NCBI GenBank assembly: GCA_022843385.1
Contig: JALHNT010000003.1
Span: 124,001-188,000, forward strand
Length of the DNA: 64,000 nucleotides
Source: Anaerolineae bacterium
GTDB taxonomy: Bacteria; Chloroflexota; Anaerolineae; Aggregatilineales; Phototrophicaceae
Direction: 5' to 3'
The position numbers and the translations under genes are program-made. Numbering within the stretch: position 1 is the stretch's first letter; the number at the start of each line of letters is the position of its first letter. A model generated the notes under the pieces. It was not told the origin of the DNA. It ran no database searches and saw nothing but the letters and a program-made list of their open reading frames with translations. Positions 1 through 64,000 of this stretch are shown here, piece by piece.

Positions 1-2112
1 TGATTTGGTAGCCAGATACAGTGCGGTACTGATGATAGAAAGTGGTGTGCGGAATTCATGTGAGGCGTCCTGAACAAAGCGCGTAATCAGGTTGACCCGT
101 TCCCGTTCGACACGCAGATCAATCTCTCGTTGCTCGGCCTGTTTGGTTTCACTCGTGTCACGAACGATGACCAGCACTTCATTTGGACTATATGGCACCA
201 TGCGCGCTTCAAAATATTGTGGGGTGTTGTTCTGGGTAAGAGTGTATTCGTAACGCAATTCCCGCTGGTTTTGGAGCACCTGCTCGATGTATTCCATAAT
301 GGGTATGTTCGGATAAGGGAATACATCCGCCGCCTTGCGACCAATGAACTCCTCCGGTTGCAAGAGCAAGCGTTCCGGTTGGGGCGCATGGTAATCCACG
401 AACGCACCGTCTGCACGCAGGCAGAACATCAAGTCTGGCATGGCGCTGACCAGGGCGCGATGGCGAACCTCGCTGGCGATCAGTTCCTGCTCGATGTATT
501 TGCGCTCGGTAATGTCTGTAATCATGCCTAAGGCTCCGATGAACCGACCATCCTTGTCCTTAAGAGGATTGGTCGAAATCAGAACCCAGACATCGCTTCC
601 GTTATCGTGTACGAAACGAAATTCATGCTGTTCGGTCAGTCCTGCCTGCCGCTGTGTCCATTTCTGGGCGGCCTGTTGTCGGCCAGCATCATCGGTAAAG
701 TCAAACAGGTGTTTGCCAAGCATCTCTGCTGGTGTGTAGCCGAGCATTTCGCTCATGCGCTGATTGACATACGTCGTCCGGGCATCGGCATCCAGCAACC
801 AGATGCCTTCCTGAGCAGTGTCAATGATGTTGCGATAGCGTGCTTCACTCTCGATAAGTGCACTCACAGCTCGTTTTCGCTCGGTGATGTTGCGAATAAT
901 GACGATCACTTCGTCCGGCGCACACTGCACCATCCGTGCTTCAAAGTGCTCCTGACTACCCTGTTCGTCCGTCACATATTCGTAGATTGCTTCTTGTCCA
1001 GTGGTCATCACCTGCTCTATGTGCTGCATTTGGATCGCAGCTATCTCAGGTGGCAGAGTCTCGGTGATGGTCTTTCCCATGAACACGGTTGGGGGTAGCA
1101 ACAAATCAGACGAAGCTGAGGCATGATAATCAAGAAAAGTGCCATCTCGACGGAGTCGAAAGATCAGGTCGGGCAACGCGCTCAGGATAGCTTTTTGCCG
1201 GGCTTCACTCTGCCGCAGCGCATCAAAGGCTGCTTCTTCACTGCTGATATCGCGCACAACGCTTTGAATGTGGAGCGGCTTACCCTGTGCATCATCAATC
1301 CGCTCGATATTGATTTCTACCAGAATTGTTGTGCCATCGCGCTTGCGCAACCGGCGGCGATAGATCGGTATATCCTCGCCTCTTTGAACGCGCTCCCAAA
1401 TACCCGCGCTTTCAGTGCTTTGGGCAGAAATTTCGCCATACTTTAGTCGAAGCAGCTCGTCGCGTGTGTAGCCAAGCAACCGGGTTGCTTGATGATTGAC
1501 ATCTAAATGATTGCCCTCGAGGTCGAGGATGAATACCGCGTCATGGGTTTGCTCGAAGAGACCCCGATAGCGCTGCTCGCTGAGATGCACCGTGGCTTCG
1601 GCCTGCTGGCGAGACATGGCGAATTGGCGAAAGAGACGATTGTTGATGAGTGCCAGCAGCATCACCGTGACCAGAAAAAAGTCCCACATCACGACCGAGG
1701 CTGGTTCCATCCCGCCAAGCACCGCAATCACTGAAACGCTTGCAATCAAGGCTGGCATGATTGCTGTTCCAATACGATTGGGTAACAGCATTCCGATGAC
1801 GAAGATGACAACACTGCTTGCTGGAATGGCATCGGGGTTATTGGCGGTCGTGAGCGCTGCCCATATGCTGAGGCTCAACACGGTTGCCAGGATGGCTGCG
1901 GAATGGCGCGTTGCCCATGCTAGCCAAAAGATGACTACGGAGCTTGCCAGTCCCCACATCGTGACCCAAATCAGGCCGTTGTTTTGTCTGATAACCATCA
2001 TGTATATGAGGAAAAGCAGGTGCATTCCTATTGAAGTCAGTGCGCCGACTCTCAACAGGTTCCCCTGCAATTGTCCGTTAGCGAGTGTTGGCGACGGTTG
2101 AATGGCAGTCAC
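1..2112 (-). CDS. Membrane-anchored multi-PAS sensor histidine kinase (3' end off window)
   Basis: Partial gene: the frame is open from a GTG at 2112 to the left edge, 704 codons with no stop. Residues 25-170 are hydrophobic (about five or six membrane segments). Four PAS domains follow at roughly 177-300, 305-410, 415-530 and 540-650, and the visible end carries an H-box, DASHEFRTPLSIIS, with the phosphoacceptor His near residue 689. The ATPase domain must lie beyond the edge. PAS2 and PAS4 are alike (ALPDLIFRLRRDG and AMPDLMFCLRADG), suggesting internal duplication. The likely role is autophosphorylation in response to a small-molecule or redox cue and transfer to a response regulator not seen here. 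The GTG start has a weak ribosome site; an in-frame ATG at 2025 falls inside the first membrane segment. Kinase call is firm, signal unknown. Confidence 0.88.
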   Translation of the reverse strand, partial: MTAIQPSPTLANGQLQGNLLRVGALTSIGMHLLFLIYMMVIRQNNGLIWVTMWGLASSVVIFWLAWATRHSAAILATVLSLSIWAALTTANNPDAIPASSVVIFVIGMLLPNRIGTAIMPALIASVSVIAVLGGMEPASVVMWDFFLVTVMLLALINNRLFRQFAMSRQQAEATVHLSEQRYRGLFEQTHDAVFILDLEGNHLDVNHQATRLLGYTRDELLRLKYGEISAQSTESAGIWERVQRGEDIPIYRRRLRKRDGTTILVEINIERIDDAQGKPLHIQSVVRDISSEEAAFDALRQSEARQKAILSALPDLIFRLRRDGTFLDYHASASSDLLLPPTVFMGKTITETLPPEIAAIQMQHIEQVMTTGQEAIYEYVTDEQGSQEHFEARMVQCAPDEVIVIIRNITERKRAVSALIESEARYRNIIDTAQEGIWLLDADARTTYVNQRMSEMLGYTPAEMLGKHLFDFTDDAGRQQAAQKWTQRQAGLTEQHEFRFVHDNGSDVWVLISTNPLKDKDGRFIGALGMITDITERKYIEQELIASEVRHRALVSAMPDLMFCLRADGAFVDYHAPQPERLLLQPEEFIGRKAADVFPYPNIPIMEYIEQVLQNQRELRYEYTLTQNNTPQYFEARMVPYSPNEVLVIVRDTSETKQAEQREIDLRVERERVNLITRFVQDASHEFRTPLSIISTALYLATKS

Positions 2113-2205
2113 GATCTTAAGCAGACCACATCAGCATAGACATCGATGCTTTCCTATAACCTGTATTGTAATGCATAGTGTTCCATTTTGGCGTTAATGA
2201 CAATC

Positions 2206-2907
2206 TTAATTGTTGCGTTGGTCAGAATTTGCTGCAACACCATCAACCTGAGCTGGGGTGACCGGTGGTTTGGTGGGAATAGCTGGTGCCGGAGCCAGAG
2301 TGGGGGCCACCGGTTTTAGCCGAGTGAGGGATGTGACACGGATGGTCTGGCCGACAAAAGTCACTGGTGGGCAGGTCTGTCCGGACAGCAGGTTGCCCCA
2401 GAATTCAGGGTAGCGCCAGCGCATCTCCGGCTGTAACTGATAACGAATCTGGCTGGGATACCCCAGCGTCGGGTCATATTCTGTCAGCACCTGTATCGGT
2501 CCATCACAGGCACACCCGTTGCTGCCACAGGTCGGATTCTCCAGCTCACGCTCGATCCGTTGAAACAAGGACTCAACAGTCGGATACTGTGTCTGACCGC
2601 CAGTTGCGCTGAGGCCAGTGGAACAGGTGTCGCGATGGCGATAGGTGACCTGCTGGGAACGAACCTCGAAATCCTGTTCACAGGTTAAATAGGGATAGAT
2701 GAATTCTACTACAATGCGATAGTCCGCAATCGCGGCGGCTTCCCAGCGTGCCTGTGCTGCTTCCAGCGAATCGCCCGACTGGCTCAGTCCCAGCAGCAGC
2801 AGGGTTAGTCCTCCACCCAGCAACAGCATCGTCTGCAGGCGGCGTCGCCAGTTACGAGTCGATGGCAGGCTTATCGCGGTTAAAGGTGCCGAGCTTGAGA
2901 TACTCAT
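2206..2907 (-). CDS. DUF6174-like membrane-anchored protein
   Basis: A 233-residue protein with a short cytoplasmic N-terminus, one hydrophobic segment at about 25-45 and an extracytoplasmic domain with several Cys (CEQD, DTC, CGSNGCAC, TCPP). The pattern RWEAAAIADYRIVVE followed by YPTVESLFQRIE and YDPTLGYPSQIRY matches what I know of DUF6174 proteins, which begin with a W..a...dY motif and end with a yD...GyP.~i motif. The C-terminal 40 residues are a Pro/Ala-rich tail. Function of the family is unknown. The gene is divergent from the ABC importer; no clear Shine-Dalgarno precedes the ATG. Confidence 0.6.
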   Translation of the reverse strand: MSISSSAPLTAISLPSTRNWRRRLQTMLLLGGGLTLLLLGLSQSGDSLEAAQARWEAAAIADYRIVVEFIYPYLTCEQDFEVRSQQVTYRHRDTCSTGLSATGGQTQYPTVESLFQRIERELENPTCGSNGCACDGPIQVLTEYDPTLGYPSQIRYQLQPEMRWRYPEFWGNLLSGQTCPPVTFVGQTIRVTSLTRLKPVAPTLAPAPAIPTKPPVTPAQVDGVAANSDQRNN

Positions 2908-3186
2908 CTTTTGGCTAACAGTGTCTCATTGACGTTAGCGATCATATTCCTATTATACCGTCTTCTATTGAAGGCGCTGAGAGGACCGCAATTGTGCAAT
3001 AGTGATAAAACTGTGTTGCATCAGCCGCTACTCACCAGATTTGACGCAGCGGACAGACACGATACAATTCACCACATTCACCAACAGATCGCGGGCGAAG
3101 ATAGGCAGTTCTACCAATAGCGCTCATCACCCGCTTGCATAGAATAGGCTCCACTCCATCAAATGATGGGCTGGCTCAGGAGAGAT
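2908..3186 (+). other. Divergent intergenic region and long importer leader
   Basis: 279 bases between the DUF6174 gene and the importer. The importer promoter (2929-2956) lies close to the divergent gene, leaving about 220 transcribed but untranslated bases. I see no recognised riboswitch, although the transported ligand may be a vitamin; a CTGAGAGGA string at about 2976 resembles the 5' half of a TPP box but the 3' half is missing. Confidence 0.4.
2929..2956 (+). promoter_or_regulatory. Sigma-70-type promoter for the ABC importer
   Basis: TTGACG (2929-2934), 16-base spacer, TATTAT (2951-2956). Expected transcript start near 2963. Confidence 0.5.
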
Positions 3187-4941
3187 ATGACCGATTCGGC
3201 ACGCAGTGACTTCACTCTGGCGTCTGTGCCACCTGTTACCTCGCGCAGTCTGGGCGCGTCGGTTCAGCATTGGTCGTCTGCTGTGCTGGTCATCGTCGCC
3301 TTGAGCCTGCTGGGTTCTGTGCTGCTGGTCTATCAGAATGCCCGGCCCGATACGCCCATCCTCGAGCAATCGACTATGGGACAATTAGCTCTCTGGATGG
3401 CAGGGCAGTCCGGCGAAGAAGCGCCAGTGTCATGGCTGGGTCAGATCGCGCGGCAGCAGGCTGTGGCGCAGGGGGTGGATCGGCTGGATGAAGCAGTTGT
3501 CATCGGGTGGATGCAAACGCTGTTGGTCACATTCACTGCGCTGCTGATGGTTGCAGGTGTTGCCGGGTTGGCTGGCGTCCTGATGAACAAGCAGTGGGGA
3601 GGCCTGCTGCTCGCGCTGACGCTCCTGGGAATGATTCTGCTGTTGTTCATCATCCCGCCAAGGGTGGACGCCTTCACGCTGCCGAACCTGATGCTGGGCA
3701 TGGCGGCGCTTATTGTGGCGATCCTGCTGGGGCGCAGACATCTGAGTAAGTTAGTTGCCTTCATCACCCTGCTGGCATCGATAGTGCTGGTCTGGCAGAG
3801 CCTCAAGGCCTTCGGTAACGCCACCGGTTATCACATCGCGCTGCCCGAAGCAGCGTGGTCGGTTCAGACCTACGAGTCGGTTGATCTGGCGCTTCAGGCT
3901 GTGGCTGATGGCACGGTTCCAGCGGCCATACTCGATGGCGATGAGGTTGAGTCACTGGTTGGCCTGGCTTCAGCCGAACCCAACCCGGCTTATCCGGGGC
4001 TACGCATTCTGGATGACCTGAACACCGATGTGCGTCATCTGGGCTTTGTGATCGAGCCAGTTCTGCCCGGACGGTTAGCCGTGGTGGCGCGTGAAACCGA
4101 CGTGAACCGCTGGAGTGGCCTGAGCGATCTGACGGGGCAGACTATCGGCACTTACGCAGGCTCTTTCGCCTATGAGCGCTATCTTGCAGTACCACGCGAA
4201 CTGGAACTGGTCGATCTGCGCATTACCAACGATTTGAACATGCCGCATCTGCAAAGCATCGCTCAGGCGTTGCTGCAACCGGCGCGGCGCAATGGCGAAC
4301 TGCTGCTGGCGCGCATCCTGGCAAACGCCGGGCTGTTCACCTGGTCAGAGGCCGCTTTTGGTTTCGTGGTCGGGGCGTTGTTGGGATTTGGCTTGGGAAC
4401 CCTGTTCGCCCATTCACGGCTGCTGGAACGCGGTCTGCTGCCGTATGTAGTGGCGTCGCAGACAGTGCCCATCCTGGCAGTTGCGCCAATGGTGGTCATC
4501 TGGATCGGTCAGGCCGGGATCGATATGCGGGTGGCCGTAGCGGTCATTTCGGCCTATCTGACCTTCTTCCCGGTGACGATCAACACCCTGCGCGGTCTGA
4601 CTTCACCGAACCCGATGGCGATTGAACTGATGCAGTCCTACGCAGCCGATCAGTGGACGACGTTGTGGAAGCTGCGTTTCCCGGCAGCGCTCCCCTATAT
4701 CTTCACGGCACTCAAGGTGTCGGCAACGGCGAGCGTAGTCGGTGCAATCATCGGTGAACTGCCCTCCGGGATTCGTGATGGGCTGGGTGGGGCGATCCTC
4801 AACTTCAATCAATATTACACCAGCGATCCGGCTAAGTTATGGGCGTCGATCTTCATCGCTGCCCTGGTCGGCATCGTCTTCTTCATGATCGTGACAATCG
4901 CCGAGCGGGCGGTCTTAGGACGGCGGGCGCTGGCGGAATGA
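3187..4941 (+). CDS. ABC transporter permease with N-terminal membrane and binding-like region
   Basis: 584 residues, about twice the usual size of an SsuC/ThiX-type permease. The C-terminal 260 residues are a standard BPD_transp_1 domain, including the cytoplasmic loop ELMQSYAADQWTTLWKLRFP that contacts the ATPase. Upstream there is one early membrane segment, then about four more around residues 115-210, then about 110 residues resembling the second half of a periplasmic binding protein (LALQAVADGTVPAAILDG and WSGLSDLTGQTIGTYAGS). The permease may thus carry its own substrate-interacting domain in addition to the separate binding protein downstream. The start at 3187 is chosen because AGGAGAG (3178-3184) precedes it; an in-frame ATG at 3163 has no ribosome site. 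First gene of a four-gene operon. Substrate is probably riboflavin, a thiamine pyrimidine or another NMT1-type ligand, by family only. Confidence 0.85.
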   Translation: MTDSARSDFTLASVPPVTSRSLGASVQHWSSAVLVIVALSLLGSVLLVYQNARPDTPILEQSTMGQLALWMAGQSGEEAPVSWLGQIARQQAVAQGVDRLDEAVVIGWMQTLLVTFTALLMVAGVAGLAGVLMNKQWGGLLLALTLLGMILLLFIIPPRVDAFTLPNLMLGMAALIVAILLGRRHLSKLVAFITLLASIVLVWQSLKAFGNATGYHIALPEAAWSVQTYESVDLALQAVADGTVPAAILDGDEVESLVGLASAEPNPAYPGLRILDDLNTDVRHLGFVIEPVLPGRLAVVARETDVNRWSGLSDLTGQTIGTYAGSFAYERYLAVPRELELVDLRITNDLNMPHLQSIAQALLQPARRNGELLLARILANAGLFTWSEAAFGFVVGALLGFGLGTLFAHSRLLERGLLPYVVASQTVPILAVAPMVVIWIGQAGIDMRVAVAVISAYLTFFPVTINTLRGLTSPNPMAIELMQSYAADQWTTLWKLRFPAALPYIFTALKVSATASVVGAIIGELPSGIRDGLGGAILNFNQYYTSDPAKLWASIFIAALVGIVFFMIVTIAERAVLGRRALAE

Positions 4942-4984
4942 AGTCACGGACGGGACGAGTACAGGATACAGTAGTGGTGTCATT

Positions 4985-5782
4985 ATGTCACAGGTAATGC
5001 TGACGCCGGTCATCACGGCGCGGAATGTAAACAAGGTTTTTCACGCTGGCACGCCGGAGCAGGTGATCGCCCTGCAAAACATCAACCTGACGGTACAACC
5101 AGGCGAGTTCGTGTCGTTGATTGGCCCGTCTGGTTGCGGCAAGTCAACCCTGCTGCGGCTGATTGCGGATCTGCTGCCCCCTTCGGATGGCGAACTGAAG
5201 GTCAACAACAAGCCGCCGCATCAGGCGCGGTTGGATCGGGATTACGGCATGGCGTTCCAGGCGGCGACTCTTTATGACTGGCGGACCATCCTCAAGAATG
5301 TCGAGCTGCCGCTGGAGATTATGAAGTACCCTCGACCGGAGCGCACCCGCCGCGCCCGTGAGATGCTGAAGATGGTCGAACTAGGCGATTTCGAGAGCAA
5401 GTATCCCTGGCAGCTATCCGGTGGGATGCAGCAGCGGGTAGCGATTGCGCGGGCACTGGTGTTTGAACCCTCGCTGCTCCTGATGGATGAACCGTTCGGA
5501 GCGCTGGATGAATTCACCCGCGAACGCATGAATATGGAATTGCTGCGCATCTGGGATACCACCAAGATCACCGTCATCTTTGTCACCCACAGCATCCCGG
5601 AAGCCGTGTTTTTATCGAGCCGGGTGGTGGTCATGTCGCCGCGTCCGGGGCGTATCACCAAAGTGATTGATATCGACCTGCCATATCCGCGCGTATTCGA
5701 GACACGCGAACTGCCGCGCTATTTCCAACTGGTGACGGAAGTGCGCGAACATCTGCGCGATGCCCATCTGGTGATGGAATAA
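4985..5782 (+). CDS. ABC transporter ATP-binding protein (SsuB/TauB/ThiZ type)
   Basis: 265 residues with all ABC ATPase signatures: Walker A GPSGCGKST near residue 47, Q-loop MAFQAATLYDWRT, signature LSGGMQQR, Walker B LLLMDEP, D-loop and switch His in FVTHSIPEA. It energises the importer through the coupling loops of the two permeases on either side. It lies 43 bases after the first permease and 2 bases before the second, so all are co-transcribed. Length and sequence are typical of nitrate/sulfonate/taurine/NMT1-type ATPases; substrate cannot be told from this subunit. Confidence 0.95.
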   Translation: MSQVMLTPVITARNVNKVFHAGTPEQVIALQNINLTVQPGEFVSLIGPSGCGKSTLLRLIADLLPPSDGELKVNNKPPHQARLDRDYGMAFQAATLYDWRTILKNVELPLEIMKYPRPERTRRAREMLKMVELGDFESKYPWQLSGGMQQRVAIARALVFEPSLLLMDEPFGALDEFTRERMNMELLRIWDTTKITVIFVTHSIPEAVFLSSRVVVMSPRPGRITKVIDIDLPYPRVFETRELPRYFQLVTEVREHLRDAHLVME

Positions 5783-5784
5783 CG

Positions 5785-6636
5785 ATGACTCCATCAACCT
5801 TACCGACACCTTCTCCCCGTGTCGCGGCGCGACCGAGCCTGGTTGACCGGCTGCGTTATTATTTGCCGACCATTCTGATCGCGGTCAGTGTGCTGCTCGT
5901 CTGGGAAGGTGCCGTCCGTCTGTTCAATATCCAGCAGTTTTTGCTGCCGCGTCCCAGCGCCATCCTGGAGCAGTTTCTTGGCGAGGTCGGGTTGTTTGTG
6001 AGCGGGCAGGGATCGCTGCTGTTCGAGGCTTCCGGCGCGACGCTCTATTCGGCCATCGGCGGCTTTGCCATCGGTGCCTCGGCGGGTATTCTGGTGGCGC
6101 TGGTGACGGCGCGCTGGACGATTATCAGCGAGGCGTTGATGCCCTTCGCCATCGCGGCCAACTCGGTGCCAATCATCGCCTTTGCCCCGATCATGAACAA
6201 CTGGTTTGGCCTGACCAACCCGGCCTCCAAGATGGCGATTGTGGCGATCATTGTGTTCTTCCCGGTGATGATTAACACCGTGCGCGGTCTGACGCTGATC
6301 GAACCGCGTCAGCTTGAACTGATGCAGTCGCTGGCGGCGTCGCAGTGGACCATCCTGCGCGATTTACGGATACCAAACGCGCTGCCCTACATTTTCAGCG
6401 CCCTGCGGGTTGCCAGCGCCCTCAGCACCATCGGCGCGGTAGTGGCCGAGTTCTTCGGCGGGCCGCGCGCCACGATTGGTGTATTCATCACGCAGGAGGC
6501 GGCGGGGTTCGATTTCGCCCGCGCCTGGACCGGTATCATCATGGCGTCGATCATCGGCATCAGCTTCTACACGCTGGTGCAGCTCGTCGAACGATGGCTG
6601 ATGCCCTGGCATGTATCGTTCCGTAAGTCGGGTTAA
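5785..6636 (+). CDS. ABC transporter permease (SsuC/ThiX/RibX type)
   Basis: 283 residues with six membrane segments and a BPD_transp_1 domain; the ATPase-contact loop ELMQSLAASQWTILRDLRIP is close to that of the larger permease, so the pair probably forms a heterodimeric channel. It begins 2 bases after the ATPase stop (translational coupling). It lacks the long N-terminal extension of its partner. A 7-bp hairpin with a 3-base loop follows at 6651-6667, before the binding-protein gene, which might adjust relative expression. Confidence 0.93.
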   Translation: MTPSTLPTPSPRVAARPSLVDRLRYYLPTILIAVSVLLVWEGAVRLFNIQQFLLPRPSAILEQFLGEVGLFVSGQGSLLFEASGATLYSAIGGFAIGASAGILVALVTARWTIISEALMPFAIAANSVPIIAFAPIMNNWFGLTNPASKMAIVAIIVFFPVMINTVRGLTLIEPRQLELMQSLAASQWTILRDLRIPNALPYIFSALRVASALSTIGAVVAEFFGGPRATIGVFITQEAAGFDFARAWTGIIMASIIGISFYTLVQLVERWLMPWHVSFRKSG

Positions 6637-6777
6637 GTGGGTGTAAGCGGTGAAGACCCGGTCTTCATCCGATACCGATTGTGTGGTTGGTTATCGAGGA
6701 GGTGGATGAATCAGTCACCTGGATGGCAAAAACCGATTCCGCAGACTCGATGTTTATTTCTCAGAGGGGAAAACGCT

Positions 6778-7884
6778 ATGAAGAAAAAACTGATGGTTAT
6801 CCTGATGGTGCTGGCGCTGCTGACCGTTGTCGGCGCAACCTCGGCACAAAGCGAGCTGATCCCGGTGCGGCTGCAACTGCAATGGGTCACTCAGTCGCAG
6901 TTCGCTGGCTACTACGCCGCGCTGGATCAGGGCTTTTATGAGGCCGAGGGTTTGGATGTCACCATTCTCGAAGGTGCGGTGGAAATCGTGCCGCAGCAGG
7001 TAGTCGCTTCGGACGGTGCCGAGTTCGGTATCGCCTGGGTGCCGAAAGTGCTGGAATCGCGCGCAGCCGGCGCAGATCTGGTCAACATCGCTCAGGTCTT
7101 CCTGCGCAGCGGTACGCTTGAAGTGTCCTTCAAGGATACCGGCATCACCAGCGTCGAGGATTTCCGCGGCAAGAAAATCGGCACCTGGGGCTTCGGCAAC
7201 GAACATGAGCTGTTTGCCGCCATGCGTGCGGTAGGCATCGACCCCAGTAATCCGGATGATGTCACCATTGTCCAACAGCCGTTCGATATGTCGCTGCTGC
7301 TGAACGGCGAAGTCGATGCGGCTCAGGCCATGACCTATAACGAATATGCTCAGGTGCTGGAAGCCGTCGATGACGCCGGGAACTTCCTCTACACTGCTGA
7401 CGATCTGAACGTCATCAACTTCAACGATGTTGGAACCGCCATGCTTCAGGATCACATCTTCGCTCGCGAAGCCTGGCTGGCTGGCGAAACCGATGGCACA
7501 CCCAATACCGAGATCGCGACCCGGTTCATCAAGGCATCGCTCAAGGGCTGGATTTATGCCCGTGACAACTTCGATGAAACGGTTGAGATTGTCCTCGCCA
7601 ATGGCCCGACGCTCGGCACCGGTCACATGACCTGGATGCTGAACGAAATCAACAAGCTGATTTGGCCGTCGCCGCTGGGCATCGGTGTCATGGATGAAGA
7701 ACTGTGGGCACAGACCGTCGCCGTCGCCATTGAGGGCGAGGTCATCACGGCTGAACCGAGCGAAGGCGCTTATCGTACCGATCTGGCACAGGCCGCGGTT
7801 GATGCGCTGATCGAGGAGGGTCTGGATGTGACCGGCGAGATGTACGAACCGCAGGAAGTGGAAATCACCCCGCGCGGCGAGTAA
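6778..7884 (+). CDS. NMT1/THI5-like ABC substrate-binding protein
   Basis: 368-residue secreted binding protein. A signal peptide (MKKKLMVILMVLALLTVVG, cleavage near ATSAQ) is followed by the NMT1 fold: RLQLQWVTQSQFAGYYAALD, QGFYEAEGLDVTILEG and GKKIGTWGFGNE. These resemble riboflavin-binding RibY and pyrimidine-binding ThiY proteins; RibY-type riboflavin uptake is known in Chloroflexus. The start at 6778 is fixed by GAGGGGA 7 bases upstream; the frame is open for 47 codons further up but without a ribosome site. There is no lipobox Cys, so it is probably soluble or anchored by the uncleaved signal. Last gene of the importer operon, followed by a terminator. Confidence 0.9.
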   Translation: MKKKLMVILMVLALLTVVGATSAQSELIPVRLQLQWVTQSQFAGYYAALDQGFYEAEGLDVTILEGAVEIVPQQVVASDGAEFGIAWVPKVLESRAAGADLVNIAQVFLRSGTLEVSFKDTGITSVEDFRGKKIGTWGFGNEHELFAAMRAVGIDPSNPDDVTIVQQPFDMSLLLNGEVDAAQAMTYNEYAQVLEAVDDAGNFLYTADDLNVINFNDVGTAMLQDHIFAREAWLAGETDGTPNTEIATRFIKASLKGWIYARDNFDETVEIVLANGPTLGTGHMTWMLNEINKLIWPSPLGIGVMDEELWAQTVAVAIEGEVITAEPSEGAYRTDLAQAAVDALIEEGLDVTGEMYEPQEVEITPRGE

Positions 7885-7907
7885 TTCGCTGGATCGATGG
7901 ATGAAGG

Positions 7908-7940
7908 ATAGGACGGGGCAGGGGCTCCGTCCTATTTGTT
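7908..7940 (+). terminator. Intrinsic terminator after the importer operon
   Basis: 9-bp perfect stem (7908-7916 with 7927-7935), 10-base loop, followed by TTTGTT. The T tract is short. Confidence 0.6.
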
Positions 7941-8038
7941 ACTCGCCTGAAAGGTATGTAAATTCTAACTTTTGCCTGTTCTTGCCTGTTTATCAGGCCA
8001 CACTCATACTCAACAGCGTGGCTCATGCGTTCATTCAT

Positions 8039-9952
8039 TCAGACCTGAAGGAAACGGCTGTACAACGGTTCTTTGGGTTGGTCGCTGGTGTTGACCAGGC
8101 CGTAACCGTTGTGCATCGAGTCAGCCCAACCGTACCAGATGGCGGTCATCACTTTGCCGGCGTAAAGCGTCTTCAAACGGCGCACAAAGCTGATGGCATA
8201 ATCGCTCACCCCATCTGCCGGATCATTGTTTCGATCCAGCACCCCCCACTCGGTTATCCAGATCGGCGCACCCGGCAGCACCCGACTGTAGGCATCAACA
8301 TCCTCATCGATGGCTCCGAAGGGGCTGTACATATTCCCCAACGTCCCGCGCCCATACGAGTGAACGCCGATGCCATCGGGACGAACGTTGCTGGGCATGT
8401 TCGCCAGCGCCTCACGGGCATAGGCGCTGCCGCGCGTCGGCCCGCCCACATGCCCACCGGTGATGATGCTCACCTTGCTATCAGCGCTACGGATGGCGCG
8501 GATGGCCTCGCCGAGCATAATGCCATAGACCGAGGCTGGCATGGATACGGCGGCCTCGCCGAAACCGGCTGTGTCCTGTTCATTCCAGATCTGATAGGCA
8601 GTGACCAGTTCTTTTCCGGCGAAGCGCTGGGCGATGCGGCGGCAGAAATCGCTGTATTTGCCAATCAAATCGCGCCAGCGTCCCAGATCCATGTCCGGCC
8701 AGACGTAACCCTGTCCCTCACCGAAGGTCTGGTGCGTGAAGACGACGATGACTTTCAGCCCAGCTTTGGCGTAGCGTTCGATGAATGGGGCATAGAAACG
8801 ATAGGCAGCTTCCAGGTCGGTTGAACCCCGATCCATCGATACACTGTAGGCGAAGCGCACCCACCCCAATCCCTTCAGACGCGCCGCATCCGGTTTGCCC
8901 AGGCGGTGCAGCATGTCGAGGTTGACGCCGGTCATGTTGAGTGCCTGAATTCCCTGACCATCGTCGGCCATGAGGAATTGTGAGGCGGCGAAGCCTTCTA
9001 CCGTTTGCGGCGAGCGCAGCTTGATCCACTGATTGTCCTGCCCCACTTTCAGCAACGTGCGCCCATGCGGCTCCAGCGGTTCGGCGCGGTCAAACGGCGT
9101 CAGTTGTCCGATGACTCTGAAATCTGTCCCTGGTTTCTCGCGGATGCGCAGACCGGTAACGCTGATGCGCAGCTTGAGTCCCTGCCAGTAAATCATCATG
9201 GTCGGGTCAGCCACATCGGGCAGGGGGTAACCGGTCAGTCCGCGCCCCGGTTGCTGCACAATCAGCTTGATCGAATCGAAGGCTGAACCCGACTCGCCCA
9301 CCACATCACCTACCTTAATGCTTTGCCCCATCGTCACCCGAATGTTTTGCAGCAAGCCATAGGTCACCAGGAAGGTCTGGCCGCCGAGGTTGGTGGAGAC
9401 CTGCACATACTGACCATAACCGAGGGCGGTGGGTTGGCGCACCACGCTGGCGACAATGCCGGAGGCCGAGGCGCGGATGGTAGTGCCTTGCGGCGCGAAG
9501 ATGTCAAGACCCTCGTTCGGCTTGCCATCGGCTGCCGATCTATCGTTGAAACCGCGTGTGATACGCGGCGGTCGGGCATCGGACGGCCAATCGAGGATGA
9601 AGCGATCCGAGATGTTGCCGGGGGAAATGCGTTCGCCATAACGGTCGTTTAACTGGATGCGTTGTTGCAGGATGACGCCCAGATCAGCCGGTTGAGCACA
9701 GCGGATGACATCGACGCGGACGACCATCGGATAGACGCGCCGAATGTGCGAGAGCGCATCATTATTCAGCCAGACGCCGGGTGCCTGTACGGCGGTGACA
9801 TTGCGAAAGCGGTTGAGGTCGTTGCCGGCGGGGGAGCGCACAATTGCCACCCGTTCAAATGTCCTCGAGTAAGACTCGGCGGCGCGCAGCCAGCCCATGA
9901 AATCCAATTCCGGCAAAACCAACGCATGTGAAATCGGCGGCGGTGTTGTCAT
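8039..9952 (-). CDS. Fusion of degenerate M23 domain, SH3 domain and clan-A glycoside hydrolase
   Basis: 637 residues. Order: N-terminal 110-residue region of unknown fold; an M23/LytM-like domain (about 125-230); an SH3 domain (about 260-325, RIREKPGTDFRVIGQL); and a TIM-barrel glycosidase (about 335-637) with acid/base E458 in WNEQD and nucleophile E568 in ITEWG, as in GH5/GH39-type enzymes. In the M23 domain the metal ligands are gone: H.G.D is EGLD, the Y.H motif is TYGLL and the final H.H is S.K, so it should not bind zinc and may only bind glycan. There is no signal peptide. The ATG at 9952 is used because GGAGG lies 7 bases before it; the TTG at 9958 is too close. Monocistronic and divergent from the cyclase pair. 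Confidence 0.85.
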   Translation of the reverse strand: MTTPPPISHALVLPELDFMGWLRAAESYSRTFERVAIVRSPAGNDLNRFRNVTAVQAPGVWLNNDALSHIRRVYPMVVRVDVIRCAQPADLGVILQQRIQLNDRYGERISPGNISDRFILDWPSDARPPRITRGFNDRSAADGKPNEGLDIFAPQGTTIRASASGIVASVVRQPTALGYGQYVQVSTNLGGQTFLVTYGLLQNIRVTMGQSIKVGDVVGESGSAFDSIKLIVQQPGRGLTGYPLPDVADPTMMIYWQGLKLRISVTGLRIREKPGTDFRVIGQLTPFDRAEPLEPHGRTLLKVGQDNQWIKLRSPQTVEGFAASQFLMADDGQGIQALNMTGVNLDMLHRLGKPDAARLKGLGWVRFAYSVSMDRGSTDLEAAYRFYAPFIERYAKAGLKVIVVFTHQTFGEGQGYVWPDMDLGRWRDLIGKYSDFCRRIAQRFAGKELVTAYQIWNEQDTAGFGEAAVSMPASVYGIMLGEAIRAIRSADSKVSIITGGHVGGPTRGSAYAREALANMPSNVRPDGIGVHSYGRGTLGNMYSPFGAIDEDVDAYSRVLPGAPIWITEWGVLDRNNDPADGVSDYAISFVRRLKTLYAGKVMTAIWYGWADSMHNGYGLVNTSDQPKEPLYSRFLQV

Positions 9953-10098
9953 CCACAAACCTCCAACAAACCTTGACGGATCGAATCCGTGTGTATTGTA
10001 CGGTTTTCATAGGCGACACACCACCTGTATCCCGTACTATGCCACAGCAGAATATGAAAAACGTGCAAATTTGTCGCCATTCGGCGCTGGAACAGGTG

Positions 10099-10104
10099 TA
10101 TAAT
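10099..10104 (+). promoter_or_regulatory. -10 box (TATAAT) of the cyclase operon
   Basis: Perfect TATAAT, with a poor -35 region. It lies downstream of all ATG codons in the first cyclase frame, so transcription from here forces the TTG start at 10141. Confidence 0.5.
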
Positions 10105-10140
10105 GGCGGGTATGTTTTCATCTACCTGGAGGATTGGGCG

Positions 10141-11904
10141 TTGATACCCGACCCCACCAAAAGTTACAACCTGAATAATCCAACGGCTGACATTCTGAAG
10201 CTGCGGACACTGTTGAAAGAGGTCGCGGCTTCGCTTCAGAGCCAGCAGCAAATCTTGCAAATGCGCGGGATGAGTCTGCCACCGGGTGCGCCGCAAAACC
10301 TCGAAGCCATCGACAAGGACCTGACGATTCTGGAAAAGGCGTTGGGAAGCGAAGAGACCGAGCTGGCACAGCTTCGGGCGCTGGCTGACACCTCAGCTAT
10401 GATTAACTCGGCGCTGGACCTGGATACAGTATTCGCCCGCGCCATTGATGAAGTCATCCGGCTGACTGGCGCGGAACGGGGATACATTGTGCTGATTGAC
10501 CCGGACAACCAGGAGCTGGTTTTCCGCGTCGCCCGCGATGTCGATGTAACCCAGTCGGGTCAGATTACTTTCCAGGGCAGCCGGACGGTGCTGAACGAGG
10601 TACTATCCACTGGACAGCCCTTGTTGACTGACAATGCCTACAAAGACCCGCGCTTTCAGGATCGCATTACCGTATCGCAGCACCAGTTCCGCTCGGTCAT
10701 CTGTGCGCCACTCAATTATCGCGAACGGGTGATCGGCGCGGTCTATGTCGATAACCGGTTGCTGGCCGGTATTTTCACTGAGCGTGAGCGGGATATTCTG
10801 ACAGCTTTCGCTAACCAGATGGCCGTCGCCATCGAGAATGCGCGTCTGTTCAAGCGGGTTCAGGCGAACTTGGCCGAGATCACCGAATTGAGCGAAGTGA
10901 TGTCGAATGTCTTCGGCTCAATCGGCAGTGGCGTCATTACCACGGATGCCACCGAAACGGTGCAGACCTTTAATCCGGCGGCAGCGGCCATCCTGGAAAT
11001 CGAGCCGGAGCAGGCGTTGGGGCGTCCGATTGATCGGGTTCTGCCAGAACTGAGCGATGAGTATCTGGACTCGGTGCGGGTGGATGACCAGCGCCAGATG
11101 TATGAAACCGAACTGCGCGGCCAGGCAGCTAACAAAGCGTTGCGTGTGAACCTGACCCCCTTGAAAGATGCCAACAATCAGCAGACTCAGGGCGTAGCGG
11201 TGGTGGTCGATGATCTGACACAGCAGCGCGCACGCGATCAGAAACTGAACATTCTCAACCGCTATCTGCCACCCGGTTTGGTCAAGAACATCGATCAGAT
11301 TTCCGGACTGGCGCTGGGTGGTGAACGGCGCGAGCTGACCTGCATGTATGTTGATGTGCGCGGCTTTGCCACCTTCCCGCCGGACTTACGCCCGCGCGAA
11401 GTGATGGAATTCCTCAATGAGTATTTCTCCGTCGCTGCGCGCTGCATCAACGACACCGAGGGTGTCATCGACAAGTACATGGGGACTGAGGTGATGGTGT
11501 TGTATAACACCCAGTTGAATCCCCAACCGGATCACTCGGCGCGGGCGATTGAAGCGGCACTGCTGATGCGGGAAGCCTATGCCGAACTCTATGCGCGGCA
11601 GGGCATTCAGCCGGAGTTCCCCTATTATCGCATCGGCGTTCACACCGGCATCGCCACGACGGGCAACGTCGGCAGCGTCAACCGCCGTGACTTCACCGCG
11701 CTGGGTGACACCATCAATCTGGCGCACCGGCTGCTGGAGAATGCTGGCATGGGGCAGGTCATCGTCAGCGAGGAATGCTGCCAGCACGCGAAGACGGTTC
11801 TGGGTGGGTTGCCGTCTGAGATTTATCTGGAAGCGCGGAACCCGATTAAAGCCAAGGGCCGCGAGCAATGGACGACTGTCTACGAGGTGTTTAGAAACTC
11901 ATGA
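10141..11904 (+). CDS. GAF-PAS class III nucleotidyl cyclase homolog, nucleotide-half type (C2-like)
   Basis: 587 residues: coiled-coil N-terminus with motif LQMRGMSLPPGAP, GAF (about 84-235), PAS (about 250-360), class III cyclase domain (about 395-587). First metal Asp D405 (YVDVRGF) is present, but the second metal Asp is Thr (T449, KYMGTEV). Adenine-site K445, class IIIb Thr T519 and transition-state N526 and R530 (NLAHR) are kept. Alone it should not bind both metals. A TTG start follows GGAGG by 8 bases and TATAAT by 36 bases; the open frame upstream overlaps the divergent gene. The stop overlaps the next start by 4 bases (ATGA). GAF and PAS imply control by a small ligand or redox signal. 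Probable cytoplasmic cAMP or cGMP synthesis together with the next protein. Confidence 0.9.
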   Translation: MIPDPTKSYNLNNPTADILKLRTLLKEVAASLQSQQQILQMRGMSLPPGAPQNLEAIDKDLTILEKALGSEETELAQLRALADTSAMINSALDLDTVFARAIDEVIRLTGAERGYIVLIDPDNQELVFRVARDVDVTQSGQITFQGSRTVLNEVLSTGQPLLTDNAYKDPRFQDRITVSQHQFRSVICAPLNYRERVIGAVYVDNRLLAGIFTERERDILTAFANQMAVAIENARLFKRVQANLAEITELSEVMSNVFGSIGSGVITTDATETVQTFNPAAAAILEIEPEQALGRPIDRVLPELSDEYLDSVRVDDQRQMYETELRGQAANKALRVNLTPLKDANNQQTQGVAVVVDDLTQQRARDQKLNILNRYLPPGLVKNIDQISGLALGGERRELTCMYVDVRGFATFPPDLRPREVMEFLNEYFSVAARCINDTEGVIDKYMGTEVMVLYNTQLNPQPDHSARAIEAALLMREAYAELYARQGIQPEFPYYRIGVHTGIATTGNVGSVNRRDFTALGDTINLAHRLLENAGMGQVIVSEECCQHAKTVLGGLPSEIYLEARNPIKAKGREQWTTVYEVFRNS

Positions 11905-13697
11905 TGAACGATGCCACAACGGATCGCTTCCGCGCTGCGCGCCAGAATGCTCAGGAGACGATGCGCCATCTGATCCAGCGCACCACTGAGACGATTGACC
12001 TGCTCCGTACCCAACGCGATATGCTGCGCCAACGGGGGATGAATCTACCAGCCAACTCGCTGGATACGCTGAAGTCGATGAAGAGTGGGCTGGAAAAGCT
12101 CAACAACAACATCACCAGTTCGCTGGTTGAACTTAAGCAACTTCGTGAACTGGTCAACACGGCCTCGGTCATCAACTCGTCGCTCGATACCCAGGATGTA
12201 CTCGATCAGGTGATGGATACTGTCGTCCGCATCACTGGTGCTGAACGTGGCTATATTGCCCTCATCAATCGTGAGACGGGTGAGATGGAATACCCGGTAC
12301 GGCGCGGCATTGACCAGGATCAGATGCAGGGCGATTTAGTGGTCAGCAGCACGGTGGTCAAGAAAGTGGTGCAGACCGGCGAAGGCATCCTGACCGAGAG
12401 CGCGATGGATGATGAGCGTTTTCAGGGTGCCCACAGCGTCATCAATCTCAAGCTGCGCAGCATCCTCTCAGTGCCGCTGCGGGTGCGGGAAGAGATCATC
12501 GGCGCGGTGTACTGCGATAACCGTATCCAGACTGGCCTCTTCAAACCCCATGACCTCAACTTGCTCAAGGCCTTCGGCAATCAGGCGGCTGTCGCTATCG
12601 ATAATGCACGACTGTTCGCCAGCCTCGAAACGCAGATCAAGCAGATGACCGAGACGCGCGATCTGATGACGAACATCTTCGCTTCGATTGCCAGCGGCGT
12701 CATCACCTTGAATCGTGCCGAACGAGTGACTGACTGTAATCAGGCGGCTCAGACGATCCTCAATATTTCGCGCGAGAACTTGATGAGTTGCCATTTGCTG
12801 GAGGCGTTCCCTGGCCTCGACGGCGATTTTGCTGAAGCGCTGCGTGTGGTGCGTGAAGGTGGGGAAAGCGAACTGCTGGTGCTGCAACCCGAACTGCCGG
12901 AGCTGGGACGCCGCCATTGGAACGTGGTGGTCAGCCCGCTGCGCGATGACGAAGGCGTGGTGCAGGGTGCGACCATCGTGATTGATGATCTGACCGAAAT
13001 TCACCAGCTTGAAGAGAAGCTGGGTAAAGCCGGCAATTATCTGAAGATTCGTCTGGATAACCTGCGCGATGTCAGCGATCTGGAGATGGGTGGTCAGGAG
13101 CGCGAGATCAGTGTGCTGCATTGCGATGTGCGTGGCTTCACCCGCTTCAGCGAACAGCTTGACCCGCAGCAGTTGATGGAGATCATCAATCGTTACATGA
13201 GCCTCTCCAGCGACGCCATCAATTTCTACAATGGCGTGGTCGATAAGTATATGGGTGATGCTGTGACTGGTATGTTCAACACCCAGTTCAACCCCAACGA
13301 GGATCATGCGCTGCGGGCGGTGCGCGCTGCCATGCATATGAAGCTCGATCTACTGGCGCTGCATGAAGAACTGCCTCCGACGCAGCAGTTGTTTTACGGC
13401 ATCGGCATCCACACGGGCAGTGCCGTGGTCGGCAACATCGGCGGTACGGATCGTAAGGATTTCGGTGCGCTGGGTGATGCGCCGGAGATCGCCAAGCTGC
13501 TGCAGGAAAATGCCGAAAAAGGTGAAGTCCTCATCAGTCCAGCAACCTATGAGCTGGTTCGCGATTACTATGAATGCGAGGCACTGGAACCGCGCAAGAC
13601 CAAAGGCCACGACGAACTTACTCTGATGTACCGGGTGTTGAAGCACAAGCGTCGACAGACCACTGAGATGGATACGCTCAATCTGGAAAACGTCTAA
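11901..13697 (+). CDS. GAF-PAS class III nucleotidyl cyclase homolog, metal-half type (C1-like)
   Basis: 598 residues, paralog of the preceding protein with the same order: coiled coil with LRQRGMNLPANS, GAF (about 90-238), PAS (about 250-365), cyclase domain (about 400-598). Both metal Asp are present (D409 in HCDVRGF, D453 in KYMGDAV), but the positions of the class IIIb Thr, the transition-state Asn and the Arg are G522, E529 and L533 (in FGALGDAPEIAKLL). Alone it should not complete catalysis. It overlaps the upstream gene by ATGA, so equal amounts are expected. With the first protein it would make one complete site per heterodimer; a homodimer of either would have none. Substrate choice (ATP or GTP) is likely ATP from K445 and T519 of the partner, an inference. 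Confidence 0.9.
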   Translation: MMNDATTDRFRAARQNAQETMRHLIQRTTETIDLLRTQRDMLRQRGMNLPANSLDTLKSMKSGLEKLNNNITSSLVELKQLRELVNTASVINSSLDTQDVLDQVMDTVVRITGAERGYIALINRETGEMEYPVRRGIDQDQMQGDLVVSSTVVKKVVQTGEGILTESAMDDERFQGAHSVINLKLRSILSVPLRVREEIIGAVYCDNRIQTGLFKPHDLNLLKAFGNQAAVAIDNARLFASLETQIKQMTETRDLMTNIFASIASGVITLNRAERVTDCNQAAQTILNISRENLMSCHLLEAFPGLDGDFAEALRVVREGGESELLVLQPELPELGRRHWNVVVSPLRDDEGVVQGATIVIDDLTEIHQLEEKLGKAGNYLKIRLDNLRDVSDLEMGGQEREISVLHCDVRGFTRFSEQLDPQQLMEIINRYMSLSSDAINFYNGVVDKYMGDAVTGMFNTQFNPNEDHALRAVRAAMHMKLDLLALHEELPPTQQLFYGIGIHTGSAVVGNIGGTDRKDFGALGDAPEIAKLLQENAEKGEVLISPATYELVRDYYECEALEPRKTKGHDELTLMYRVLKHKRRQTTEMDTLNLENV

Positions 13698-13721
13698 GCG
13701 GCATCAGATCGGCGTGCGAGG

Positions 13722-14552
13722 ATGTATCGACTGCTGCAACCGGCTGCTCCCCTAAGACCGTATGTCGAGTGTTACTGGATTGCCCGGAGTTCGGCGCAGC
13801 CCGCGACGCTCTCCGAGAGCATCTTTGTAGATGGCAAAGCTGACATCCTCTTTAACTTCGGTGCCGCTTACCAGCGCCGCTATCTCAGCGCAGCCAGCAG
13901 CGATGAGCTGTCTTTTTCCAATCTTGATGGACAGCGCGATTACCCACTGGCGATTGCCCAGTCCGGGCATATTCATCTGGTCGCTGTTCGTTTCCGTCCA
14001 GGTGGACTCTCGGCGTTTCTGCGCCTGCCCATTCATGAACTGTCCAATCTGGCGGTAGACCTGGCCTGTCTGTTCGGCGCGGAAATACGGGAACTGGAAG
14101 GGCGCCTGTATGATGCCGCCGATCAACCGGACGAACAGCGCCGTCTGCTCGATCAATTCCTGCTGCGACACTTGGCTGTGCCGGTCAGTCATGAGAGTGC
14201 GCGGGCCGTCGCCGCCTATCTGGAGCGGGGGATGCTGCGCGTGACAGATGTCAGCCGCGCGGTAGGTTATTCGGTGCGTACAGTGGATCGTTTATTCCGC
14301 CAGCATTATGGCATTTCGCCTAAATTTTATGCCCGAGTGCTGCGCTTTCAGGCGGCGTTGGGACGGCTGGCTGCGAATCCCGATGGTGCAACCCTGGCAC
14401 AGATCGCCTTTGATTGCGGCTATTACGATCAGTCGCATTTCACGCGAGAGTTCCTGGCGTTCGCTGGTGATACCCCGGAGCGTTACCGCATGCTAATGGT
14501 TGCACGCGCCGCTGAACCACCACCGAATCTCGCCTCGGTCATGGGGAACTGA
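13722..14552 (+). CDS. AraC-family transcriptional regulator with DUF6597-type N-terminus
   Basis: 276 residues. The N-terminal half begins LLQPAAPLRPYVECYW, typical of DUF6597 sensor domains. The C-terminal half has the two AraC helix-turn-helix motifs: DVSRAVGYSVRTVDRLFRQ near 185-205 and IAFDCGYYDQSHFTREF near 230-246, then FAGDTPERYR. It starts 22 bases after the cyclase operon and may be co-transcribed, which could place it under or beside a cyclic-nucleotide response, but nothing in the sequence shows a cyclic-nucleotide site. Targets unknown. It ends 4 bases from the convergent holA gene. Confidence 0.9.
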   Translation: MYRLLQPAAPLRPYVECYWIARSSAQPATLSESIFVDGKADILFNFGAAYQRRYLSAASSDELSFSNLDGQRDYPLAIAQSGHIHLVAVRFRPGGLSAFLRLPIHELSNLAVDLACLFGAEIRELEGRLYDAADQPDEQRRLLDQFLLRHLAVPVSHESARAVAAYLERGMLRVTDVSRAVGYSVRTVDRLFRQHYGISPKFYARVLRFQAALGRLAANPDGATLAQIAFDCGYYDQSHFTREFLAFAGDTPERYRMLMVARAAEPPPNLASVMGN

Positions 14553-14556
14553 ACGG

Positions 14557-15549
14557 CTACTTAGCCAGCCCGGCCACCAACAGATCGAGTGCGAGCTGAG
14601 GTTCGATCCGTCCGGTCTTCATACGGATATCATAATCCAACAGGCTTCGATAGATCTGTTCCAACTGAGCGAGGGTGAAGGCGCGCGCCTGGCGGGCGGT
14701 TTTGTCGGCCACGAATGGCTTCATCCCCAGTGCACCAGCCATCTGCTTGGGTGCGCCACCGGCCACCAGATATTCCTTGACGGTCAACAGCAGGCGGAAC
14801 TGGCGCACAATCATGCCATAGAGCTTGAAAGGGTCATTGTCTTTTTCCATGAGCAGGCGATGCAGCATATGCAGCGCAGCGTTGGCGCGGCCCTCGGCTA
14901 ATGCGTCCACCATATCGAAGAGACGCGCTTCGGCCACATACGGAGTCAGCAGCGCCACATCATCTTCCGTGATCGGGCGTTCCTGATTGACATAACTGAC
15001 CAGCTTGATGAGTTCGTTATCGGCGCGGCGCAGATCATTGCCGGTGATGGTCGCCAGCGCTGCCGCTGCCTGTGGATCGATGGATGACTCATAGACCTCG
15101 CGCGCCCGCCGCATAATCCAGTTGCTGCTGTCGCCGCCCAGATGAAAACTCTTCTCGTAACCGCCGGGCAGTTCTTTCGCTAGCTTCAGAATCTTGTTCG
15201 AGTCCGGCAGCATCTCACGCTCGATGAAGATCAGCCGCGCCCAATCGGGCAGGTTAGGGAGCGCTGACAGGAGTTGTTCGACAGCCTTCTTGCCTGTCTC
15301 GCCTGCGCCTTTGCGCGTGATCCATCCCAACATCCCTTTGACGAACACGACCCGCCGATCCGCCAGGAAAGGATACGAACTGACCGCATTCAGGACTTCG
15401 GCCACTGATGCCTGTTCGCCGTCGAATTCGCTGGTGTTCAGATCGGCATTCTCGCCAGACATCCTGCTACGCAGATTGGTGATTTCCTGTTCGAGGGTGA
15501 AGTCATCATCGCCATGCAGGATGTAGAAGGTTTTAACCGGCTGGCTCAT
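14557..15549 (-). CDS. holA: DNA polymerase III delta subunit
   Basis: 330 residues, the normal length for HolA, the clamp-loader subunit that opens the beta sliding clamp. The N-terminus FYILHGDDDFTLEQEITNLR, the clamp-opening region VLNAVSSYPFLADRRVVFVK and the C-terminal helical collar (LARQAR..TLAQLEQIYRSLLD...IKTG-type pattern, here YDIRMKTGRIEPQLALDLL) identify it. It is an AAA+ fold without a working P-loop, as in the family. It is 1 base downstream of the DUF6391 gene and surely co-transcribed with it. Confidence 0.93.
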   Translation of the reverse strand: MSQPVKTFYILHGDDDFTLEQEITNLRSRMSGENADLNTSEFDGEQASVAEVLNAVSSYPFLADRRVVFVKGMLGWITRKGAGETGKKAVEQLLSALPNLPDWARLIFIEREMLPDSNKILKLAKELPGGYEKSFHLGGDSSNWIMRRAREVYESSIDPQAAAALATITGNDLRRADNELIKLVSYVNQERPITEDDVALLTPYVAEARLFDMVDALAEGRANAALHMLHRLLMEKDNDPFKLYGMIVRQFRLLLTVKEYLVAGGAPKQMAGALGMKPFVADKTARQARAFTLAQLEQIYRSLLDYDIRMKTGRIEPQLALDLLVAGLAK

Positions 15550-15550
15550 C

Positions 15551-16096
15551 TCAGCCTCGCTGGGTGTTGACGCGGTGGACGATGAGTGTTCCGCTGAAAG
15601 GGATGTGAACTTCCCGTCGGCTGACGCTGACTACTTCCAGATCGCCGGGATCGCCTGCGGTTGTGAAATGCTGTTGCAGCCGCATTCCCAGCAGCGGCCC
15701 ATACAGGATGGCACCCATCATCATCAGCATGACCAGCGGCATCCGGTCAACCGCGCGGCGCCGGCTGCTACCAGCCATACCCACCAGGCCGATCAGACTC
15801 GCCATGAAGCCAGTGGTCAGCAGATTGGTGCCGCAGTTCGGATGCACCGCCAGTTGGTGTTCGCCGTTGCGCATCCGCCGCAGCGCTTCCTGAGCCGCGC
15901 GCTCCAGCGCATCGGTTGGCACATCGCCCAGGATGACGAATCCGCTGTCATCGCTACGTCCGCTCAGGCGATAGCGGCGCGGCGTGAGCAGGGTGATGGT
16001 GGCGTGTTCCAATCCATGATTACGACGGGTGCGTCGAATGTATGGAATGTTCAACAGGGGGTGAGCCAGTTGGGCCAGCGCTTCTAGCATATCCAA
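15551..16096 (-). CDS. DUF6391 family membrane protein
   Basis: 181 residues. A conserved block RRNHGLEHATITLLTPRR, then HPNCGTNLLTTGFMASLIGL with two hydrophobic segments around 105-150 match DUF6391 as I know it. The His and Cys residues in GLEHAT and HPNCGTN could bind metal; this is a guess. Function unknown. It sits directly before holA and is divergent from the PPC protein gene. Confidence 0.7.
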   Translation of the reverse strand: MDMLEALAQLAHPLLNIPYIRRTRRNHGLEHATITLLTPRRYRLSGRSDDSGFVILGDVPTDALERAAQEALRRMRNGEHQLAVHPNCGTNLLTTGFMASLIGLVGMAGSSRRRAVDRMPLVMLMMMGAILYGPLLGMRLQQHFTTAGDPGDLEVVSVSRREVHIPFSGTLIVHRVNTQRG

Positions 16097-16216
16097 TTGC
16101 TTTCATGAGATTCTGTTTCAGAAATGTATCACGTTTGAAAGATGACTGCCAGCCTCATGCAGGATTGCTATTTTCCGTTACAATGGTTAGCGATGAACCA
16201 GATAAGGATGACATAC

Positions 16217-19200
16217 ATGACGATCCATCGTGTTCGGCTTGGATTGCTGGTGGGATTACTTGTCCTGCTCCTAGCGGTTCCATTTTTAGTGCTGGCACAG
16301 ACCGATGTTCAGCCCGGTGACACCATCGAAGGGCAGTTGAGCAGTGCTAATCCTACCATGCGCTATGTGTTAGTGGGAAGCGCAGGCGATCAGGTCACCC
16401 TGCGACTGACATCGACCGATTTTGATGTTTATCTGACCCTGCTGGACGCCAACAGCGTGATAGTGGCGGAGGATGACGACAGCGCTGGCGGCACTGATGC
16501 CCTCATTCAGGATTTCACATTGCCGTCCAGCGGCGAGTACACCATTCAGGTGGATAGTTACAACCTGACTTCAACCGGTGTGTTTACACTCAGCATTGAA
16601 GGCAGCCTGACGCCGCCAGAAACACCCGAAGTTACTGCTACGGCGACAGCGCAAGTAGTCATGTCTGGCTCACAAATCGCCTATGGCGACAGCATCACGG
16701 CTTCAATCACAGTGGATATGCCGGCTGGGGTCTACACCTTCAGCGGCAGCGCTGGCGACGTGGTGACGATTGAGATGACATCCGCCAGCTTCGATGCTTA
16801 TCTTGAACTGCGCGATGCCGAAGGCAATACTCTCATCGCCGATGATGACAGTGCCGGCGATTTGAACGCCCGTATTGCGAACTTCGTGCTGCCTGCCGAC
16901 GGTGACTACACCATCCGCGCTGGCAGTTTCGGCGGGGGTGTCAGTGGCAGCTTTCAACTGACGTTGACTCAGGAAGCTGGAACTCCAGCAACACCCTCTG
17001 TGCAGCCTGCCACTACCGTCCCGGTTGAGATGGGACAGTCGCTTGCTGGCGATCTCGAAAGTCCGGGCGTGCCTGCCGCCTTCAGCCTGGAAGGGCGGTC
17101 TGGCGATATTGTGAGCATCACCGTTGAATCGCTCGAATTTGATCCGCTGGTCACCTTACAGAATTCATCTGGCGCGGATATTGCCACCGATGATGACAGC
17201 GCCGGTAATTTGAACGCCCGTATCGCCAACTTCCAACTGCCGGACACCGGAACCTATCTTATCCTGGTTAGCAGCCTGTCACGCAGTGCGCGCGGCAGCT
17301 TCGTCCTTACGGTCGATCAAGGGACTGCGGCTGCCCAGCCACCGCCGACGGCAGAACCGAACATGGCCTTGGGCGACGATGCCTTGACCCCTGGGCAGAG
17401 CATCAGCGCCGTGTTGTCTCCTGATCAACCTGAAGCGCGCTTCACCTTTGCGGCGATTGCCGACCAGGAAGTGACCATCACGGCGTCGTCTGCGGTTTTC
17501 GATCCGGTGCTAACTCTCCTGGATACAGACGGGGCTGAACTGGCTGTCGATGATGATGGTGCCGGCGCTTTGAATGCTCGCATCAGCAAGTTCCGCGTGC
17601 CGGGCGATGGCATGTACACCGTCGTGGTCAGCGCGTTCAGCCCGCTGATTGCACAGTCGCCCTTCAACCTATTGTTGGAACTGGTGGATGGCAGTCTGAC
17701 CCCGACCGAAGATCCGGGGCAGGTCACCCCGGGGACAACCATCGAAGGCGAATTAACTGTCACCCAACCGGAAGCCAGCTATACTTTCGCCGGGCGCGCT
17801 GGCGATACGGTGACCATTACCGCCCGTTCCAATGCGTTTGATACCTTCCTGACGCTGCTGGGGCCGGATGGTGACATCCTCGCCAGCGATGATGATAGCG
17901 CCGGCAACCTCAATTCCCAGATTGCGAACTTCACCTTGCCGCAAGATGGCATCTACACTGCCGTTGTCAGCAGTTTTGCCCCTTCAGTGGATGGTCCGTT
18001 CACGCTCCTGATCGAGGGTGCGAGCGAGGTAGCGGTTGGCGAGCCGACGATTGAGCCGACCGCGGAACCACCAGCGGTTGGCGGGACGGATCTGGTGATT
18101 GGTCAGCCTGTCGAGGGGACATTGGATGACAGCAGTGATAGCATTGAATACACCTTCTTTGCTGAAGAAGGCCAGCCACTGACCATCAGCGCCGAGTCGG
18201 AAATCCTTGATGTCTATATCTCGGTTTTGGATGAAGATGGCAATGTCCTGGCCTATGACGATGACAGCGGAGATTATCTGAATGCGCTGATTACCGTCTT
18301 CTCTCCACCCGCAGATGGGGTTTACACCCTGTTGGTTCAGACCTATACCGATGAGAGCAGCAACTTTGAAGTTACACTGCGGGAAGCTGAGGTTGAATCG
18401 CTCAGCTACGGCGAGGGTGTGGTCGGCACAATTGACCCGGAGAATATGACATCCTATGTCTTTGAGGGCGATGCCGGTGATGTCATTGCCATCAATCTGA
18501 CTGCGCCATATGATAGCTATGTTTCGCTGCGTTATCCGGATGGCTTTCAGTTGACCAGCTCGAGCATCTATGATCGCTCAACCATCCTGGGACCGCTGGA
18601 ACTGACGACTTCTGGCACGTATGTAGTGGTGGTGTTGAATTACGATGCCGTAACCAACAGCGGCGAGTACACGTTGACACTCGATCAGGTCGAGACTGCC
18701 GAGCTGGATTACGGCGACAGCCTTGACCTGGAGTTCAATCCTGAGCAGTCGGTGTACTATGTGCAATTTGACGGCGACGTCAATGACATCATTGATGTGC
18801 GTGTTAACAGTGGTGATAGCATCGATACGCGCCTGACCCTGGTGGGGCCGGATGGCTATGTGGTGACGTCAGATGAGGACGGTGGCGCGGGTTTTGACCC
18901 CGAGCTGAACCGCTTTATCCTGGCTTTCGACGGAACCTACTTCATCATCCTGCAAGCGGTTACGCCCGGCAGCAGTGGCACCGTCTCATTTAGCCTACAA
19001 CAGCGTGAAGCAGCCACCTTGAATGATGGGCCGATTGAGGTCGTGCTGACTGAAACCGTGTATCGAAGCATTGTGACATTTGATGGTCGGGCAGGAGAAC
19101 GAGTACGGCTGACCATCGAAAACCTGTCGGCGATTGAGTCAGACAGCCCATCAGTGATGGTGATCCAGGATGACTTAACCCTGTATTCGGCTTATGGCTA

Positions 19201-19324
19201 TTACCTCGGCTCGCAGGTCATCGAGTTCGTGACCCCGTATGATGGCGAGGTGACACTAGAGATTAGTCATAACGGCTATGGACTGACCAACGTGCGGCTG
19301 AATCTGGAACGGCTTCAGGAATAA
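16217..19324 (+). CDS. Large secreted protein with nine tandem PPC-type repeats
   Basis: 1035 residues. Signal peptide (MTIHRVRLGLLVGLLVLLLA, ending near LVLAQ) followed by six clear prepeptidase C-terminal (PPC) beta-sandwich repeats, each with the acidic turn DDDSAG.LNARIANF and then LP..G.YT. Three degenerate copies follow to the C-terminus. Linkers are Thr/Pro-rich (TPPETPEVTATATAQ). There is no enzyme domain, no sorting signal and no C-terminal membrane segment. PPC domains usually accompany secreted proteases; a protein built only from them is likely an adhesin or calcium-binding surface protein. Start 16217 has AAGGA 8 bases upstream; open codons further up lack one. The signal-coding DNA shares 19 identical bases with the gene at 59321. 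Confidence 0.85.
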   Translation: MTIHRVRLGLLVGLLVLLLAVPFLVLAQTDVQPGDTIEGQLSSANPTMRYVLVGSAGDQVTLRLTSTDFDVYLTLLDANSVIVAEDDDSAGGTDALIQDFTLPSSGEYTIQVDSYNLTSTGVFTLSIEGSLTPPETPEVTATATAQVVMSGSQIAYGDSITASITVDMPAGVYTFSGSAGDVVTIEMTSASFDAYLELRDAEGNTLIADDDSAGDLNARIANFVLPADGDYTIRAGSFGGGVSGSFQLTLTQEAGTPATPSVQPATTVPVEMGQSLAGDLESPGVPAAFSLEGRSGDIVSITVESLEFDPLVTLQNSSGADIATDDDSAGNLNARIANFQLPDTGTYLILVSSLSRSARGSFVLTVDQGTAAAQPPPTAEPNMALGDDALTPGQSISAVLSPDQPEARFTFAAIADQEVTITASSAVFDPVLTLLDTDGAELAVDDDGAGALNARISKFRVPGDGMYTVVVSAFSPLIAQSPFNLLLELVDGSLTPTEDPGQVTPGTTIEGELTVTQPEASYTFAGRAGDTVTITARSNAFDTFLTLLGPDGDILASDDDSAGNLNSQIANFTLPQDGIYTAVVSSFAPSVDGPFTLLIEGASEVAVGEPTIEPTAEPPAVGGTDLVIGQPVEGTLDDSSDSIEYTFFAEEGQPLTISAESEILDVYISVLDEDGNVLAYDDDSGDYLNALITVFSPPADGVYTLLVQTYTDESSNFEVTLREAEVESLSYGEGVVGTIDPENMTSYVFEGDAGDVIAINLTAPYDSYVSLRYPDGFQLTSSSIYDRSTILGPLELTTSGTYVVVVLNYDAVTNSGEYTLTLDQVETAELDYGDSLDLEFNPEQSVYYVQFDGDVNDIIDVRVNSGDSIDTRLTLVGPDGYVVTSDEDGGAGFDPELNRFILAFDGTYFIILQAVTPGSSGTVSFSLQQREAATLNDGPIEVVLTETVYRSIVTFDGRAGERVRLTIENLSAIESDSPSVMVIQDDLTLYSAYGYYLGSQVIEFVTPYDGEVTLEISHNGYGLTNVRLNLERLQE

Positions 19325-19335
19325 GGTTGTACGCG

Positions 19336-19371
19336 CAGGGGCAGTGAGGGATCGCTGCCCCTGTTTTTTTT
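19336..19371 (+). terminator. Intrinsic terminator directly before the next ribosome site
   Basis: 9-bp stem (19336-19344 with 19355-19363), 10-base loop, eight T. The next gene's AGGAGG starts two bases after the last T. Confidence 0.85.
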
Positions 19372-19386
19372 CAGGAGGACAGGCTC

Positions 19387-20604
19387 ATGCGATCCCGTGT
19401 ATTGAGTGCGTTGTTCTTGTTGGTGCTTTTCGTTTCCGCCTGGGTGGTCGCTGCCCGCAATTCCGTCTACACCTTCCCCAGTGGTGCATCCTTCATCTAC
19501 CCTACTGATTGGGACATCATCGAACGCGACGATGGTGTGGACGTTGCCAATGATCGGACGTTCGTTCGTGTGTTGGACGATGTCTTGCTCTCCAGCCTCG
19601 ACATCGGTGGTGACGATCTGGAAAGCATTCTGGAAAGCTATATGGGTGCCAGGCACGGTTCTGCCGGATGGGATGCGGCTGATGCCGAGGAGGTTGAGCT
19701 GGATACCCGCACCGCCTTGACCTATGAGTACCGGGTTGGCGACAATCGAGGGTTGGTCGTCACGGTCCCATTTGCCAATGGCAGCTTTGGCGTGGTGGAT
19801 GCGCTCTCTAAGGCGGGACGTCTGCGTGATGAGGGCGACATTCTGGATATTGCCGAATCGTTCAATAGCGGCGAAGCCGTCGTCTCGTCAGATGGGGCGG
19901 ATTGCACAGTCAGCACTGATGCCGCTGATACCGTGCGTGTGCGCGTCGGCCCAGGCGAAAATCGCACTTCGATTGCCTTCCTGCCAACAGGCCAGGACTT
20001 CATTGTCCAGGGTAAGGCCACCGCCGACGATGACAGCCTGTGGTACAAGCTGGACAAAGCCGAAGTTGCACCCAATAAAGCGGTCAATGAGGTGTGGGTT
20101 GCTGTGGCTGAAGTCGAGAGTGTGGGCAACTGTGACGCCGTTGTTGATGTCAACGCACCGCCGATTGTTCCGATCATCAATGCGCCGCCGCCTACCGCTG
20201 CCCCGTCTGGCGAGACTCAATCGGGTGGGGAAACTCAGCCATCCACCACCAGCGGGGGTACGACGCCGCAATCGGGTTCGTGGACATTGTCTCTGAATGC
20301 GGTCACCAATGCATCGTGTACCGGAATATCAAATGTCTCATTCCCAACCAGCGAAGTGTATGGGGTCATGAGTGTGAGGGTCAACATCTCGATTTCAGGC
20401 GATTCGCTGCGACTCAACGATGCTGTGCTGAGTCGCACCGGGCCAAATAGCTTCCAAGGCAGCGTCACTCTGGCACCTGGACTCTATGTCACGATTGTCA
20501 CGGTTGTACAATCGCCCACGCTTATCACGGGTGCTATCGTCGAAGGCTTCACGCTTGAAGGTCGCTCCTGCAATGCGTCAACCGATTTCACGATGACCCG
20601 TTAA
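19387..20604 (+). CDS. Secreted protein with SH3-like domain
   Basis: 405 residues. N-terminal signal peptide or anchor (RVLSALFLLVLFVSAWVVA), a PsbP-like or DUF-type first domain (YTFPSGASFIYPTDWDIIE to about 160), an SH3-like domain (about 175-255: CTVSTDAADTVRVRVGPGENR and SLWYKLDK), a Ser/Thr/Pro/Gly linker (260-300) and a C-terminal domain of unknown fold. AGGAGG precedes the ATG by 8 bases. Because a strong terminator ends just before that site, it is expressed by read-through of the PPC gene or from a promoter inside it. Role unknown; extracytoplasmic. Confidence 0.75.
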   Translation: MRSRVLSALFLLVLFVSAWVVAARNSVYTFPSGASFIYPTDWDIIERDDGVDVANDRTFVRVLDDVLLSSLDIGGDDLESILESYMGARHGSAGWDAADAEEVELDTRTALTYEYRVGDNRGLVVTVPFANGSFGVVDALSKAGRLRDEGDILDIAESFNSGEAVVSSDGADCTVSTDAADTVRVRVGPGENRTSIAFLPTGQDFIVQGKATADDDSLWYKLDKAEVAPNKAVNEVWVAVAEVESVGNCDAVVDVNAPPIVPIINAPPPTAAPSGETQSGGETQPSTTSGGTTPQSGSWTLSLNAVTNASCTGISNVSFPTSEVYGVMSVRVNISISGDSLRLNDAVLSRTGPNSFQGSVTLAPGLYVTIVTVVQSPTLITGAIVEGFTLEGRSCNASTDFTMTR

Positions 20605-20617
20605 GGCTTTGCCGGTT

Positions 20618-20679
20618 CTGAAGGGCTTTGCTACACTCCCACTGGAACACACAGGGGAAACGATGAGAAAGCCCTTCAG
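20618..20679. repeat. 12-bp perfect inverted repeat
   Basis: CTGAAGGGCTTT and its exact reverse complement 38 bases apart, 14 bases after the upstream stop codon. It has no T tract. Confidence 0.6.
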
Positions 20680-20832
20680 ATGGTCAACGCGATCACATGC
20701 GACCTCTGAATGTGTTGGTATTGAATGTTTTCTCGATCCTCTTGCCCATTGGACTGTGGAATTCGTCTGTAGCCGCAGCCTGATCTGACGCCTGTCATCC
20801 GCTTCAGGTGACGTATTGCCCGGCGTGGCACA

Positions 20833-20860
20833 TTGCGGCATCGGTCAGCAATGTTATAAT
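20833..20860 (+). promoter_or_regulatory. Promoter of the sdh operon
   Basis: TTGCGG (20833-20838), 16-base spacer, TATAAT (20855-20860). Expected start near 20867, giving a leader of about 58 bases. Confidence 0.65.
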
Positions 20861-20924
20861 CAGGCGAAACCGCACGACAACTGATGCCCCGTTCATCAAC
20901 CGTTCTTGTTAGGAGGAATGTGAA

Positions 20925-21983
20925 TTGACTTCGCTAGTATTGACGATTACGGAAACGCTGCGTTACCGGGGCGCGCTCGGCCAATGGAGTTGGGTGCTGC
21001 ACCGGGTCACCGGCCTGGGTGTGGTGTTGTTTCTGACGCTGCATGTCATCGATACATCATGGGCGCTTTTTTATCCTGATCTATATGTCAAAGCCATCGC
21101 GGTCTACCAGACACCTCTGTTCACCATCGGTGAGTTTATCCTGGTGGCCTGTGTCGTGTACCATGCGCTGAATGGCTTACGCATCGCCATCATCGATTTC
21201 AAACCGGTGTGGTGGAAACATCAGCAGCGAGCCGCCTATTATGTGCTGCTTGGTACCGTCATTATCCTGATCCCGACCTTCATCCTCATGTTCAGCCATG
21301 TGCTGAAGTTTTACAATGATCCCGCCAGCCAGGTGCTGCCGGTTGGTGAAGTGCTGCTGGAACAGGTGCGTTTCATTGTGGGCATTGGCGCGGCCATCAT
21401 CGCCGCGATCATCTTCTCCGGCATCGCTGGCCTGATCGCGCCGGAACGCAGCAAGACGGAAAAGAAGGCGGGCATCAAGCCACAGGGCAGCCGCATCGAG
21501 CGCTTCTGGTGGTCGTTCATGCGTGCCAGCGGCATTCTGATCCTGCCGTTGGTGTTCGGTCACCTGGCAATGATGCATGTTATCCAGGGTGTATTCGACA
21601 TCACGGTTGCGGATTTTCTAGTAGTCGGTGTGCCAACCGTGGCAGACCCGAATGATACGCTGCTCTGGGATGGCATCAACGACTCTGGCACAGCAGTGGA
21701 GTTCGTCGGCGAACGCTGGAACTTCCTGCTGGGTGGCGTCGCTGTCTGGAAGCTCTACGATGCGGCGCTGCTGGCGCTGGTGGTGACGCACGGCTTCAAT
21801 GGTCTGCGGCTGGTGCTGACCGACTATACCGGCTTCAGCCCGCTGCTCAAGCGTGCCTCGGTTTATCTGTGCGTCATGGCAGCGGTCGTGCTGCTGATGG
21901 TGGGAATCGGGGCACTCATCTGGTCGATTGACCAGACTTTTGTGCAGATGGCGCAAGTGGCGATGGAAAACCTGCATCCGTGA
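20925..21983 (+). CDS. sdhC: Succinate dehydrogenase membrane cytochrome b, fused SdhC-SdhD
   Basis: 352 residues, longer than SdhC (about 120-200). The first half has the SdhC signature WVLHRVTGLGVVLFLTLHV and a heme-ligand segment YHALNGLR; the second half has FGHLAMMHV and THGFNGLR, the matching SdhD-type elements. The two units are joined by a cytoplasmic stretch (APERSKTEKKAGIKPQGS, about 170-190). The protein anchors SdhAB, carries heme b and the quinone site. Two GLR-type His segments suggest two hemes or one heme bound between halves. The start is TTG at 20925, 8 bases after AGGAGG; no ATG fits. First gene of sdhC-A-B. Confidence 0.88.
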   Translation: MTSLVLTITETLRYRGALGQWSWVLHRVTGLGVVLFLTLHVIDTSWALFYPDLYVKAIAVYQTPLFTIGEFILVACVVYHALNGLRIAIIDFKPVWWKHQQRAAYYVLLGTVIILIPTFILMFSHVLKFYNDPASQVLPVGEVLLEQVRFIVGIGAAIIAAIIFSGIAGLIAPERSKTEKKAGIKPQGSRIERFWWSFMRASGILILPLVFGHLAMMHVIQGVFDITVADFLVVGVPTVADPNDTLLWDGINDSGTAVEFVGERWNFLLGGVAVWKLYDAALLALVVTHGFNGLRLVLTDYTGFSPLLKRASVYLCVMAAVVLLMVGIGALIWSIDQTFVQMAQVAMENLHP

Positions 21984-22061
21984 AGTAGAGGCAGTCAATT
22001 GGACTGTGCAATTGGTATTTGGGCAACCCGTAACACAACGTTTGTTTGAGGAGTTTATGTA

Positions 22062-23885
22062 ATGCAGACGCATCAATTTGATGCCATCATCGTCGGCGCG
22101 GGCGGCGCGGGCTTGATGGCAGCGCTCTATGCCAGCAAAGGCGGCGCGAATGTGGCCGTCGTCAGCAAGCTTTACCCCACGCGCAGCCACACCGGGGCGG
22201 CGCTGGGCGGGATCGGCGCGGCGCTGGGCAATCTCGATGAAGATAAACCGCTCTGGCACGCCTACGACACGGTAAAAGGTGGCGATTATCTGGCCGATCA
22301 GAATGCGGCTAAAGTGCTGGCTGAGAATGCTGTCGATGCCGTCATCGAGCTGGAACATATGGGGCTGCCGTTTGATCGCACCCCGGAAGGCCGCATCAGT
22401 CAGCGCCGCTTCGGTGGTCATACCAGCAACTTCGGCGAGAAGCCAGTGCGCCGCGCCTGCCATGCAGCCGACCGCACCGGTCACATGATTTTGCAGACGC
22501 TCTATCAGCAGTGCATCAAGAACGAAGTGCGTTTCTTCGATGAATTCCACGTCGTTGATGTCATCATGAACAAGGGCGCGTGCGTCGGCGTGGTCGCTAT
22601 CCAGCTTGGCACCGGCGAGTTCCACGTCTTTCATGGCAAGGCGACTCTGTTCGCCACTGGCGGCTGGGGACGTGTGTGGAAGATCACCAGTTGCGCTCAC
22701 ACCCTGACCGGTGACGGTGCAGCGGTTGTCTACCGGCGCGGCGTCCCGATGCAGGACATGGAGTTTTATCAGTTCCATCCCACCGGTCTGTATGGCCTGG
22801 GTGTCCTGTTGACCGAAGGCATTCGCGGCGAGGGTGGAATCCTGCTCAACAAGAACAATGAGCGCTTTATGGAGAAGTACGCCCCGAAGATCAAAGACCT
22901 CGCCAGCCGCGATGTCGTCAGCCGCTCGATGTATCTGGAAATCCGGGCCGGCAATGGTATCAACGGTAAGGATTATCTCTATCTCGATATTCGCCCCTCG
23001 ACGGTCAACCGCTATCTGGCCGAGGCCGGCGAAACCCGCCGAGTTGATGAAGCCTACATCGCCCGTGTGCTGGCTGAAACCCTCGATATCTGCCGCACTT
23101 ATGCCGGCGTCGATCCGCTGACCGAGCCGATGCCGATCCAGCCGACAGCCCATTATGCGATGGGCGGCATCCCGACCAACATTGATGCCGAAGTCGTGAC
23201 CGATGAGAACTGGACAGTGCTGCCGGGCATGTATGCGGCGGGCGAAGTGGCCTGCGTGAGCTGCCACGGCGCCAATCGTCTGGGGACAAATTCGCTGGTG
23301 GATCTGGTAGTGTTCGGTCGTCGTGGCGGCATGAAGATTGCCGATTACGTCAAACAGGCTGATTTTGTGCCGCTGCCCGCCAACCCGGCGCAGGAGATCG
23401 AGGCTGAGTTCAAACGCCTGCGCAGCGCCAAGGGCAAGAAACGTCCCTATGAAATCCGTAAGGCGATGCAGAAGCTGATGATGGATAATGTCGGCGTCTT
23501 CCGCGAGCAAAAGCTGCTGGATCAGGCGGTCACCGGTGTGCATGAACTGCGCGACCAATACCTGAAGGATCTGTCTTTCGATGACAACGGTCACAAATTC
23601 AACACCGATTTGCTCGAAGCCTGGGAATTGGGCTGCCTGCTCGATCTGGCAGAAGTGACGGCGGTCAGCGCGGCTGCTCGTCCTGAAAGCCGGGGTGCAC
23701 ACAGCCGCGAGGATTTCCCCAAGCGTGATGATGCGAACTGGATGGTGCACACACTGGCTTATCGCAAGTCCGATGTGCCTTATCCACAGGGCAATCCGGA
23801 GATCGAGCTGAATCACAAGAAGCAGGTCGATGTCTCACTGGCGGATGTTGACCCACGTTTTGCGCCGAAGGAACGGGTGTACTAA
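22062..23885 (+). CDS. sdhA: Succinate dehydrogenase flavoprotein subunit
   Basis: 607 residues, normal for SdhA. It oxidises succinate to fumarate and passes electrons to FAD. Visible: FAD dinucleotide fold [14 protein letters not shown] (9-22), covalent FAD His H43 in [12 protein letters not shown], substrate-site HPTGLYG and TEGIRGEGG, and the C-terminal FAD loop [24 protein letters not shown] lies 8 bases before the ATG. Sits 78 bases after sdhC and 29 before sdhB, so one operon. Confidence 0.97.
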
Positions 23886-23914
23886 AGAGGCATAGAGGGA
23901 ATAGAGAACGAACA

Positions 23915-24667
23915 ATGGAAGTCACATTTCGCATTCGACGCTATAACCCGGAAGTGCCGGGGAAGAACAAACCGTACTGGCAGGAATTCACCCTGAAGGA
24001 CGTGGAAGAAACCGATCGCGTCCTGGAATTGATGCACCGCATCAAGTGGGAACAGGATGGCACGCTGGCTTTCCGCCGTTCCTGCTCGCATGGCATCTGC
24101 GGTTCGGACGCCATGCGCATCAATGGACGCAATGCACTGGCCTGCAAACTGCTCATCCGCAACGTTGGCACCAAAGTCCAGCTTGAACCCATTCTGGGTT
24201 TGCCGGTGTTGAAAGACCTGATCGTGGATATGGAGCCATTCTTCGAGCATTATCGCTCGGTCATGCCGTTCTTCGTCAACAATACGCCGCCGCCAGCCGA
24301 TGGACGTGAACGCTTGCAGAAGGCCGAGGATCAGCAGTTGATGAACGATACCTCCAACTGCATTCTCTGTGCATGCTGCACCACCTCCTGCCCCAGCTTC
24401 TGGGCCAATGGTCAGTATGTCGGCCCGGCGGCAATCGTCCAGGCGCATCGCTTCATCTTCGACACCCGCGATGAAGCATCCCAGGATCGCCTTAATGCGC
24501 TGGCCGAGCCAGATGGCGTGTGGCGCTGCCGCACCATCTTCAACTGCACACCAGCTTGCCCGCGTGGCATCGAGGTCACCCGCGCCATTGGCGAGGTCAA
24601 ACTGGCGGTCATGCGCGGCACCCGCGAGGGCATCATCAATCCGGCGGACATCAAGGTTCACACCTAG
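23915..24667 (+). CDS. sdhB: Succinate dehydrogenase iron-sulfur subunit
   Basis: 250 residues. Carries electrons from FAD to quinone through three clusters: [2Fe-2S] C57...C62..D65...C77 (CSHGICGSD, with the Asp seen also in E. coli SdhB), [4Fe-4S] C149..C152..C155 (CILCACC) closed by a CP motif (CPRG), and [3Fe-4S] C159 with the later NCTPAC cysteines. The ribosome site is weak. Last gene of the operon, followed by a strong terminator. Confidence 0.97.
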   Translation: MEVTFRIRRYNPEVPGKNKPYWQEFTLKDVEETDRVLELMHRIKWEQDGTLAFRRSCSHGICGSDAMRINGRNALACKLLIRNVGTKVQLEPILGLPVLKDLIVDMEPFFEHYRSVMPFFVNNTPPPADGRERLQKAEDQQLMNDTSNCILCACCTTSCPSFWANGQYVGPAAIVQAHRFIFDTRDEASQDRLNALAEPDGVWRCRTIFNCTPACPRGIEVTRAIGEVKLAVMRGTREGIINPADIKVHT

Positions 24668-24693
24668 ATCGCTGTGTCGGTCATCTGCAAACG

Positions 24694-24723
24694 AAAAGGC
24701 GGCTCAACTGGCCGCCTTTTTTT
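24694..24723 (+). terminator. Intrinsic terminator of the sdh operon
   Basis: 10-bp perfect stem (24694-24703 with 24711-24720), 7-base loop, seven T. Confidence 0.95.
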
Positions 24724-24742
24724 GTGTTACTTCCGCCCTCGG

Positions 24743-26398
24743 TTAGCGCGGTTTTTGATGCCCATTGTGATTGTTGCGCCGAACCAATACTGGCTCACGC
24801 ACAGCCTCACTATCCATCCGCCAGGTCTGTGGTTGCCGGGTTGCTGATGAGCGCTCGGACTGGATGGCGAATGACTTCACCGCCTGGGTTTCATACTGGC
24901 AGTAACTGTTGAGCGCCGCCAGCACCGCTGAACGAACGACCTTGCGCGGTGTGTAGAGCGACTTGCCAATCCACAACGACACGAAGTCATCATTGTAGTG
25001 TTCTGCCACGTACAGCGCGGCAGCACGGATTGCGGCCGGCTCGATGCGTTGGTTGGAGTGGCGATCCCAGTAGAGCAGGGCTTGCAGGCAGTAGGCGGTC
25101 TCTTCAACCGTCGAGGCATGATAGTAACCCCAACCCCCATCGGCGCGTTGAGTCTTGAGAATCCACTCAATGCGCGGCGGCAATGTTTCATCCATCACCC
25201 CCAACGCCGACCAGATGGCGGTACAGGTCAGGTAGTAGGGCGAAACATGCCATTTATCAAACCAGAAGTGACCGGTCTGGTCGTGCTGCGTCATGAGTGT
25301 GCGTATCTTTTCGACGCGGCTCTCATACAATGGATGGGTCTGGTCCCATCGGAGCGCAGCCAATGTGCGGATGTTTGCGCTCAGGGATTGATCCAGCTCT
25401 CCTGGATAGCAGACGAAGTAGTTATCCTGCTCGTAGGGTGTGAACACATCAGCCTGAACCGGATAACCGGCCCACTTGAGCAGGGCAAAGCCAACCGCTG
25501 TGTCATCGAGATCCTGAACATGGAAGTACGGCGAGTAGGTGATGCCTTTTTCCGGCACCCAACGGCTCCACACAAAGTCCAGCACACGCCGTACTTCGGG
25601 GTCATTCGGGGTAATCGCACCCGCGATGCGCAGATTGTTCAGGCTCCACAGGATTTCGAAGATGTCGATAGGGACGCAGAAGGGTGCGCCGCCGTCGCCC
25701 TGTTTCTGGATGACCTGGCTCAGATAATCGAGCGCACGCGGATCACCACTTTCGGAATGGAGCAGGAAGGCCGCTGTCGCTGCAGGCGAAGTTCCGACCG
25801 ATCCATTGGCTTCCACGAAATCCGGCGTCACCGGGATGTACTGCCCAGCCGCTTCGAGCGAGATCGCCAGGGTGGTGAAGCGCCACAGCTTGGGTTGATT
25901 TCCTAGCAGCGCCATCTTGCGTTCGATCTTCTGGCGATTGCCGAGGAGCGTGTGGGGCACATCGAGTCCGAGGTCGATGGCTTCGTTAGTCAGGGTATAG
26001 GCTAACAAAGGATAGCCGATGGTATCATTGGCATCGTGCGCCAGTCGCGCATGTTCGCACCACAGATAGGTTTCCCCATGTTCGATCCGTTGCAGGTCAG
26101 CATAACCGCGTCCGACTTTCTTCAGCGCGGTAATGGCCGCCAGCGTCGAGATCATGCGGTCATGATAGTGCAGCACCGGGCTGCCCCAGCTTCCATCTGC
26201 ATGTTGATGCCGCCGCAGCCAGTTGAGCGATTCCTCAAATGGATAATCGCTGTACCAGGAAACCAGCCGTGAAACCCAGGCCGTGTCATAAGCGACACTG
26301 TCCATCTCACTAACGCCCGGTCCGATAGAACGAGTGAGATGCTGAATATCTTCAGCGACGACTTCGGACATCCACTCTGCGATCGAACGTTCTTTCAT
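24743..26398 (-). CDS. Class II diterpene cyclase (copalyl/kolavenyl diphosphate synthase-like)
   Basis: 551 residues of the beta-gamma alpha-barrel type. The acid motif D296-L-D-D299 in HVQDLDDTAVGFALL is the DxDD of class II cyclases, which protonate geranylgeranyl diphosphate and cyclise it while keeping the diphosphate. VAYDTAWV (35-42) matches the SAYDTAWVA of plant and bacterial copalyl diphosphate synthases, and QW-like motifs (QHADGSWG, QRADGGWGYY) are present. No class I DDxxD motif is seen. Herpetosiphon, of the same phylum, has such an enzyme making a kolavenyl product. No class I partner, prenyl synthase or P450 is next to it. AGAGGG sits 6 bases before the ATG. Product stereochemistry cannot be told. 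Confidence 0.87.
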   Translation of the reverse strand: MKERSIAEWMSEVVAEDIQHLTRSIGPGVSEMDSVAYDTAWVSRLVSWYSDYPFEESLNWLRRHQHADGSWGSPVLHYHDRMISTLAAITALKKVGRGYADLQRIEHGETYLWCEHARLAHDANDTIGYPLLAYTLTNEAIDLGLDVPHTLLGNRQKIERKMALLGNQPKLWRFTTLAISLEAAGQYIPVTPDFVEANGSVGTSPAATAAFLLHSESGDPRALDYLSQVIQKQGDGGAPFCVPIDIFEILWSLNNLRIAGAITPNDPEVRRVLDFVWSRWVPEKGITYSPYFHVQDLDDTAVGFALLKWAGYPVQADVFTPYEQDNYFVCYPGELDQSLSANIRTLAALRWDQTHPLYESRVEKIRTLMTQHDQTGHFWFDKWHVSPYYLTCTAIWSALGVMDETLPPRIEWILKTQRADGGWGYYHASTVEETAYCLQALLYWDRHSNQRIEPAAIRAAALYVAEHYNDDFVSLWIGKSLYTPRKVVRSAVLAALNSYCQYETQAVKSFAIQSERSSATRQPQTWRMDSEAVREPVLVRRNNHNGHQKPR

Positions 26399-26448
26399 GT
26401 TTCCCTCTGCATACTCCAGTTATGAACTTCGTAAACCCCCTACGAGAC

Positions 26449-26477
26449 ATTCTAGCCAGTTTCTGTTCCAATAGCAA
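26449..26477 (-). promoter_or_regulatory. Promoter of the diterpene cyclase gene
   Basis: On the minus strand: TTGCTA (26477-26472), 17-base spacer, TAGAAT (26454-26449). Start near 26442. Confidence 0.5.
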
Positions 26478-26637
26478 TTACGATTGTTAAAAAAATACCT
26501 CTACGTTATATTTGTCACGACTTTTGTGAATAGATGTCATAATGATTCTTGATGTCGACAAATTAGCTGGCCGATACAGGAGATTGTAGGATCGGCAGTC
26601 AGTGAAGAATGAAGATTATGCTTTGTGATATTATGAA

Positions 26638-26665
26638 TCAGGCTGGACAACGTTGTCCAGCCTGA
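26638..26665 (-). terminator. 28-base perfect palindrome after the BMP gene
   Basis: TCAGGCTGGACAAC followed at once by its reverse complement. It lies 24 bases beyond the stop of the BMP gene and can fold as a long hairpin. There is no T run, so a terminator or 3'-end stabiliser is only likely. Confidence 0.5.
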
Positions 26666-26689
26666 TAAATGTCATATCTTACATTACAT

Positions 26690-27931
26690 TTATTGCTGGG
26701 TGCTGGCTCCGGTAATTCCTTCCAGCAGTTGTTCCAGGTACCATACGCTCGGCGACTCACCTAGTGGCGCGATCATCGCCAGTTTTTCGCCTTCGGCTGC
26801 CAGCACGGTGCCATCCTGATAACTGAGCGGGCCTTCCCACAGCCAGAAGGTATTGGCATTGGCTTCATCCGTTGCATAAGCGGCCATCTTGGCGATGAAA
26901 TCATCAAGCGATACCTGTGACTCCGCGCTCAGTCCCGTGCCACTGACGAAACCAATCGCTGAGGTATCCTGATTATTGATGTCCGACCAATCTGGCCCGA
27001 CATAATCCCAGCTCTGGGTGTAGGTGCCATCCTGAACCGCTTCGATCAGGCTCTTGTAGGCGGGGCCCCAGTGGAAGTAAGGCACGCCCAGGCAGACATC
27101 TGGCGCGATGTCACAGGCTCCCATGAAGTCATACGGCACAGCCCAGACCGCGTCACCTTCTTGGGCGCGCTGATCGGTGACGACAATCGCTTCGGTGGTG
27201 TCGATGCCGGAGATGATGACATCAGCGCCGCCGTCAATGAAGGCATTGGTTTCTTCCGTCGGGTCGAGCGTGACGCCGGGGATATTGAACCAAAAGCCGA
27301 TCCAGGTGACCGTGAAGGTGAGATCAGCCGCGTCCATGCCCCGATAATTCTCGTAGCAGTAGCTGGCACCCAGATAGGCTGAGGCCACCAGGCGGCGGGT
27401 TTCAAAGTTAATCAGCGGCCCCAGGTAGCCGATGCTGCCGGTCTGGGTGGTGAGCGCGGCGGCACAGCCGGCCATCATCTTCGCCCATTCCATCTGCCCC
27501 ATGATGTTTCCAACATTAGCCGGCGTTGCTTCGCCATCGGCCTGCAAACCGGTGTAGGCATCATCCCCCGAGATGTTGATGAAGGTAACCTCCGGGTAAT
27601 CCAGCGCCGCCTTCGACGTATCTTCTTCGAATTCATCCGAAGCGGTGAAGATGACCTGTGCACCCTCATCCACCATATTCGCGACCACATCGGCCAGCGT
27701 CGTTTCCGGCGCATCGGCTGGATTCAGTTTTTCGAACACCAGCATTCGTGCGCCTGGCACGTTCTGTTCGACATATTGTCCCCCTTCGTAATGTGCCTGG
27801 CTCCAACCGCGATCATTCTGCGGCCCGACCAGCACCATGCCGAAGACGAATTCATCCTGCGCTGCCACCGGGATGAGCGTCAGGACACCCAGCGCCAGCA
27901 CCAGAAAACACCACAACAGCTTCCGTTTCAT
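26690..27931 (-). CDS. BMP-family ABC substrate-binding protein
   Basis: 413 residues. Signal peptide (MKRKLLWCFLVLALGVLTL, ending VAAQ), then the BMP/PnrA pattern: GPQNDRGWSQAHYEGG, IFTASDEFEED, VTFINISG and GVPYFHWGPAYKSLIEAV. Relatives bind purine nucleosides or related ligands for an ABC importer. No permease or ATPase is next to it, so it must work with a transporter encoded elsewhere. The ATG at 27931 has AGGAGG 7 bases upstream; the longer frame does not. It has no lipobox despite the family often being lipoproteins; a Cys at residue 8 sits inside the signal core. Confidence 0.88.
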   Translation of the reverse strand: MKRKLLWCFLVLALGVLTLIPVAAQDEFVFGMVLVGPQNDRGWSQAHYEGGQYVEQNVPGARMLVFEKLNPADAPETTLADVVANMVDEGAQVIFTASDEFEEDTSKAALDYPEVTFINISGDDAYTGLQADGEATPANVGNIMGQMEWAKMMAGCAAALTTQTGSIGYLGPLINFETRRLVASAYLGASYCYENYRGMDAADLTFTVTWIGFWFNIPGVTLDPTEETNAFIDGGADVIISGIDTTEAIVVTDQRAQEGDAVWAVPYDFMGACDIAPDVCLGVPYFHWGPAYKSLIEAVQDGTYTQSWDYVGPDWSDINNQDTSAIGFVSGTGLSAESQVSLDDFIAKMAAYATDEANANTFWLWEGPLSYQDGTVLAAEGEKLAMIAPLGESPSVWYLEQLLEGITGASTQQ

Positions 27932-28063
27932 TGGATTTCCTCCTAATAGAACCAGCATCAGTTGAGTTTAACGCGCGCTTATCATTCAGCAATGGGATTC
28001 TGCACAAAAAGGATGCAGGCGGTGTCGCTGAACCATTCATGAAAGTTGACGAATCTGCACAAA

Positions 28064-29176
28064 CTACTTCCACTCCAGGCGGTAGCGTCCGCGCGTTTCT
28101 GGCCCGGTCTGGGTGTACATCAGCGTGACGCCATCAACCACCAGCAGATCAGCATGTCCGATGCCGACCTGAAATCCGACGGGCTGGACGACCGGATTGG
28201 CCGGGTATTTCTCCCACGGGCCGTCTATCGCACTGACCAGCGAACGGGCAAAACCCAGGGCGAACTGCGTATCCATGCCGCGCTCCAGCACGTCCGGACC
28301 GCGGATGCCTTCGTAGGCCATGTAGTAACGATCTCCGACCTTCAATAATTCAGCCGAACTGACGTAGCGGAAGTCGAAATACGGGGCGATGGATTCGCCC
28401 GCCGTGATGTCGGTTGGGCCGTATTCGCGCGCCCCTTCAAAGAGAGGGTCGGTGTCGCAGCGGCGCAGATTTCCCAGATCACCGTAGCGATTGCCCTTGT
28501 AGCAGCGCATGTGTCCCGGCGCGGAACCCGCCGCAACAAACACATATAGCGTATCGCCTTCAATATAAATGCCGGGTGGCGCACCCACCAGACAGTCGTA
28601 GACTTCGCCGCGAATGTTGGGGTGCGGCCCGATCTTCTCAACCGGGGAGCAGGGGCTGTACGAACTCGGCCAGGTGCCGCCAGGGGTCAACAAATAGTTC
28701 CAGTCTGACCAGGTGATGCCATCTACTGAACGACGCAGCATCACTTGAGCGTGCCATTCATAGGCCATGTACCACTGATCGCCAGCGTTAACGACGCGGG
28801 GATACTGCTGGGCGGTGATGTGATCGCGGGCATCGTCGCAGGGGCATTGCTGACAGGGCAGCAGACAGACCGGGGCGTTCAGTGCAAATGATTGTCCGGC
28901 GTCCTGACTTTTCCACAATGTCAGACACCCGGGAAAAGCGACCGGCTCGCCGCATTGGTCGATAACTCCAGCGGATCGCTGGCTGGCGTGGAGATATGAC
29001 CAGTATTCCCCGCTGGGTAGGATGACGGTATCGCTCTCACCCACGGGCAGCCCGGCATCGGCGATGTCCATCACCCATTCGGCGCGCCCTTCCCAGAAAT
29101 CGTCCAGCGTCGGCGGTGACTGCGCCAGCGCGGGCAGGGCAATGACCAGGAGCAGCAGTGGCAGCAAGCGCATCAT
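28064..29176 (-). CDS. Secreted Cys-rich beta-propeller protein, glycosidase-like
   Basis: 370 residues. Signal peptide MRLLPLLLLVIALPALAQ, then a fold that looks like the five-bladed propeller of GH32/43/117-type proteins: repeated WYMAYE..., DTLYVFVAAG, DRYYMAYEGIRG and LLVVDGVTLMYTQT segments. About ten Cys (CGEPVAFPGC, CLLPCQQCPC) point to disulfides outside the cell. I cannot assign the catalytic acids or substrate. It starts 21 bases after the GT2 gene and is probably in the same transcript. Confidence 0.6.
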   Translation of the reverse strand: MMRLLPLLLLVIALPALAQSPPTLDDFWEGRAEWVMDIADAGLPVGESDTVILPSGEYWSYLHASQRSAGVIDQCGEPVAFPGCLTLWKSQDAGQSFALNAPVCLLPCQQCPCDDARDHITAQQYPRVVNAGDQWYMAYEWHAQVMLRRSVDGITWSDWNYLLTPGGTWPSSYSPCSPVEKIGPHPNIRGEVYDCLVGAPPGIYIEGDTLYVFVAAGSAPGHMRCYKGNRYGDLGNLRRCDTDPLFEGAREYGPTDITAGESIAPYFDFRYVSSAELLKVGDRYYMAYEGIRGPDVLERGMDTQFALGFARSLVSAIDGPWEKYPANPVVQPVGFQVGIGHADLLVVDGVTLMYTQTGPETRGRYRLEWK

Positions 29177-29197
29177 GGTTAGGCGCAGATCACCGGC

Positions 29198-29935
29198 TCA
29201 ATCGACGAAGCGATACTTGATGAGCGTCCACAAAGCAATCGGCGCATCCGTCCATTTGATCTTCTTGCCTTCATTCCATTCGCGTCCATTGTACGAGATC
29301 GGCACTTCGTAGATGCGAATGCCTTTCTTCAGCACTTTGGCCGTCACTTCCGGCTCGAATTCGAAGCGGCGCGCGTGGATCATCATATCGCGCACGACTT
29401 CGGAGCGAAACACTTTGTAACAGGTTTCCATGTCGCTCAGGATCGAATTGTAGAGGATGTTAGTGGCGAAGGTCAGCAGTTTGTTGGCGACCATATTCCA
29501 GAAGTTCATCGCCTTGCGCGGCCCGCCGAGGAAGCGCGATCCATAGACCACATCGGCGATGCCTTCTTCAATCGGCTTCAGCAACGCCGGGTATTCACGC
29601 GGGTCATATTCGAAGTCGGCGTCCTGAATCAACAGCACCTGGCTGGAAGCGGCGGCGAACCCGGTGATGACTGCGGCTCCCTTGCCCTGATTGTGTTCGT
29701 GGTAGAGGATGCGCAGGTGGGGATGCTGTTCCGCTTCGATGCGCTTCAGGATTTCGCGCGTGCCGTCGGTTGAGCCATCATCAACGATGATGATTTCGTC
29801 TGCCAGCCCGACCAGTTCCACCCGTTCCAGCACTGGCTCGATGCTATGGACTTCGTTGAAGCAGGGGATGACCACCGTCAGAGTCAGGTGTTCAGGTTTC
29901 AGCTTGCTGAATTTGGTTGCAGGATGGGCGTGCAT
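29198..29935 (-). CDS. Family 2 glycosyltransferase (dolichol-phosphate mannosyltransferase-like)
   Basis: 245 residues of GT-A fold. VVIPCFNEVHSIEPVLERV starts the nucleotide-sugar site, VDDGSTDGT and the metal motif QDADFEYD follow, then GSRFLGGPRKAMNFWN and DMETCYKVFR, which are typical of DPM1/polyprenyl-phosphate transferases. No C-terminal membrane segments, so a soluble or peripheral enzyme making polyprenyl-phosphate-linked sugar at the inner face of the membrane. GGAG lies 5 bases before the ATG. Partner transferases are not next to it. Confidence 0.9.
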   Translation of the reverse strand: MHAHPATKFSKLKPEHLTLTVVIPCFNEVHSIEPVLERVELVGLADEIIIVDDGSTDGTREILKRIEAEQHPHLRILYHEHNQGKGAAVITGFAAASSQVLLIQDADFEYDPREYPALLKPIEEGIADVVYGSRFLGGPRKAMNFWNMVANKLLTFATNILYNSILSDMETCYKVFRSEVVRDMMIHARRFEFEPEVTAKVLKKGIRIYEVPISYNGREWNEGKKIKWTDAPIALWTLIKYRFVD

Positions 29936-29996
29936 CCGGACTCCTTTACCCTATCGCATTTAATGATACTACATGGATTCCGTATTGAGTCGAGGC

Positions 29997-31088
29997 TTAA
30001 GATTGTGGCATGAGGCGATAGATGCCAGCCGGGTCCGCGAAGTATATCCCGCCTTCCGGCCCAACCACGACATCAATCCGGCAGAAGAATCCTTGCAGAT
30101 CAATCGGCTCAAGGCTCACGATACGAGTTCGGTTGGCGTCCAAAACCGCCCGCTGAAGCGCCCCTTCATTCCAGTTACAGAACAACAGATTGCCCTGCCA
30201 CTGTGGGATTTCCAGGCGATCATACAGCGCGATGCCGGACATGCCAATCGTCGGATTGAACGAAATCATCGGCATCTGATAATCCGGCACGTTGACTGCT
30301 TCCATGCCATAACATCGGTCGCCATAGGCCGGCCCCCAGCCATAATTGCCCCCGGCCACAATCCGGTTGATTTCATCATCGCACTTCGGGCCATTCTCAG
30401 CAGCGTAGACCGCTCCGGTCTCCAGATCAATCGTAAAGTCAAACGGATTGCGCAGACCATAGGCATAAATGCTGCTGCCGGGGAAAGGATTATCTGGGGC
30501 CGGGATCAGTCCGTCGGTGGTTACCTGAAAGCGGTGGATCTTGCCCTGTGGCATCGTCAAGTCCTGAGCGTTAGCCGCCTCGCCATAATCGCCCATCGAG
30601 AGATAGAGCAGGCCATCGGCGCTGAAGTGCAGGTTACCGCCGTTATGGATCAGGTTGCCAGTGGTGATCGGTGTTGATAGCATGACTTCCGGGGCGCTGC
30701 CTGTGCCATCCTTCTCGGTGAACCGGATGACTTCGTTGGTCGGCCAATCGGCGCTGGTTCCCGGTTTGGTGCGCACAATCCAGATCAGACCATTTTCCGT
30801 GTACAGCGGGTCCAACGTGATGCCCAGTAGTCCCCGCTCGACCAGCGAGTCGACGGCGAACGTGATGACTGGCTCCGGCTGCAACCGTCCATCGGCGTTC
30901 ACCACGCGCACATTGCCGGTTGCTTTTTCGGTGTAAAACAAACGACCGTCCGGCGCAAAAGCCATCGCCACCGGATAATTGGCTGTGACCACTTTCTCTA
31001 CAATGTACGCAGGATCATCGATCTGCGCCGCTGCCCGCAGGCTGGTCAGGATCACAACGAGGGTCAGCACCCACAATCGCTTCATCAT
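29997..31088 (-). CDS. Secreted PQQ-dependent sugar dehydrogenase (GSDH/YliI family)
   Basis: 363 residues. Signal peptide MKRLWVLTLVVILTSLRAAAQ, then a six-bladed propeller with family motifs PVAMAFAPDGRLFYTEK, ERGLLGITLDP, HNGGNLHFSADGLLYLSMGD, YAYGLRNPFDFTID and DEINRIVAGGNYGWG. Such enzymes oxidise aldoses with PQQ and calcium in the extracytoplasmic space. The HNGG His and the R of YGLRNP fit the PQQ site. No PQQ synthesis genes are nearby. It precedes the GT2 gene in the same direction. Confidence 0.9.
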   Translation of the reverse strand: MMKRLWVLTLVVILTSLRAAAQIDDPAYIVEKVVTANYPVAMAFAPDGRLFYTEKATGNVRVVNADGRLQPEPVITFAVDSLVERGLLGITLDPLYTENGLIWIVRTKPGTSADWPTNEVIRFTEKDGTGSAPEVMLSTPITTGNLIHNGGNLHFSADGLLYLSMGDYGEAANAQDLTMPQGKIHRFQVTTDGLIPAPDNPFPGSSIYAYGLRNPFDFTIDLETGAVYAAENGPKCDDEINRIVAGGNYGWGPAYGDRCYGMEAVNVPDYQMPMISFNPTIGMSGIALYDRLEIPQWQGNLLFCNWNEGALQRAVLDANRTRIVSLEPIDLQGFFCRIDVVVGPEGGIYFADPAGIYRLMPQS

Positions 31089-31150
31089 TTACCCTGTATC
31101 ATCCATAGCGATTGTGCAATTGTGAACAAAAGCCGCCGAAATAGCGAGGT

Positions 31151-32410
31151 TCAACTTGGTCGTCGCCACCAGAAGGCGAGGGCATAAATCAGCACACCGA
31201 TCAACAGCGCTGCTTGCCCGGCCACCCAGGCGGTATATAACGGGACCAGCAGCGCCTGGGTATCGAGATAGCCCACGCTGAGGATGCGCTCCATATAGGT
31301 CTGTACCACACCAGCAGCACCCAGCGCCGCGCCCCCACCCAGTACGCCGACGCCGATCAGCCAGAAGGGAACCAGCCCGGTGACGCGCCGGTTCTCCCCA
31401 CGAATTTCCGCCCATGCCTGGTTCATCACCCCCAGCACCATCGCGCTCACCGCCAGCAGGCACAGCGTCCGTTGCAGATCAGTCAGCCGGGTGCCGAGGG
31501 TGTAGTCACGCACTGCCGTGACCGTTTGCAACCCACCGACGATGCCCATCCCCAGCAGCAGGACGATCACGCTCATAGCGAACCAGTGCGCCGCCAGCGT
31601 ATAGGTTGGATTCCGTTCGGTCAGCGCCCGATAAGTCCGCGCCGCCACCATCAGCAGCAGCACTGGAATAGCTAGCGCCGCGATGCCACTGACCCAATCG
31701 GGCAGGGCAGCCAGACTGGCGAGAGTCAGCAGCGTCCCTGCCAGGGTCAGGAGTGCCGCGGCGATCTGGCTGTCCTGGTTCAGCCATAGCGGTGTCAGAT
31801 TGCTGAAGCGGTGCATCAGCCAGTAACCCAGCGCCAGCGCCATCAATGGATAACTGAGGTAGGTGTGCAGACCGATGCTCAGGGCACGTAACGCCCGATC
31901 CTGTAGATAATCGGCGGCTGGGATCAAGCTGACCCCCGCGCCGATCATCCAGATGCAAAGCCCTACGCCCCAGATGATGGTCAGCGCCGAGCGCCAGGTA
32001 TCGCGCCCCAGCGCCAGCAAAATCAACAGGGTGCCAACCAGCAGCAGCCCATCCAGCGCTGGTGTCAGCTCCAATCCCTGTCGTCCTTCCACCAGCCCAA
32101 ACGCCGCTGCGATGACGCACACGATCACCAGTATTTGCCATAGGCGGCTGATGACCGGCAGTATCCCGATCTGTGCTACCTGTCGCCGGGTGACCACATA
32201 AATGCCGCCACCCAGCAACCCGGTCAGGATCGATAGAGTCAGGCTGATGCTGGCGAAGGCGCTGGCTTGCTGATAGGGCAGCACCGTCAGCAGCGCATCC
32301 GAATCCGTAAGGAATTTCAGGCCGCCCAGCAGCGCCAGCAGGCCATAGAGCAGGAGCAGCAGCAGGCTGAGGTAAAAGAAGCGCATGGTGACACGATTGA
32401 CCGGCAGCAT
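31151..32410 (-). CDS. Polytopic membrane protein, heme-copper oxidase subunit I-like without heme ligands
   Basis: 419 residues with about 12 membrane segments. The C-terminal part (AAHWFAMSVIVLLLGMGIVG then TDLQRTLCLLAVSAMVLG) follows the pattern of the last helices of CcoN/NorB, and the N-terminal LPYQQASAFASISLTLSIL matches their second helix, but the heme and copper His are missing: only three His occur in the protein (near 182, 200, 275). It starts 13 bases after the NorC-like cytochrome gene, which supports an oxidase or NO-reductase origin. Likely a membrane partner or anchor for that cytochrome rather than a catalytic oxidase. GGAG precedes the ATG. Confidence 0.6.
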   Translation of the reverse strand: MLPVNRVTMRFFYLSLLLLLLYGLLALLGGLKFLTDSDALLTVLPYQQASAFASISLTLSILTGLLGGGIYVVTRRQVAQIGILPVISRLWQILVIVCVIAAAFGLVEGRQGLELTPALDGLLLVGTLLILLALGRDTWRSALTIIWGVGLCIWMIGAGVSLIPAADYLQDRALRALSIGLHTYLSYPLMALALGYWLMHRFSNLTPLWLNQDSQIAAALLTLAGTLLTLASLAALPDWVSGIAALAIPVLLLMVAARTYRALTERNPTYTLAAHWFAMSVIVLLLGMGIVGGLQTVTAVRDYTLGTRLTDLQRTLCLLAVSAMVLGVMNQAWAEIRGENRRVTGLVPFWLIGVGVLGGGAALGAAGVVQTYMERILSVGYLDTQALLVPLYTAWVAGQAALLIGVLIYALAFWWRRPS

Positions 32411-32423
32411 AGGGCTGACTCCG

Positions 32424-33173
32424 TTATTGCAGCGTCATGAGAAAGGCGATCAGGTCATTGATTGTCTCGGCACTGAGGGCGCTGCCGAAGTTCTTCTGCA
32501 TCACATCCTGAAAGCCGGGGACAATATACACATCCGGTTGGATGATCGACTGGCGCAAATAGGCTTCGGCGCTCAGGCCCGGCACCCGTTCAGCCGCGCG
32601 TGAGCCGATGCCCGCCAGCGACGGCCCGACGATGACCACATCTGGCGTCAGCGAGTGACAGGTGGAGCAGATGGCGGGCGGCTGGCTGAACCAGTAACGT
32701 CCACGTTCGGCGGGATTGGCTGAGGTGGCGGCGCTGCTGCCGGCTACATTTCCACTGAGGCCACTTTCGGGTATCCGACCACTCACCAGGATCGGGTTAG
32801 GCGGCCAGTTCTGTGCGGCATCCTGTGTTCCAATCCATTCGAGGAATGCCAGCACTGCGTCCGTTTCGCTGCGCGTCAGGCCGAAGGCGGGCATCTGTCG
32901 CTGCTCTGGGTGGAACGCCGCTGGATTGACCAGGAATTCGCGCAGGTAGGTCTCGCCGCGCTGGCTGAAGCTATGCGTCAGATCAGGGGCATAGGCCCCG
33001 CCCTGACCGTAGAGGGTGTGGCAGCCTTCGCAGTCGTAAGTGCGCCAGACTTCTCTGCCGATGTTGACCTGTTCAGTACCAGCCCGTGGCTGCAACGGCC
33101 CCGGCAGCATGACTACGAGGAGGAGAGCGCTGATGATCAGGCTGGTTGCGAAGACTAAACGGGAGCCGCGCAT
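32424..33173 (-). CDS. Membrane-anchored diheme cytochrome c with NorC-like first domain
   Basis: 249 residues. One N-terminal anchor helix (6-22), first c-heme C48-EG-C51-H52 in a region strongly like NorC (GREVWRTYDCEGCHTLYGQG, APDLT, MPAFGLT, WPPNP), then a linker and a second c-heme C169-ST-C172-H173 with a possible Met ligand in DVMQKNFG. NorC has one heme; the extra domain resembles oxidase-associated cytochromes. It would shuttle electrons at the outer membrane face to or through the 419-residue neighbour. First gene of the minus-strand group. Confidence 0.85.
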   Translation of the reverse strand: MRGSRLVFATSLIISALLLVVMLPGPLQPRAGTEQVNIGREVWRTYDCEGCHTLYGQGGAYAPDLTHSFSQRGETYLREFLVNPAAFHPEQRQMPAFGLTRSETDAVLAFLEWIGTQDAAQNWPPNPILVSGRIPESGLSGNVAGSSAATSANPAERGRYWFSQPPAICSTCHSLTPDVVIVGPSLAGIGSRAAERVPGLSAEAYLRQSIIQPDVYIVPGFQDVMQKNFGSALSAETINDLIAFLMTLQ

Positions 33174-33247
33174 AAGGTTATCCTAATGCCATGAGTGGAT
33201 CGCCTGACGATTGTATCCGCCCTGGCGCAATGGGGCAAAGCGGTCAA

Positions 33248-33276
33248 TTGACGCCCCCCTTCAGCAACATTATACT
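33248..33276 (+). promoter_or_regulatory. Promoter of the Trm112-like gene
   Basis: TTGACG (33248-33253), 17-base spacer, TATACT (33271-33276). Start near 33283. Confidence 0.65.
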
Positions 33277-33316
33277 TGCCTGCAAGACCTATAAAGGAAA
33301 TGAGAGGATTGCTGTC

Positions 33317-33571
33317 ATGGCTGAAGCGCAACATCCACCGATTGACCCCAAACTGCTCGACATCCTGCGCTGTCCGGTGGCAGTACATTATAAGGATAAG
33401 GGCGACGATCCAGGCCGTCTGGAACTGGTCAAGGGCTGCTGGTTAGTCAGTGCTGACTCCGGCTATAAGTATCCCATCCGCGATGGGCTGCCGGTGATGC
33501 TGGTTGATGAGGGAGCCAGGTGGAAGGACACATCAGTGGATGATCTGCCGGTTCCCCCGCCTGCCGAATAA
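33317..33571 (+). CDS. Trm112-like / UPF0434 family small protein
   Basis: 84 residues. IDPKLLDILRCPVAV and YPIRDGLPVMLVDEGA are the hallmarks of the family, whose members bind zinc and activate methyltransferases or act in unknown ways in bacteria. Only two Cys remain (C19 of RCPV and the one in KGCW); the usual CPxC pair is broken, so zinc binding is doubtful. The start is 8 bases after AGAGGA and lies after the promoter; the longer frame would start upstream of the promoter. Confidence 0.85.
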   Translation: MAEAQHPPIDPKLLDILRCPVAVHYKDKGDDPGRLELVKGCWLVSADSGYKYPIRDGLPVMLVDEGARWKDTSVDDLPVPPPAE

Positions 33572-33638
33572 TGTCATAATCGGATTAGCGTTATGCTTGA
33601 GCTTGATTCTCCAGGCTGAAAATCACAATGCTTTTTGC

Positions 33639-33666
33639 TTGCGCGAAATCTCTCCTTACCTATAAT
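33639..33666 (+). promoter_or_regulatory. Promoter of the 247-residue secreted protein gene
   Basis: TTGCGC (33639-33644), 16-base spacer, TATAAT (33661-33666), the same layout as the sdh promoter. Confidence 0.55.
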
Positions 33667-33737
33667 GAATTTATGGGTATTGCGTTCAGCATTTCTGGCG
33701 CATCCCATTTATTCGTCGTTTAAGGAGACCCTTGATA

Positions 33738-34481
33738 ATGCGTAAGAGTGTATTGCTTCTGGCCGTCCTCGTCGCACTGTTCTCATTTGCCGGCATCGCC
33801 GGTGCCCAGGATTCGACTCCGATTGAACTCGGAACCTGGACCGAAGGCGAAATCACCAGCGATGAATTGGAACTGAAGTTCACCTTTGAAGGCAGCGAAG
33901 GCGATGTGGTGCTGGTCGAGGCGCTGCCCAAGCCCGGTACCTATGATCTGGATCCGGAAATTGTTCTCCGCGACAGCGACGGCGATGTCATCGGCACCAA
34001 TGACGATTTTGGTTATCCGCTTTCGGTCATCGCTGCGGTGCTGGAAGCTGATGATGAATATGTTGTTCTCATCACCCGTTCTGGCGGCGAAGATGGCAGC
34101 AGCGAAGGCGAATTCTGGCTGCGCGTCTCGATTGTCGAGCCGGTTGAATCCGGTGCTGAAATCGAAGCGACCATCAGCTCGGTAGCAGAAGATGATATTC
34201 CCGCGGTCTTCGTCATGGCTCCTGAAGATGATGTGACGATTGAACTTGGCTTTGAGCAGGAAGTCAGCGAACTCTATGGCTCAGTTTCGATTGCCAAATG
34301 GGAAGATGACAGCTTTGGTGGCACTCAACTGCTCTCGCTGGATAATTCAGCGGGCGTGAGCAACGCGACTTTCACCGTTGATCTGGAAGGCGGCGAGGTC
34401 TATGTGTTGATCGTCAAGCGGTCAACCTGGTCGTTCGTGTTTGATGAGATGGAAAATGTGATCACCCTGACGGTGGAATAA
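33738..34481 (+). CDS. Secreted PPC-like beta-sandwich protein
   Basis: 247 residues. Signal peptide MRKSVLLLAVLVALFSFAG, ending AGAQ. The mature part starts with a PPC-like domain (ELKFTFEGSEGDVVLVEALP, then DSDGDVIGTNDDFGYPLSVI), related to the repeats of the large protein at 16217, followed by a second beta-rich domain. Very acidic overall. No enzyme motif. AAGGAGA is 9 bases before the ATG; a TTG at 33732 is too near it. Extracytoplasmic, role unknown. Ends in a strong terminator. Confidence 0.75.
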   Translation: MRKSVLLLAVLVALFSFAGIAGAQDSTPIELGTWTEGEITSDELELKFTFEGSEGDVVLVEALPKPGTYDLDPEIVLRDSDGDVIGTNDDFGYPLSVIAAVLEADDEYVVLITRSGGEDGSSEGEFWLRVSIVEPVESGAEIEATISSVAEDDIPAVFVMAPEDDVTIELGFEQEVSELYGSVSIAKWEDDSFGGTQLLSLDNSAGVSNATFTVDLEGGEVYVLIVKRSTWSFVFDEMENVITLTVE

Positions 34482-34498
34482 GTCTCCGCTTCATCAGC

Positions 34499-34527
34499 AA
34501 AGGGCGCGCCGCGTGTGCGCCCTTTTT
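34499..34527 (+). terminator. Intrinsic terminator between the PPC-like gene and rsmI
   Basis: 9-bp perfect stem (34499-34507 with 34517-34525), 9-base loop, five T. Confidence 0.85.
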
Positions 34528-34540
34528 GTTTGGATCATTC

Positions 34541-35359
34541 ATGGCAACGCTCTACATCGTTCCGACTCCGATAGGCAATCTCGAAGACATCACCCTGCGC
34601 GCGCTGCGTGTCCTGCGCGAAGTCGCGCTGATTGCCGCCGAGGATACCCGCACCACCCGCATCCTGCTTCAGCACTACAGCATCACCACGCCGCTGACCA
34701 GTTACCATGAACATAACAAGCTCATCAAGTTGGATCGATTGTTTGAAACGCTGCAAACCGCCGACGTCGCGCTGGTTTCGGATGCGGGCACGCCGGGCAT
34801 TTCCGACCCTGGCTACGAATTGATCTTGGCTGCCATCGAGCGCGGTATCCGGGTCGAGCCGCTGCCGGGTGCCAGCGCAATCATCCCCGCGCTGGTGGGT
34901 TCTGGCTTGCCGACCGATGGCTTTGTCTATCTGGGTTTCCTGCCGCGCAAGGATAAGTCGCTGCGTCAGTTTCTGGGGACTCTTCAACAGGAACGGCGGA
35001 CGCTGCTGGCCTATGAAAGCCCCAACCGCCTGACCGATACGCTGGCTGTGCTGGCAGAAGTGTTTGGTGATCGGCAGATTTGTGTGGCGCGGGAACTGAG
35101 CAAGAAGTTCGAGACTTTTCAACGGGGCAGACTCACCGAGGTGCTAGCGCATTATCAGGCTGAGCCGCCGCGCGGCGAAATCGTGCTGGTGATCGCAGGT
35201 GCGCCGCCCGTCGAACCGGTTGAATGGGACGAAGCACAGGTGATTGCTGCCTTACAGGAACGACTCGATCAGGGCGAGTCGTTGAGCAGCGCGGCCAGGA
35301 GCATCGCCGCCGAGTCCGGTTGGGATCGGCGGCGGGTGTATGCCCTAGCCAATAAGTGA
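34541..35359 (+). CDS. rsmI: 16S rRNA (cytidine(1402)-2'-O)-methyltransferase
   Basis: 272 residues of the tetrapyrrole-methylase fold. TLYIVPTPIGNLEDITLRAL at the start, AEDTRTTR, SDAGTPGISDPGYEL and PLPGASAIIPALVGSGL (AdoMet site) are diagnostic. It methylates the 2'-OH of C1402 in the decoding centre. A helical C-terminal tail (about 230-272) is normal for the family. The ATG at 34541 gives the usual N-terminus; a TTG at 34526 lies inside the terminator. Ribosome site is weak, and the terminator just upstream leaves little room for a promoter. Confidence 0.95.
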   Translation: MATLYIVPTPIGNLEDITLRALRVLREVALIAAEDTRTTRILLQHYSITTPLTSYHEHNKLIKLDRLFETLQTADVALVSDAGTPGISDPGYELILAAIERGIRVEPLPGASAIIPALVGSGLPTDGFVYLGFLPRKDKSLRQFLGTLQQERRTLLAYESPNRLTDTLAVLAEVFGDRQICVARELSKKFETFQRGRLTEVLAHYQAEPPRGEIVLVIAGAPPVEPVEWDEAQVIAALQERLDQGESLSSAARSIAAESGWDRRRVYALANK

Positions 35360-35362
35360 CGC

Positions 35363-36628
35363 CTATGGATTGCGTACCTGAACGATCTTCCCGTTGATGT
35401 TCAGGTTGCCGTTGCTGTCACCCTGCAAATTCCAGTCGCCCGTCCCGACCACATTCACCCAGAAGTCACCGCGATTGCGCATCCCCGGCAGCTTCAGTTT
35501 TTCCGCGAGCGCATACAGATTGTCGCGCCGCAGTTGTGCCACTTTGGTGATGAAGGTCTGTTCACTGACGCCATTCTCGCCCACGCGCGATTTGGGCGGG
35601 ACGTTCAGTTCCGTTTCGGCTTTGGGCAGCAGATGGTTGAAGCGCCCATGCTGGATCGCCATGTCGAAGATCAGGGCGTAACCCAGTGCCGACTGGATGT
35701 TGCGCGGCGCAATGCTCAGGTCGATGACGCCACCCCAGTAACCTTCTGTCGCCACTTCATCCTGAATCTGCTGCATGATTGGGTCGCTGGCAGCATTGAT
35801 GAAGTGCTGCTTGATAGTAGGGTCCTGTCGCAGCGCCTCTTCCTTATTGTTCAATCGCGGCAGGTACGAGCGCAGTCCATCGGCTGCCGGGCTGTTGGCG
35901 CGTGACAGGTAGCGATTGACGACCGTCATCAGACTGCCGGATGATAGGGTGAACTGAAACCGTCCATAGCTGATGATGCCGCTGTCATAGGTCTGGTAGG
36001 TGGCGTAACCGCCGCCTTCAAACGCCGCTGTGATGGCAAAGGCAGCCCGCCGCACCCGATCCAGCGCACCAGGCGTCGGTGCCGCAATCGGTGCCGGGGG
36101 TGTAGTTGGTGCTGGTGCTGCCGGAACTGAAGGTACTGGAGTCGCTGGTTGAGCGACGACTGGCGCTGGCGCAGCGGGCAGTGGAGCGGGTGGGGCTGTC
36201 ACTGGCGCGGGCAACACAGTCGGTGACGATAAGCCGGGCGGCGGTTGGCTGTTGCTGGGTGAAATGACACCCACCGGTGCGACCGCCGTTGGATTCACTG
36301 TTCGGGTGAAGGCAAAGGCAATCGTCCCTGTGTTGACCACTGGATAACCGAAACGTCGGCCATCACCCTGAATATCGATCAGGTCATCGCGCACCCAGCC
36401 TGTTTGTCCGTTGGGGAACATCACTTGCAGCCATTGATAGGTCTTGCCCTGCAAGTTGGCATTCTGGTCATCCTGCCGCGCATCCAGAACTGGCAGGTTA
36501 GCAGTGCCAACAGCGACTTTGAACAGAAGCGTATAGCTGGTATTGGGGCCGGAGCGCACATTAATCTCGGTCACAGCCGGGTTCTCGCGGATGCCGCGGA
36601 TGGTTACGGTGAACGATGTCGCTGACAT
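35363..36628 (-). CDS. SH3 domain protein with chitosanase/lysozyme-like domain
   Basis: 421 residues. SH3 domain at about 5-90 (TEINVRSGPNTSYTLLFKV, GWVRDDLIDI), a Pro/Ala linker (110-190), and a C-terminal domain starting ITAAFEGGGYATYQTYDSG with IISYGRFQF, resembling GH46 chitosanase or other lysozyme-fold enzymes; E204 is the likely catalytic acid and D215 a possible second residue. No signal peptide is visible although the substrate should be cell-wall glycan. The SH3 part is a close paralog of the next gene upstream. GAGGA sits 7 bases before the ATG. Convergent with rsmI, 3 bases apart. Enzyme class is moderately sure. Confidence 0.7.
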   Translation of the reverse strand: MSATSFTVTIRGIRENPAVTEINVRSGPNTSYTLLFKVAVGTANLPVLDARQDDQNANLQGKTYQWLQVMFPNGQTGWVRDDLIDIQGDGRRFGYPVVNTGTIAFAFTRTVNPTAVAPVGVISPSNSQPPPGLSSPTVLPAPVTAPPAPLPAAPAPVVAQPATPVPSVPAAPAPTTPPAPIAAPTPGALDRVRRAAFAITAAFEGGGYATYQTYDSGIISYGRFQFTLSSGSLMTVVNRYLSRANSPAADGLRSYLPRLNNKEEALRQDPTIKQHFINAASDPIMQQIQDEVATEGYWGGVIDLSIAPRNIQSALGYALIFDMAIQHGRFNHLLPKAETELNVPPKSRVGENGVSEQTFITKVAQLRRDNLYALAEKLKLPGMRNRGDFWVNVVGTGDWNLQGDSNGNLNINGKIVQVRNP

Positions 36629-36646
36629 GATGAAGTCCTCGGTGGT

Positions 36647-38041
36647 TTAGCGCTTGAACAGAGCCACTGCATCCATGACGCCGCTGCGGACATTGAACCA
36701 GCCAGTGAAATTCGGGCTGGCCGAAGCGCGCATCTCCAGATGAATATGCGTTGCTTCCGAATTGCCGGTGTTGCCACAGGTGCCGATTTGCTGCCCTGGG
36801 CCAACCACTACATTTTCTTCTACCAGCCGCCGCTGCAAATGGGCGTACATGACAAAGATCGCCGCGCTTGCGCCGAACCCGCGCGACGCCAGAAAGCTGC
36901 GGGTTGAAGCCGGAAGCTGATCGTTGGTGTACCGGACGATGATGTAATTGCCGTAGCCGTTACCCCAACCCGCATCGTTGAAGATGCGCGAGTCGCCCAG
37001 GCTGAAACCCTGTGACAATGTGTTGGGTTGGGCTTCGGTACATTTGGTGCATTGAAACGATTTGACCACCAGACCGCCATTCGGCCCGGCAAAGATCGGT
37101 TCGCCGGTGGCTGCCCCCTGATCCCAGCCGTCGTGCTGCACCAATCCAGTGTCCATGTTTGGTGGCATGTTGTAACCGCGCACCCACCAGTAATTCTCTT
37201 TCATCGGCGAGGGATACAAATCACCCGGCAGCCCCAGGCTGGTCGTGTCGCCGTCGTAGGTCACCAGGTCTTCGCGAATCCAGAGGAACTGGCCGTTATT
37301 GTTCAGCTTGAACCAGCGATACTGCTGCCCGGCCATCTCCCGCTGCACTTCCAGAATGGGGTAGCGCCCATTGCGGGGCAGAGTGATGCCGGTGCGCGGA
37401 AAATTGCTCCCAGGGCCGGTGCGGGTATTGGCTGCGCCCTGCGTCTTGATGATGGCGGTTGGTATCCCGCTGGGCATAGCCGGAACAGGCGCGGGCGCTG
37501 CCGGTGTCACGGGTGTTGGCGCAGCCGGCGAAACCGGGCTGACGGGGGCAACCGGAACAGCCGGAGCAACCGGCGCTGCCGGTGCAGGTGGCTGTACCAC
37601 CCCCACTGGCTGAACCACACCCACTGGTTGGATTGTTGGTGCAGGGCTGGCGGGAACCGGCGCTGCCGCGACCGGTGCCGGCGCTGCGGGGGCAGCCGGT
37701 GCTGGTTGGGAAAAGGATGCGGCCCGTGTGAGTGAAAAGGCGAATGTCCGCGTGAACAGATTGGGGTAACCAAAGGGGATGCCATTGCCGCTGATCTCGA
37801 TCAGATCATCGCGCACCCAGCCACTTTGCCCGTTGGGGAAGCGCAGTTGCAGCCATTGGTAGACCTTTCCGTTCAGGTTCGCGCCTTTATCATCAGCGCG
37901 CGCATCGACCACCGGAATATCTGCGCTGCCCACCGGCACCTTGAAGCGCAATTCATAGGCGGTGTTCGGGCCGGAGCGCACATTAATTTCAACAACCGAG
38001 GGAACATCAGGCAAACCACGAATAAACGCCAGCAATGTCAT
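36647..38041 (-). CDS. SH3-SH3-M23 metallopeptidase
   Basis: 464 residues. SH3 domain (about 10-90, VEINVRSGPNTAYELRFKV), a Pro/Ala/Val low-complexity linker (about 115-200), a second SH3 domain (about 200-275, GAANTRTGPGSNFPRTG) and an M23 peptidase domain (about 300-464) with all zinc and catalytic residues: HDGWDQ, MYAHL and HIHLEM. It should cut peptidoglycan cross-links. It lacks a signal peptide. The start at 38041 matches the paralogous N-terminus; upstream codons have no ribosome site. Probably in a pair with the chitosanase-like gene 18 bases downstream. Confidence 0.85.
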   Translation of the reverse strand: MTLLAFIRGLPDVPSVVEINVRSGPNTAYELRFKVPVGSADIPVVDARADDKGANLNGKVYQWLQLRFPNGQSGWVRDDLIEISGNGIPFGYPNLFTRTFAFSLTRAASFSQPAPAAPAAPAPVAAAPVPASPAPTIQPVGVVQPVGVVQPPAPAAPVAPAVPVAPVSPVSPAAPTPVTPAAPAPVPAMPSGIPTAIIKTQGAANTRTGPGSNFPRTGITLPRNGRYPILEVQREMAGQQYRWFKLNNNGQFLWIREDLVTYDGDTTSLGLPGDLYPSPMKENYWWVRGYNMPPNMDTGLVQHDGWDQGAATGEPIFAGPNGGLVVKSFQCTKCTEAQPNTLSQGFSLGDSRIFNDAGWGNGYGNYIIVRYTNDQLPASTRSFLASRGFGASAAIFVMYAHLQRRLVEENVVVGPGQQIGTCGNTGNSEATHIHLEMRASASPNFTGWFNVRSGVMDAVALFKR

Positions 38042-38369
38042 AACCTGTTTTCCTATTCTCTTGTCCTCGCACACATATTCATCAGAATACCGCAATCTCG
38101 ACTGCAATAGCCTTGACGTTGTGTTGCGGGCTTAAGGGACTGTTGATGCTGCGGTGCACCAAAACAGGGGCGTGCTTTGTAAGTCAATGCGGCCACAACA
38201 GCGCCAGCCCGAATCTGAAGAATGACTAAATTCCTGTGCCTGTTTAGACAAATTACGATATAATATGCTCACATTCATTCAGACACTCGTCGCGGCTTAT
38301 CTGGAGCGCAATGGGCGTTCAACAGGATAGGTACGCGAGTCGGGGGCGAAGGGGCAGTCGCTCCCGATT
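38042..38369 (+). other. Intergenic region with a candidate small RNA
   Basis: 328 bases between two minus-strand hydrolase genes. Contains a copy of the dispersed CGAATCTGA-type motif near 38212 and, on the plus strand, TATAAT at 38259-38264 and a terminator at 38340-38371. Confidence 0.45.
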
Positions 38370-38371
38370 TT
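38271..38371 (+). ncRNA. Candidate small RNA, plus strand
   Basis: A TATAAT at 38259-38264 would start a transcript near 38271 that ends at an intrinsic terminator about 100 bases later. No convincing protein frame fits: a 37-codon frame runs straight through the terminator. The -35 region is poor. The 3' end overlaps the last codons of the convergent M23 gene, so antisense control is possible. Confidence 0.35.
38340..38371 (+). terminator. Intrinsic terminator, plus strand
   Basis: 10-bp stem with one G-U pair (38340-38349 with 38358-38367), 8-base loop, four T. It overlaps the stop of the minus-strand gene ending at 38370. Confidence 0.6.
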
Positions 38372-40046
38372 ATTCCGCGCCTGGCTCAATAATCCACAAC
38401 CGTCGATCCGCTACATTCTGAAAGACTAGCCGCGCTCCATCTGGCGAGGCTGACCAGTCGCCATTGGCAGCGGTGAAGGGCTGCGACAGACTGCTCGTCA
38501 ATAGACGATTCTCGCCGGTTATCAGGTGATAATAGGCAAGCTGCTGCACCGGTGATTGTGGCTCGAAGGGGATGTAATACAGGCTCTCGGCATCACGCCA
38601 ACGCCACGCGCCGAACCAGCTCAGGCGTTGCGGCTGTGCGCCGGCCTGCGTCGCCAGCAAATTGATCGCGTTAGCCGCTGGATCAGCCTGAAAATTCTGG
38701 TAGAACAGGATATGTCCGCCGCCCGGAGCGAGACTTAACCCGCGCAGCCGATCCCAACTTCCCAGCACAAATTGGCTGTCGTCGCCCAGGTTATACACCG
38801 CGAGCGTCGTCACAGTACGCTCACTGCTTGAAATCAGCAGCCGGTTTGCGTCAAGCCAACTGGCCGAGATGCGGGGTTGCGCCAGCAGTTGGCGTGGATT
38901 GCTGCCATCAATGTTGCTCACCCAGATTTCAACCGGAGGTGGCGTTCCTCCTGGAACGGCGCGGCCATACTGCGCCTGCCACAACAGCCGCGTATTGTCC
39001 ACATTGATCGTTGGCGTGAAGCCGCCGGTTTGTACCGTCCATTCCGCGCTATCTGCCAGCCGTCGAACAGCGACCAGCCCGCCGCTCGCCAACACCTGAT
39101 GGCTGCCATCGGGAGAAAGAATCGGTGGTGGCGGTGCCAGCAGCACGCCGGTCATCCCCCCGCTGGTGATGTCCCACTCGAACACGCCACCCAGTTGATT
39201 GGGTGTCGAGCCATCCAGCGCGTACAACTTGTTGGGATCTGTCTTGCTCCACCAGTGAATGGCGCAGCAGTTCTCATAGGTCAGCGGGCGCATTTGCCAG
39301 CTTACGGCCGGGGGCGTTGAGAGCAACCGGTAGGGCGGTGCGCCGCCAGGAGGACGCTGCTCCTGTGGCAGCGGCCAGGTCTGGGCATAATTATTCAGCC
39401 TCGCCCCACCAAAGGCTGTCGAAGGCTGATCGTCCAGGCTCATCCAGCGACGTGGATTGGTCATATCCTGCTGAAACAACGGCTGGTTGAACGGGCCAAT
39501 CGCCGCCAGCACATGCCAGGGCGCGTCGATGTAATCAATCGGGTTATAGGCGGTGCGGTAATCCAGTGAGCGCACTTCAAAGTGCAGATGAGGCCGCGAG
39601 TCACAGGTCTCATCCGGGTCGCCTGAATAGCCCACGAGCTGTCCCTTCGTCACCGGCTGATACTGTTGCAGTGGTGCGCGATCCAGCAAATGTCCGTACA
39701 GCGTGGTCACATTGGCCTGAGAATGACGGATGATGAGGTTATGCGGCCCAGCCCCAAACGCCAGATTATCGACATAGATGACATCGCCATCGGCCACCGC
39801 GACCAGCGGTGTGCCACAGGGCATACTGACGTCGATGCCGAAGTGCAATCCCTGACCGGCGCTGTACCACTGGGTGCCGAAGTTATAAGCCCCAATCGTA
39901 TTGCCGTAAGGCTGCCCCATCAGCCAGGTTGATGGGCTGGCCGCCGTCGCCATCGGCAGACCGAAGGGCTTTTCTGACTGTGCTTCTACCGGAAGCCCTG
40001 CCACCATAAGTAAAAACACGATGACCCAGACGGTTATCCATCTCAT
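38370..40046 (-). CDS. Secreted M23 metallopeptidase with C-terminal TolB-like propeller
   Basis: 558 residues. Signal peptide MRWITVWVIVFLLMVAGLP, ending VEAQ. M23 domain (about 60-175) with intact ligands: LHFGIDVSMPCGTPLVAVAD, TLYGHLL and RPHLHFEV. The remaining 350 residues form propeller-like blades with DG..H/R and SPDG.RLVF motifs (WSASPDGARLVFQN), as in TolB/WD40-type proteins. Two extra Cys (MPCG, DETCDS) may form a disulfide. It likely cuts peptidoglycan or another wall peptide while the propeller binds a partner. It lies 37 bases after sufE. Confidence 0.87.
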   Translation of the reverse strand: MRWITVWVIVFLLMVAGLPVEAQSEKPFGLPMATAASPSTWLMGQPYGNTIGAYNFGTQWYSAGQGLHFGIDVSMPCGTPLVAVADGDVIYVDNLAFGAGPHNLIIRHSQANVTTLYGHLLDRAPLQQYQPVTKGQLVGYSGDPDETCDSRPHLHFEVRSLDYRTAYNPIDYIDAPWHVLAAIGPFNQPLFQQDMTNPRRWMSLDDQPSTAFGGARLNNYAQTWPLPQEQRPPGGAPPYRLLSTPPAVSWQMRPLTYENCCAIHWWSKTDPNKLYALDGSTPNQLGGVFEWDITSGGMTGVLLAPPPPILSPDGSHQVLASGGLVAVRRLADSAEWTVQTGGFTPTINVDNTRLLWQAQYGRAVPGGTPPPVEIWVSNIDGSNPRQLLAQPRISASWLDANRLLISSSERTVTTLAVYNLGDDSQFVLGSWDRLRGLSLAPGGGHILFYQNFQADPAANAINLLATQAGAQPQRLSWFGAWRWRDAESLYYIPFEPQSPVQQLAYYHLITGENRLLTSSLSQPFTAANGDWSASPDGARLVFQNVADRRLWIIEPGAE

Positions 40047-40083
40047 CGACCTGCACCTTCACACTGATTGGACGGAAAGCGAA

Positions 40084-40527
40084 TCACGTCAGGCGTCGTT
40101 TGGCTTCGTATTGCACCATATTGACGATGCCCATCAAACCCTGCCCCTTGCCCATCGACACCTCTCTGCCGAACAAGCTGAAGACGATCTCGCTCTGGAG
40201 CGACGCCACCTGATCCAATGGCTGATTCGAGCAGGTTTCATCCAGGATGACGCTGATGGCTTTAGCCGAGAGTCCCTGTGGGTTCAGCACATCGAAGTAA
40301 TACTTGACCGTCCCATCCGGGTTATCCAGCGCCCAGACGAACGCTTCTGATTCACAGCCGGGGACGCGGTGCGCCTCGTCATAAGGTTTTGTGGCGATGG
40401 TCGGCGGCACTTTCGAATCGGGGAAGCGATCCGCGATTTCGATCAGGTACTCGGCGCGTTCATTCCGATCGGTGATGGTGGAAAAGTCATCGATGATCTC
40501 AACCAGTTTTTCGGGGTAATTGCTCAT
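40084..40527 (-). CDS. sufE: SufE-like sulfur acceptor protein
   Basis: 147 residues. SufE takes persulfide sulfur from the cysteine desulfurase SufS and delivers it for Fe-S assembly. The active Cys is in HRVPGCESEAFVW, matching the VxGCxS motif, and LIEIADRFPDSK, LNPQGLSAKAISVIL are family-like. The 40527 start follows AGGAAA; an ATG at 40569 adds 14 residues without a ribosome site. Placed after a sulfurtransferase and a carbonic anhydrase, in a sulfur-related operon; no SufS is nearby. Confidence 0.9.
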   Translation of the reverse strand: MSNYPEKLVEIIDDFSTITDRNERAEYLIEIADRFPDSKVPPTIATKPYDEAHRVPGCESEAFVWALDNPDGTVKYYFDVLNPQGLSAKAISVILDETCSNQPLDQVASLQSEIVFSLFGREVSMGKGQGLMGIVNMVQYEAKRRLT

Positions 40528-40672
40528 CCGCTTGATTTCCTGTAGCGAGAAAGCCTGCGACACAGGCATGTTCGTTGATTAGATGAAAAGGGGTAGATAC
40601 TTCTTACGCAAACAGTCCCTCACCCGTCGGGGCAAGGGACTATTCGATCCGTAACGTCTCAGACTGGCTGAC

Positions 40673-41542
40673 CTAGACTGACTTCTCAATCGGCACACCG
40701 ACTGAGTTGCCCCATTCAGTCCAGCTCCCATCGTAGTTGCGTACCTTCTTGTAGCCCAGCAGGTAGGTCAGCACGAACCAGGTATGGCTGCTGCGCTCGC
40801 CGATGCGGCAGTAAGCGATGACATCATCATCCGGCTTGAGCCCTTTTTCGCCCTCATAGATCGCCCGCAGTTCCTCAGCGCTCTTGAAGGTGCCGTTGTC
40901 GGCGTTGATCGCTCGCGCCCAGGGGACGCTGGCCGCGCCGGGGATGTGACCGGCTCGCAGCGCGCCTTCCTGTGGATAATTCGCCATATGGGTCAGCTTG
41001 CCACTGTATTCATCCGGGCTACGGACATCGACCAATGGCAGATTGGCGTTCACATGCTGTAAGACCTGATCGCGGAAAGCCCGGATCTTCTGGTCATCGC
41101 GTTCCGGCGCGGTGTAATGAGTCGCGGGATAGCTGGGGACTTCGCGGGTCAGTTCGCGTCCTTCCTGTTCCCACTTCAGCCGACCGCCATCGACGATCTT
41201 GGCCTTGCTGTGACCGAAGAGCTGGAACACCCAGAAGGCATAGCACGCCCACCAGTTATTCTTGTCGCCGTAGAAGATAACCGTCGTATCATTGGTCAGG
41301 CCAATGCGGGATGCCAGCGCTTCGAATTCTGCCCGGTTCAGATAATCGCGCCGCACCGGGTCGTTCAGATCATTCGTCCAATCCACCTGCACCGCGCCGG
41401 GGATATGCCCTGACGGATAGAGCAGGGGGTCTTCGTTCGACTCGATGATGCGAATACCAGGGGTGTTGAGGTTGGCTGCCAACCACTCGGTGGAAACCAG
41501 CACATCGGGAGTGATATAGCCTCGGCTGTTGATGTCAGTCAT
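40673..41542 (-). CDS. Thiosulfate sulfurtransferase (SseA/CysA-type rhodanese)
   Basis: 289 residues with two rhodanese domains. The C-terminal active loop is [12 protein letters not shown], as in actinobacterial CysA-type thiosulfate sulfurtransferases; the N-terminal domain lacks the Cys (FYGDKNNW). It transfers sulfane sulfur from thiosulfate to cyanide or a protein thiol. AGGAGA is 8 bases before the ATG. It lies between carbonic anhydrase and sufE, which suggests sulfur donation to SufE or detoxification. Confidence 0.92.
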
Positions 41543-41586
41543 TCGGTAAATCTCCTGTAGATGATGAATAGTTGGGATGGATTGGG

Positions 41587-42168
41587 TTAAACGGCGCGGC
41601 CTGCTTCGGTTGCCGACGGCACTTCGAGCAGCTTACCACTGGTGACATCATAAATGTAACCATAAATGGCGATGTCGCCGGGGACCAGCGGATGATTTCT
41701 AATCCGCTGTACATCTTCGGTCACGCTGCCAGCCAGGTCGCGAATCGTCAGCCAGTTGATGTAGCGGCCTTCTGGTGAGCCGGGGCCGGCTCCAGTGTCA
41801 TGCCAACCGCTGGCGTCGATGCTGGCTGTCTTCAGACTTTGCGAGAGCAGATCACCCATGATGTCATTGGTGAATAACTCCATCCCGCAGTCTGTGTGAT
41901 GGATGACGAACCACTCCCGCGTCCCCAATAGCTTGTACGAAATCACCAGCGAACGGATCGCATCATCGCTGGCGCGCCCACCGGCGTTGCGGATGACATG
42001 GGCATCGCCTTCACTCAACCCGGCAAACTTGGCCGGATCAAGCCGGGCATCCATGCAGGTCAGGATCGCGAAGTGGCGGCCTGGCGGCAGCGGCAGTTTT
42101 CCCTTATCGCCGAAATCGCTAGCATAGGCTGCATTAGCGGAAAGGACTTCTTCTCGTATCTGGCTCAT
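41587..42168 (-). CDS. Beta-class carbonic anhydrase
   Basis: 193 residues. Zinc ligands are the Cys of [10 protein letters not shown], the His of VIHHTDCG and its Cys; the Asp-Arg pair of MDAR is present. It interconverts CO2 and bicarbonate in the cytoplasm. The sequence resembles the small type II/mycobacterial Rv1284 group, whose genes often sit near sulfur genes as here. AAGGGG precedes the ATG at 42168; the extra upstream codons are unlikely. A structured leader with its own terminator lies upstream, so expression may be attenuated. Confidence 0.93.
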
Positions 42169-42213
42169 GCGATTGTTCCCCTTGTTTCCCTTAGACGTAT
42201 GAATAGCTCCAGA

Positions 42214-42247
42214 CAAACAAAAAGCCGACCTGCGCGGGGTCGGCTTT
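42214..42247 (-). terminator. Intrinsic terminator upstream of the carbonic anhydrase gene
   Basis: 10-bp perfect stem (42238-42247 with 42221-42230), 7-base loop, then TTTTTGTTTGT on the minus strand. Confidence 0.8.
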
Positions 42248-42376
42248 GATGTTCATCTACGATTGTTGAGCAAATCGTCAGACAGACCTCATCTTCCCAG
42301 TCGCAGGCAGCGTGAATCGTTCCATACAACACATGGCACAACACGACACAACTGGGTAGAGGTTTAACTTGCTCAT
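42214..42376 (-). ncRNA. Candidate structured leader or stand-alone RNA ending in a terminator
   Basis: From the promoter at 42413-42385 a transcript of about 160 bases runs to a terminator 46 bases before the carbonic anhydrase start. Five nested helices can be drawn: 42368-42375 with 42267-42274; 42359-42363 with 42286-42290; 42351-42356 with 42296-42301; 42342-42345 with 42311-42314; 42333-42336 with 42322-42325. They make one long interrupted rod of about 110 bases before the terminator. It matches no riboswitch I recognise. It could be an attenuator for the carbonic anhydrase-sulfurtransferase-sufE genes or an independent small RNA (6S-like rods are a possibility, not shown). Confidence 0.5.
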
Positions 42377-42384
42377 GGGTTAGA

Positions 42385-42413
42385 ATAGTAACTTACTCGG
42401 AATCGCTTGTCAA
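42385..42413 (-). promoter_or_regulatory. Strong promoter of the leader RNA and carbonic anhydrase operon
   Basis: Minus strand TTGACA (42413-42408), 17-base spacer, TACTAT (42390-42385). Confidence 0.7.
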
Positions 42414-42419
42414 CAAACA

Positions 42420-43625
42420 ATGAGCAGCAATCAACCACTCGCAGACCGCATCCGCCCTAAAACGCTCGATGAATTCATCGGGCAGAAGCATCTGGTTGGG
42501 CCGGGCAAACCCCTCTACCTGGCGATCCAGCAGAATCGCATCTATTCGATGTTGTTCTGGGGGCCGCCGGGCGTCGGCAAAACGACTCTGGCGCGCATTA
42601 TCGCCAGCCAGACCAACCGCCCATACTTTGAACTTTCAGCCGTTTCAGCCGGCAAGGCCGAAATCCGCGCCATCGTCGAGCAAGTGCAGGCCGAAGGCAA
42701 GCGCGATCTGTTCACAACCGAAGCCGAGTCTGGCCCGCGCAGCGCCGTGCTGTTCCTCGATGAGATTCATCGCTTCAACAAAGCCCAGCAGGATTTCCTG
42801 CTCCCTTATGTTGAGGATGGGACATTGATTCTGATCGGAGCGACCACCGAGAATCCCAGCTTCGAGGTCAATTCGGCGCTGCTCTCGCGCAGCCGGGTAT
42901 TTGTGCTGGAAGCGCTGACCGTCGATGAGATTGGTCAGATTGTGCGGCAAGGGGCGGCGGAACTGGGCATCACCATCGCTGATGAGGCGGTGACTTTTCT
43001 GGCGGAATTCGCCAATGGCGACGCGCGCCAATCGCTCAACCTGCTGCAAACGTCATCAGAACTCTATGCCCAGGAAAGCCACAGCGTCAGTGTGGATGAT
43101 CTGAAGAATGCGCTGCAATCCAAATTCCTGCGTTATGACAAAGGCGCGGAAGAGCACTACGATACGGTCAGCGCTTACATCAAGAGTATGCGCGCCAGCA
43201 ACGTTGATGCCGCCCTCTATTATCTGGCGCGGATGGTGAATGGCGGCGAAGACCCGAAATTCATCGCTCGCCGTATGGTGATCTTCGCCAGCGAAGACGT
43301 TGGGAATGCCCAGCCGACGGCGCTGGTCGTCGCCAATGAGGTGTTCCGCGCCGTTGAAACCATCGGGCTGCCGGAATGTCAGTTCAATCTGGCACAGGGT
43401 ACAGTTTATCTGGCGTTAGCGCCGAAGGATCGCACCTCAGGCGACGCCTATTTCGCTGCCCTCGACGATGTCAACAAGCTGGGTAATCTGCCCATCCCGT
43501 TGAACCTGCGGAATGCGCCGACCAAACTGATGAAGGAACTGGGTTATAGCAAAGGTTACGAGCAGTACACCGATGCTGACCTGCTGCCGGAAAAACTCAA
43601 AGGCCGCAAATACTACCGCAAATGA
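42420..43625 (+). CDS. rarA: Replication-associated recombination protein A (AAA+ ATPase)
   Basis: 401 residues. [21 protein letters not shown], Walker [15 protein letters not shown], Walker [18 protein letters not shown], sensor 1 [20 protein letters not shown] and the C-terminal [18 protein letters not shown] define RarA/MgsA. It acts at stalled replication forks as a tetrameric clamp-loader-like ATPase. No Shine-Dalgarno is seen before the ATG at 42420; a possible -10 (TAGAAT, 42381-42386) overlaps the divergent promoter. The stop is 1 base from the convergent exopolysaccharide operon end. Confidence 0.96.
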
Positions 43626-43626
43626 G

Positions 43627-45156
43627 CTAATACGCGCCTTTGCTCATCAAAACCGATGGGATGGTCTGGATGATGATCTGGATGTCGAGCCAGATCGAGT
43701 AGTTGCGGATGTAATTCATGTCCAGCCGCACCCGTTCTTCATAGGTGATCTCGCTGCGTCCCGAAATCTGCCATAGTCCGGTGATGCCTGGCTTAACGGT
43801 GAACAAATTCAGACCCCACTTGCCGTAACGCTCGACTTCTTCCATCGTAATCATGCGTGGCCCGACGATGCTCATCTCGCCGCGCAGCACGTTCACCAGT
43901 TGCGGTAGCTCATCTACGCTGGTCTTGCGCAGAAAGGCACCAATCTGCGTGATGCGGGGATCGTTCTTCAGCTTGAAATACTTGTTCCACTCTTCTCGAG
44001 CTGACGAATCGCGTTCCAGCAGCTCATCCAGCACTTCTTTCGAGTTGATGACCATCGTGCGGAACTTGAACGCATCGAACTCCTTGCCACCCACACCCAC
44101 TACCCGGCGGCGGTAGAAGATTGGGCCGGGATCGGTGCGCTTCATAATCAGGATGATGATAAGGAACAGCGGCGAAAGGGCAATCAGTCCCAGCGCAGCC
44201 CCTACATAATCCAGCACCATCTTGGCGAGGATATTGCTGCCCGTCAGCCGGAAGCGATTGACGCTGACCATCGGAATGCTGGCGACATCCTGAATCTGCA
44301 CACCAGTTGTCAGGATTTCGTACATGCCAGAAGATAACCACATGGTTACGTCTTCTGAATTGACGAATCGCCGAAACAGGTCAACCATGTTTTCGCGGTG
44401 GATGCCGCTGGTCGCCACAATCAATCGTTCAATCCCAAAGCGCTGTGCCAGCACTTCCGCACGGCTGGTTGGCCCGTGAACCATCAAGCCCGGCAGGACT
44501 TCTTCACCAGGCTTCAGGTTGTCATCCAGAAAACCAATGATGTTGATGCCTGCGGCGGGTTGGTTCATGAGTTGTTCGGCAATGGCGACGCCTTCTTCAT
44601 TCGCCCCAACGATATAGCAGGGTGTGATGAAGTGCCCGTTCCGTCGCAGCGCGTAAATCAGTCGGCGAAACAGAAAGCGTTCGGTGAATACCAGGATGAT
44701 TGTCAAACCCCAACCAAGAATGAGCCAACCGCGCGCCACGACGAGAAATGGATCAATGAATCCAGCAAAAATCACCAGGGTGATTCCGATGGTACACGCA
44801 TTAAAGACATTGGCATACTCGCGCAGTCCACCAAACAGAACTGAAGAATCGTATAATTTGAAAGCCACGAACAAGCCAATCCAGCCGATCATGATAAAGC
44901 CGGTCAAGCGGGCATATAACCAGTAATCGACGACTGCTTCCGGGTCGAACAGGCTGGTGGTGTCAAGAATAAAACGAATGTTGAACGCAATCAGGAAGGC
45001 CACCCCGATCATGGTGGTATCCATCAGCACCAGCAGCAAACGAGCCGCCTGAAACTTGGTGCGGCTGTTGCGGCGGACATAGCCCATCAGACCGCGTGGG
45101 CGCGTCCGGTTTGTTGATGTTCCCAGCCCTGCTGGATCAATGACCTGTGTACTCAT
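43627..45156 (-). CDS. Polyprenyl glycosylphosphotransferase (WcaJ/WbaP type)
   Basis: 509 residues. About five membrane segments in the first 150 residues, a Rossmann-like CoA-binding domain (about 175-290, CYIVGANEEGVAIAEQLM), then the bacterial sugar transferase domain: VLDYVGAALGLIALSPLFL, FDAFKFRTM, KTSVDELPQLVNVLRGEMS and IVGPR, GITGLWQISGRS. It adds the first sugar-phosphate to undecaprenyl phosphate to start exopolysaccharide repeat synthesis. ATG at 45156 follows AAGGGA. Last gene of the minus-strand operon. Confidence 0.95.
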   Translation of the reverse strand: MSTQVIDPAGLGTSTNRTRPRGLMGYVRRNSRTKFQAARLLLVLMDTTMIGVAFLIAFNIRFILDTTSLFDPEAVVDYWLYARLTGFIMIGWIGLFVAFKLYDSSVLFGGLREYANVFNACTIGITLVIFAGFIDPFLVVARGWLILGWGLTIILVFTERFLFRRLIYALRRNGHFITPCYIVGANEEGVAIAEQLMNQPAAGINIIGFLDDNLKPGEEVLPGLMVHGPTSRAEVLAQRFGIERLIVATSGIHRENMVDLFRRFVNSEDVTMWLSSGMYEILTTGVQIQDVASIPMVSVNRFRLTGSNILAKMVLDYVGAALGLIALSPLFLIIILIMKRTDPGPIFYRRRVVGVGGKEFDAFKFRTMVINSKEVLDELLERDSSAREEWNKYFKLKNDPRITQIGAFLRKTSVDELPQLVNVLRGEMSIVGPRMITMEEVERYGKWGLNLFTVKPGITGLWQISGRSEITYEERVRLDMNYIRNYSIWLDIQIIIQTIPSVLMSKGAY

Positions 45157-45166
45157 GACGATCCCT

Positions 45167-46384
45167 TCAACCACCGCTTCGCTTCATGCCCGTTCGCGAC
45201 TCATCAATCGCTCTGGCGTACAATGTCTCAAACCGCTCCGCTGCCCCATCCCATGTATGATAGGTTTCAACATAGGTTCGACCGGCTGCACCGACGGCTG
45301 CTCGTCGATCGGCGGACTGTAGCAGCGACAGGATATGACTAGCGATTTCCTCAGGCTTCTCGCCGACCAAGAGATCGCGTTCGTTTTCTGTTTGCAGTGC
45401 CGAGCTCGCCTGTTTGGAGCATACCACCGGCGTTTCCATCGCCATTGCTTCCAACACCTTGTTCTGAATGCCAACGCCATAGCGAACTGTGCTGATGGCG
45501 ACCGCTGCCTCAGCCAGGTAGGGGCGTAAATCCGGAACAAAGCCGGTGATAGTGATGCGCTTGTCGTTCCCCATCTCTATCACTTCTGGAGCAGGATCTT
45601 TGCCGACAATGTACAGCTCAACGTCAGGTTGCTGCTGCCAGACCAGCGGCATGATCTGTTGTGTCAGATCGGCCACTGCCGCCACATTAGCATGATAACT
45701 CATTTTGCCAGTGAAAATCAGACGTCGTGGATGGCGCGCTGCTGCTTGCGGTTGAAAATAGGCCAGATCAACCCCATTGGGGATGACAGCAATTCGTTGC
45801 TCATCGCTTCCGAGTTCTACCAATGCGCGACGATCAGCCTGGCTTGTGACTGCTACCTGAGGGAAGCGTTGGGTCAATTGCCCTTCAAACCGGCGCGTTC
45901 GTTTCAGGTCAAGCAGCGCCATCAGCCGGCTTTTCAGGCTGGGGGCGTCCTGCATGACCTTGCTGAACAATAGGGAAATACTATCCACTGAATCAAAGAC
46001 GATGGGTAACTTACCCAGCGAGTCAGCCAATACCGCCCCGCGTAAATGTTCGACATGTGCTACATCGAAGGACTGCTCCGACAGCAATTGATGGACTGCT
46101 TGAGCAAATGCCGGAGAGCGCGAATAAGCTGCCTGTACCGGAAATGACCCTGGCAGCGCCATCAACCCGTTTAGCAGTGTTTGCGCTTTGCTGTGGGGAA
46201 CGATGTGTACAGCCTGACAGAGTTGGCGCAGAATCGGCAGCGCTTCACCCTCATCGCCGGGCGGTTGCAGCGCCAGCAGTGTCAGCTTGTGACCGCGCTC
46301 AGCCTGCGCCTTCAGAATGTTGAATGGGCGCACGCGGATCAGTGATGGTATGTAGGGCGACACAAACAGAATGCGCATCATCAT
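45167..46384 (-). CDS. GT4-type glycosyltransferase
   Basis: 405 residues of GT-B fold. N-terminal MRILFVSPYIPSLIRVRPFN, C-terminal nucleotide site RLIFTGKMSYHANVAAVADL, ITGFVPDLRPYLAEAAVAIS and GVGIQNKVLEAMAMETPVV. These resemble the TIGR03087-type transferases of exosortase-linked and Stp1/HreP clusters. It extends the lipid-linked exopolysaccharide repeat in the cytoplasm. It begins directly after the stop of the next transferase (TAG then ATG) and a run of three ATG makes the exact start uncertain. Confidence 0.9.
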   Translation of the reverse strand: MMMRILFVSPYIPSLIRVRPFNILKAQAERGHKLTLLALQPPGDEGEALPILRQLCQAVHIVPHSKAQTLLNGLMALPGSFPVQAAYSRSPAFAQAVHQLLSEQSFDVAHVEHLRGAVLADSLGKLPIVFDSVDSISLLFSKVMQDAPSLKSRLMALLDLKRTRRFEGQLTQRFPQVAVTSQADRRALVELGSDEQRIAVIPNGVDLAYFQPQAAARHPRRLIFTGKMSYHANVAAVADLTQQIMPLVWQQQPDVELYIVGKDPAPEVIEMGNDKRITITGFVPDLRPYLAEAAVAISTVRYGVGIQNKVLEAMAMETPVVCSKQASSALQTENERDLLVGEKPEEIASHILSLLQSADRRAAVGAAGRTYVETYHTWDGAAERFETLYARAIDESRTGMKRSGG

Positions 46385-47572
46385 CTACACGCCATATAAC
46401 GCATCAAGCGGTTTACAGGCTTGACGGTAATCATACAATCGCTCGGCAGTTGCCCGTCCATGCTGAGTGACCTGTTGGTTAAGGGCATTGTCAGTCAACA
46501 GACGTGAAGTCGCTGCCGCAAATGCGCCTGGCTCATCGGCCACCAGTATATCTTCGCCATGCCGCACCGCGATGCCCTCACAACCGACTGTCGTGCTGAC
46601 CATGGGGATGCCTTGCGATAGTGCGTTCAGAATCTTGACGCGCATCCCGCCACCCGCTTTCAGCGGCACCACCATCATGCTGGAGGCTTCCAGATAAGGC
46701 AGCGGATCAGGCACATACCCCGTGACTGTTAAGGATGAATCCGTTTGGGTACGCTCAGTGATGCTGGCTGGAGGTCGCGCCCCGATCAAGGTGCAGCGCA
46801 CATCCGGTACCTGCTGCTTCACCAATGGGTAGATTTCATCCAGAAACCAGGTGATGCCTTCGATGTTGGGCGGCCAGTACATCGTGCCAATATGGACAAT
46901 ATGCGGTTGCTTCGGCTGGCGCATCACCTGTGCCTGTTCGTCGGTATCAATCGCTATGGGGATGACGGTCATGTCAGGGCGCGCTCCTGCTTCGACGAGC
47001 GCCTGCTTATCCTCGTCGCTAACCGCCAGCACCGCGTCAAAAGCCCGGCACAGATCACCCTCGTAACGTTTCAGCAGTCGCCAGTCACGCTCGAGGATAT
47101 ATTTCATCGGTTTGGTGACTGGCATGGTTTCAGCCAGTCGCTTGTAAAGAAGCCACAATGCATTGTGTAAATCCAGCACTTTGCGGCTTTTGCTGAAGGG
47201 CAGGGCATACTGCCCCATGTTGAGTTGGTCAGCATGAACCACATCGAAATGGGTCGTGGCGGCCAGTTCGGCCAGCACTGACCTCATCTCGGAACGTTCA
47301 TCTCGCAGCATCATCCAGGGTTGATTGGTCAGCACACTTTTTCCCAGAAATGCCAGATCGCGCACCGGTGAACGAGTGATCGGCACGGTGATGACTCGCT
47401 CGCACAGGCTCTTGAGATGATCAATATACTCTGGCTTGTCATTGTCGCGCACGAACGATACCAGTGTCACCTGATGTTTCTGTGCCAGATACTTGAGTAC
47501 ATAATAGGTTTTGACCTTCGGGCCACTATCCGGAGGATAGGGCAAAACCTGTGTCAGCAGCAATACGCGCAT
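46385..47572 (-). CDS. GT4-type glycosyltransferase
   Basis: 395 residues, GT-B fold, paralog of the preceding transferase in the operon. N-terminal RVLLLTQVLPYPPDSGPKVK, central PHIVHIGTMYWPPNIEGITW, then VTGYVPDPLPYLEASSMMVV and GGGMRVKILNALSQGIPMV with the donor-binding Glu/Lys pattern. Adds one sugar of the exopolysaccharide repeat; donor and acceptor unknown. Weak ribosome site, 32 bases after the oxidoreductase gene. Confidence 0.9.
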   Translation of the reverse strand: MRVLLLTQVLPYPPDSGPKVKTYYVLKYLAQKHQVTLVSFVRDNDKPEYIDHLKSLCERVITVPITRSPVRDLAFLGKSVLTNQPWMMLRDERSEMRSVLAELAATTHFDVVHADQLNMGQYALPFSKSRKVLDLHNALWLLYKRLAETMPVTKPMKYILERDWRLLKRYEGDLCRAFDAVLAVSDEDKQALVEAGARPDMTVIPIAIDTDEQAQVMRQPKQPHIVHIGTMYWPPNIEGITWFLDEIYPLVKQQVPDVRCTLIGARPPASITERTQTDSSLTVTGYVPDPLPYLEASSMMVVPLKAGGGMRVKILNALSQGIPMVSTTVGCEGIAVRHGEDILVADEPGAFAAATSRLLTDNALNQQVTQHGRATAERLYDYRQACKPLDALYGV

Positions 47573-47604
47573 AGGGCTTCTGATCTTGTGTGTTTGATAA
47601 GGCG

Positions 47605-48933
47605 CTAAGGTACCGCTTGCACCGAAACAGAATTCATCGGCTGGCGCAGGATCTCTTGTGCCAGCCGGCGAGCATGGTTGATGACCGCTTCGCTCGTCGG
47701 CAGCTCAGGGAAGACCTGACTGCTGTTCGCCAAATACAGATTGGTGTAAGGCGTCGCAAATTTAGGTGTGTGACGCGCCGCATGGATGGCATAAATCGGC
47801 TCGACATAACGGGATCGTGTGACGGCAAACCATCGTACCTGCTGCTCATCAAATTCTGGGAACAGCGGTTTTAGATGGCTGATCCAGGCTTTACGGATGT
47901 CTTCATCGCTCACGCCCATCCAGTCATTATCCGGCGCGGTGTAACGCGGCAGATACACCAGACTCAGATCAGATTGGGTTGGATGGGGCGTTTCGATAAT
48001 CGTCGCAAACGGATAATTGGGGTCTGTCAGGTGTAGCGTCCAATAGTCCGTCAGCGGTTTTTCCAGCACCATCACCGGGCAAATGAGCCCCAGGTACTTG
48101 GATTGCCCCAGTTGTTGCAGATAAATGCTGCTGGCACTGGGGATAAGGTGCATAAAATTCGGTGTTGCAATCGCAGCGATGACACGATCAAAGGTTTCGG
48201 CTTGTTTCGAGGTGCGAATGGAACCCACACCATCCTGCGTCAGCTCAATTTCGCGCACGCGAACCCCGGTTTCGATCTTGCCGCCGTGCGACCGAATCGC
48301 ACCTGCCAGAGCTTCGATCAGGGCATAGTGCCCCCGCTTCAGGTAGCCAATCGACCCCGCCATATGGGGCGCAGTGCGGATACTCGACATGCGGTTCAGC
48401 CAGGCCCAGACAAATGCTGCCGAAACATGGTCATATACCCAGTCGAACTTGGCTTCGAGCAACGGCTTCCACAGGCGCTCAAACACCTCGCCTCCAACCG
48501 TCTCCAGCAGCCAGTCCTTGGCAGTCACCGCATCCAGTATCTCCCAATCCATTGGACTACGCGCACGCCAGATCAGATTACCGAGCCGGATCCGGTCACG
48601 CAGCCCCAGAATGGGAAATCTCAAGAAGTCGATGATATTGCTGAGCGGATGGATTTCCTCCTGATGCAGGAAACCAGCGCGAGCAGACTGAAAGACCAGT
48701 TCATTGTCGATGCCAAGCTCAGCGCAGAGCGCTTGCAGACCACTGTCGGACGGTACAAACGTCTGCTGAGAACGAGGCACACGGAGACCCTGGTCAAAGA
48801 CCAGCTCGCCACTCATACCGCCCAATTCTGCGCCCTGTTCCAGCACTGTCACATCGACCCCTGCCTTGACCAGATGGTAAGCCAGGGTCATGCCCATCAG
48901 TCCGCCGCCGATGATGCTTACCCGCATCATCAT
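47605..48933 (-). CDS. FAD-dependent amine oxidase/desaturase-like oxidoreductase
   Basis: 442 residues. N-terminal FAD fold RVSIIGGGLMGMTLAYHLVK with the continuing ADP-ribose Glu (VTVLEQGAELGGM), central substrate domain and a C-terminal FAD segment YTNLYLANSSQVFPELPTSE. Close in pattern to protoporphyrinogen-oxidase or UDP-galactopyranose-mutase-like proteins found in polysaccharide clusters. It may modify a sugar nucleotide or lipid carrier. Start ATG 48933 overlaps the upstream stop by ATGA. The 13 codons upstream of it belong to the neighbour's frame region and are unlikely. Confidence 0.83.
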   Translation of the reverse strand: MMMRVSIIGGGLMGMTLAYHLVKAGVDVTVLEQGAELGGMSGELVFDQGLRVPRSQQTFVPSDSGLQALCAELGIDNELVFQSARAGFLHQEEIHPLSNIIDFLRFPILGLRDRIRLGNLIWRARSPMDWEILDAVTAKDWLLETVGGEVFERLWKPLLEAKFDWVYDHVSAAFVWAWLNRMSSIRTAPHMAGSIGYLKRGHYALIEALAGAIRSHGGKIETGVRVREIELTQDGVGSIRTSKQAETFDRVIAAIATPNFMHLIPSASSIYLQQLGQSKYLGLICPVMVLEKPLTDYWTLHLTDPNYPFATIIETPHPTQSDLSLVYLPRYTAPDNDWMGVSDEDIRKAWISHLKPLFPEFDEQQVRWFAVTRSRYVEPIYAIHAARHTPKFATPYTNLYLANSSQVFPELPTSEAVINHARRLAQEILRQPMNSVSVQAVP

Positions 48934-49376
48934 GCTCGCTTCTTGCCGCTTTCGCTGCGTGCTACAATCCACACCCCTGTCACAATCACGGCAAAACCAA
49001 TGACTCGGGGCAGTGTGATCTGTTCATGGAACAAGACTGCGCCACCAATCAGAACTGCCATGTAGGTCAGGCTGAGGAAGGGATAGGCGAAGCTCAGATC
49101 GGCCTTTGAGAGCGCCAGCAGCCACAACAGGGTGCTGATGAGAAAAATCCCAATACCAACGATGAGCAGGGGATTTGTAGCCATGTGCAGCAAGGTTTCC
49201 ACACTGAGCTGTACTTTGCCCACGGAATTCATGCCAGCCTTGAGAATGAGCTGGCCTACAGCACCGAAGGCGACACTGCTCAATAGCAGTCCAATCGACT
49301 GTAAATTTGTGTTAGAAAGTGAGTTCGATGCCATCATCGTATTCGCTGTAACGGTGTCAACATTGGTAAGACGCAT
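48930..49376 (-). CDS. EamA/SMR-type small membrane transporter (ArnE/F-like)
   Basis: 148 residues with four membrane segments (about 28-50, 65-90, 95-115, 120-140) in the small multidrug resistance/EamA pattern, including FGAVGQLILKAGMNSVG near the first helix and AYPFLSLTYMAVLIGGAVLF. ArnE/ArnF proteins of this shape flip lipid-linked sugars; in an exopolysaccharide operon a flippase-like role is plausible. No Wzx-type flippase is seen in the operon, which adds interest. AGGAGG is 5 bases before the ATG. Overlaps the oxidoreductase by 4 bases. Confidence 0.82.
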   Translation of the reverse strand: MRLTNVDTVTANTMMASNSLSNTNLQSIGLLLSSVAFGAVGQLILKAGMNSVGKVQLSVETLLHMATNPLLIVGIGIFLISTLLWLLALSKADLSFAYPFLSLTYMAVLIGGAVLFHEQITLPRVIGFAVIVTGVWIVARSESGKKRA

Positions 49377-49441
49377 GCATTCCTCCTGAATCAATCACCT
49401 TCAGGATATGCTCCCTAACCTTACAGCTACCTATCGTTTCC

Positions 49442-50998
49442 TTAACGGTTGCGCAGGCGGATGAAGGCCACGATGCCGCTGCAGAAAACGAGTGCTGCCA
49501 TCATCCCACCCAGGACTGTTTGTCCGGCATAATTGTCTCGGGTAAATGGGATTATGTTTGCGTCAGCTTGTTCGCGTGTCGGGAAAGGCGTGGTGGTCGG
49601 CTCCAGTTCCTGAAACACCGTGGCCGTCGGCAGCAGTGTCTGAGTAGGACGAAATGCAATGGTTGGTTCAGGTCGTAAGTTACCCGTGAGGTAACTGTAC
49701 CAGACTTCCAGTTCGTCGGTTGATGATTGCTTGCCTGGGTAATTTTCGCGCAAACCGCGCGTGAACCACGTCAGGTGCAGTTCGTTAGAATTTCCGACCT
49801 CGACCTGCGGCCATTCCGGTCGTTTGTCGCGGCTGTAATAGATTCGCTGAGGTGCTAACCAGAGATCAGTGGCTGGTTGATAGACCACATGATACAGCGA
49901 GGGATTAGCTGTTGAGGTCTCATTGGGTAACCCTACCCCAAAGAAATGGACGAATCCTAAGCGGTCAGTCTCCAGGATGTAATGATCGAGCGGCGTGTCG
50001 TTCATCCGCCGCGCGATGATCCCCGGAACAGGCTGTGAATCTGACCAGGTCGCTCCATCATCCGATGACAACTGATAATAGATGAAGCGATCTGTATCGT
50101 CAGAGTAGCGCCAAACGGCGAGAATGTCGCCATTACGCACCTCAGTCAACCCAATCTGGATGGGCTGCCGGTTGGCATTGTTGTCGCCGGATAAAACTAC
50201 TGGCTGAGACCAGGTCTCACCACGATTGTCTGAATAAACAAAGCGCACATCCTGAGGTTGTCCACGGCCAACATACCAGTCCAGACCTTCATCCCACGCA
50301 ATGTAAATGCGACCACTGCTGGACTGAAACACCTGGGGCCGGTCGCTTCCCGTACCTGGATCAATCGACAATGGTACTGCGGGTTGCCAGGTCATCCCAC
50401 CATCAGTTGAACGGCGGTAAAATAGATTGCCACAGAAAGAACAGATGCCAGCCTCAGCATTCAGACTGGTCTCTGCTGCCCATTCTGCTACCTGACCACT
50501 GAAGACAAAGTGCAGAATACCCTCATCATCGGCCAACAAGTCAAGATAATAGCCAGTCTCAGCGAGTTGTGCCGGCCTTGACCAGTTCTGAGCATTTTCG
50601 GATCCGTATACAGGCGCATTGCTGTAATAGAGCGCAGTCTGCTGACGAAAAGCCACATGGATCAGGCCATCGGTGGTGGTTGTAAGAGCGTTTCGTACAG
50701 TATAGCCACCACTCCCCGTAAACAATACGTTGCGCACGCCGGTTGCATCGCCGTCAGTATACTGTGTCCAGTATTGCATCAGGTCGAAACCTGTGTTGTC
50801 GCGGACGATGCTCCCATACCACGAAACGTGGACGTTGTTTTGTCCGTCGATGGCGATTGACTGCCACCAACCATCCCCCAGTAACTCAGAAGCACGCCAA
50901 CTTCGCTGCTCGGTGCTGGGGTCCTGCTGCGCTTGTACGGCGGCAAAAGCACCGACCAGCATCAGCACCCCGACCGGGATAATCCAGTATCGCTTCAT
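49442..50998 (-). CDS. Membrane-anchored sialidase-like (BNR repeat) protein
   Basis: 518 residues. Signal peptide MKRYWIIPVGVLMLVGAF (ending AVQAQ), six-bladed propeller with Asp-box motifs STDGGMTW, YSDNRGETWS and SSDDGATWS, then a Pro/Thr stalk and a C-terminal membrane helix (about 492-513) with RLRNR tail. Asp boxes fold sialidase-type propellers but do not prove sialidase action; the catalytic Arg triad and Tyr/Glu pair are not evident. It may bind the exported polysaccharide. Begins 4 bases after the ligase gene. Confidence 0.8.
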   Translation of the reverse strand: MKRYWIIPVGVLMLVGAFAAVQAQQDPSTEQRSWRASELLGDGWWQSIAIDGQNNVHVSWYGSIVRDNTGFDLMQYWTQYTDGDATGVRNVLFTGSGGYTVRNALTTTTDGLIHVAFRQQTALYYSNAPVYGSENAQNWSRPAQLAETGYYLDLLADDEGILHFVFSGQVAEWAAETSLNAEAGICSFCGNLFYRRSTDGGMTWQPAVPLSIDPGTGSDRPQVFQSSSGRIYIAWDEGLDWYVGRGQPQDVRFVYSDNRGETWSQPVVLSGDNNANRQPIQIGLTEVRNGDILAVWRYSDDTDRFIYYQLSSDDGATWSDSQPVPGIIARRMNDTPLDHYILETDRLGFVHFFGVGLPNETSTANPSLYHVVYQPATDLWLAPQRIYYSRDKRPEWPQVEVGNSNELHLTWFTRGLRENYPGKQSSTDELEVWYSYLTGNLRPEPTIAFRPTQTLLPTATVFQELEPTTTPFPTREQADANIIPFTRDNYAGQTVLGGMMAALVFCSGIVAFIRLRNR

Positions 50999-51002
50999 GG
51001 CA

Positions 51003-52490
51003 TCAACCTCGCGAGAACAGGACAATGCTCTTCAGGGGGGATTGTTGCTGCTCAAACAGGTACAACAACGCCAGACCCATCCCTGGCATCATCCAACACC
51101 AGATCGTAAAGTCCAGTCCGGCCAACCCTTGAGTATAGGGAAATGGGGTTATCCAGTCTCCCAGCATCATCAAAACCATCGTCACCGGCCAGGCTGCCAG
51201 ACAGGTGACTTTTAGCCCATGAACAAAGCCATTATCTGATGGCACGAGACGATACATCTTCAGCAGCATCCAGCCGATTGCCAACCACATTGCGATGAAT
51301 GCGGTGAAGCCAATTACACCGAGTTGGGCAATGATATCGATGTAATTGTTGTGCGACAGGTTGGCCTTGAATCCATAGGTCGAATAATAGAAGTAATATC
51401 CGGTCGGGCCCGTTCCCAGGAAGAAATGCTGCCCTGAAATCTTGAGCGCTTCACTCCATGCGGCTTCGCGCGTTTCGCCAGACTCGGTACTTTCAGCGCT
51501 GAAAGACTGATCGATACTAGCCTGATTGACCCCAACATAGATCGCCACGACTACCAGCCCTACCAGCAGCAACTTGCGCGAATACAGCGCCATGATGATC
51601 CCGATAATCAGCAGATAGGGTACCCAGCCACTTAACCAGGAGAAGCCAAGTGAAATGTTGATATAACCCCAGATGCCGACCAAACCAACGAGGGCGATTT
51701 TCAGGTACCATCGGATTGATTGGTTAAAGAACACCTGTCCGATTGCGAGCCCGGAGACCCAGATTGAAATCACGCCACGCCCGTTCAATGGCCGTGGCAC
51801 ATTGTTGGTGAGAAACCAGATTACCCCAACAACGGCTCCGATGAAGATGAACCACCATACCAGTTTCTTCAGCATATTCACGGATGGAATCAGATTAGCG
51901 AACATCAGCATGGTAAGCGGCGATAGAATCATCACCGCCATATTCATCAGGCGCGGCATCGTCTTGCTTTCCATAAAGGGCCGCACCGCTTCATCGACAT
52001 ACAGGTTGCTCCATGCAAATGAGCAGAGCACTGCGGCGATGAATGCCAGCACCAGATAGTTCAGCCCTGCTGCCCGTATCTCTATCTTGCGGTACACAAC
52101 AAGCTGCCTGAACAACCAGATGCCTGTCCACAGGGCAAGGAACATGAAAGTGAATGTGATCTTGGTACCGGTACCTGTGCCAACTCCATCTGCCAGCGCT
52201 GTCGATACGATGAGCGCCATCAGCGGCATCAGTGGCAGATTGCGGTAGACGAAGATGACCCCGGCCAGCCCAACTATCGCCAGCGCTGGGATATAGGCTT
52301 TCATGATGCTCATCGGGTTGTACAGCTCGGCATCGCGCAGCAGAATCGTGCAGATGACAGTCAGGAGCAGACACAACCCGATCAATCCGGCCCGCAGCGT
52401 CCAATTGTAATATCGATCCAGAAGCCAATAGCGAAGCCGTCCCACCGGCGACCAGCGCCCAAAGACGGAAATCATCACATTTTCAACCAC
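51003..52490 (-). CDS. O-antigen ligase/Wzy-like membrane polymerase
   Basis: 495 residues with about 12 membrane helices and a large extracytoplasmic loop near residues 310-380 (EAAWSEALKISGQHFFLGTG, YSTYGFKANLSHNNYIDII). The LG.GP..Y and SHNNYI pattern is characteristic of the Wzy_C/WaaL family. It would polymerise or ligate the exopolysaccharide repeats. The start is GTG at 52490 with AAGGGAAA 5 bases upstream. An ATG at 52475 is an alternative. Confidence 0.9.
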   Translation of the reverse strand: MVENVMISVFGRWSPVGRLRYWLLDRYYNWTLRAGLIGLCLLLTVICTILLRDAELYNPMSIMKAYIPALAIVGLAGVIFVYRNLPLMPLMALIVSTALADGVGTGTGTKITFTFMFLALWTGIWLFRQLVVYRKIEIRAAGLNYLVLAFIAAVLCSFAWSNLYVDEAVRPFMESKTMPRLMNMAVMILSPLTMLMFANLIPSVNMLKKLVWWFIFIGAVVGVIWFLTNNVPRPLNGRGVISIWVSGLAIGQVFFNQSIRWYLKIALVGLVGIWGYINISLGFSWLSGWVPYLLIIGIIMALYSRKLLLVGLVVVAIYVGVNQASIDQSFSAESTESGETREAAWSEALKISGQHFFLGTGPTGYYFYYSTYGFKANLSHNNYIDIIAQLGVIGFTAFIAMWLAIGWMLLKMYRLVPSDNGFVHGLKVTCLAAWPVTMVLMMLGDWITPFPYTQGLAGLDFTIWCWMMPGMGLALLYLFEQQQSPLKSIVLFSRG

Positions 52491-52502
52491 GACTTTCCCT
52501 TA

Positions 52503-54485
52503 CTACTCTGGATGTTCGGGATTGTTGCTTTCACGTGCTGATGCCAGCAGTGCATCGCGCTGTCCGCGCAGCAGATCGCGGATTTTGCCGCTGGAAGTTT
52601 TGCCAGTGGTGAGTTTGCGCGCGTCGCCGTTCACCCCAACCGGCAAGCTTATCTCATGCCGCGGTAGCTGATCCAGCACGGCATTGATTTCCGATTCGGC
52701 GATCCAGCTTCGACCACGCTTCCGCTCTGCCTTCAGATAACCGGTCTCGATCCATTCTTCCAAGGTGTCTTTGCTCACACCAAGCTGTACCGAACAGGCT
52801 GCAAGTGAGTAGTAGCGAGTACCATCAGCTTCGACCATGATGTTGCGATTGGTCGAAATCAATCCAGGGCGTTTGCCAGATGCCAGAAGTTCCTGATTGA
52901 GTTTCTCTGGATTGATCGCTAAATTGCGGCGGTAATAGGGTTTGCTATAGGCGCTAGTGATTTGCAGGGCAATGCGGTTGAAGGCAATGCCGTAGATTTC
53001 AACTTTGCGACCCTGGCGCAGCGTCTGCAATGTCCGCTTCAGCGACCGATGGGTTGTGCGCTGCCCATGAACTACGATCAATACTCCGCTGCTCAGTTCG
53101 GCCAGAAAGGCTGAGTCAGAGCCGCCAATCGTCGGTACCGAGTCAAAGATGATAATGTCGAAATGGGTCTTCAGAAGATCCATCAGAGCCCCGAGACGAG
53201 GTCTGCTCAGCAGTGCGGCTGGGTCGGCGCTGGCACGTCCCGAAGTTAGGACGGTCAGATTATCGTAACCGGTGTCCAGCAATGCGCGAGACAGAAGCAG
53301 GTTTAGATCGTCGCGTCCAGCGAGCAGATCGCTCAGTCCCATGACATTGGGCAGGCGGAAATGCTCGTGCATATTTCCTTTGCGAATATCTCCGTCGACG
53401 AGCAGTGTCTTTAGTCCCGACTCGGCAGACGCTAATGCCAGGTTGCTGGCAGTGGTGGTTTTGCCATCACCTGAGTCATAGCTGGTGACGGTCAATATCT
53501 TCGGTGGGTTACCACCAGCAGCCAGAACCAGCTTGGCCCGGAGCTGCCGTATCATTTCACTTTCCGGGGACTCTGGCATTGTAATCAGATATAGTGGTAG
53601 CTTGTTTTTGGGGATCAAGCCCAGTGGCCCTAGTATTCGTTCTCCTTCAACCTCTTCTTCGCCTTCTTGCCATACCAACCGGTCATCAAAGAAGGCGATC
53701 AGTACAATTGTTCCAAGCGAAATGACCAGGCCGGCGACCGCTGCCAGAATGACACTTGTGATGGAGCCGGAGACGCGGGCGGCATTCTGTGCGCTGGCAA
53801 AGCTGTAGATGCGCAGCACATCCCCCTGATCGGGTAGTCCCTGGCTCAGATCGGCGTACAACTGCTGGATTTCCTGCAATGTCGCCAGTGTTTGCTGTGC
53901 CTGTTCCTGATTTTGGGCGATGGCAAAGGCATCGTTTAGATTCGCGCCACGTGCCTGCAAATCATTATATTCGGCCTGCAGGCTGTTGATCTGTTTCTGA
54001 AGTTCGCTGAGTTGCTGGCGGCGAAACGCGACTTCTGCAGATTGGTTGTTGTATGGACTATCATCGATAATCTGCTGAGCGATGGCATTGGCGATGTTGG
54101 CCGCCTGCACCGGATCGCGGTCTGCTACGGTAATTTCCAGCAGGGGCAGCTCTTCAACCGCATTGACCGCCAACCGGCTTTTGAGCTCATCAACGCTCAC
54201 ACCCAGATTCAATCGATCAACGACCGGCTGCAGGATGTTTTCACGCTGCACAAACCCGGCAGTGATGCTGATGATGCGTCCTACGGCTTCAAAGCTGGCA
54301 CTTTGCTGGTTGATGTCGCTGAAAATCTGCCCGAACAGAATAGTGGATCGGGCGAAGAAGATGTCCGGTTGGCGCGAACGTACAAAATAGCCGATGCCGC
54401 CGCCTAATGCGACTGCAATCGCCACCAGCCACCACCATTTAAGGAGCAGCCTGATCATAACCATTACAGGTGAGGATGCTTTCAC
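52503..54485 (-). CDS. Wzz-BY-kinase fusion with C-terminal helix-turn-helix domain
   Basis: 660 residues. Two membrane helices (about 16-35, 243-268) bound a Wzz chain-length domain with a coiled coil (about 150-225). The cytoplasmic BY-kinase has Walker A SYDSGDGKTTTAS (335-347, replacing PGEGKS), A' LLVDGDIRKG (361-370) and Walker B DIIIFDSV. A small Tyr group (Y513, Y517, Y518) follows the kinase. Unusually, residues 558-607 look like a MerR/excisionase winged helix-turn-helix (YYSLAACSVQLGVSKDTLEEW, then WIAESEINAVLDQL), followed by a basic tail. It controls polymer length and export; the extra domain suggests DNA or protein binding. First gene of the operon, with GTG start and its own promoter. 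Confidence 0.9.
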   Translation of the reverse strand: MKASSPVMVMIRLLLKWWWLVAIAVALGGGIGYFVRSRQPDIFFARSTILFGQIFSDINQQSASFEAVGRIISITAGFVQRENILQPVVDRLNLGVSVDELKSRLAVNAVEELPLLEITVADRDPVQAANIANAIAQQIIDDSPYNNQSAEVAFRRQQLSELQKQINSLQAEYNDLQARGANLNDAFAIAQNQEQAQQTLATLQEIQQLYADLSQGLPDQGDVLRIYSFASAQNAARVSGSITSVILAAVAGLVISLGTIVLIAFFDDRLVWQEGEEEVEGERILGPLGLIPKNKLPLYLITMPESPESEMIRQLRAKLVLAAGGNPPKILTVTSYDSGDGKTTTASNLALASAESGLKTLLVDGDIRKGNMHEHFRLPNVMGLSDLLAGRDDLNLLLSRALLDTGYDNLTVLTSGRASADPAALLSRPRLGALMDLLKTHFDIIIFDSVPTIGGSDSAFLAELSSGVLIVVHGQRTTHRSLKRTLQTLRQGRKVEIYGIAFNRIALQITSAYSKPYYRRNLAINPEKLNQELLASGKRPGLISTNRNIMVEADGTRYYSLAACSVQLGVSKDTLEEWIETGYLKAERKRGRSWIAESEINAVLDQLPRHEISLPVGVNGDARKLTTGKTSSGKIRDLLRGQRDALLASARESNNPEHPE

Positions 54486-54531
54486 AGCCCAGAACCTCGC
54501 TTATTCACCTTAATTCAACAGATCACACCCC

Positions 54532-54561
54532 ATTGTACAGTCTATCAGCCGTACATAACAA
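54532..54561 (-). promoter_or_regulatory. Promoter of the exopolysaccharide operon
   Basis: Minus strand TTGTTA (54561-54556), 18-base spacer, TACAAT (54537-54532). Start near 54525, leader about 40 bases. Confidence 0.55.
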
Positions 54562-54626
54562 ATGCCTAAAAGCTATGATCATCGAAATTCAGGAGCATTA
54601 ATGATGAGATCGAGGCGCCGGACGGA

Positions 54627-54659
54627 AACACAGACGGGGCGGCATCCTCCGTCTGTGTT
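54627..54659 (-). terminator. Intrinsic terminator after the acidic protein gene
   Basis: 11-bp perfect stem (54649-54659 with 54627-54637), 11-base loop, short T stretch (TTTCC) on the minus strand. Confidence 0.7.
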
Positions 54660-54669
54660 GATAGGCTGA

Positions 54670-54948
54670 TTACAGATCGTCGTCGTCTTCGTAGAAGTCT
54701 TCGTCTTCGTCATCATCGTCGTAGAAATCGTCATCATCGTCGTACAGATCATCATCCTCATCGTCAAACTCGGAGATGTCGTACCCTTCATCGTCGATGA
54801 GGTCATCATCGATTTCTTCTTCGACGACTTCTTCTTCCTCTTCAAATTCGATGTCTTCCAGGTCTTCGTCTTCGAATTCCAGGTCCTCATCTTCTTCGAT
54901 GACTTCGTCGTCGTCAACTTCGTCAATAAAGTATCCGTGATTCATCAT
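54670..54948 (-). CDS. Ultra-acidic 92-residue protein
   Basis: About 59 of 92 residues are Asp or Glu, with no Lys, Arg, Cys, Pro or Trp; aromatic and aliphatic residues occur singly between the acidic runs (EDEDLEFEDEDLEDIEFEE; FYDDDDEDEDFYEDDDDL). The spacing of F/Y/L/I every few residues is not random, so it may be a disordered, DNA-mimic-like or metal/cation-binding chain. A promoter (54989-55016) and a strong terminator frame it, which supports that it is a real gene despite the repetitive sequence. GGGC lies before tandem ATG codons. No known family is recognised; it resembles the acidic tail of RNA polymerase delta in composition only. Confidence 0.6.
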   Translation of the reverse strand: MMNHGYFIDEVDDDEVIEEDEDLEFEDEDLEDIEFEEEEEVVEEEIDDDLIDDEGYDISEFDDEDDDLYDDDDDFYDDDDEDEDFYEDDDDL

Positions 54949-54988
54949 GCCCTGTAGCCCCGCGCTTGGTTTCCGATAAGCGGGCGAT

Positions 54989-55016
54989 ATTTTAGCACGT
55001 TATGGACGTTTGTGAA
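54989..55016 (-). promoter_or_regulatory. Promoter of the acidic protein gene
   Basis: Minus strand TTCACA (55016-55011), 16-base spacer, TAAAAT (54994-54989). Confidence 0.5.
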
Positions 55017-55031
55017 CGGCAAAATACACCC

Positions 55032-55604
55032 TCATCGGTCTTTAATCATGCTCAGGAAATACTGGTGCAGTCGCAGGTCATTCGTCAATTCAGGATGGAA
55101 GGCTGTCCCCAGCAGATGACCAGACTGCGCCGCTACGATTCGCCCATCATCCAACTGCCCCAGCGTCTCCACCTGCTTCCCGACGGCTGTGATGATTGGG
55201 GCGCGGATGAAGATGGCGTGAAACGGCATATCACCCAGTCTCGCCAATGGCAGGTCGATCTCAAAGCTGTCCACCTGTCGTCCGAAGGCGTTGCGATTGA
55301 CCGTGATATCCATCACCCCCAGAATCGGCTGGCGATCAATGCCGATGTCCTTTGCCAGAAAGATCAATCCGGCGCAGGTGCCCCAGGTTGGATGTTGTTG
55401 GGCGAAGGTGCGGAGCGGCTCGATCAAGCCGAATTCCACCGCCAGCTTGCCAATGGTGGTGCTTTCCCCACCGGGGATAATCAACCCATCCAGCCCATCC
55501 AGATCGCGCGGCAACCGCACCTCGACCGTCTCCGCGCCCAATTGACGGAGCTTTTTCTCGTGTTCAATGAAAGCGCCTTGCAGCGCCAACACGCCGACTT
55601 TCAT
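55032..55604 (-). CDS. pdxT: Pyridoxal 5'-phosphate synthase glutaminase subunit
   Basis: 190 residues, usual size. MKVGVLALQGAFIEHEKKL at the start, GLIIPGGESTTI, and the class I amidotransferase nucleophile in WGTCAGLIFLAK; the catalytic His and Glu are near the C-terminus (GTAFHPELTNDLR). It supplies ammonia to PdxS for vitamin B6 synthesis. PdxS is not adjacent, which is unusual as the two are often paired. ATG at 55604 is chosen by the family N-terminus and AAGGACAGG upstream. Confidence 0.94.
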   Translation of the reverse strand: MKVGVLALQGAFIEHEKKLRQLGAETVEVRLPRDLDGLDGLIIPGGESTTIGKLAVEFGLIEPLRTFAQQHPTWGTCAGLIFLAKDIGIDRQPILGVMDITVNRNAFGRQVDSFEIDLPLARLGDMPFHAIFIRAPIITAVGKQVETLGQLDDGRIVAAQSGHLLGTAFHPELTNDLRLHQYFLSMIKDR

Positions 55605-55703
55605 AGCCTGTCCTTTGTTGTTGTCCATTGAATGCTGTGTCTTCAATGTTCATCCGCCCGGCTGATCGCGTCAAGTGGGGATTAAGACCATGCAGGCAAT
55701 GGC

Positions 55704-55732
55704 TTGTCGGCTTTTATGCAACTGTCTACAAT
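55704..55732 (+). promoter_or_regulatory. Promoter of the SH3 protein gene
   Basis: TTGTCG (55704-55709), 17-base spacer, TACAAT (55727-55732). Start near 55739, so translation must begin at 55758. Confidence 0.6.
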
Positions 55733-55757
55733 CATTGAAAACAGCGAGGAGGTTATC

Positions 55758-56543
55758 ATGTTGAAACAAGGATTGCGCCTGCTGGGTCTGGCAGCGCTTT
55801 GTCTAATGCTCGTCAGTGGTTCTGTCTTGGGGCAGGGGCCAACGCCCGATCGTCCCTTATGCGCTGACCTGACCGGCGCATCCAGTCCGCTGGTGCGCTA
55901 CGATATTCCCTTCAGCACCGTGTCCAGCGGTGGGGTCTACTGTCGCATTCTGGTGGAAAGTGGACGCTTTCTGGTCAACCCGGCTCAGATCGGCAATCAG
56001 ACGTTGATCGACCAGGGCATCATTCATGCGGTGGATGTCTTCGCCATCGCCCTCAACGGCTCGAACATCACTTCGTTCAATAACCCCATCAACATCTGCA
56101 TTCAGGGCAGCGGACGCCTGTTCTTCCTGGACGCCAACCAGACGCCGCGCCCCTTGCAGGAATTGTTCGTCATCACTGATGGTGGCTATTCGTGTGGCAC
56201 CATCTCCAGCGCTGGCACGATTGCCCTGACCAGCGGCGCGTCACAAGCTCCCGCGCCCCAGTCTACCGCTGCTGCCGGAACACCCGCCGCCACCCTGGCC
56301 CCCGGCGTTACCCCAACCGCAGTGCCGGTTGCCAGCAGCGCCCTGACCAACTGCCAGGTCACCACCCGCCGCATCGTCCGCTTGCGGTCGCAGGCCAGCA
56401 CCAGCAGCACTATCCTGACGCGCCTGCCCTTCAACACCACCTGGACGGCCACCGAAAAGACCACCGGCTGGTATCGCATCATCTGGCGCAACACCCAGGG
56501 CTGGGTCAGCGCCGACTTTGTGACCACCTCCGGCAACTGCTAA
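55758..56543 (+). CDS. Secreted SH3-domain protein
   Basis: 261 residues. Signal peptide MLKQGLRLLGLAALCLMLVS (ending VLGQ), an N-terminal domain of unknown fold with a few Cys (CADLTGASSPLVRYDIPFS to about 145), an Ala/Pro/Thr linker (about 155-190), and a C-terminal SH3 domain (CQVTTRRIVRLRSQASTSS, TGWYRIIWRNTQGWVSADFV). Likely cell-wall associated. GAGGAGG lies 5 bases before the ATG. An inverted repeat follows the stop. Confidence 0.82.
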   Translation: MLKQGLRLLGLAALCLMLVSGSVLGQGPTPDRPLCADLTGASSPLVRYDIPFSTVSSGGVYCRILVESGRFLVNPAQIGNQTLIDQGIIHAVDVFAIALNGSNITSFNNPINICIQGSGRLFFLDANQTPRPLQELFVITDGGYSCGTISSAGTIALTSGASQAPAPQSTAAAGTPAATLAPGVTPTAVPVASSALTNCQVTTRRIVRLRSQASTSSTILTRLPFNTTWTATEKTTGWYRIIWRNTQGWVSADFVTTSGNC

Positions 56544-56553
56544 CAAATCGACA

Positions 56554-56584
56554 GAGAGAAGGGGGCGATCAACTCCCTTCTCTC
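56554..56584. terminator. Hairpin between convergent genes
   Basis: 10-bp perfect stem (56554-56563 with 56575-56584), 11-base loop, no T run. It could serve both converging genes. Confidence 0.45.
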
Positions 56585-56596
56585 AATTCAAGCTGA

Positions 56597-57460
56597 TTAT
56601 CCCATCTTCCGGCTCCACTCACGCACCGTTGTCCTGGCCGCCCCGAAAATCTGAATGGCTGCTGCCGGGTCGCCAATTTCGCCAACCGCCTCGGTGGCCG
56701 CCAGCAGTTGCAAGGTCTCGGTCAGTTGACCCTTCAGGAACAGCCGGTTCATCAGACCCATCATCCAGAACGGCGTATGACTCATCTGACCGCCTGGCAC
56801 CTGCGCTTCCATATAAAGGCGGAGCGCCTGCTCGAAGGTCAGCGCCTCCGGGCCGCACACAAACAGGCTGCTGTTCGTGCCGGGCAGCCGGTGCGCCGCC
56901 GCGACCATGCCGGCAAAGTCGCTCACCGTGAGGAAGCGGATCGGGTGTGGCTGCTTGCCGATGATGCTGCCACGTTTCCCCTGCACGAAGCGCGGCAGGA
57001 TGTCGGTGAAGTAGGTGGGGCGGAAGATGGTGTAGGGGACGCCGCTGTTACGGATGGCTTTCTCGGCGTTTAGCTTGGCCTGCTCCGCCGGGATGTGGGC
57101 GAAACGCTCACTGACGAGGTAGCCGGAAGTATAGGTCAGATGACCGACGTGCTGTTCAGCCGCCAGCCGTGCCACCCGTGCCGCCCCCTGATGCTGCACC
57201 TGCTCCAGCACCACCGGATCGTGACCGCTCGGCAGGCTCAGATGCACCCCGGAGCAGCCCTCCAGCGCCCGTCGCAGGCTGTTATCATCACTCAGCGTCC
57301 CCTGTGCATAATCAAATCCCTCGCCCAACTGCTGCCGTGCCGCCACCCCATCGCGGGTGAAGATGCGTACCGCGTGACCGGCGCGCTGCAAGCCAACGGC
57401 CACCCCCTTGCCGATGCTCCCCGTCCCACCGATCACCAGAACACGATTGCTTGTTGCCAT
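56597..57460 (-). CDS. NmrA-like NAD(P)-binding protein
   Basis: 287 residues of the atypical short-chain dehydrogenase fold. Dinucleotide motif VLVIGGTGSIGKGVAVGLQR (near 7-26), then YAQGTLSDDNSLRRAL and VGHLTYTSGYL. Relatives act as redox sensors or quinone/flavin reductases. The Ser-Tyr-Lys triad is not clear. ATG at 57460 follows GGGAGG by 6 bases. It lies behind a palindromic operator (57482-57521) downstream of a PadR regulator gene, so PadR probably represses it. Confidence 0.83.
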   Translation of the reverse strand: MATSNRVLVIGGTGSIGKGVAVGLQRAGHAVRIFTRDGVAARQQLGEGFDYAQGTLSDDNSLRRALEGCSGVHLSLPSGHDPVVLEQVQHQGAARVARLAAEQHVGHLTYTSGYLVSERFAHIPAEQAKLNAEKAIRNSGVPYTIFRPTYFTDILPRFVQGKRGSIIGKQPHPIRFLTVSDFAGMVAAAHRLPGTNSSLFVCGPEALTFEQALRLYMEAQVPGGQMSHTPFWMMGLMNRLFLKGQLTETLQLLAATEAVGEIGDPAAAIQIFGAARTTVREWSRKMG

Positions 57461-57481
57461 GAGAGACCTCCCTTTAGTTGG

Positions 57482-57521
57482 CATATACATCAGGATTGAT
57501 ATATAAATCTTGATGTATATA
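57482..57521. promoter_or_regulatory. PadR-type operator palindrome
   Basis: Two 16-base arms (57482-57497 and 57506-57521) are reverse complements at 14 of 16 positions with an 8-base AT spacer; each holds TATACATCA-type sequence ending in ATGTATA. PadR-family sites have the ATGT-N8-ACAT type layout. It sits between the padR stop and the NmrA-like start. Confidence 0.6.
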
Positions 57522-57533
57522 CGCAGAGGTCAA

Positions 57534-58097
57534 TCAGGAAGTTTCAGGAAATTGGTTTTCAATCTGGTGCAGGGTATCTTCCAGCCATTCGATGTACAGC
57601 CGCTCATAGCGCAACCCGAAGTCACGCGCAGCCGACCACAGCAGGGCGTCCGCCTGAAGCCCCGGCTGCTGCTGGAGTAGCTCGGCGGCGATGGGTGGCA
57701 GCTCGCCTTCATACACGCTCAGGTGTTTGCGGTGCAGCTCAAGCTGAAGCCGCAGTTGATGCAGGATGGTTTGTTTGTCGCTGCTGCCGGCGAAGAACAG
57801 CTTCAACAGCAGCGGCTCCTTGACCGCTGTTCGTTCGGTCAGCGGCTCTGCCAGCCACTCGCGCAGCCCGGCCTGACCGATCTCCGTCAGGGTATAGATG
57901 CGCCGATCCGGGCGTTTCTCCTGCGGCTCCAGCGTCGAAGTCACCCAGCCGTCGGCCTCTAGTTCGCGCAGCGTCATATAAATCTGGCTCAGGCGGGCGT
58001 GCCAGAAATGGCTGGTCGAGCTGCGAATGTGTGCCTCCAGATCGTAGCCCGTCATCGGCTGATAGCGCAGGAACCCCAACAGAGCGTACTTGAGCAT
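57534..58097 (-). CDS. PadR-family transcriptional regulator
   Basis: 187 residues. Winged-helix N-terminus typical of PadR: LLGFLRYQPMTGYDLEAHIR, ISQIYMTLRELEADGWV and RRIYTLTEIGQAGLREWL; the C-terminal half (about 90-187) is the helical dimerisation domain of the PadR-s2/VirR type. Such proteins are repressors released by phenolics or drugs. It lies 3 bases after the dipeptidase gene and upstream of the NmrA-like gene and operator. Confidence 0.92.
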   Translation of the reverse strand: MLKYALLGFLRYQPMTGYDLEAHIRSSTSHFWHARLSQIYMTLRELEADGWVTSTLEPQEKRPDRRIYTLTEIGQAGLREWLAEPLTERTAVKEPLLLKLFFAGSSDKQTILHQLRLQLELHRKHLSVYEGELPPIAAELLQQQPGLQADALLWSAARDFGLRYERLYIEWLEDTLHQIENQFPETS

Positions 58098-58100
58098 CCA

Positions 58101-59153
58101 TCACCCCTTCCACGTCTGCCGAAGCACCCGCAGCCAGTTCTCAGTCCCCAGCTTGCGCAGCGTTGCATCGTCATAACCGGCTTTGCGCAGCGCCGCGATC
58201 AGGTTGGGATACTGGCTGACATCGCTCAGGTCTTTTGGCACGGGCGCGACGCCAAAATCCGACCCCATCCCGACATGATCGACCCCCAGGCGTTCCACCA
58301 GATAATCGAAGTGGCGCACCAGCATCTCCAGCGGGGTATTGGCATCATCACGGGCATCATCCCGCGCCAGCATCGTCACAAAGTTGACGCCGACGATGCC
58401 GCCCGAATCCTTGATCGCATCCAACTGTTTGTCCGTCAGGTTGCGCGTCAGCGGCGTCACCGCCCAGGCATTCGAGTGGCTGGCGACCAGCGGCACATCC
58501 GACAGCCGCGCCACATCCCAGAAGCCTTTTTCGTTCAGATGCGACAGATCGATCAGGATTCCCAGTTGATTACAGGCTTTGACCAGCGCCTTGCCCGCGT
58601 CGGTCAGCCCCGGCCCGGTATCCGGCGAATGAGGGAACTTGAAGGGCACGCCATACCCGAACGGCGTCGGACGGCTCCACACAATTCCCAGCGAGCGCAG
58701 CCCGGCCTGATAATAGACTTCCAGCGCGTGAAAGTCGGTGTCGATCTGCTCGGCTCCCTCGAAGTGCAGCACCGGCGCGAACACCCCCTGCTTCAGGCTG
58801 CCTTCCAGTTCATCGGCCGTCCGCGCGATCTTCACCTGCCCGTTGGAAGCCGCCTCGATGCGGTAGAGGTTGGCGATCATCGCCATTGTCAAACGCTGCG
58901 CTGTGTTGAACTCCACCGCCGGCAGCTCATAGGCCTTTGATGGATCAAAATTGTTGATCATCGCCATCGAAGCCTCGTCCTCGATGAACACGGCGAACAA
59001 CCCGCCCGCCAGCCCGCCCCGCCGCGCTTTGGGGAAGTTCAACTGCCGGTCGGTTTTGCCGCTGAAGAAGTCGTCGATGCTGTCCTTGCCCACCGGCGCG
59101 TAGTTCATCAGCGCGTCGTTATGCCCGTCAAAGATCAGAATTGGCTCGCTCAT
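58101..59153 (-). CDS. Membrane dipeptidase (peptidase family M19)
   Basis: 350 residues, typical for M19 enzymes. First metal site DGHNDAL (near residue 9), bridging Glu in LHFEGAEQI, third-ligand ILIDLSHLNEKGFWDV, ASHSNAW with its His, and the DHVGMGSDFGV motif near the C-terminus. It cleaves dipeptides (and some beta-lactams) with two zinc ions. No signal peptide, so cytoplasmic. First gene of the group with padR. Confidence 0.93.
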   Translation of the reverse strand: MSEPILIFDGHNDALMNYAPVGKDSIDDFFSGKTDRQLNFPKARRGGLAGGLFAVFIEDEASMAMINNFDPSKAYELPAVEFNTAQRLTMAMIANLYRIEAASNGQVKIARTADELEGSLKQGVFAPVLHFEGAEQIDTDFHALEVYYQAGLRSLGIVWSRPTPFGYGVPFKFPHSPDTGPGLTDAGKALVKACNQLGILIDLSHLNEKGFWDVARLSDVPLVASHSNAWAVTPLTRNLTDKQLDAIKDSGGIVGVNFVTMLARDDARDDANTPLEMLVRHFDYLVERLGVDHVGMGSDFGVAPVPKDLSDVSQYPNLIAALRKAGYDDATLRKLGTENWLRVLRQTWKG

Positions 59154-59201
59154 GCTGCTTTCCCCCTGGTTGTAAGGTATTCTCGTCAGCCCATACCGAA
59201 A

Positions 59202-59229
59202 AGTTTACCCAAAGTTCACCCCTAAGCCG
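59202..59229. repeat. Direct repeat, copy 1 (upstream of AT-rich gene)
   Basis: 28 bases that match 60531-60558 at 25 positions (core TTTACC.AAAGTTCACCC). Confidence 0.65.
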
Positions 59230-59320
59230 ACAAGCGGTGGTATGCTGGTGGTCAGCCGTTGTCAGATCGAATCGATCTGGCGCGTTAGTCGGTGATAACA
59301 AGTGGTGATGAGGAGCGACC

Positions 59321-60397
59321 ATGTTTCACTACGCAACCTTGACGATCCATCGTGTTCGACTGTTGGGGCTGTTGCTCCTCCTGTGCCTGTTTCCCTTGAC
59401 CTCCGCCCATACCCAATCGACAAGCGATCAATTGGTGATCGAGTGGGAGAATCTCGACGTAGATGTGAAGACGATATTCGCAAGTTGGAGCCCGGATAGC
59501 CAATTTCTTGTTTACCAAAGCGATCGCAATATGAACGAATTATCTATCTACGATGCTAACAATCGAACTGTAGCAGCTCGCATTACAGTTTCTCAAGCTC
59601 CCTACAGATCTATTCTTCGCCCAACTTGGAGTCCGGATGGTGAACATATCGCAGTCTGGGGTTCAAATGCCTTGTATATCATCGAGGTCGATATTCGACA
59701 GGTCGTTCTGGATGTTTCATTAGATGAACTCAATGTCAGCGACTTCACTTGGGTTGACGAGCAATCATTATCAATTTTGAGTTCTAAAGGTTATGTTTAC
59801 ACCTTGAATATCGTGACAGGAGAAGTAACGCAATCTTTTGTGCTCGATTCAACTACGCCTGGCTATGGCTACTCTGCATTCGACTGGAATCCGCAGGTTC
59901 AACTGTTTGCCATTCCCATTCGTATCACACAGAGCATTGGCTTTCGCAACCTCGAAGGGAGTCTATTAGGAAATTATGCATTAGGTGATTGGGTGCCAGA
60001 TGAGCAAAAGACACTCTGCGATTATCCATCAGAGACTGTTGGCGACATTACCGGCATTAAGTGGTCGGTTGATGGCAGTAAGGTGGCAATCACAGGCCAG
60101 GGTGCTCTTAACGTATGTAACCTCCGAAGTGACTATTCAGCTCAGACGACCAAAGTTTCAGTGCACAACAACCGTTTGATGATTTGGAGTCCCGACGGGC
60201 GATGGCTATTGACAGCCAATCCTTTTGGAGAAAGTGCAATCTGTCAAATATTTGTGTATGACAGTGAGAAGAATTATCAACATGTTCAAACAATTGAAGA
60301 GCCAGGCGTTTGCACTGGGAACGAAACCTTTACCTGGAGTCCCGATGGCAAGTACCTGTTCGTTGGCAATACCATTGGTCATGTGAAGTCAGGGTAG
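59321..60397 (+). CDS. Secreted WD40/TolB-like propeller protein, AT-rich
   Basis: 358 residues. N-terminus FHYATLTIHRVRLLGLLLLL is a signal peptide or anchor. Then repeated propeller motifs: WSPDSQFLVYQSD, WSPDGEHIAVWG, WSVDGSKVAITG, WSPDGRWLLTAN and WSPDGKYLFVGN, five or six blades. It stops abruptly after the last blade, so it may be truncated. The DNA is visibly AT-richer than all neighbours and it is enclosed by 28-base direct repeats 1.3 kb apart, which suggests insertion or a duplicated promoter region. GAGGAG is 6 bases before the ATG. It shares the TIHRVRL signal-coding stretch with the PPC gene at 16217. Binding function likely; target unknown. Confidence 0.78.
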   Translation: MFHYATLTIHRVRLLGLLLLLCLFPLTSAHTQSTSDQLVIEWENLDVDVKTIFASWSPDSQFLVYQSDRNMNELSIYDANNRTVAARITVSQAPYRSILRPTWSPDGEHIAVWGSNALYIIEVDIRQVVLDVSLDELNVSDFTWVDEQSLSILSSKGYVYTLNIVTGEVTQSFVLDSTTPGYGYSAFDWNPQVQLFAIPIRITQSIGFRNLEGSLLGNYALGDWVPDEQKTLCDYPSETVGDITGIKWSVDGSKVAITGQGALNVCNLRSDYSAQTTKVSVHNNRLMIWSPDGRWLLTANPFGESAICQIFVYDSEKNYQHVQTIEEPGVCTGNETFTWSPDGKYLFVGNTIGHVKSG

Positions 60398-60530
60398 CGG
60401 TTACAAAACTACGAATCGCGCTCCCTCAACCCCAATTTTCTCCAACTATTCTCTAACCCCATGCCGACACCCTTAACCATCACGCTCCCGCAAAAAGGTT
60501 AGCGCCAGACGCCCTGCGATTAGAACAAAA

Positions 60531-60558
60531 GGTTTACCAAAAGTTCACCCGTAAGCCG
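60531..60558. repeat. Direct repeat, copy 2
   Basis: Partner of 59202-59229; beyond it about 20 further bases align more loosely with the first copy. Confidence 0.65.
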
Positions 60559-60650
60559 GGAAAATCCTGTAGTCTGTTGCTAGGGGCGTGAACCGCCAAT
60601 CGTTTGAAGCGGAGCGCCAACAGCAATTGTCACAAAAGCCAGCACTGACA

Positions 60651-60678
60651 TTGACGACCTTGACGACTTTTGTGAATA
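60651..60678. repeat. 9-base tandem repeat, set 1
   Basis: TTGACGACC and TTGACGACT followed by TTTGTGAATA. The last 16 bases (60663-60678) occur exactly at 26517-26532. Confidence 0.55.
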
Positions 60679-60687
60679 CCGGACGCT

Positions 60688-60838
60688 GCGGGTTAAAACC
60701 CACAGCTATTCGGGGCGGTAAGCCCACTGAAGGGGCTGGAGATAAGGGCTTCTCTTCTAGCGCCTTTAGTGCGCTTACCTTTTTCCGATTAGCTGGGCGG
60801 CTTCAGCCCCCAGCGGCCTGGCGCAAGATTCGCGAATC
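60688..60838. repeat. Cluster of short inverted repeats
   Basis: Stems include GGGTT/AACCC near 60690-60701, a 7-bp pair 60717-60723 with 60773-60779 enclosing AGCGC/GCGCT and AGCCC/GGGCT, GCTGGG/CCCAGC at 60792-60814, and the 12-base palindrome GATTCGCGAATC at 60827-60838. Resembles REP-like interspersed palindromes. Confidence 0.5.
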
Positions 60839-60849
60839 ACAACAGGACT

Positions 60850-60885
60850 GATGCGAATCTGACGAATCTGACGAATCTTGTGAAT
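60850..60885. repeat. 9-base tandem repeat, set 2
   Basis: Four units: GATGCGAAT, CTGACGAAT, CTGACGAAT, CTTGTGAAT. Confidence 0.65.
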
Positions 60886-61285
60886 CAACGTCGGGACACG
60901 ATTGAATTAGAAACAGGTCGCGTTAACACCCGCGCATCTCAGGGAGAGATCCGCCACCGCAACGGTCGATCCGCCGGCGGCAAAGGAGTACAAAGTGAAA
61001 AGTGCTCAGTTCAAAGTGAAAGACTCTGCTTGCTCTCTGTGTCCTCTGCCTTCTCTGTGTTGGTTTTTGTCTTTGTCGTTGTCTCACTCCGCCGACGACG
61101 ACGACACAAAACGGAGTGGCACCAGCAGTCGTCAGTCGATAGCTGATGGCTTCAATCAGCAAAATCAGCAGCAACACAGGGTAGGGTCAATCAGCAGCAC
61201 AAACACCTGAGCGCCCTTTCTGACGACTATCGACCGATGACCGATGACTGATTGAGGGAAAAGTTCACAAAAGGCAGTTTTGCAT

Positions 61286-61303
61286 TTGACGAATTTGACG
61301 AAT
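61286..61303. repeat. 9-base tandem repeat, set 3
   Basis: TTGACGAAT twice, followed by TTTTGCAC. Confidence 0.6.
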
Positions 61304-61495
61304 TTTTGCACTTTTCATCACTGTTAGGGGAAAACGCGTTGCTCATTGATGATGGTCAAGCGCTTGCTGATGCTGATGCCGGGCGAACCCGTCCAGCACG
61401 TGAGCTGCTGAATGAATTGCGCCAGAAACGGACATTCTCGCTGCCCCTCTCCCCAACCGCACGTGGCAGCGAGGGAGAGGGGGCGAAGGCTGAGG

Positions 61496-64000
61496 TCAAT
61501 AGTAGGCTTGCAGCAGGAGTGGATTCCCGTTGATGGCGGTGTAGTAGTAGGGAACCCAGCCGATGCCGAACAACTCAAGCTGAATGTCTTTCTTGTACGG
61601 GGTGATAATGTACGGCTGCACTTCAACCGCCACCCGCGCCCACTTCTCATTGACGGCCTGGATTTCGGCGTTGAACTGCTGCTCCAGCTTTGCCAGCGCA
61701 TCTTCGAATTCCACAATCACATCTTCACTCTCTTTCAGCTCCTCGCCGGCCTGCCGTCGATAACGGGCCACCCGGCTGGTGCGTGAAAGGGTATAGGTGG
61801 TGCGCCCTTTGAACAGGCTGAACAGCGCTTCGCCGCGCGTGAACAACTCCTCGCGCTTCAGGTCAGCCAGCTCCTTGCGCTCGGCTTCGAGCTCACGTTC
61901 CTTGCGCTTCAGTTTCTCTTCGGTGGTGTCCATCTGTTTCTGATACTTGGCGGCCAGCGCATCGACCTCGGCATCGCGCTTCTCGCGGGCGATCTGCTGG
62001 ATCTGCGCGTGGTATTCGCTCTCCGGTGCATCCGGCTTGCCATAAATATCCAGCGATGGGTTGAATGGCACTTGCAGCTTGGCAGTGGTGTAGATCATGT
62101 CGATGGCTTCAGAACGCAGCCCTGTCAACCGCTTGGTGTCGGTCAGACCGGGAGTCAGGTCACCATAAAGCGCTGCCCCGAACGGCTCGCCGGAAACGCG
62201 CTTCGGGTCAATCGGTGATACCTGATATTGTTCCCAATGGACCAGCCCAGTTTTTTCCAGTCCTTGTACATGGAAGGCGTAGACGCGGCTGGTATAGACC
62301 TGAGTCTTCTTATCCTGGAAGCGCACACCAATCTGCGCCAGCAGCACTGGCTTGTATGCCAGTACAGTTCCGGCACCACCAGTCACGACCATGCGCGTCT
62401 GCTGCTCATAATACTGGATGGCTTCCTGGCTGCTGACTGAGGCTGGCAGGAAATATTGGGTGATGGTCGAAGGCAGGGGTGGTGGATTGGCTCCATAACC
62501 TGGTGGGGGCTGCGGGCCGCGCACCGTCGCCTGCGAATTCCCGGTGACCATTTGGGTGAAGCTGACGGCTGACGTGGGAACGGTGTTCTGCTGGGTCCAG
62601 CCCTGGGCGAAGCCGGGGTTGGCTGGGGCAGCCTGGGCGGCGAACTCGGGTGGAGCAGGTGGCATTCCGGGGAGTCCCGGTAGGCTCGGGGGCGCGCTCA
62701 TTCCATGCAGGTTGGGTGGGGCGGCCTGCGGTGCTGAGCCAGCCAACGGTGGGAAGGCCACCTGGGTCGCCATGCGCGCCCCGATCTGCGCCATCAATTC
62801 CTGCTTCTGCGTCAGCATCAGGCTTTGCACCTGCTGCCGGGTCAGGGGGCCGCGCAGGTAGCTCATGCACCAGCGGGTATGCACCAGCACCGGCCCGCCG
62901 GTATCATGGACGTTGTGCATCAGGAACACGCGCGGTTCCAGATCAGCGATCAGGCGCTGCACATCACTCAGATTGAGCTGGGTATTGGCGCTCGCCAGCG
63001 ACTCCAGCCCGGCCATCACCCGCTGCTTGTCGTTATCCGATTGCAGCCGTCCGATGAACCAGGTGCCGGCGTTGGTCAACCCCTTGTAATCCAGATCGCC
63101 GGGATTCTGCGTCGCCAGGATCAGTCCCAGCCCGAAGGCGCGTGCCTGTTTCAGCAGCCGCAGGATCGGGTCTTTGGTCGGCGGGTTGAGTGGATAGGGC
63201 GGGAAATAGCCGAACATCTCATCGATGTAGAGCAGGGCGCGCAGGCTGGTCGTCCCGCTCTGCTGGCGCATCCAGCCCAACATGTTCTCCAGAATCAGGG
63301 TCGTGATAAATTGGCGCTCAGCTTCGTTCAGATGAGCCGTGTAGAAAATCGATACCCGCGCCCGTCCGTTGGGCTGATACAACAAACTCTGGATGTCCAG
63401 CGGCTCACCATGAATCCAGGATTGGAACGATGGAGCAGCCACGATGCTGTTCATTTCCATCGCCAGCTTGGTGCGCACCCGTTCCGACATGTAGGAGTCG
63501 ATGTCAAGCACACCCAGTTTGTTGAAGGGTGGCTTCTGAATCTGGACGATAATGTCTTCCAGTGTCAGGTTTACGCCGCGCGCCCAACTGTATTCAAAGA
63601 TATTGGCGATCAGCACATGCTCTTTATCTTTGACCGGTTCGGCATTCTTGCCGATCAGCGCCAGCAGCGCCGTCACCAGCCCGTTGATCTTTTCGCGCAA
63701 CGCTTCTTCATTGCCGGCCCAGCCTTCGCGTGGGGCAGCCAGCGATGCCAGGATGCTGATCGGCAGACCGGCATCCGAGCCAGGAGTATAGATGCTGTAT
63801 CGAGCGATGGCTTTCATCCAGCGCACCCGATCCGAGACGATGCCCCAGTTGGCTAATCCTTCTTGCCAGCGATGGGCGATGTCGGCGGCAAAACTGGGAA
63901 TATCCAGGCCAGCACGGCGGGCGTCATCGGGGTTGACCCAGGGCTGGAAATCTTCCGGGCGGAAATCTGGAAAGGTCAACAGCAGATTGGTGATGTCACC
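61496..64000 (-). CDS. HerA/VirB4-like P-loop ATPase (5' end off window)
   Basis: 834 visible residues; the frame stays open to the right edge (GDITNLLLTFPD), so the start and Walker A lie outside. Visible ATPase parts: Walker B SLRALLYIDEMFGYFPPY and sensor-like LILATQNPGDLDYKG, GTWFIGRLQSDNDKQRV, as in HerA/DUF87 hexameric ATPases. Then a Pro/Ala/Gly-rich linker, a beta-rich domain, a coiled coil (about residues 690-740, KLKRKERELEAERKELADL), and a conserved aromatic C-terminus (WVPYYYTAINGNPLLLQAYY). It probably moves DNA or protein; HerA partners NurA or toxin/defense modules in some genomes. Neighbours to the right are not visible. Following region is gene-free. Confidence 0.85.
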   Translation of the reverse strand, partial: GDITNLLLTFPDFRPEDFQPWVNPDDARRAGLDIPSFAADIAHRWQEGLANWGIVSDRVRWMKAIARYSIYTPGSDAGLPISILASLAAPREGWAGNEEALREKINGLVTALLALIGKNAEPVKDKEHVLIANIFEYSWARGVNLTLEDIIVQIQKPPFNKLGVLDIDSYMSERVRTKLAMEMNSIVAAPSFQSWIHGEPLDIQSLLYQPNGRARVSIFYTAHLNEAERQFITTLILENMLGWMRQQSGTTSLRALLYIDEMFGYFPPYPLNPPTKDPILRLLKQARAFGLGLILATQNPGDLDYKGLTNAGTWFIGRLQSDNDKQRVMAGLESLASANTQLNLSDVQRLIADLEPRVFLMHNVHDTGGPVLVHTRWCMSYLRGPLTRQQVQSLMLTQKQELMAQIGARMATQVAFPPLAGSAPQAAPPNLHGMSAPPSLPGLPGMPPAPPEFAAQAAPANPGFAQGWTQQNTVPTSAVSFTQMVTGNSQATVRGPQPPPGYGANPPPLPSTITQYFLPASVSSQEAIQYYEQQTRMVVTGGAGTVLAYKPVLLAQIGVRFQDKKTQVYTSRVYAFHVQGLEKTGLVHWEQYQVSPIDPKRVSGEPFGAALYGDLTPGLTDTKRLTGLRSEAIDMIYTTAKLQVPFNPSLDIYGKPDAPESEYHAQIQQIAREKRDAEVDALAAKYQKQMDTTEEKLKRKERELEAERKELADLKREELFTRGEALFSLFKGRTTYTLSRTSRVARYRRQAGEELKESEDVIVEFEDALAKLEQQFNAEIQAVNEKWARVAVEVQPYIITPYKKDIQLELFGIGWVPYYYTAINGNPLLLQAYY

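Follow-up and report, generated by a model that had tools for sequence, protein, structure and literature searches.

What purpose is served by two adjacent class III cyclase genes when neither encodes a complete active site? The question is raised by a gene pair in the window (the whole 64,000-nt stretch of DNA that was analysed), P1 at 10141..11904 (587 aa) and P2 at 11901..13697 (598 aa), both on the forward strand, as are all features given below. An initial annotation of the window had proposed that the two proteins hold complementary halves of one site. From sequence comparison, we consider it very probable that P1 and P2 form an obligate heterodimeric class III adenylyl cyclase with a single live site, which would have arisen by one tandem duplication and reciprocal loss.

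Domains, residues and starts of P1 and P2

Both proteins begin with N-terminal helices and continue, as the initial annotation had it, with GAF, PAS and class III cyclase domains in this order. Pfam agreed for P1 (GAF at 10417..10833, PF01590, E 3.9e-21; PAS at 10906..11229, PF00989/PF08448; Guanylate_cyc at 11332..11880, PF00211, E 2.4e-16) and for P2 (GAF at 12186..12599, PF01590, E 3.2e-18; PAS at 12681..13001, PF08448, E 4.4e-13; Guanylate_cyc at 13101..13622, PF00211, E 1.1e-16). P1 and P2 are members of the class III nucleotidyl cyclase family, by their PF00211 scores (60.3 bits for P1 and 61.4 bits for P2 vs. a curated cut-off of 21.9) and by the fold matches of their catalytic domains. 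The AlphaFold models are of single chains, with pTM values of 0.36-0.38. GAF domains that bind cNMP, of the NKFDE type, carry the motif N-K/R...F...D-E; in the GAF domains of the pair, a DNR...F pattern was present in 14/16 P1 and 13/16 P2 sequences, and the Asp-Glu after it was irregular, so that the motif is degenerate.

Within the catalytic domain, P1 keeps D405, K445, T519, N526 and R530 and has T449 (codon 11485..11487) in place of the second metal Asp; P2 keeps D409, K449 and D453 and has G522, E529 and L533 (codon 13497..13499) in place of Thr/Asp, Asn and the transition-state Arg. The six canonical catalytic residues are complete only when P1 and P2 are taken together; each protein alone lacks part of the set. 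Alignments to the solved class III cyclases Cya2, CyaC and CyaB backed this register, which is further supported by the six alignment columns that P1 and P2 share. The residues on which the initial annotation relied (all of the above save D405 and K449) were thus not misplaced and stand at the positions it gave.

If these residues have the roles of their counterparts in the solved, homologous class III enzymes, P1 would be the subunit with the base/phosphate half-site (C2-like) and P2 the subunit with the metal half-site (C1-like). The catalytic domains would pair head to tail, like those of other class III cyclases. P2 would then supply both Asp (D409 and D453) on the metal side of the live site, and P1 the base-selecting K445 and T519, the ribose-orienting N526 and the transition-state R530, making a site of the ATP (cAMP) type. 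The other site would be dead, with T449 of P1 for the second Asp and the G, E and L of P2. Since neither homodimer would complete a site, activity should need both P1 and P2, and two GAF and two PAS domains would read a single site. On this basis we infer that the pair dimerises, is active, makes cAMP and senses.

P1 starts with TTG at 10141, a few residues at most from the start suggested by homologues (some of which were read by eye), and GGAGG at 10128..10132, 8 nt before this codon, is a likely ribosome-binding site. The P2 ATG at 11901 and the P1 TGA at 11902-11904 overlap as ATGA (11901..11904), which the initial annotation took to couple the two genes and to hold their products at equal dose. 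Counting start codons present at a given place, which is not proof of their use, P2 could start at a 4-nt overlap with the P1 stop in 46/91 of the pairs described below and at a 1-nt overlap in 14/91. Overlap is therefore common, and with other spacings in 31/91 it is not universal; the equal-dose proposal is weaker than that of complementary halves. An Rfam scan of the 64,000-nt window gave no match.

The pair in related genomes

We gathered pairs from this and related genomes, mostly metagenome assemblies, using matches that spanned the catalytic domain and scored 170 or more, and excluding fragments at contig ends. Dereplication by the C-terminal 150 residues of P1 reduced 137 pair-bearing loci to 91 distinct adjacent pairs, 75 of which come from or recur in the set of relatives that was kept (the best 80 of 129, leaving out 49 weaker ones). 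At 90% identity, the 91 pairs collapse to about 79 clusters and, having one duplication as their ancestor, are not independent events. Upstream and downstream roles were assigned by gene order only, without use of the residues.

The complementary pattern was present in all 91 pairs: the upstream member had lost the second Asp and kept Lys, Thr/Ser, Asn and Arg, and the downstream member had kept both Asp and lost Arg. Residue by residue, P1 had Lys, Asn and Arg in 91/91 each, Thr in 89 and Ser in 2, and the second Asp in 0/91; with Lys, the Thr or Ser makes an adenylyl-type pair where the live site would select the base. P2 had the first and second Asp in 91/91 each, Lys in 77/91, Asn in 12/91 and Arg in 0/91. 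None of the 91 adjacent pairs had two complete members. Thus, the search of other Chloroflexota that the initial annotation had suggested turned up conserved pairs with the same losses (91/91) and no pair of homologues complete in both proteins (0/91), the case that would have spoken against it, and its proposal of complementary halves is supported by this conservation. Decay of the predicted dead site was uneven: the P2 Lys, kept in 77 pairs, underwent one change, and the first metal position of P1 was Asp or Glu in 79/91.

Letter changes were counted on gene trees of 89 pairs, which exclude L128 (both genes broken in the assembly) and L016 (P1 partial). At the live-site positions, we found 0 changes for Lys, Asn and Arg of P1 and for either Asp of P2, and 2 for Thr/Ser of P1. 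At the dead-site positions, there were 15 and 16 changes for the two Asp of P1 and 1, 21, 25 and 18 changes for Lys, Thr, Asn and Arg of P2. Apart from the P2 Lys, drift is the rule at the dead site, and the suggestion of the initial annotation that this site could bind a regulator is weaker than its proposal of complementary halves. Over the same 89 pairs, 9.9% of the catalytic-domain columns of P1 and 7.7% of those of P2 were invariant. Because all 91 pairs share the residue pattern while so few columns are invariant, we do not attribute the pattern to chance.

The pair was intact, and in fixed order, at 75/80 public loci of the best 80 of 129 relatives; at the remaining five of these, P2 was cut by a contig end (4) or the contig ended at P1 (1). 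Among ORFs of at least 130 aa around the same 80 loci, many of which are cut by contig ends, no third neighbour family occurred at more than 18 loci, antisense shadow ORFs of the pair excepted, and shared neighbour genes were dropped as a clue to function. No natural P1-P2 fusion was seen by eye in the reading-frame lists of the pair loci and the single-copy homologues.

Origin of the pair and alternative explanations

Outside the order, 45 genomes had matches, and 28 of these loci were read. Among the 33 single-copy homologues read, 26 had the full set of residues and 7 differed at Lys only, with loss of either Asp, Asn or Arg in 0/33. A first tree comprised 40/91 pairs and 18/28 outer homologues, and a second, with AU tests, 23/91 pairs and 10/28 outer homologues. 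The P1 clade and the P2 clade were each recovered at 100/99 with the six catalytic columns removed, and grouping of the single-copy family f2 genes with P1 or P2 was rejected (AU p 0.0003 and 0.0004, for groups picked after the first tree had been seen). In a tree without animal sequences, P1 and P2 clustered together (99) and the single-copy Chloroflexota homologues fell outside; this topology points to one tandem duplication within this order of Anaerolineae as the explanation of both clades. The ancestor would have been a complete, presumably homodimeric GAF-PAS cyclase, duplicated in tandem before reciprocal loss, and the animal-type division of labour seems to have evolved separately in these bacteria (Chloroflexota).

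Could P2 homodimers catalyse with unusual residues, next to a P1 that is a non-catalytic, regulatory pseudo-cyclase? P2 retains both metal Asp and mostly Lys, the alignment puts a Gly of the solved cyclase Cya2 at the Thr/Asp position, and Arg is the sole loss in 11/91 P2, so that a P2 homodimer might keep weak activity there. However, no P2 of the 91 pairs has the Arg and just 12 have the Asn, positions that changed 18 and 25 times on the tree, and nothing would oblige a mere regulator to conserve precisely Lys, Asn and Arg in every P1, which makes this explanation very improbable. The lesions in both catalytic domains would also suit a pair that is wholly inactive and acts as a GAF-PAS sensor scaffold or effector-binding complex. 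Yet the six live-site residues are unchanged save for Thr/Ser, five of their six dead-site equivalents change 15 to 25 times, and only about 8-10% of the catalytic-domain columns are invariant; we regard two inactive proteins as extremely unlikely.

The genome has 9 Guanylate_cyc matches, and the five that were read of the seven others (L003, below threshold, and the C16 match were left out) have both Asp, Asn and Arg, so that promiscuous pairing is conceivable. Among these other cyclases, L005 is gapped at the Thr position, and L004 carries Arg for Lys. The chance that P1 and P2 partner such cyclases rather than mainly each other nevertheless appears exceedingly small, as their losses are reciprocal and they lie side by side in fixed order, intact at 75 of the 80 public loci (best 80 of 129). 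Finally, the heterodimer may be real and its product cGMP or another cyclic nucleotide, since two residues give no certain choice of substrate. Guanylyl cyclases have a Glu + Cys pair at the base-selecting positions; this pair was found in 0/91 P1, and the ATP-type Lys with Thr/Ser in 91/91, so a product other than cAMP is unlikely.

Comparison with known cyclases

As an obligate heterodimer with one live site, P1:P2 would stand apart from the bacterial class III cyclases of the GAF-PAS CyaB1/B2 type, which are counted among the homodimeric enzymes. One polypeptide with all six residues, as the homodimeric type has, was found in none of the 91 pairs, P1 being without the second Asp and P2 without Arg. 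The nearest solved catalytic domains are those of the homodimeric CyaC, Cya2 and P. aeruginosa CyaB, with which the pair shares a soluble sensor-cyclase layout; unlike these enzymes, with their two identical sites, P1 and P2 are two diverged subunits. Searches of the open-access literature listed no bacterial heterodimeric class III cyclase; a possible exception is a 2004 survey of actinobacterial cyclases, which is indexed as using the word 'heterodimer' (PMC2447327).

The clade may be a bacterial counterpart of single-site cyclases, and it offers complete single-copy relatives, pairs whose P2 has lost Arg only (11/91), and further diverged pairs. It would allow tests of what makes a cyclase abandon one of two sites, of the role of the dead site, and of how two sensor sets share one site, and the natural heterodimer could be used for building two-input cAMP switches. 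Tentatively, and with more doubt than confidence, we suggest that bacteria invented the single-site heterodimeric adenylyl cyclase independently, by duplication without fusion, as a two-input device in which four GAF/PAS domains gate one site and the dead site is an allosteric pocket, like the forskolin or bicarbonate sites of the animal enzymes. One hint at such a pocket is the P2 Lys, which hardly changes (1 change in 89 pairs) and precedes the second metal Asp by four residues.

The eukaryotic systems are compared here as described in the papers cited. The chytrid rhodopsin-cyclases, in which NeoR forms an obligate heterodimer with RGC1 or RGC2 (PMC8815786), resemble the bacterial pair in their two cyclase genes and in the obligate heterodimer that we predict for P1 and P2. 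Animal sGC is likewise a two-gene heterodimer, whose alpha subunit gives the metal Asp pair and whose homodimers cannot complete the site (PMC3591389). P1:P2 is like it in having two genes and the metal Asp pair from one subunit; unlike the pair, with its ATP-type residues, sGC has H-NOX domains and uses GTP. In single-sequence searches, P1 matched sGC beta (2e-5) and not alpha at 1e-3, and P2 matched alpha (1.3e-5) better than beta (9.6e-4). The best sGC chain in Foldseek was B (beta) for P1 and A (alpha) for P2, at a full-length rmsd of 20 A and more.

Human sAC (ADCY10) is soluble and has one competent site and a pseudosymmetric second site, with Asp47/Asp99 for the metals and Asn412/Arg416 as catalytic residues (PMC4506562). 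P1 and P2 are soluble as well, with a single predicted competent site; unlike them, sAC is one fused chain without GAF or PAS. Profiles of P1s matched sAC best at residues 265-418 and those of P2s at 43-211, no single stretch falling under 1e-10 by itself. These stretches hold Asn412/Arg416 and Asp47/Asp99, respectively (PMC4506562), which supports the C2-like and C1-like roles. The bicarbonate pocket at the second site of sAC uses Lys95 and Arg176; Lys95, which holds bicarbonate in this dead site, is spaced from Asp99 as the P2 Lys is from its Asp (PMC4506562).

The mammalian membrane adenylyl cyclases have one complete and one non-functional site, C1 and C2 complementing each other's losses (PMC2576301). 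Counter to a matching of P1 and P2 with C2 and C1, both profiles hit AC8 in the first of its catalytic domains, and the P1 profile likewise hit AC9 in the first domain. Unlike C1 and C2, P1 and P2 are bacterial, are separate chains with GAF and PAS domains, and had no membrane domain that we could find. They are like this pseudoheterodimer in their complementary loss and, by prediction, in having one live and one dead site, with P2 as the metal half and P1 as the base/phosphate half.

Complementary catalytic residues in an adjacent gene pair

The window corresponds to C3:124001-188000 in a 7.85 Mb genome, which the relatives of the locus place among anaerolinean Chloroflexota. Two of its genes, P1 (10141-11904, + strand) and P2 (11901-13697, + strand), share an ATGA overlap, and each encodes GAF, PAS and Guanylate_cyc domains (Pfam) in that order, with long N-terminal helices ahead of the GAF domain in single-chain models. 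When aligned with solved class III cyclases, the catalytic residues of P1 (D405, K445, T449, T519, N526, R530) and P2 (D409, K449, D453, G522, E529, L533) fall at the canonical positions, and those named in the initial annotation have the identities given there. The divergent neighbour (8039-9958, − strand) is a 639-aa frame with Peptidase_M23, SH3_3 and cellulase-family (GH5) domains. In a 1060-aa protein at 16142-19324 (+ strand), Pfam gives matches to the bacterial pre-peptidase C-terminal (PPC) domain, five in all, and none to a protease domain.

In class III dimers, one chain supplies the metals of each site and the other contacts base, ribose and phosphate. The only complete site of P1 and P2 would combine the P2 metals with the P1 contacts (the live site, as opposed to the reciprocal, dead site). 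The initial annotation had proposed these complementary halves, and from them an obligate heterodimer with one functional site, and suggested a search for conserved pairs with the same losses. With upstream and downstream members assigned from gene order alone, all 91 dereplicated pairs were complementary in the same direction, so the proposal is well supported by comparative evidence. Upstream genes always keep Lys, Asn and Arg (91 each), with Thr (89) or Ser (2), and never have Asp at the second metal position (Asn 51, Thr 27, Ser 10, the rest His, Gly or Glu); the first metal position is Asp in 52/91, Glu in 27 and another residue in 12. Downstream genes always keep both Asp and never the Arg (Leu 35, Phe 25, Tyr 14, others 17), which is the sole loss in 11/91. 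They retain Asn in 12/91 and Thr in 33/91; at the Lys position (449 in P2), 77 have Lys and 14 have Gln.

On gene trees of 89 pairs, five live-site positions never changed letter and the sixth, the P1 Thr/Ser, changed twice. Dead-site positions changed 15 and 16 times (P1 Asp, Asp), once (P2 Lys), and 21, 25 and 18 times (P2 Thr, Asn, Arg). Only 9.9% (P1) and 7.7% (P2) of catalytic-domain columns are invariant, which, together with the near-constant live site and the drifting dead site, argues that selection maintains one composite site. At one locus, L128 (G047:C23:257500-267000), the assembly splits P1 as well as P2 into two open frames, and the readable residues are still complementary.

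Distribution and origin of the pair

Relatives of P1 and P2 adjoin in most of 61 genomes searched (the window's own plus 60 from the same genus, family and order). Within this set, three genomes had no P1/P2 match (G017, G027, G034), two had partial matches only (G036, G057), several had the locus split or truncated by contig ends, and five, all of family f2, had a single copy instead of the pair. Public genomes were scanned with A1, a profile of P1, and two peptide patterns that exclude the six catalytic residues. An intact pair is present in 75 of the 80 loci kept (the best 80 of 129); in four of the other five, P2 begins but runs off the contig, and the last one stops at P1. Among 251 sampled Chloroflexota genomes, with at most five candidates scored per genome, a match at 1e-75 occurred in 47; two matches were present only in the window genome and in another member of its family.

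Two public records carry doubtful names. L182 (JAHHHY010000002.1), titled Pleurocapsa minor, a cyanobacterium, bears a Chloroflexota P1/P2 pair on a 769,663-base contig; the locus also occurs in a genome of the window's own family (G031:C5), and the record is probably a metagenome assembly that was wrongly labelled or binned. L192 (DYGW01000127.1), titled Thermoflexus sp., clusters tightly with G038 (family f3 of the same order as the window) among the P1 as well as among the P2 sequences of the tree, and its name may be wrong.

A 103-protein tree placed the 40 P1 included in one group (SH-aLRT 99) and the 40 P2 included in another (98), and the two joined (99) apart from single-copy homologues. 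P1 and P2 each received 100/99 in a second tree (61 rows, the six catalytic columns removed), and grouping the f2 single-copy genes with P1 or P2 was rejected (AU p 0.0003 and 0.0004; groups picked after the first tree). Of 33 single-copy homologues read from the order, class and phylum, 26 had the complete set of six residues, with either Thr or Ser accepted, and none of the 33 had lost Asp, Asn or Arg. The other seven (L090, L092-L097), from other Chloroflexota families, have Met or Ala for the base-selecting Lys and the other five residues intact, a pattern suggesting a different substrate preference or mechanism. The economical history begins with a single tandem duplication once the lineage had diverged from f2; P1 then lost the second Asp and P2 the Arg (both common to all 91 pairs), and further decay followed in separate lineages.

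Predicted product, sensing and the dead site

Since the P1 residues that face the base, Lys and Thr/Ser, are of the ATP type, cAMP is the likely product of the predicted P1:P2 cyclase, and the proteins behind the genome's 13 cNMP_binding matches are possible receptors. In 16-sequence alignments, conservation of the GAF domain compares with that of the catalytic domain in P1 (0.52 vs. 0.50) and is lower in P2 (0.52 vs. 0.58), while PAS is less conserved in both (0.41 and 0.39); this fits a putative sensing role kept by both chains. A 4-nt overlap is possible in 46/91 pairs, and 31/91 have neither a 4-nt nor a 1-nt overlap. Where present, the 4-nt overlap fits coupled translation, which would favour assembly of P1 with P2; the equal dose proposed in the initial annotation is conjecture.

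By our model the P2 Lys sits in the dead site and is not needed for the live site, yet it is nearly unchanged. In human soluble adenylyl cyclase (sAC), Lys95, four residues ahead of metal Asp99, binds bicarbonate in the dead site with Arg176 (PMC4506562), and P2 K449 precedes D453 by the same spacing. This hints, by analogy, at a regulatory role for the dead site, which we offer as conjecture; a structural need would explain the conservation of the Lys as well.

Comparison with known cyclases

P1 and P2 lack the defining feature of bacterial homodimeric class III cyclases. A 2022 review describes bacterial class III cyclases as homodimers and assigns the first cyclase duplication-fusion to early eukaryotes (PMC9552081). 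Our search of the open-access literature found no bacterial heterodimeric cyclase of the P1/P2 kind. Because P1 and P2 cluster with each other in a tree of Chloroflexota homologues, descent separate from animal C1/C2 is likely. Animal membrane cyclases, sAC and soluble guanylyl cyclase (sGC) share the same working principle (PMC3591389, PMC9552081, PMC4506562, PMC2576301), and residue comparisons support well the view that the pair works like a C1/C2 cyclase. AC8 and AC9 break the C1/C2 correspondence, as the P1 profile aligns to the first domain of each. In human sAC, the P1 profile matches the second half and the P2 profile the first. Against sGC, P1 is nearer beta and P2 nearer alpha by sequence; Foldseek agreed, in long matches with poor superposition, P1 favouring a B (beta) chain (E 3.4e-15 vs. 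1.7e-12 for A) and P2 an A (alpha) chain (6.2e-15 vs. 9.8e-14 for B).
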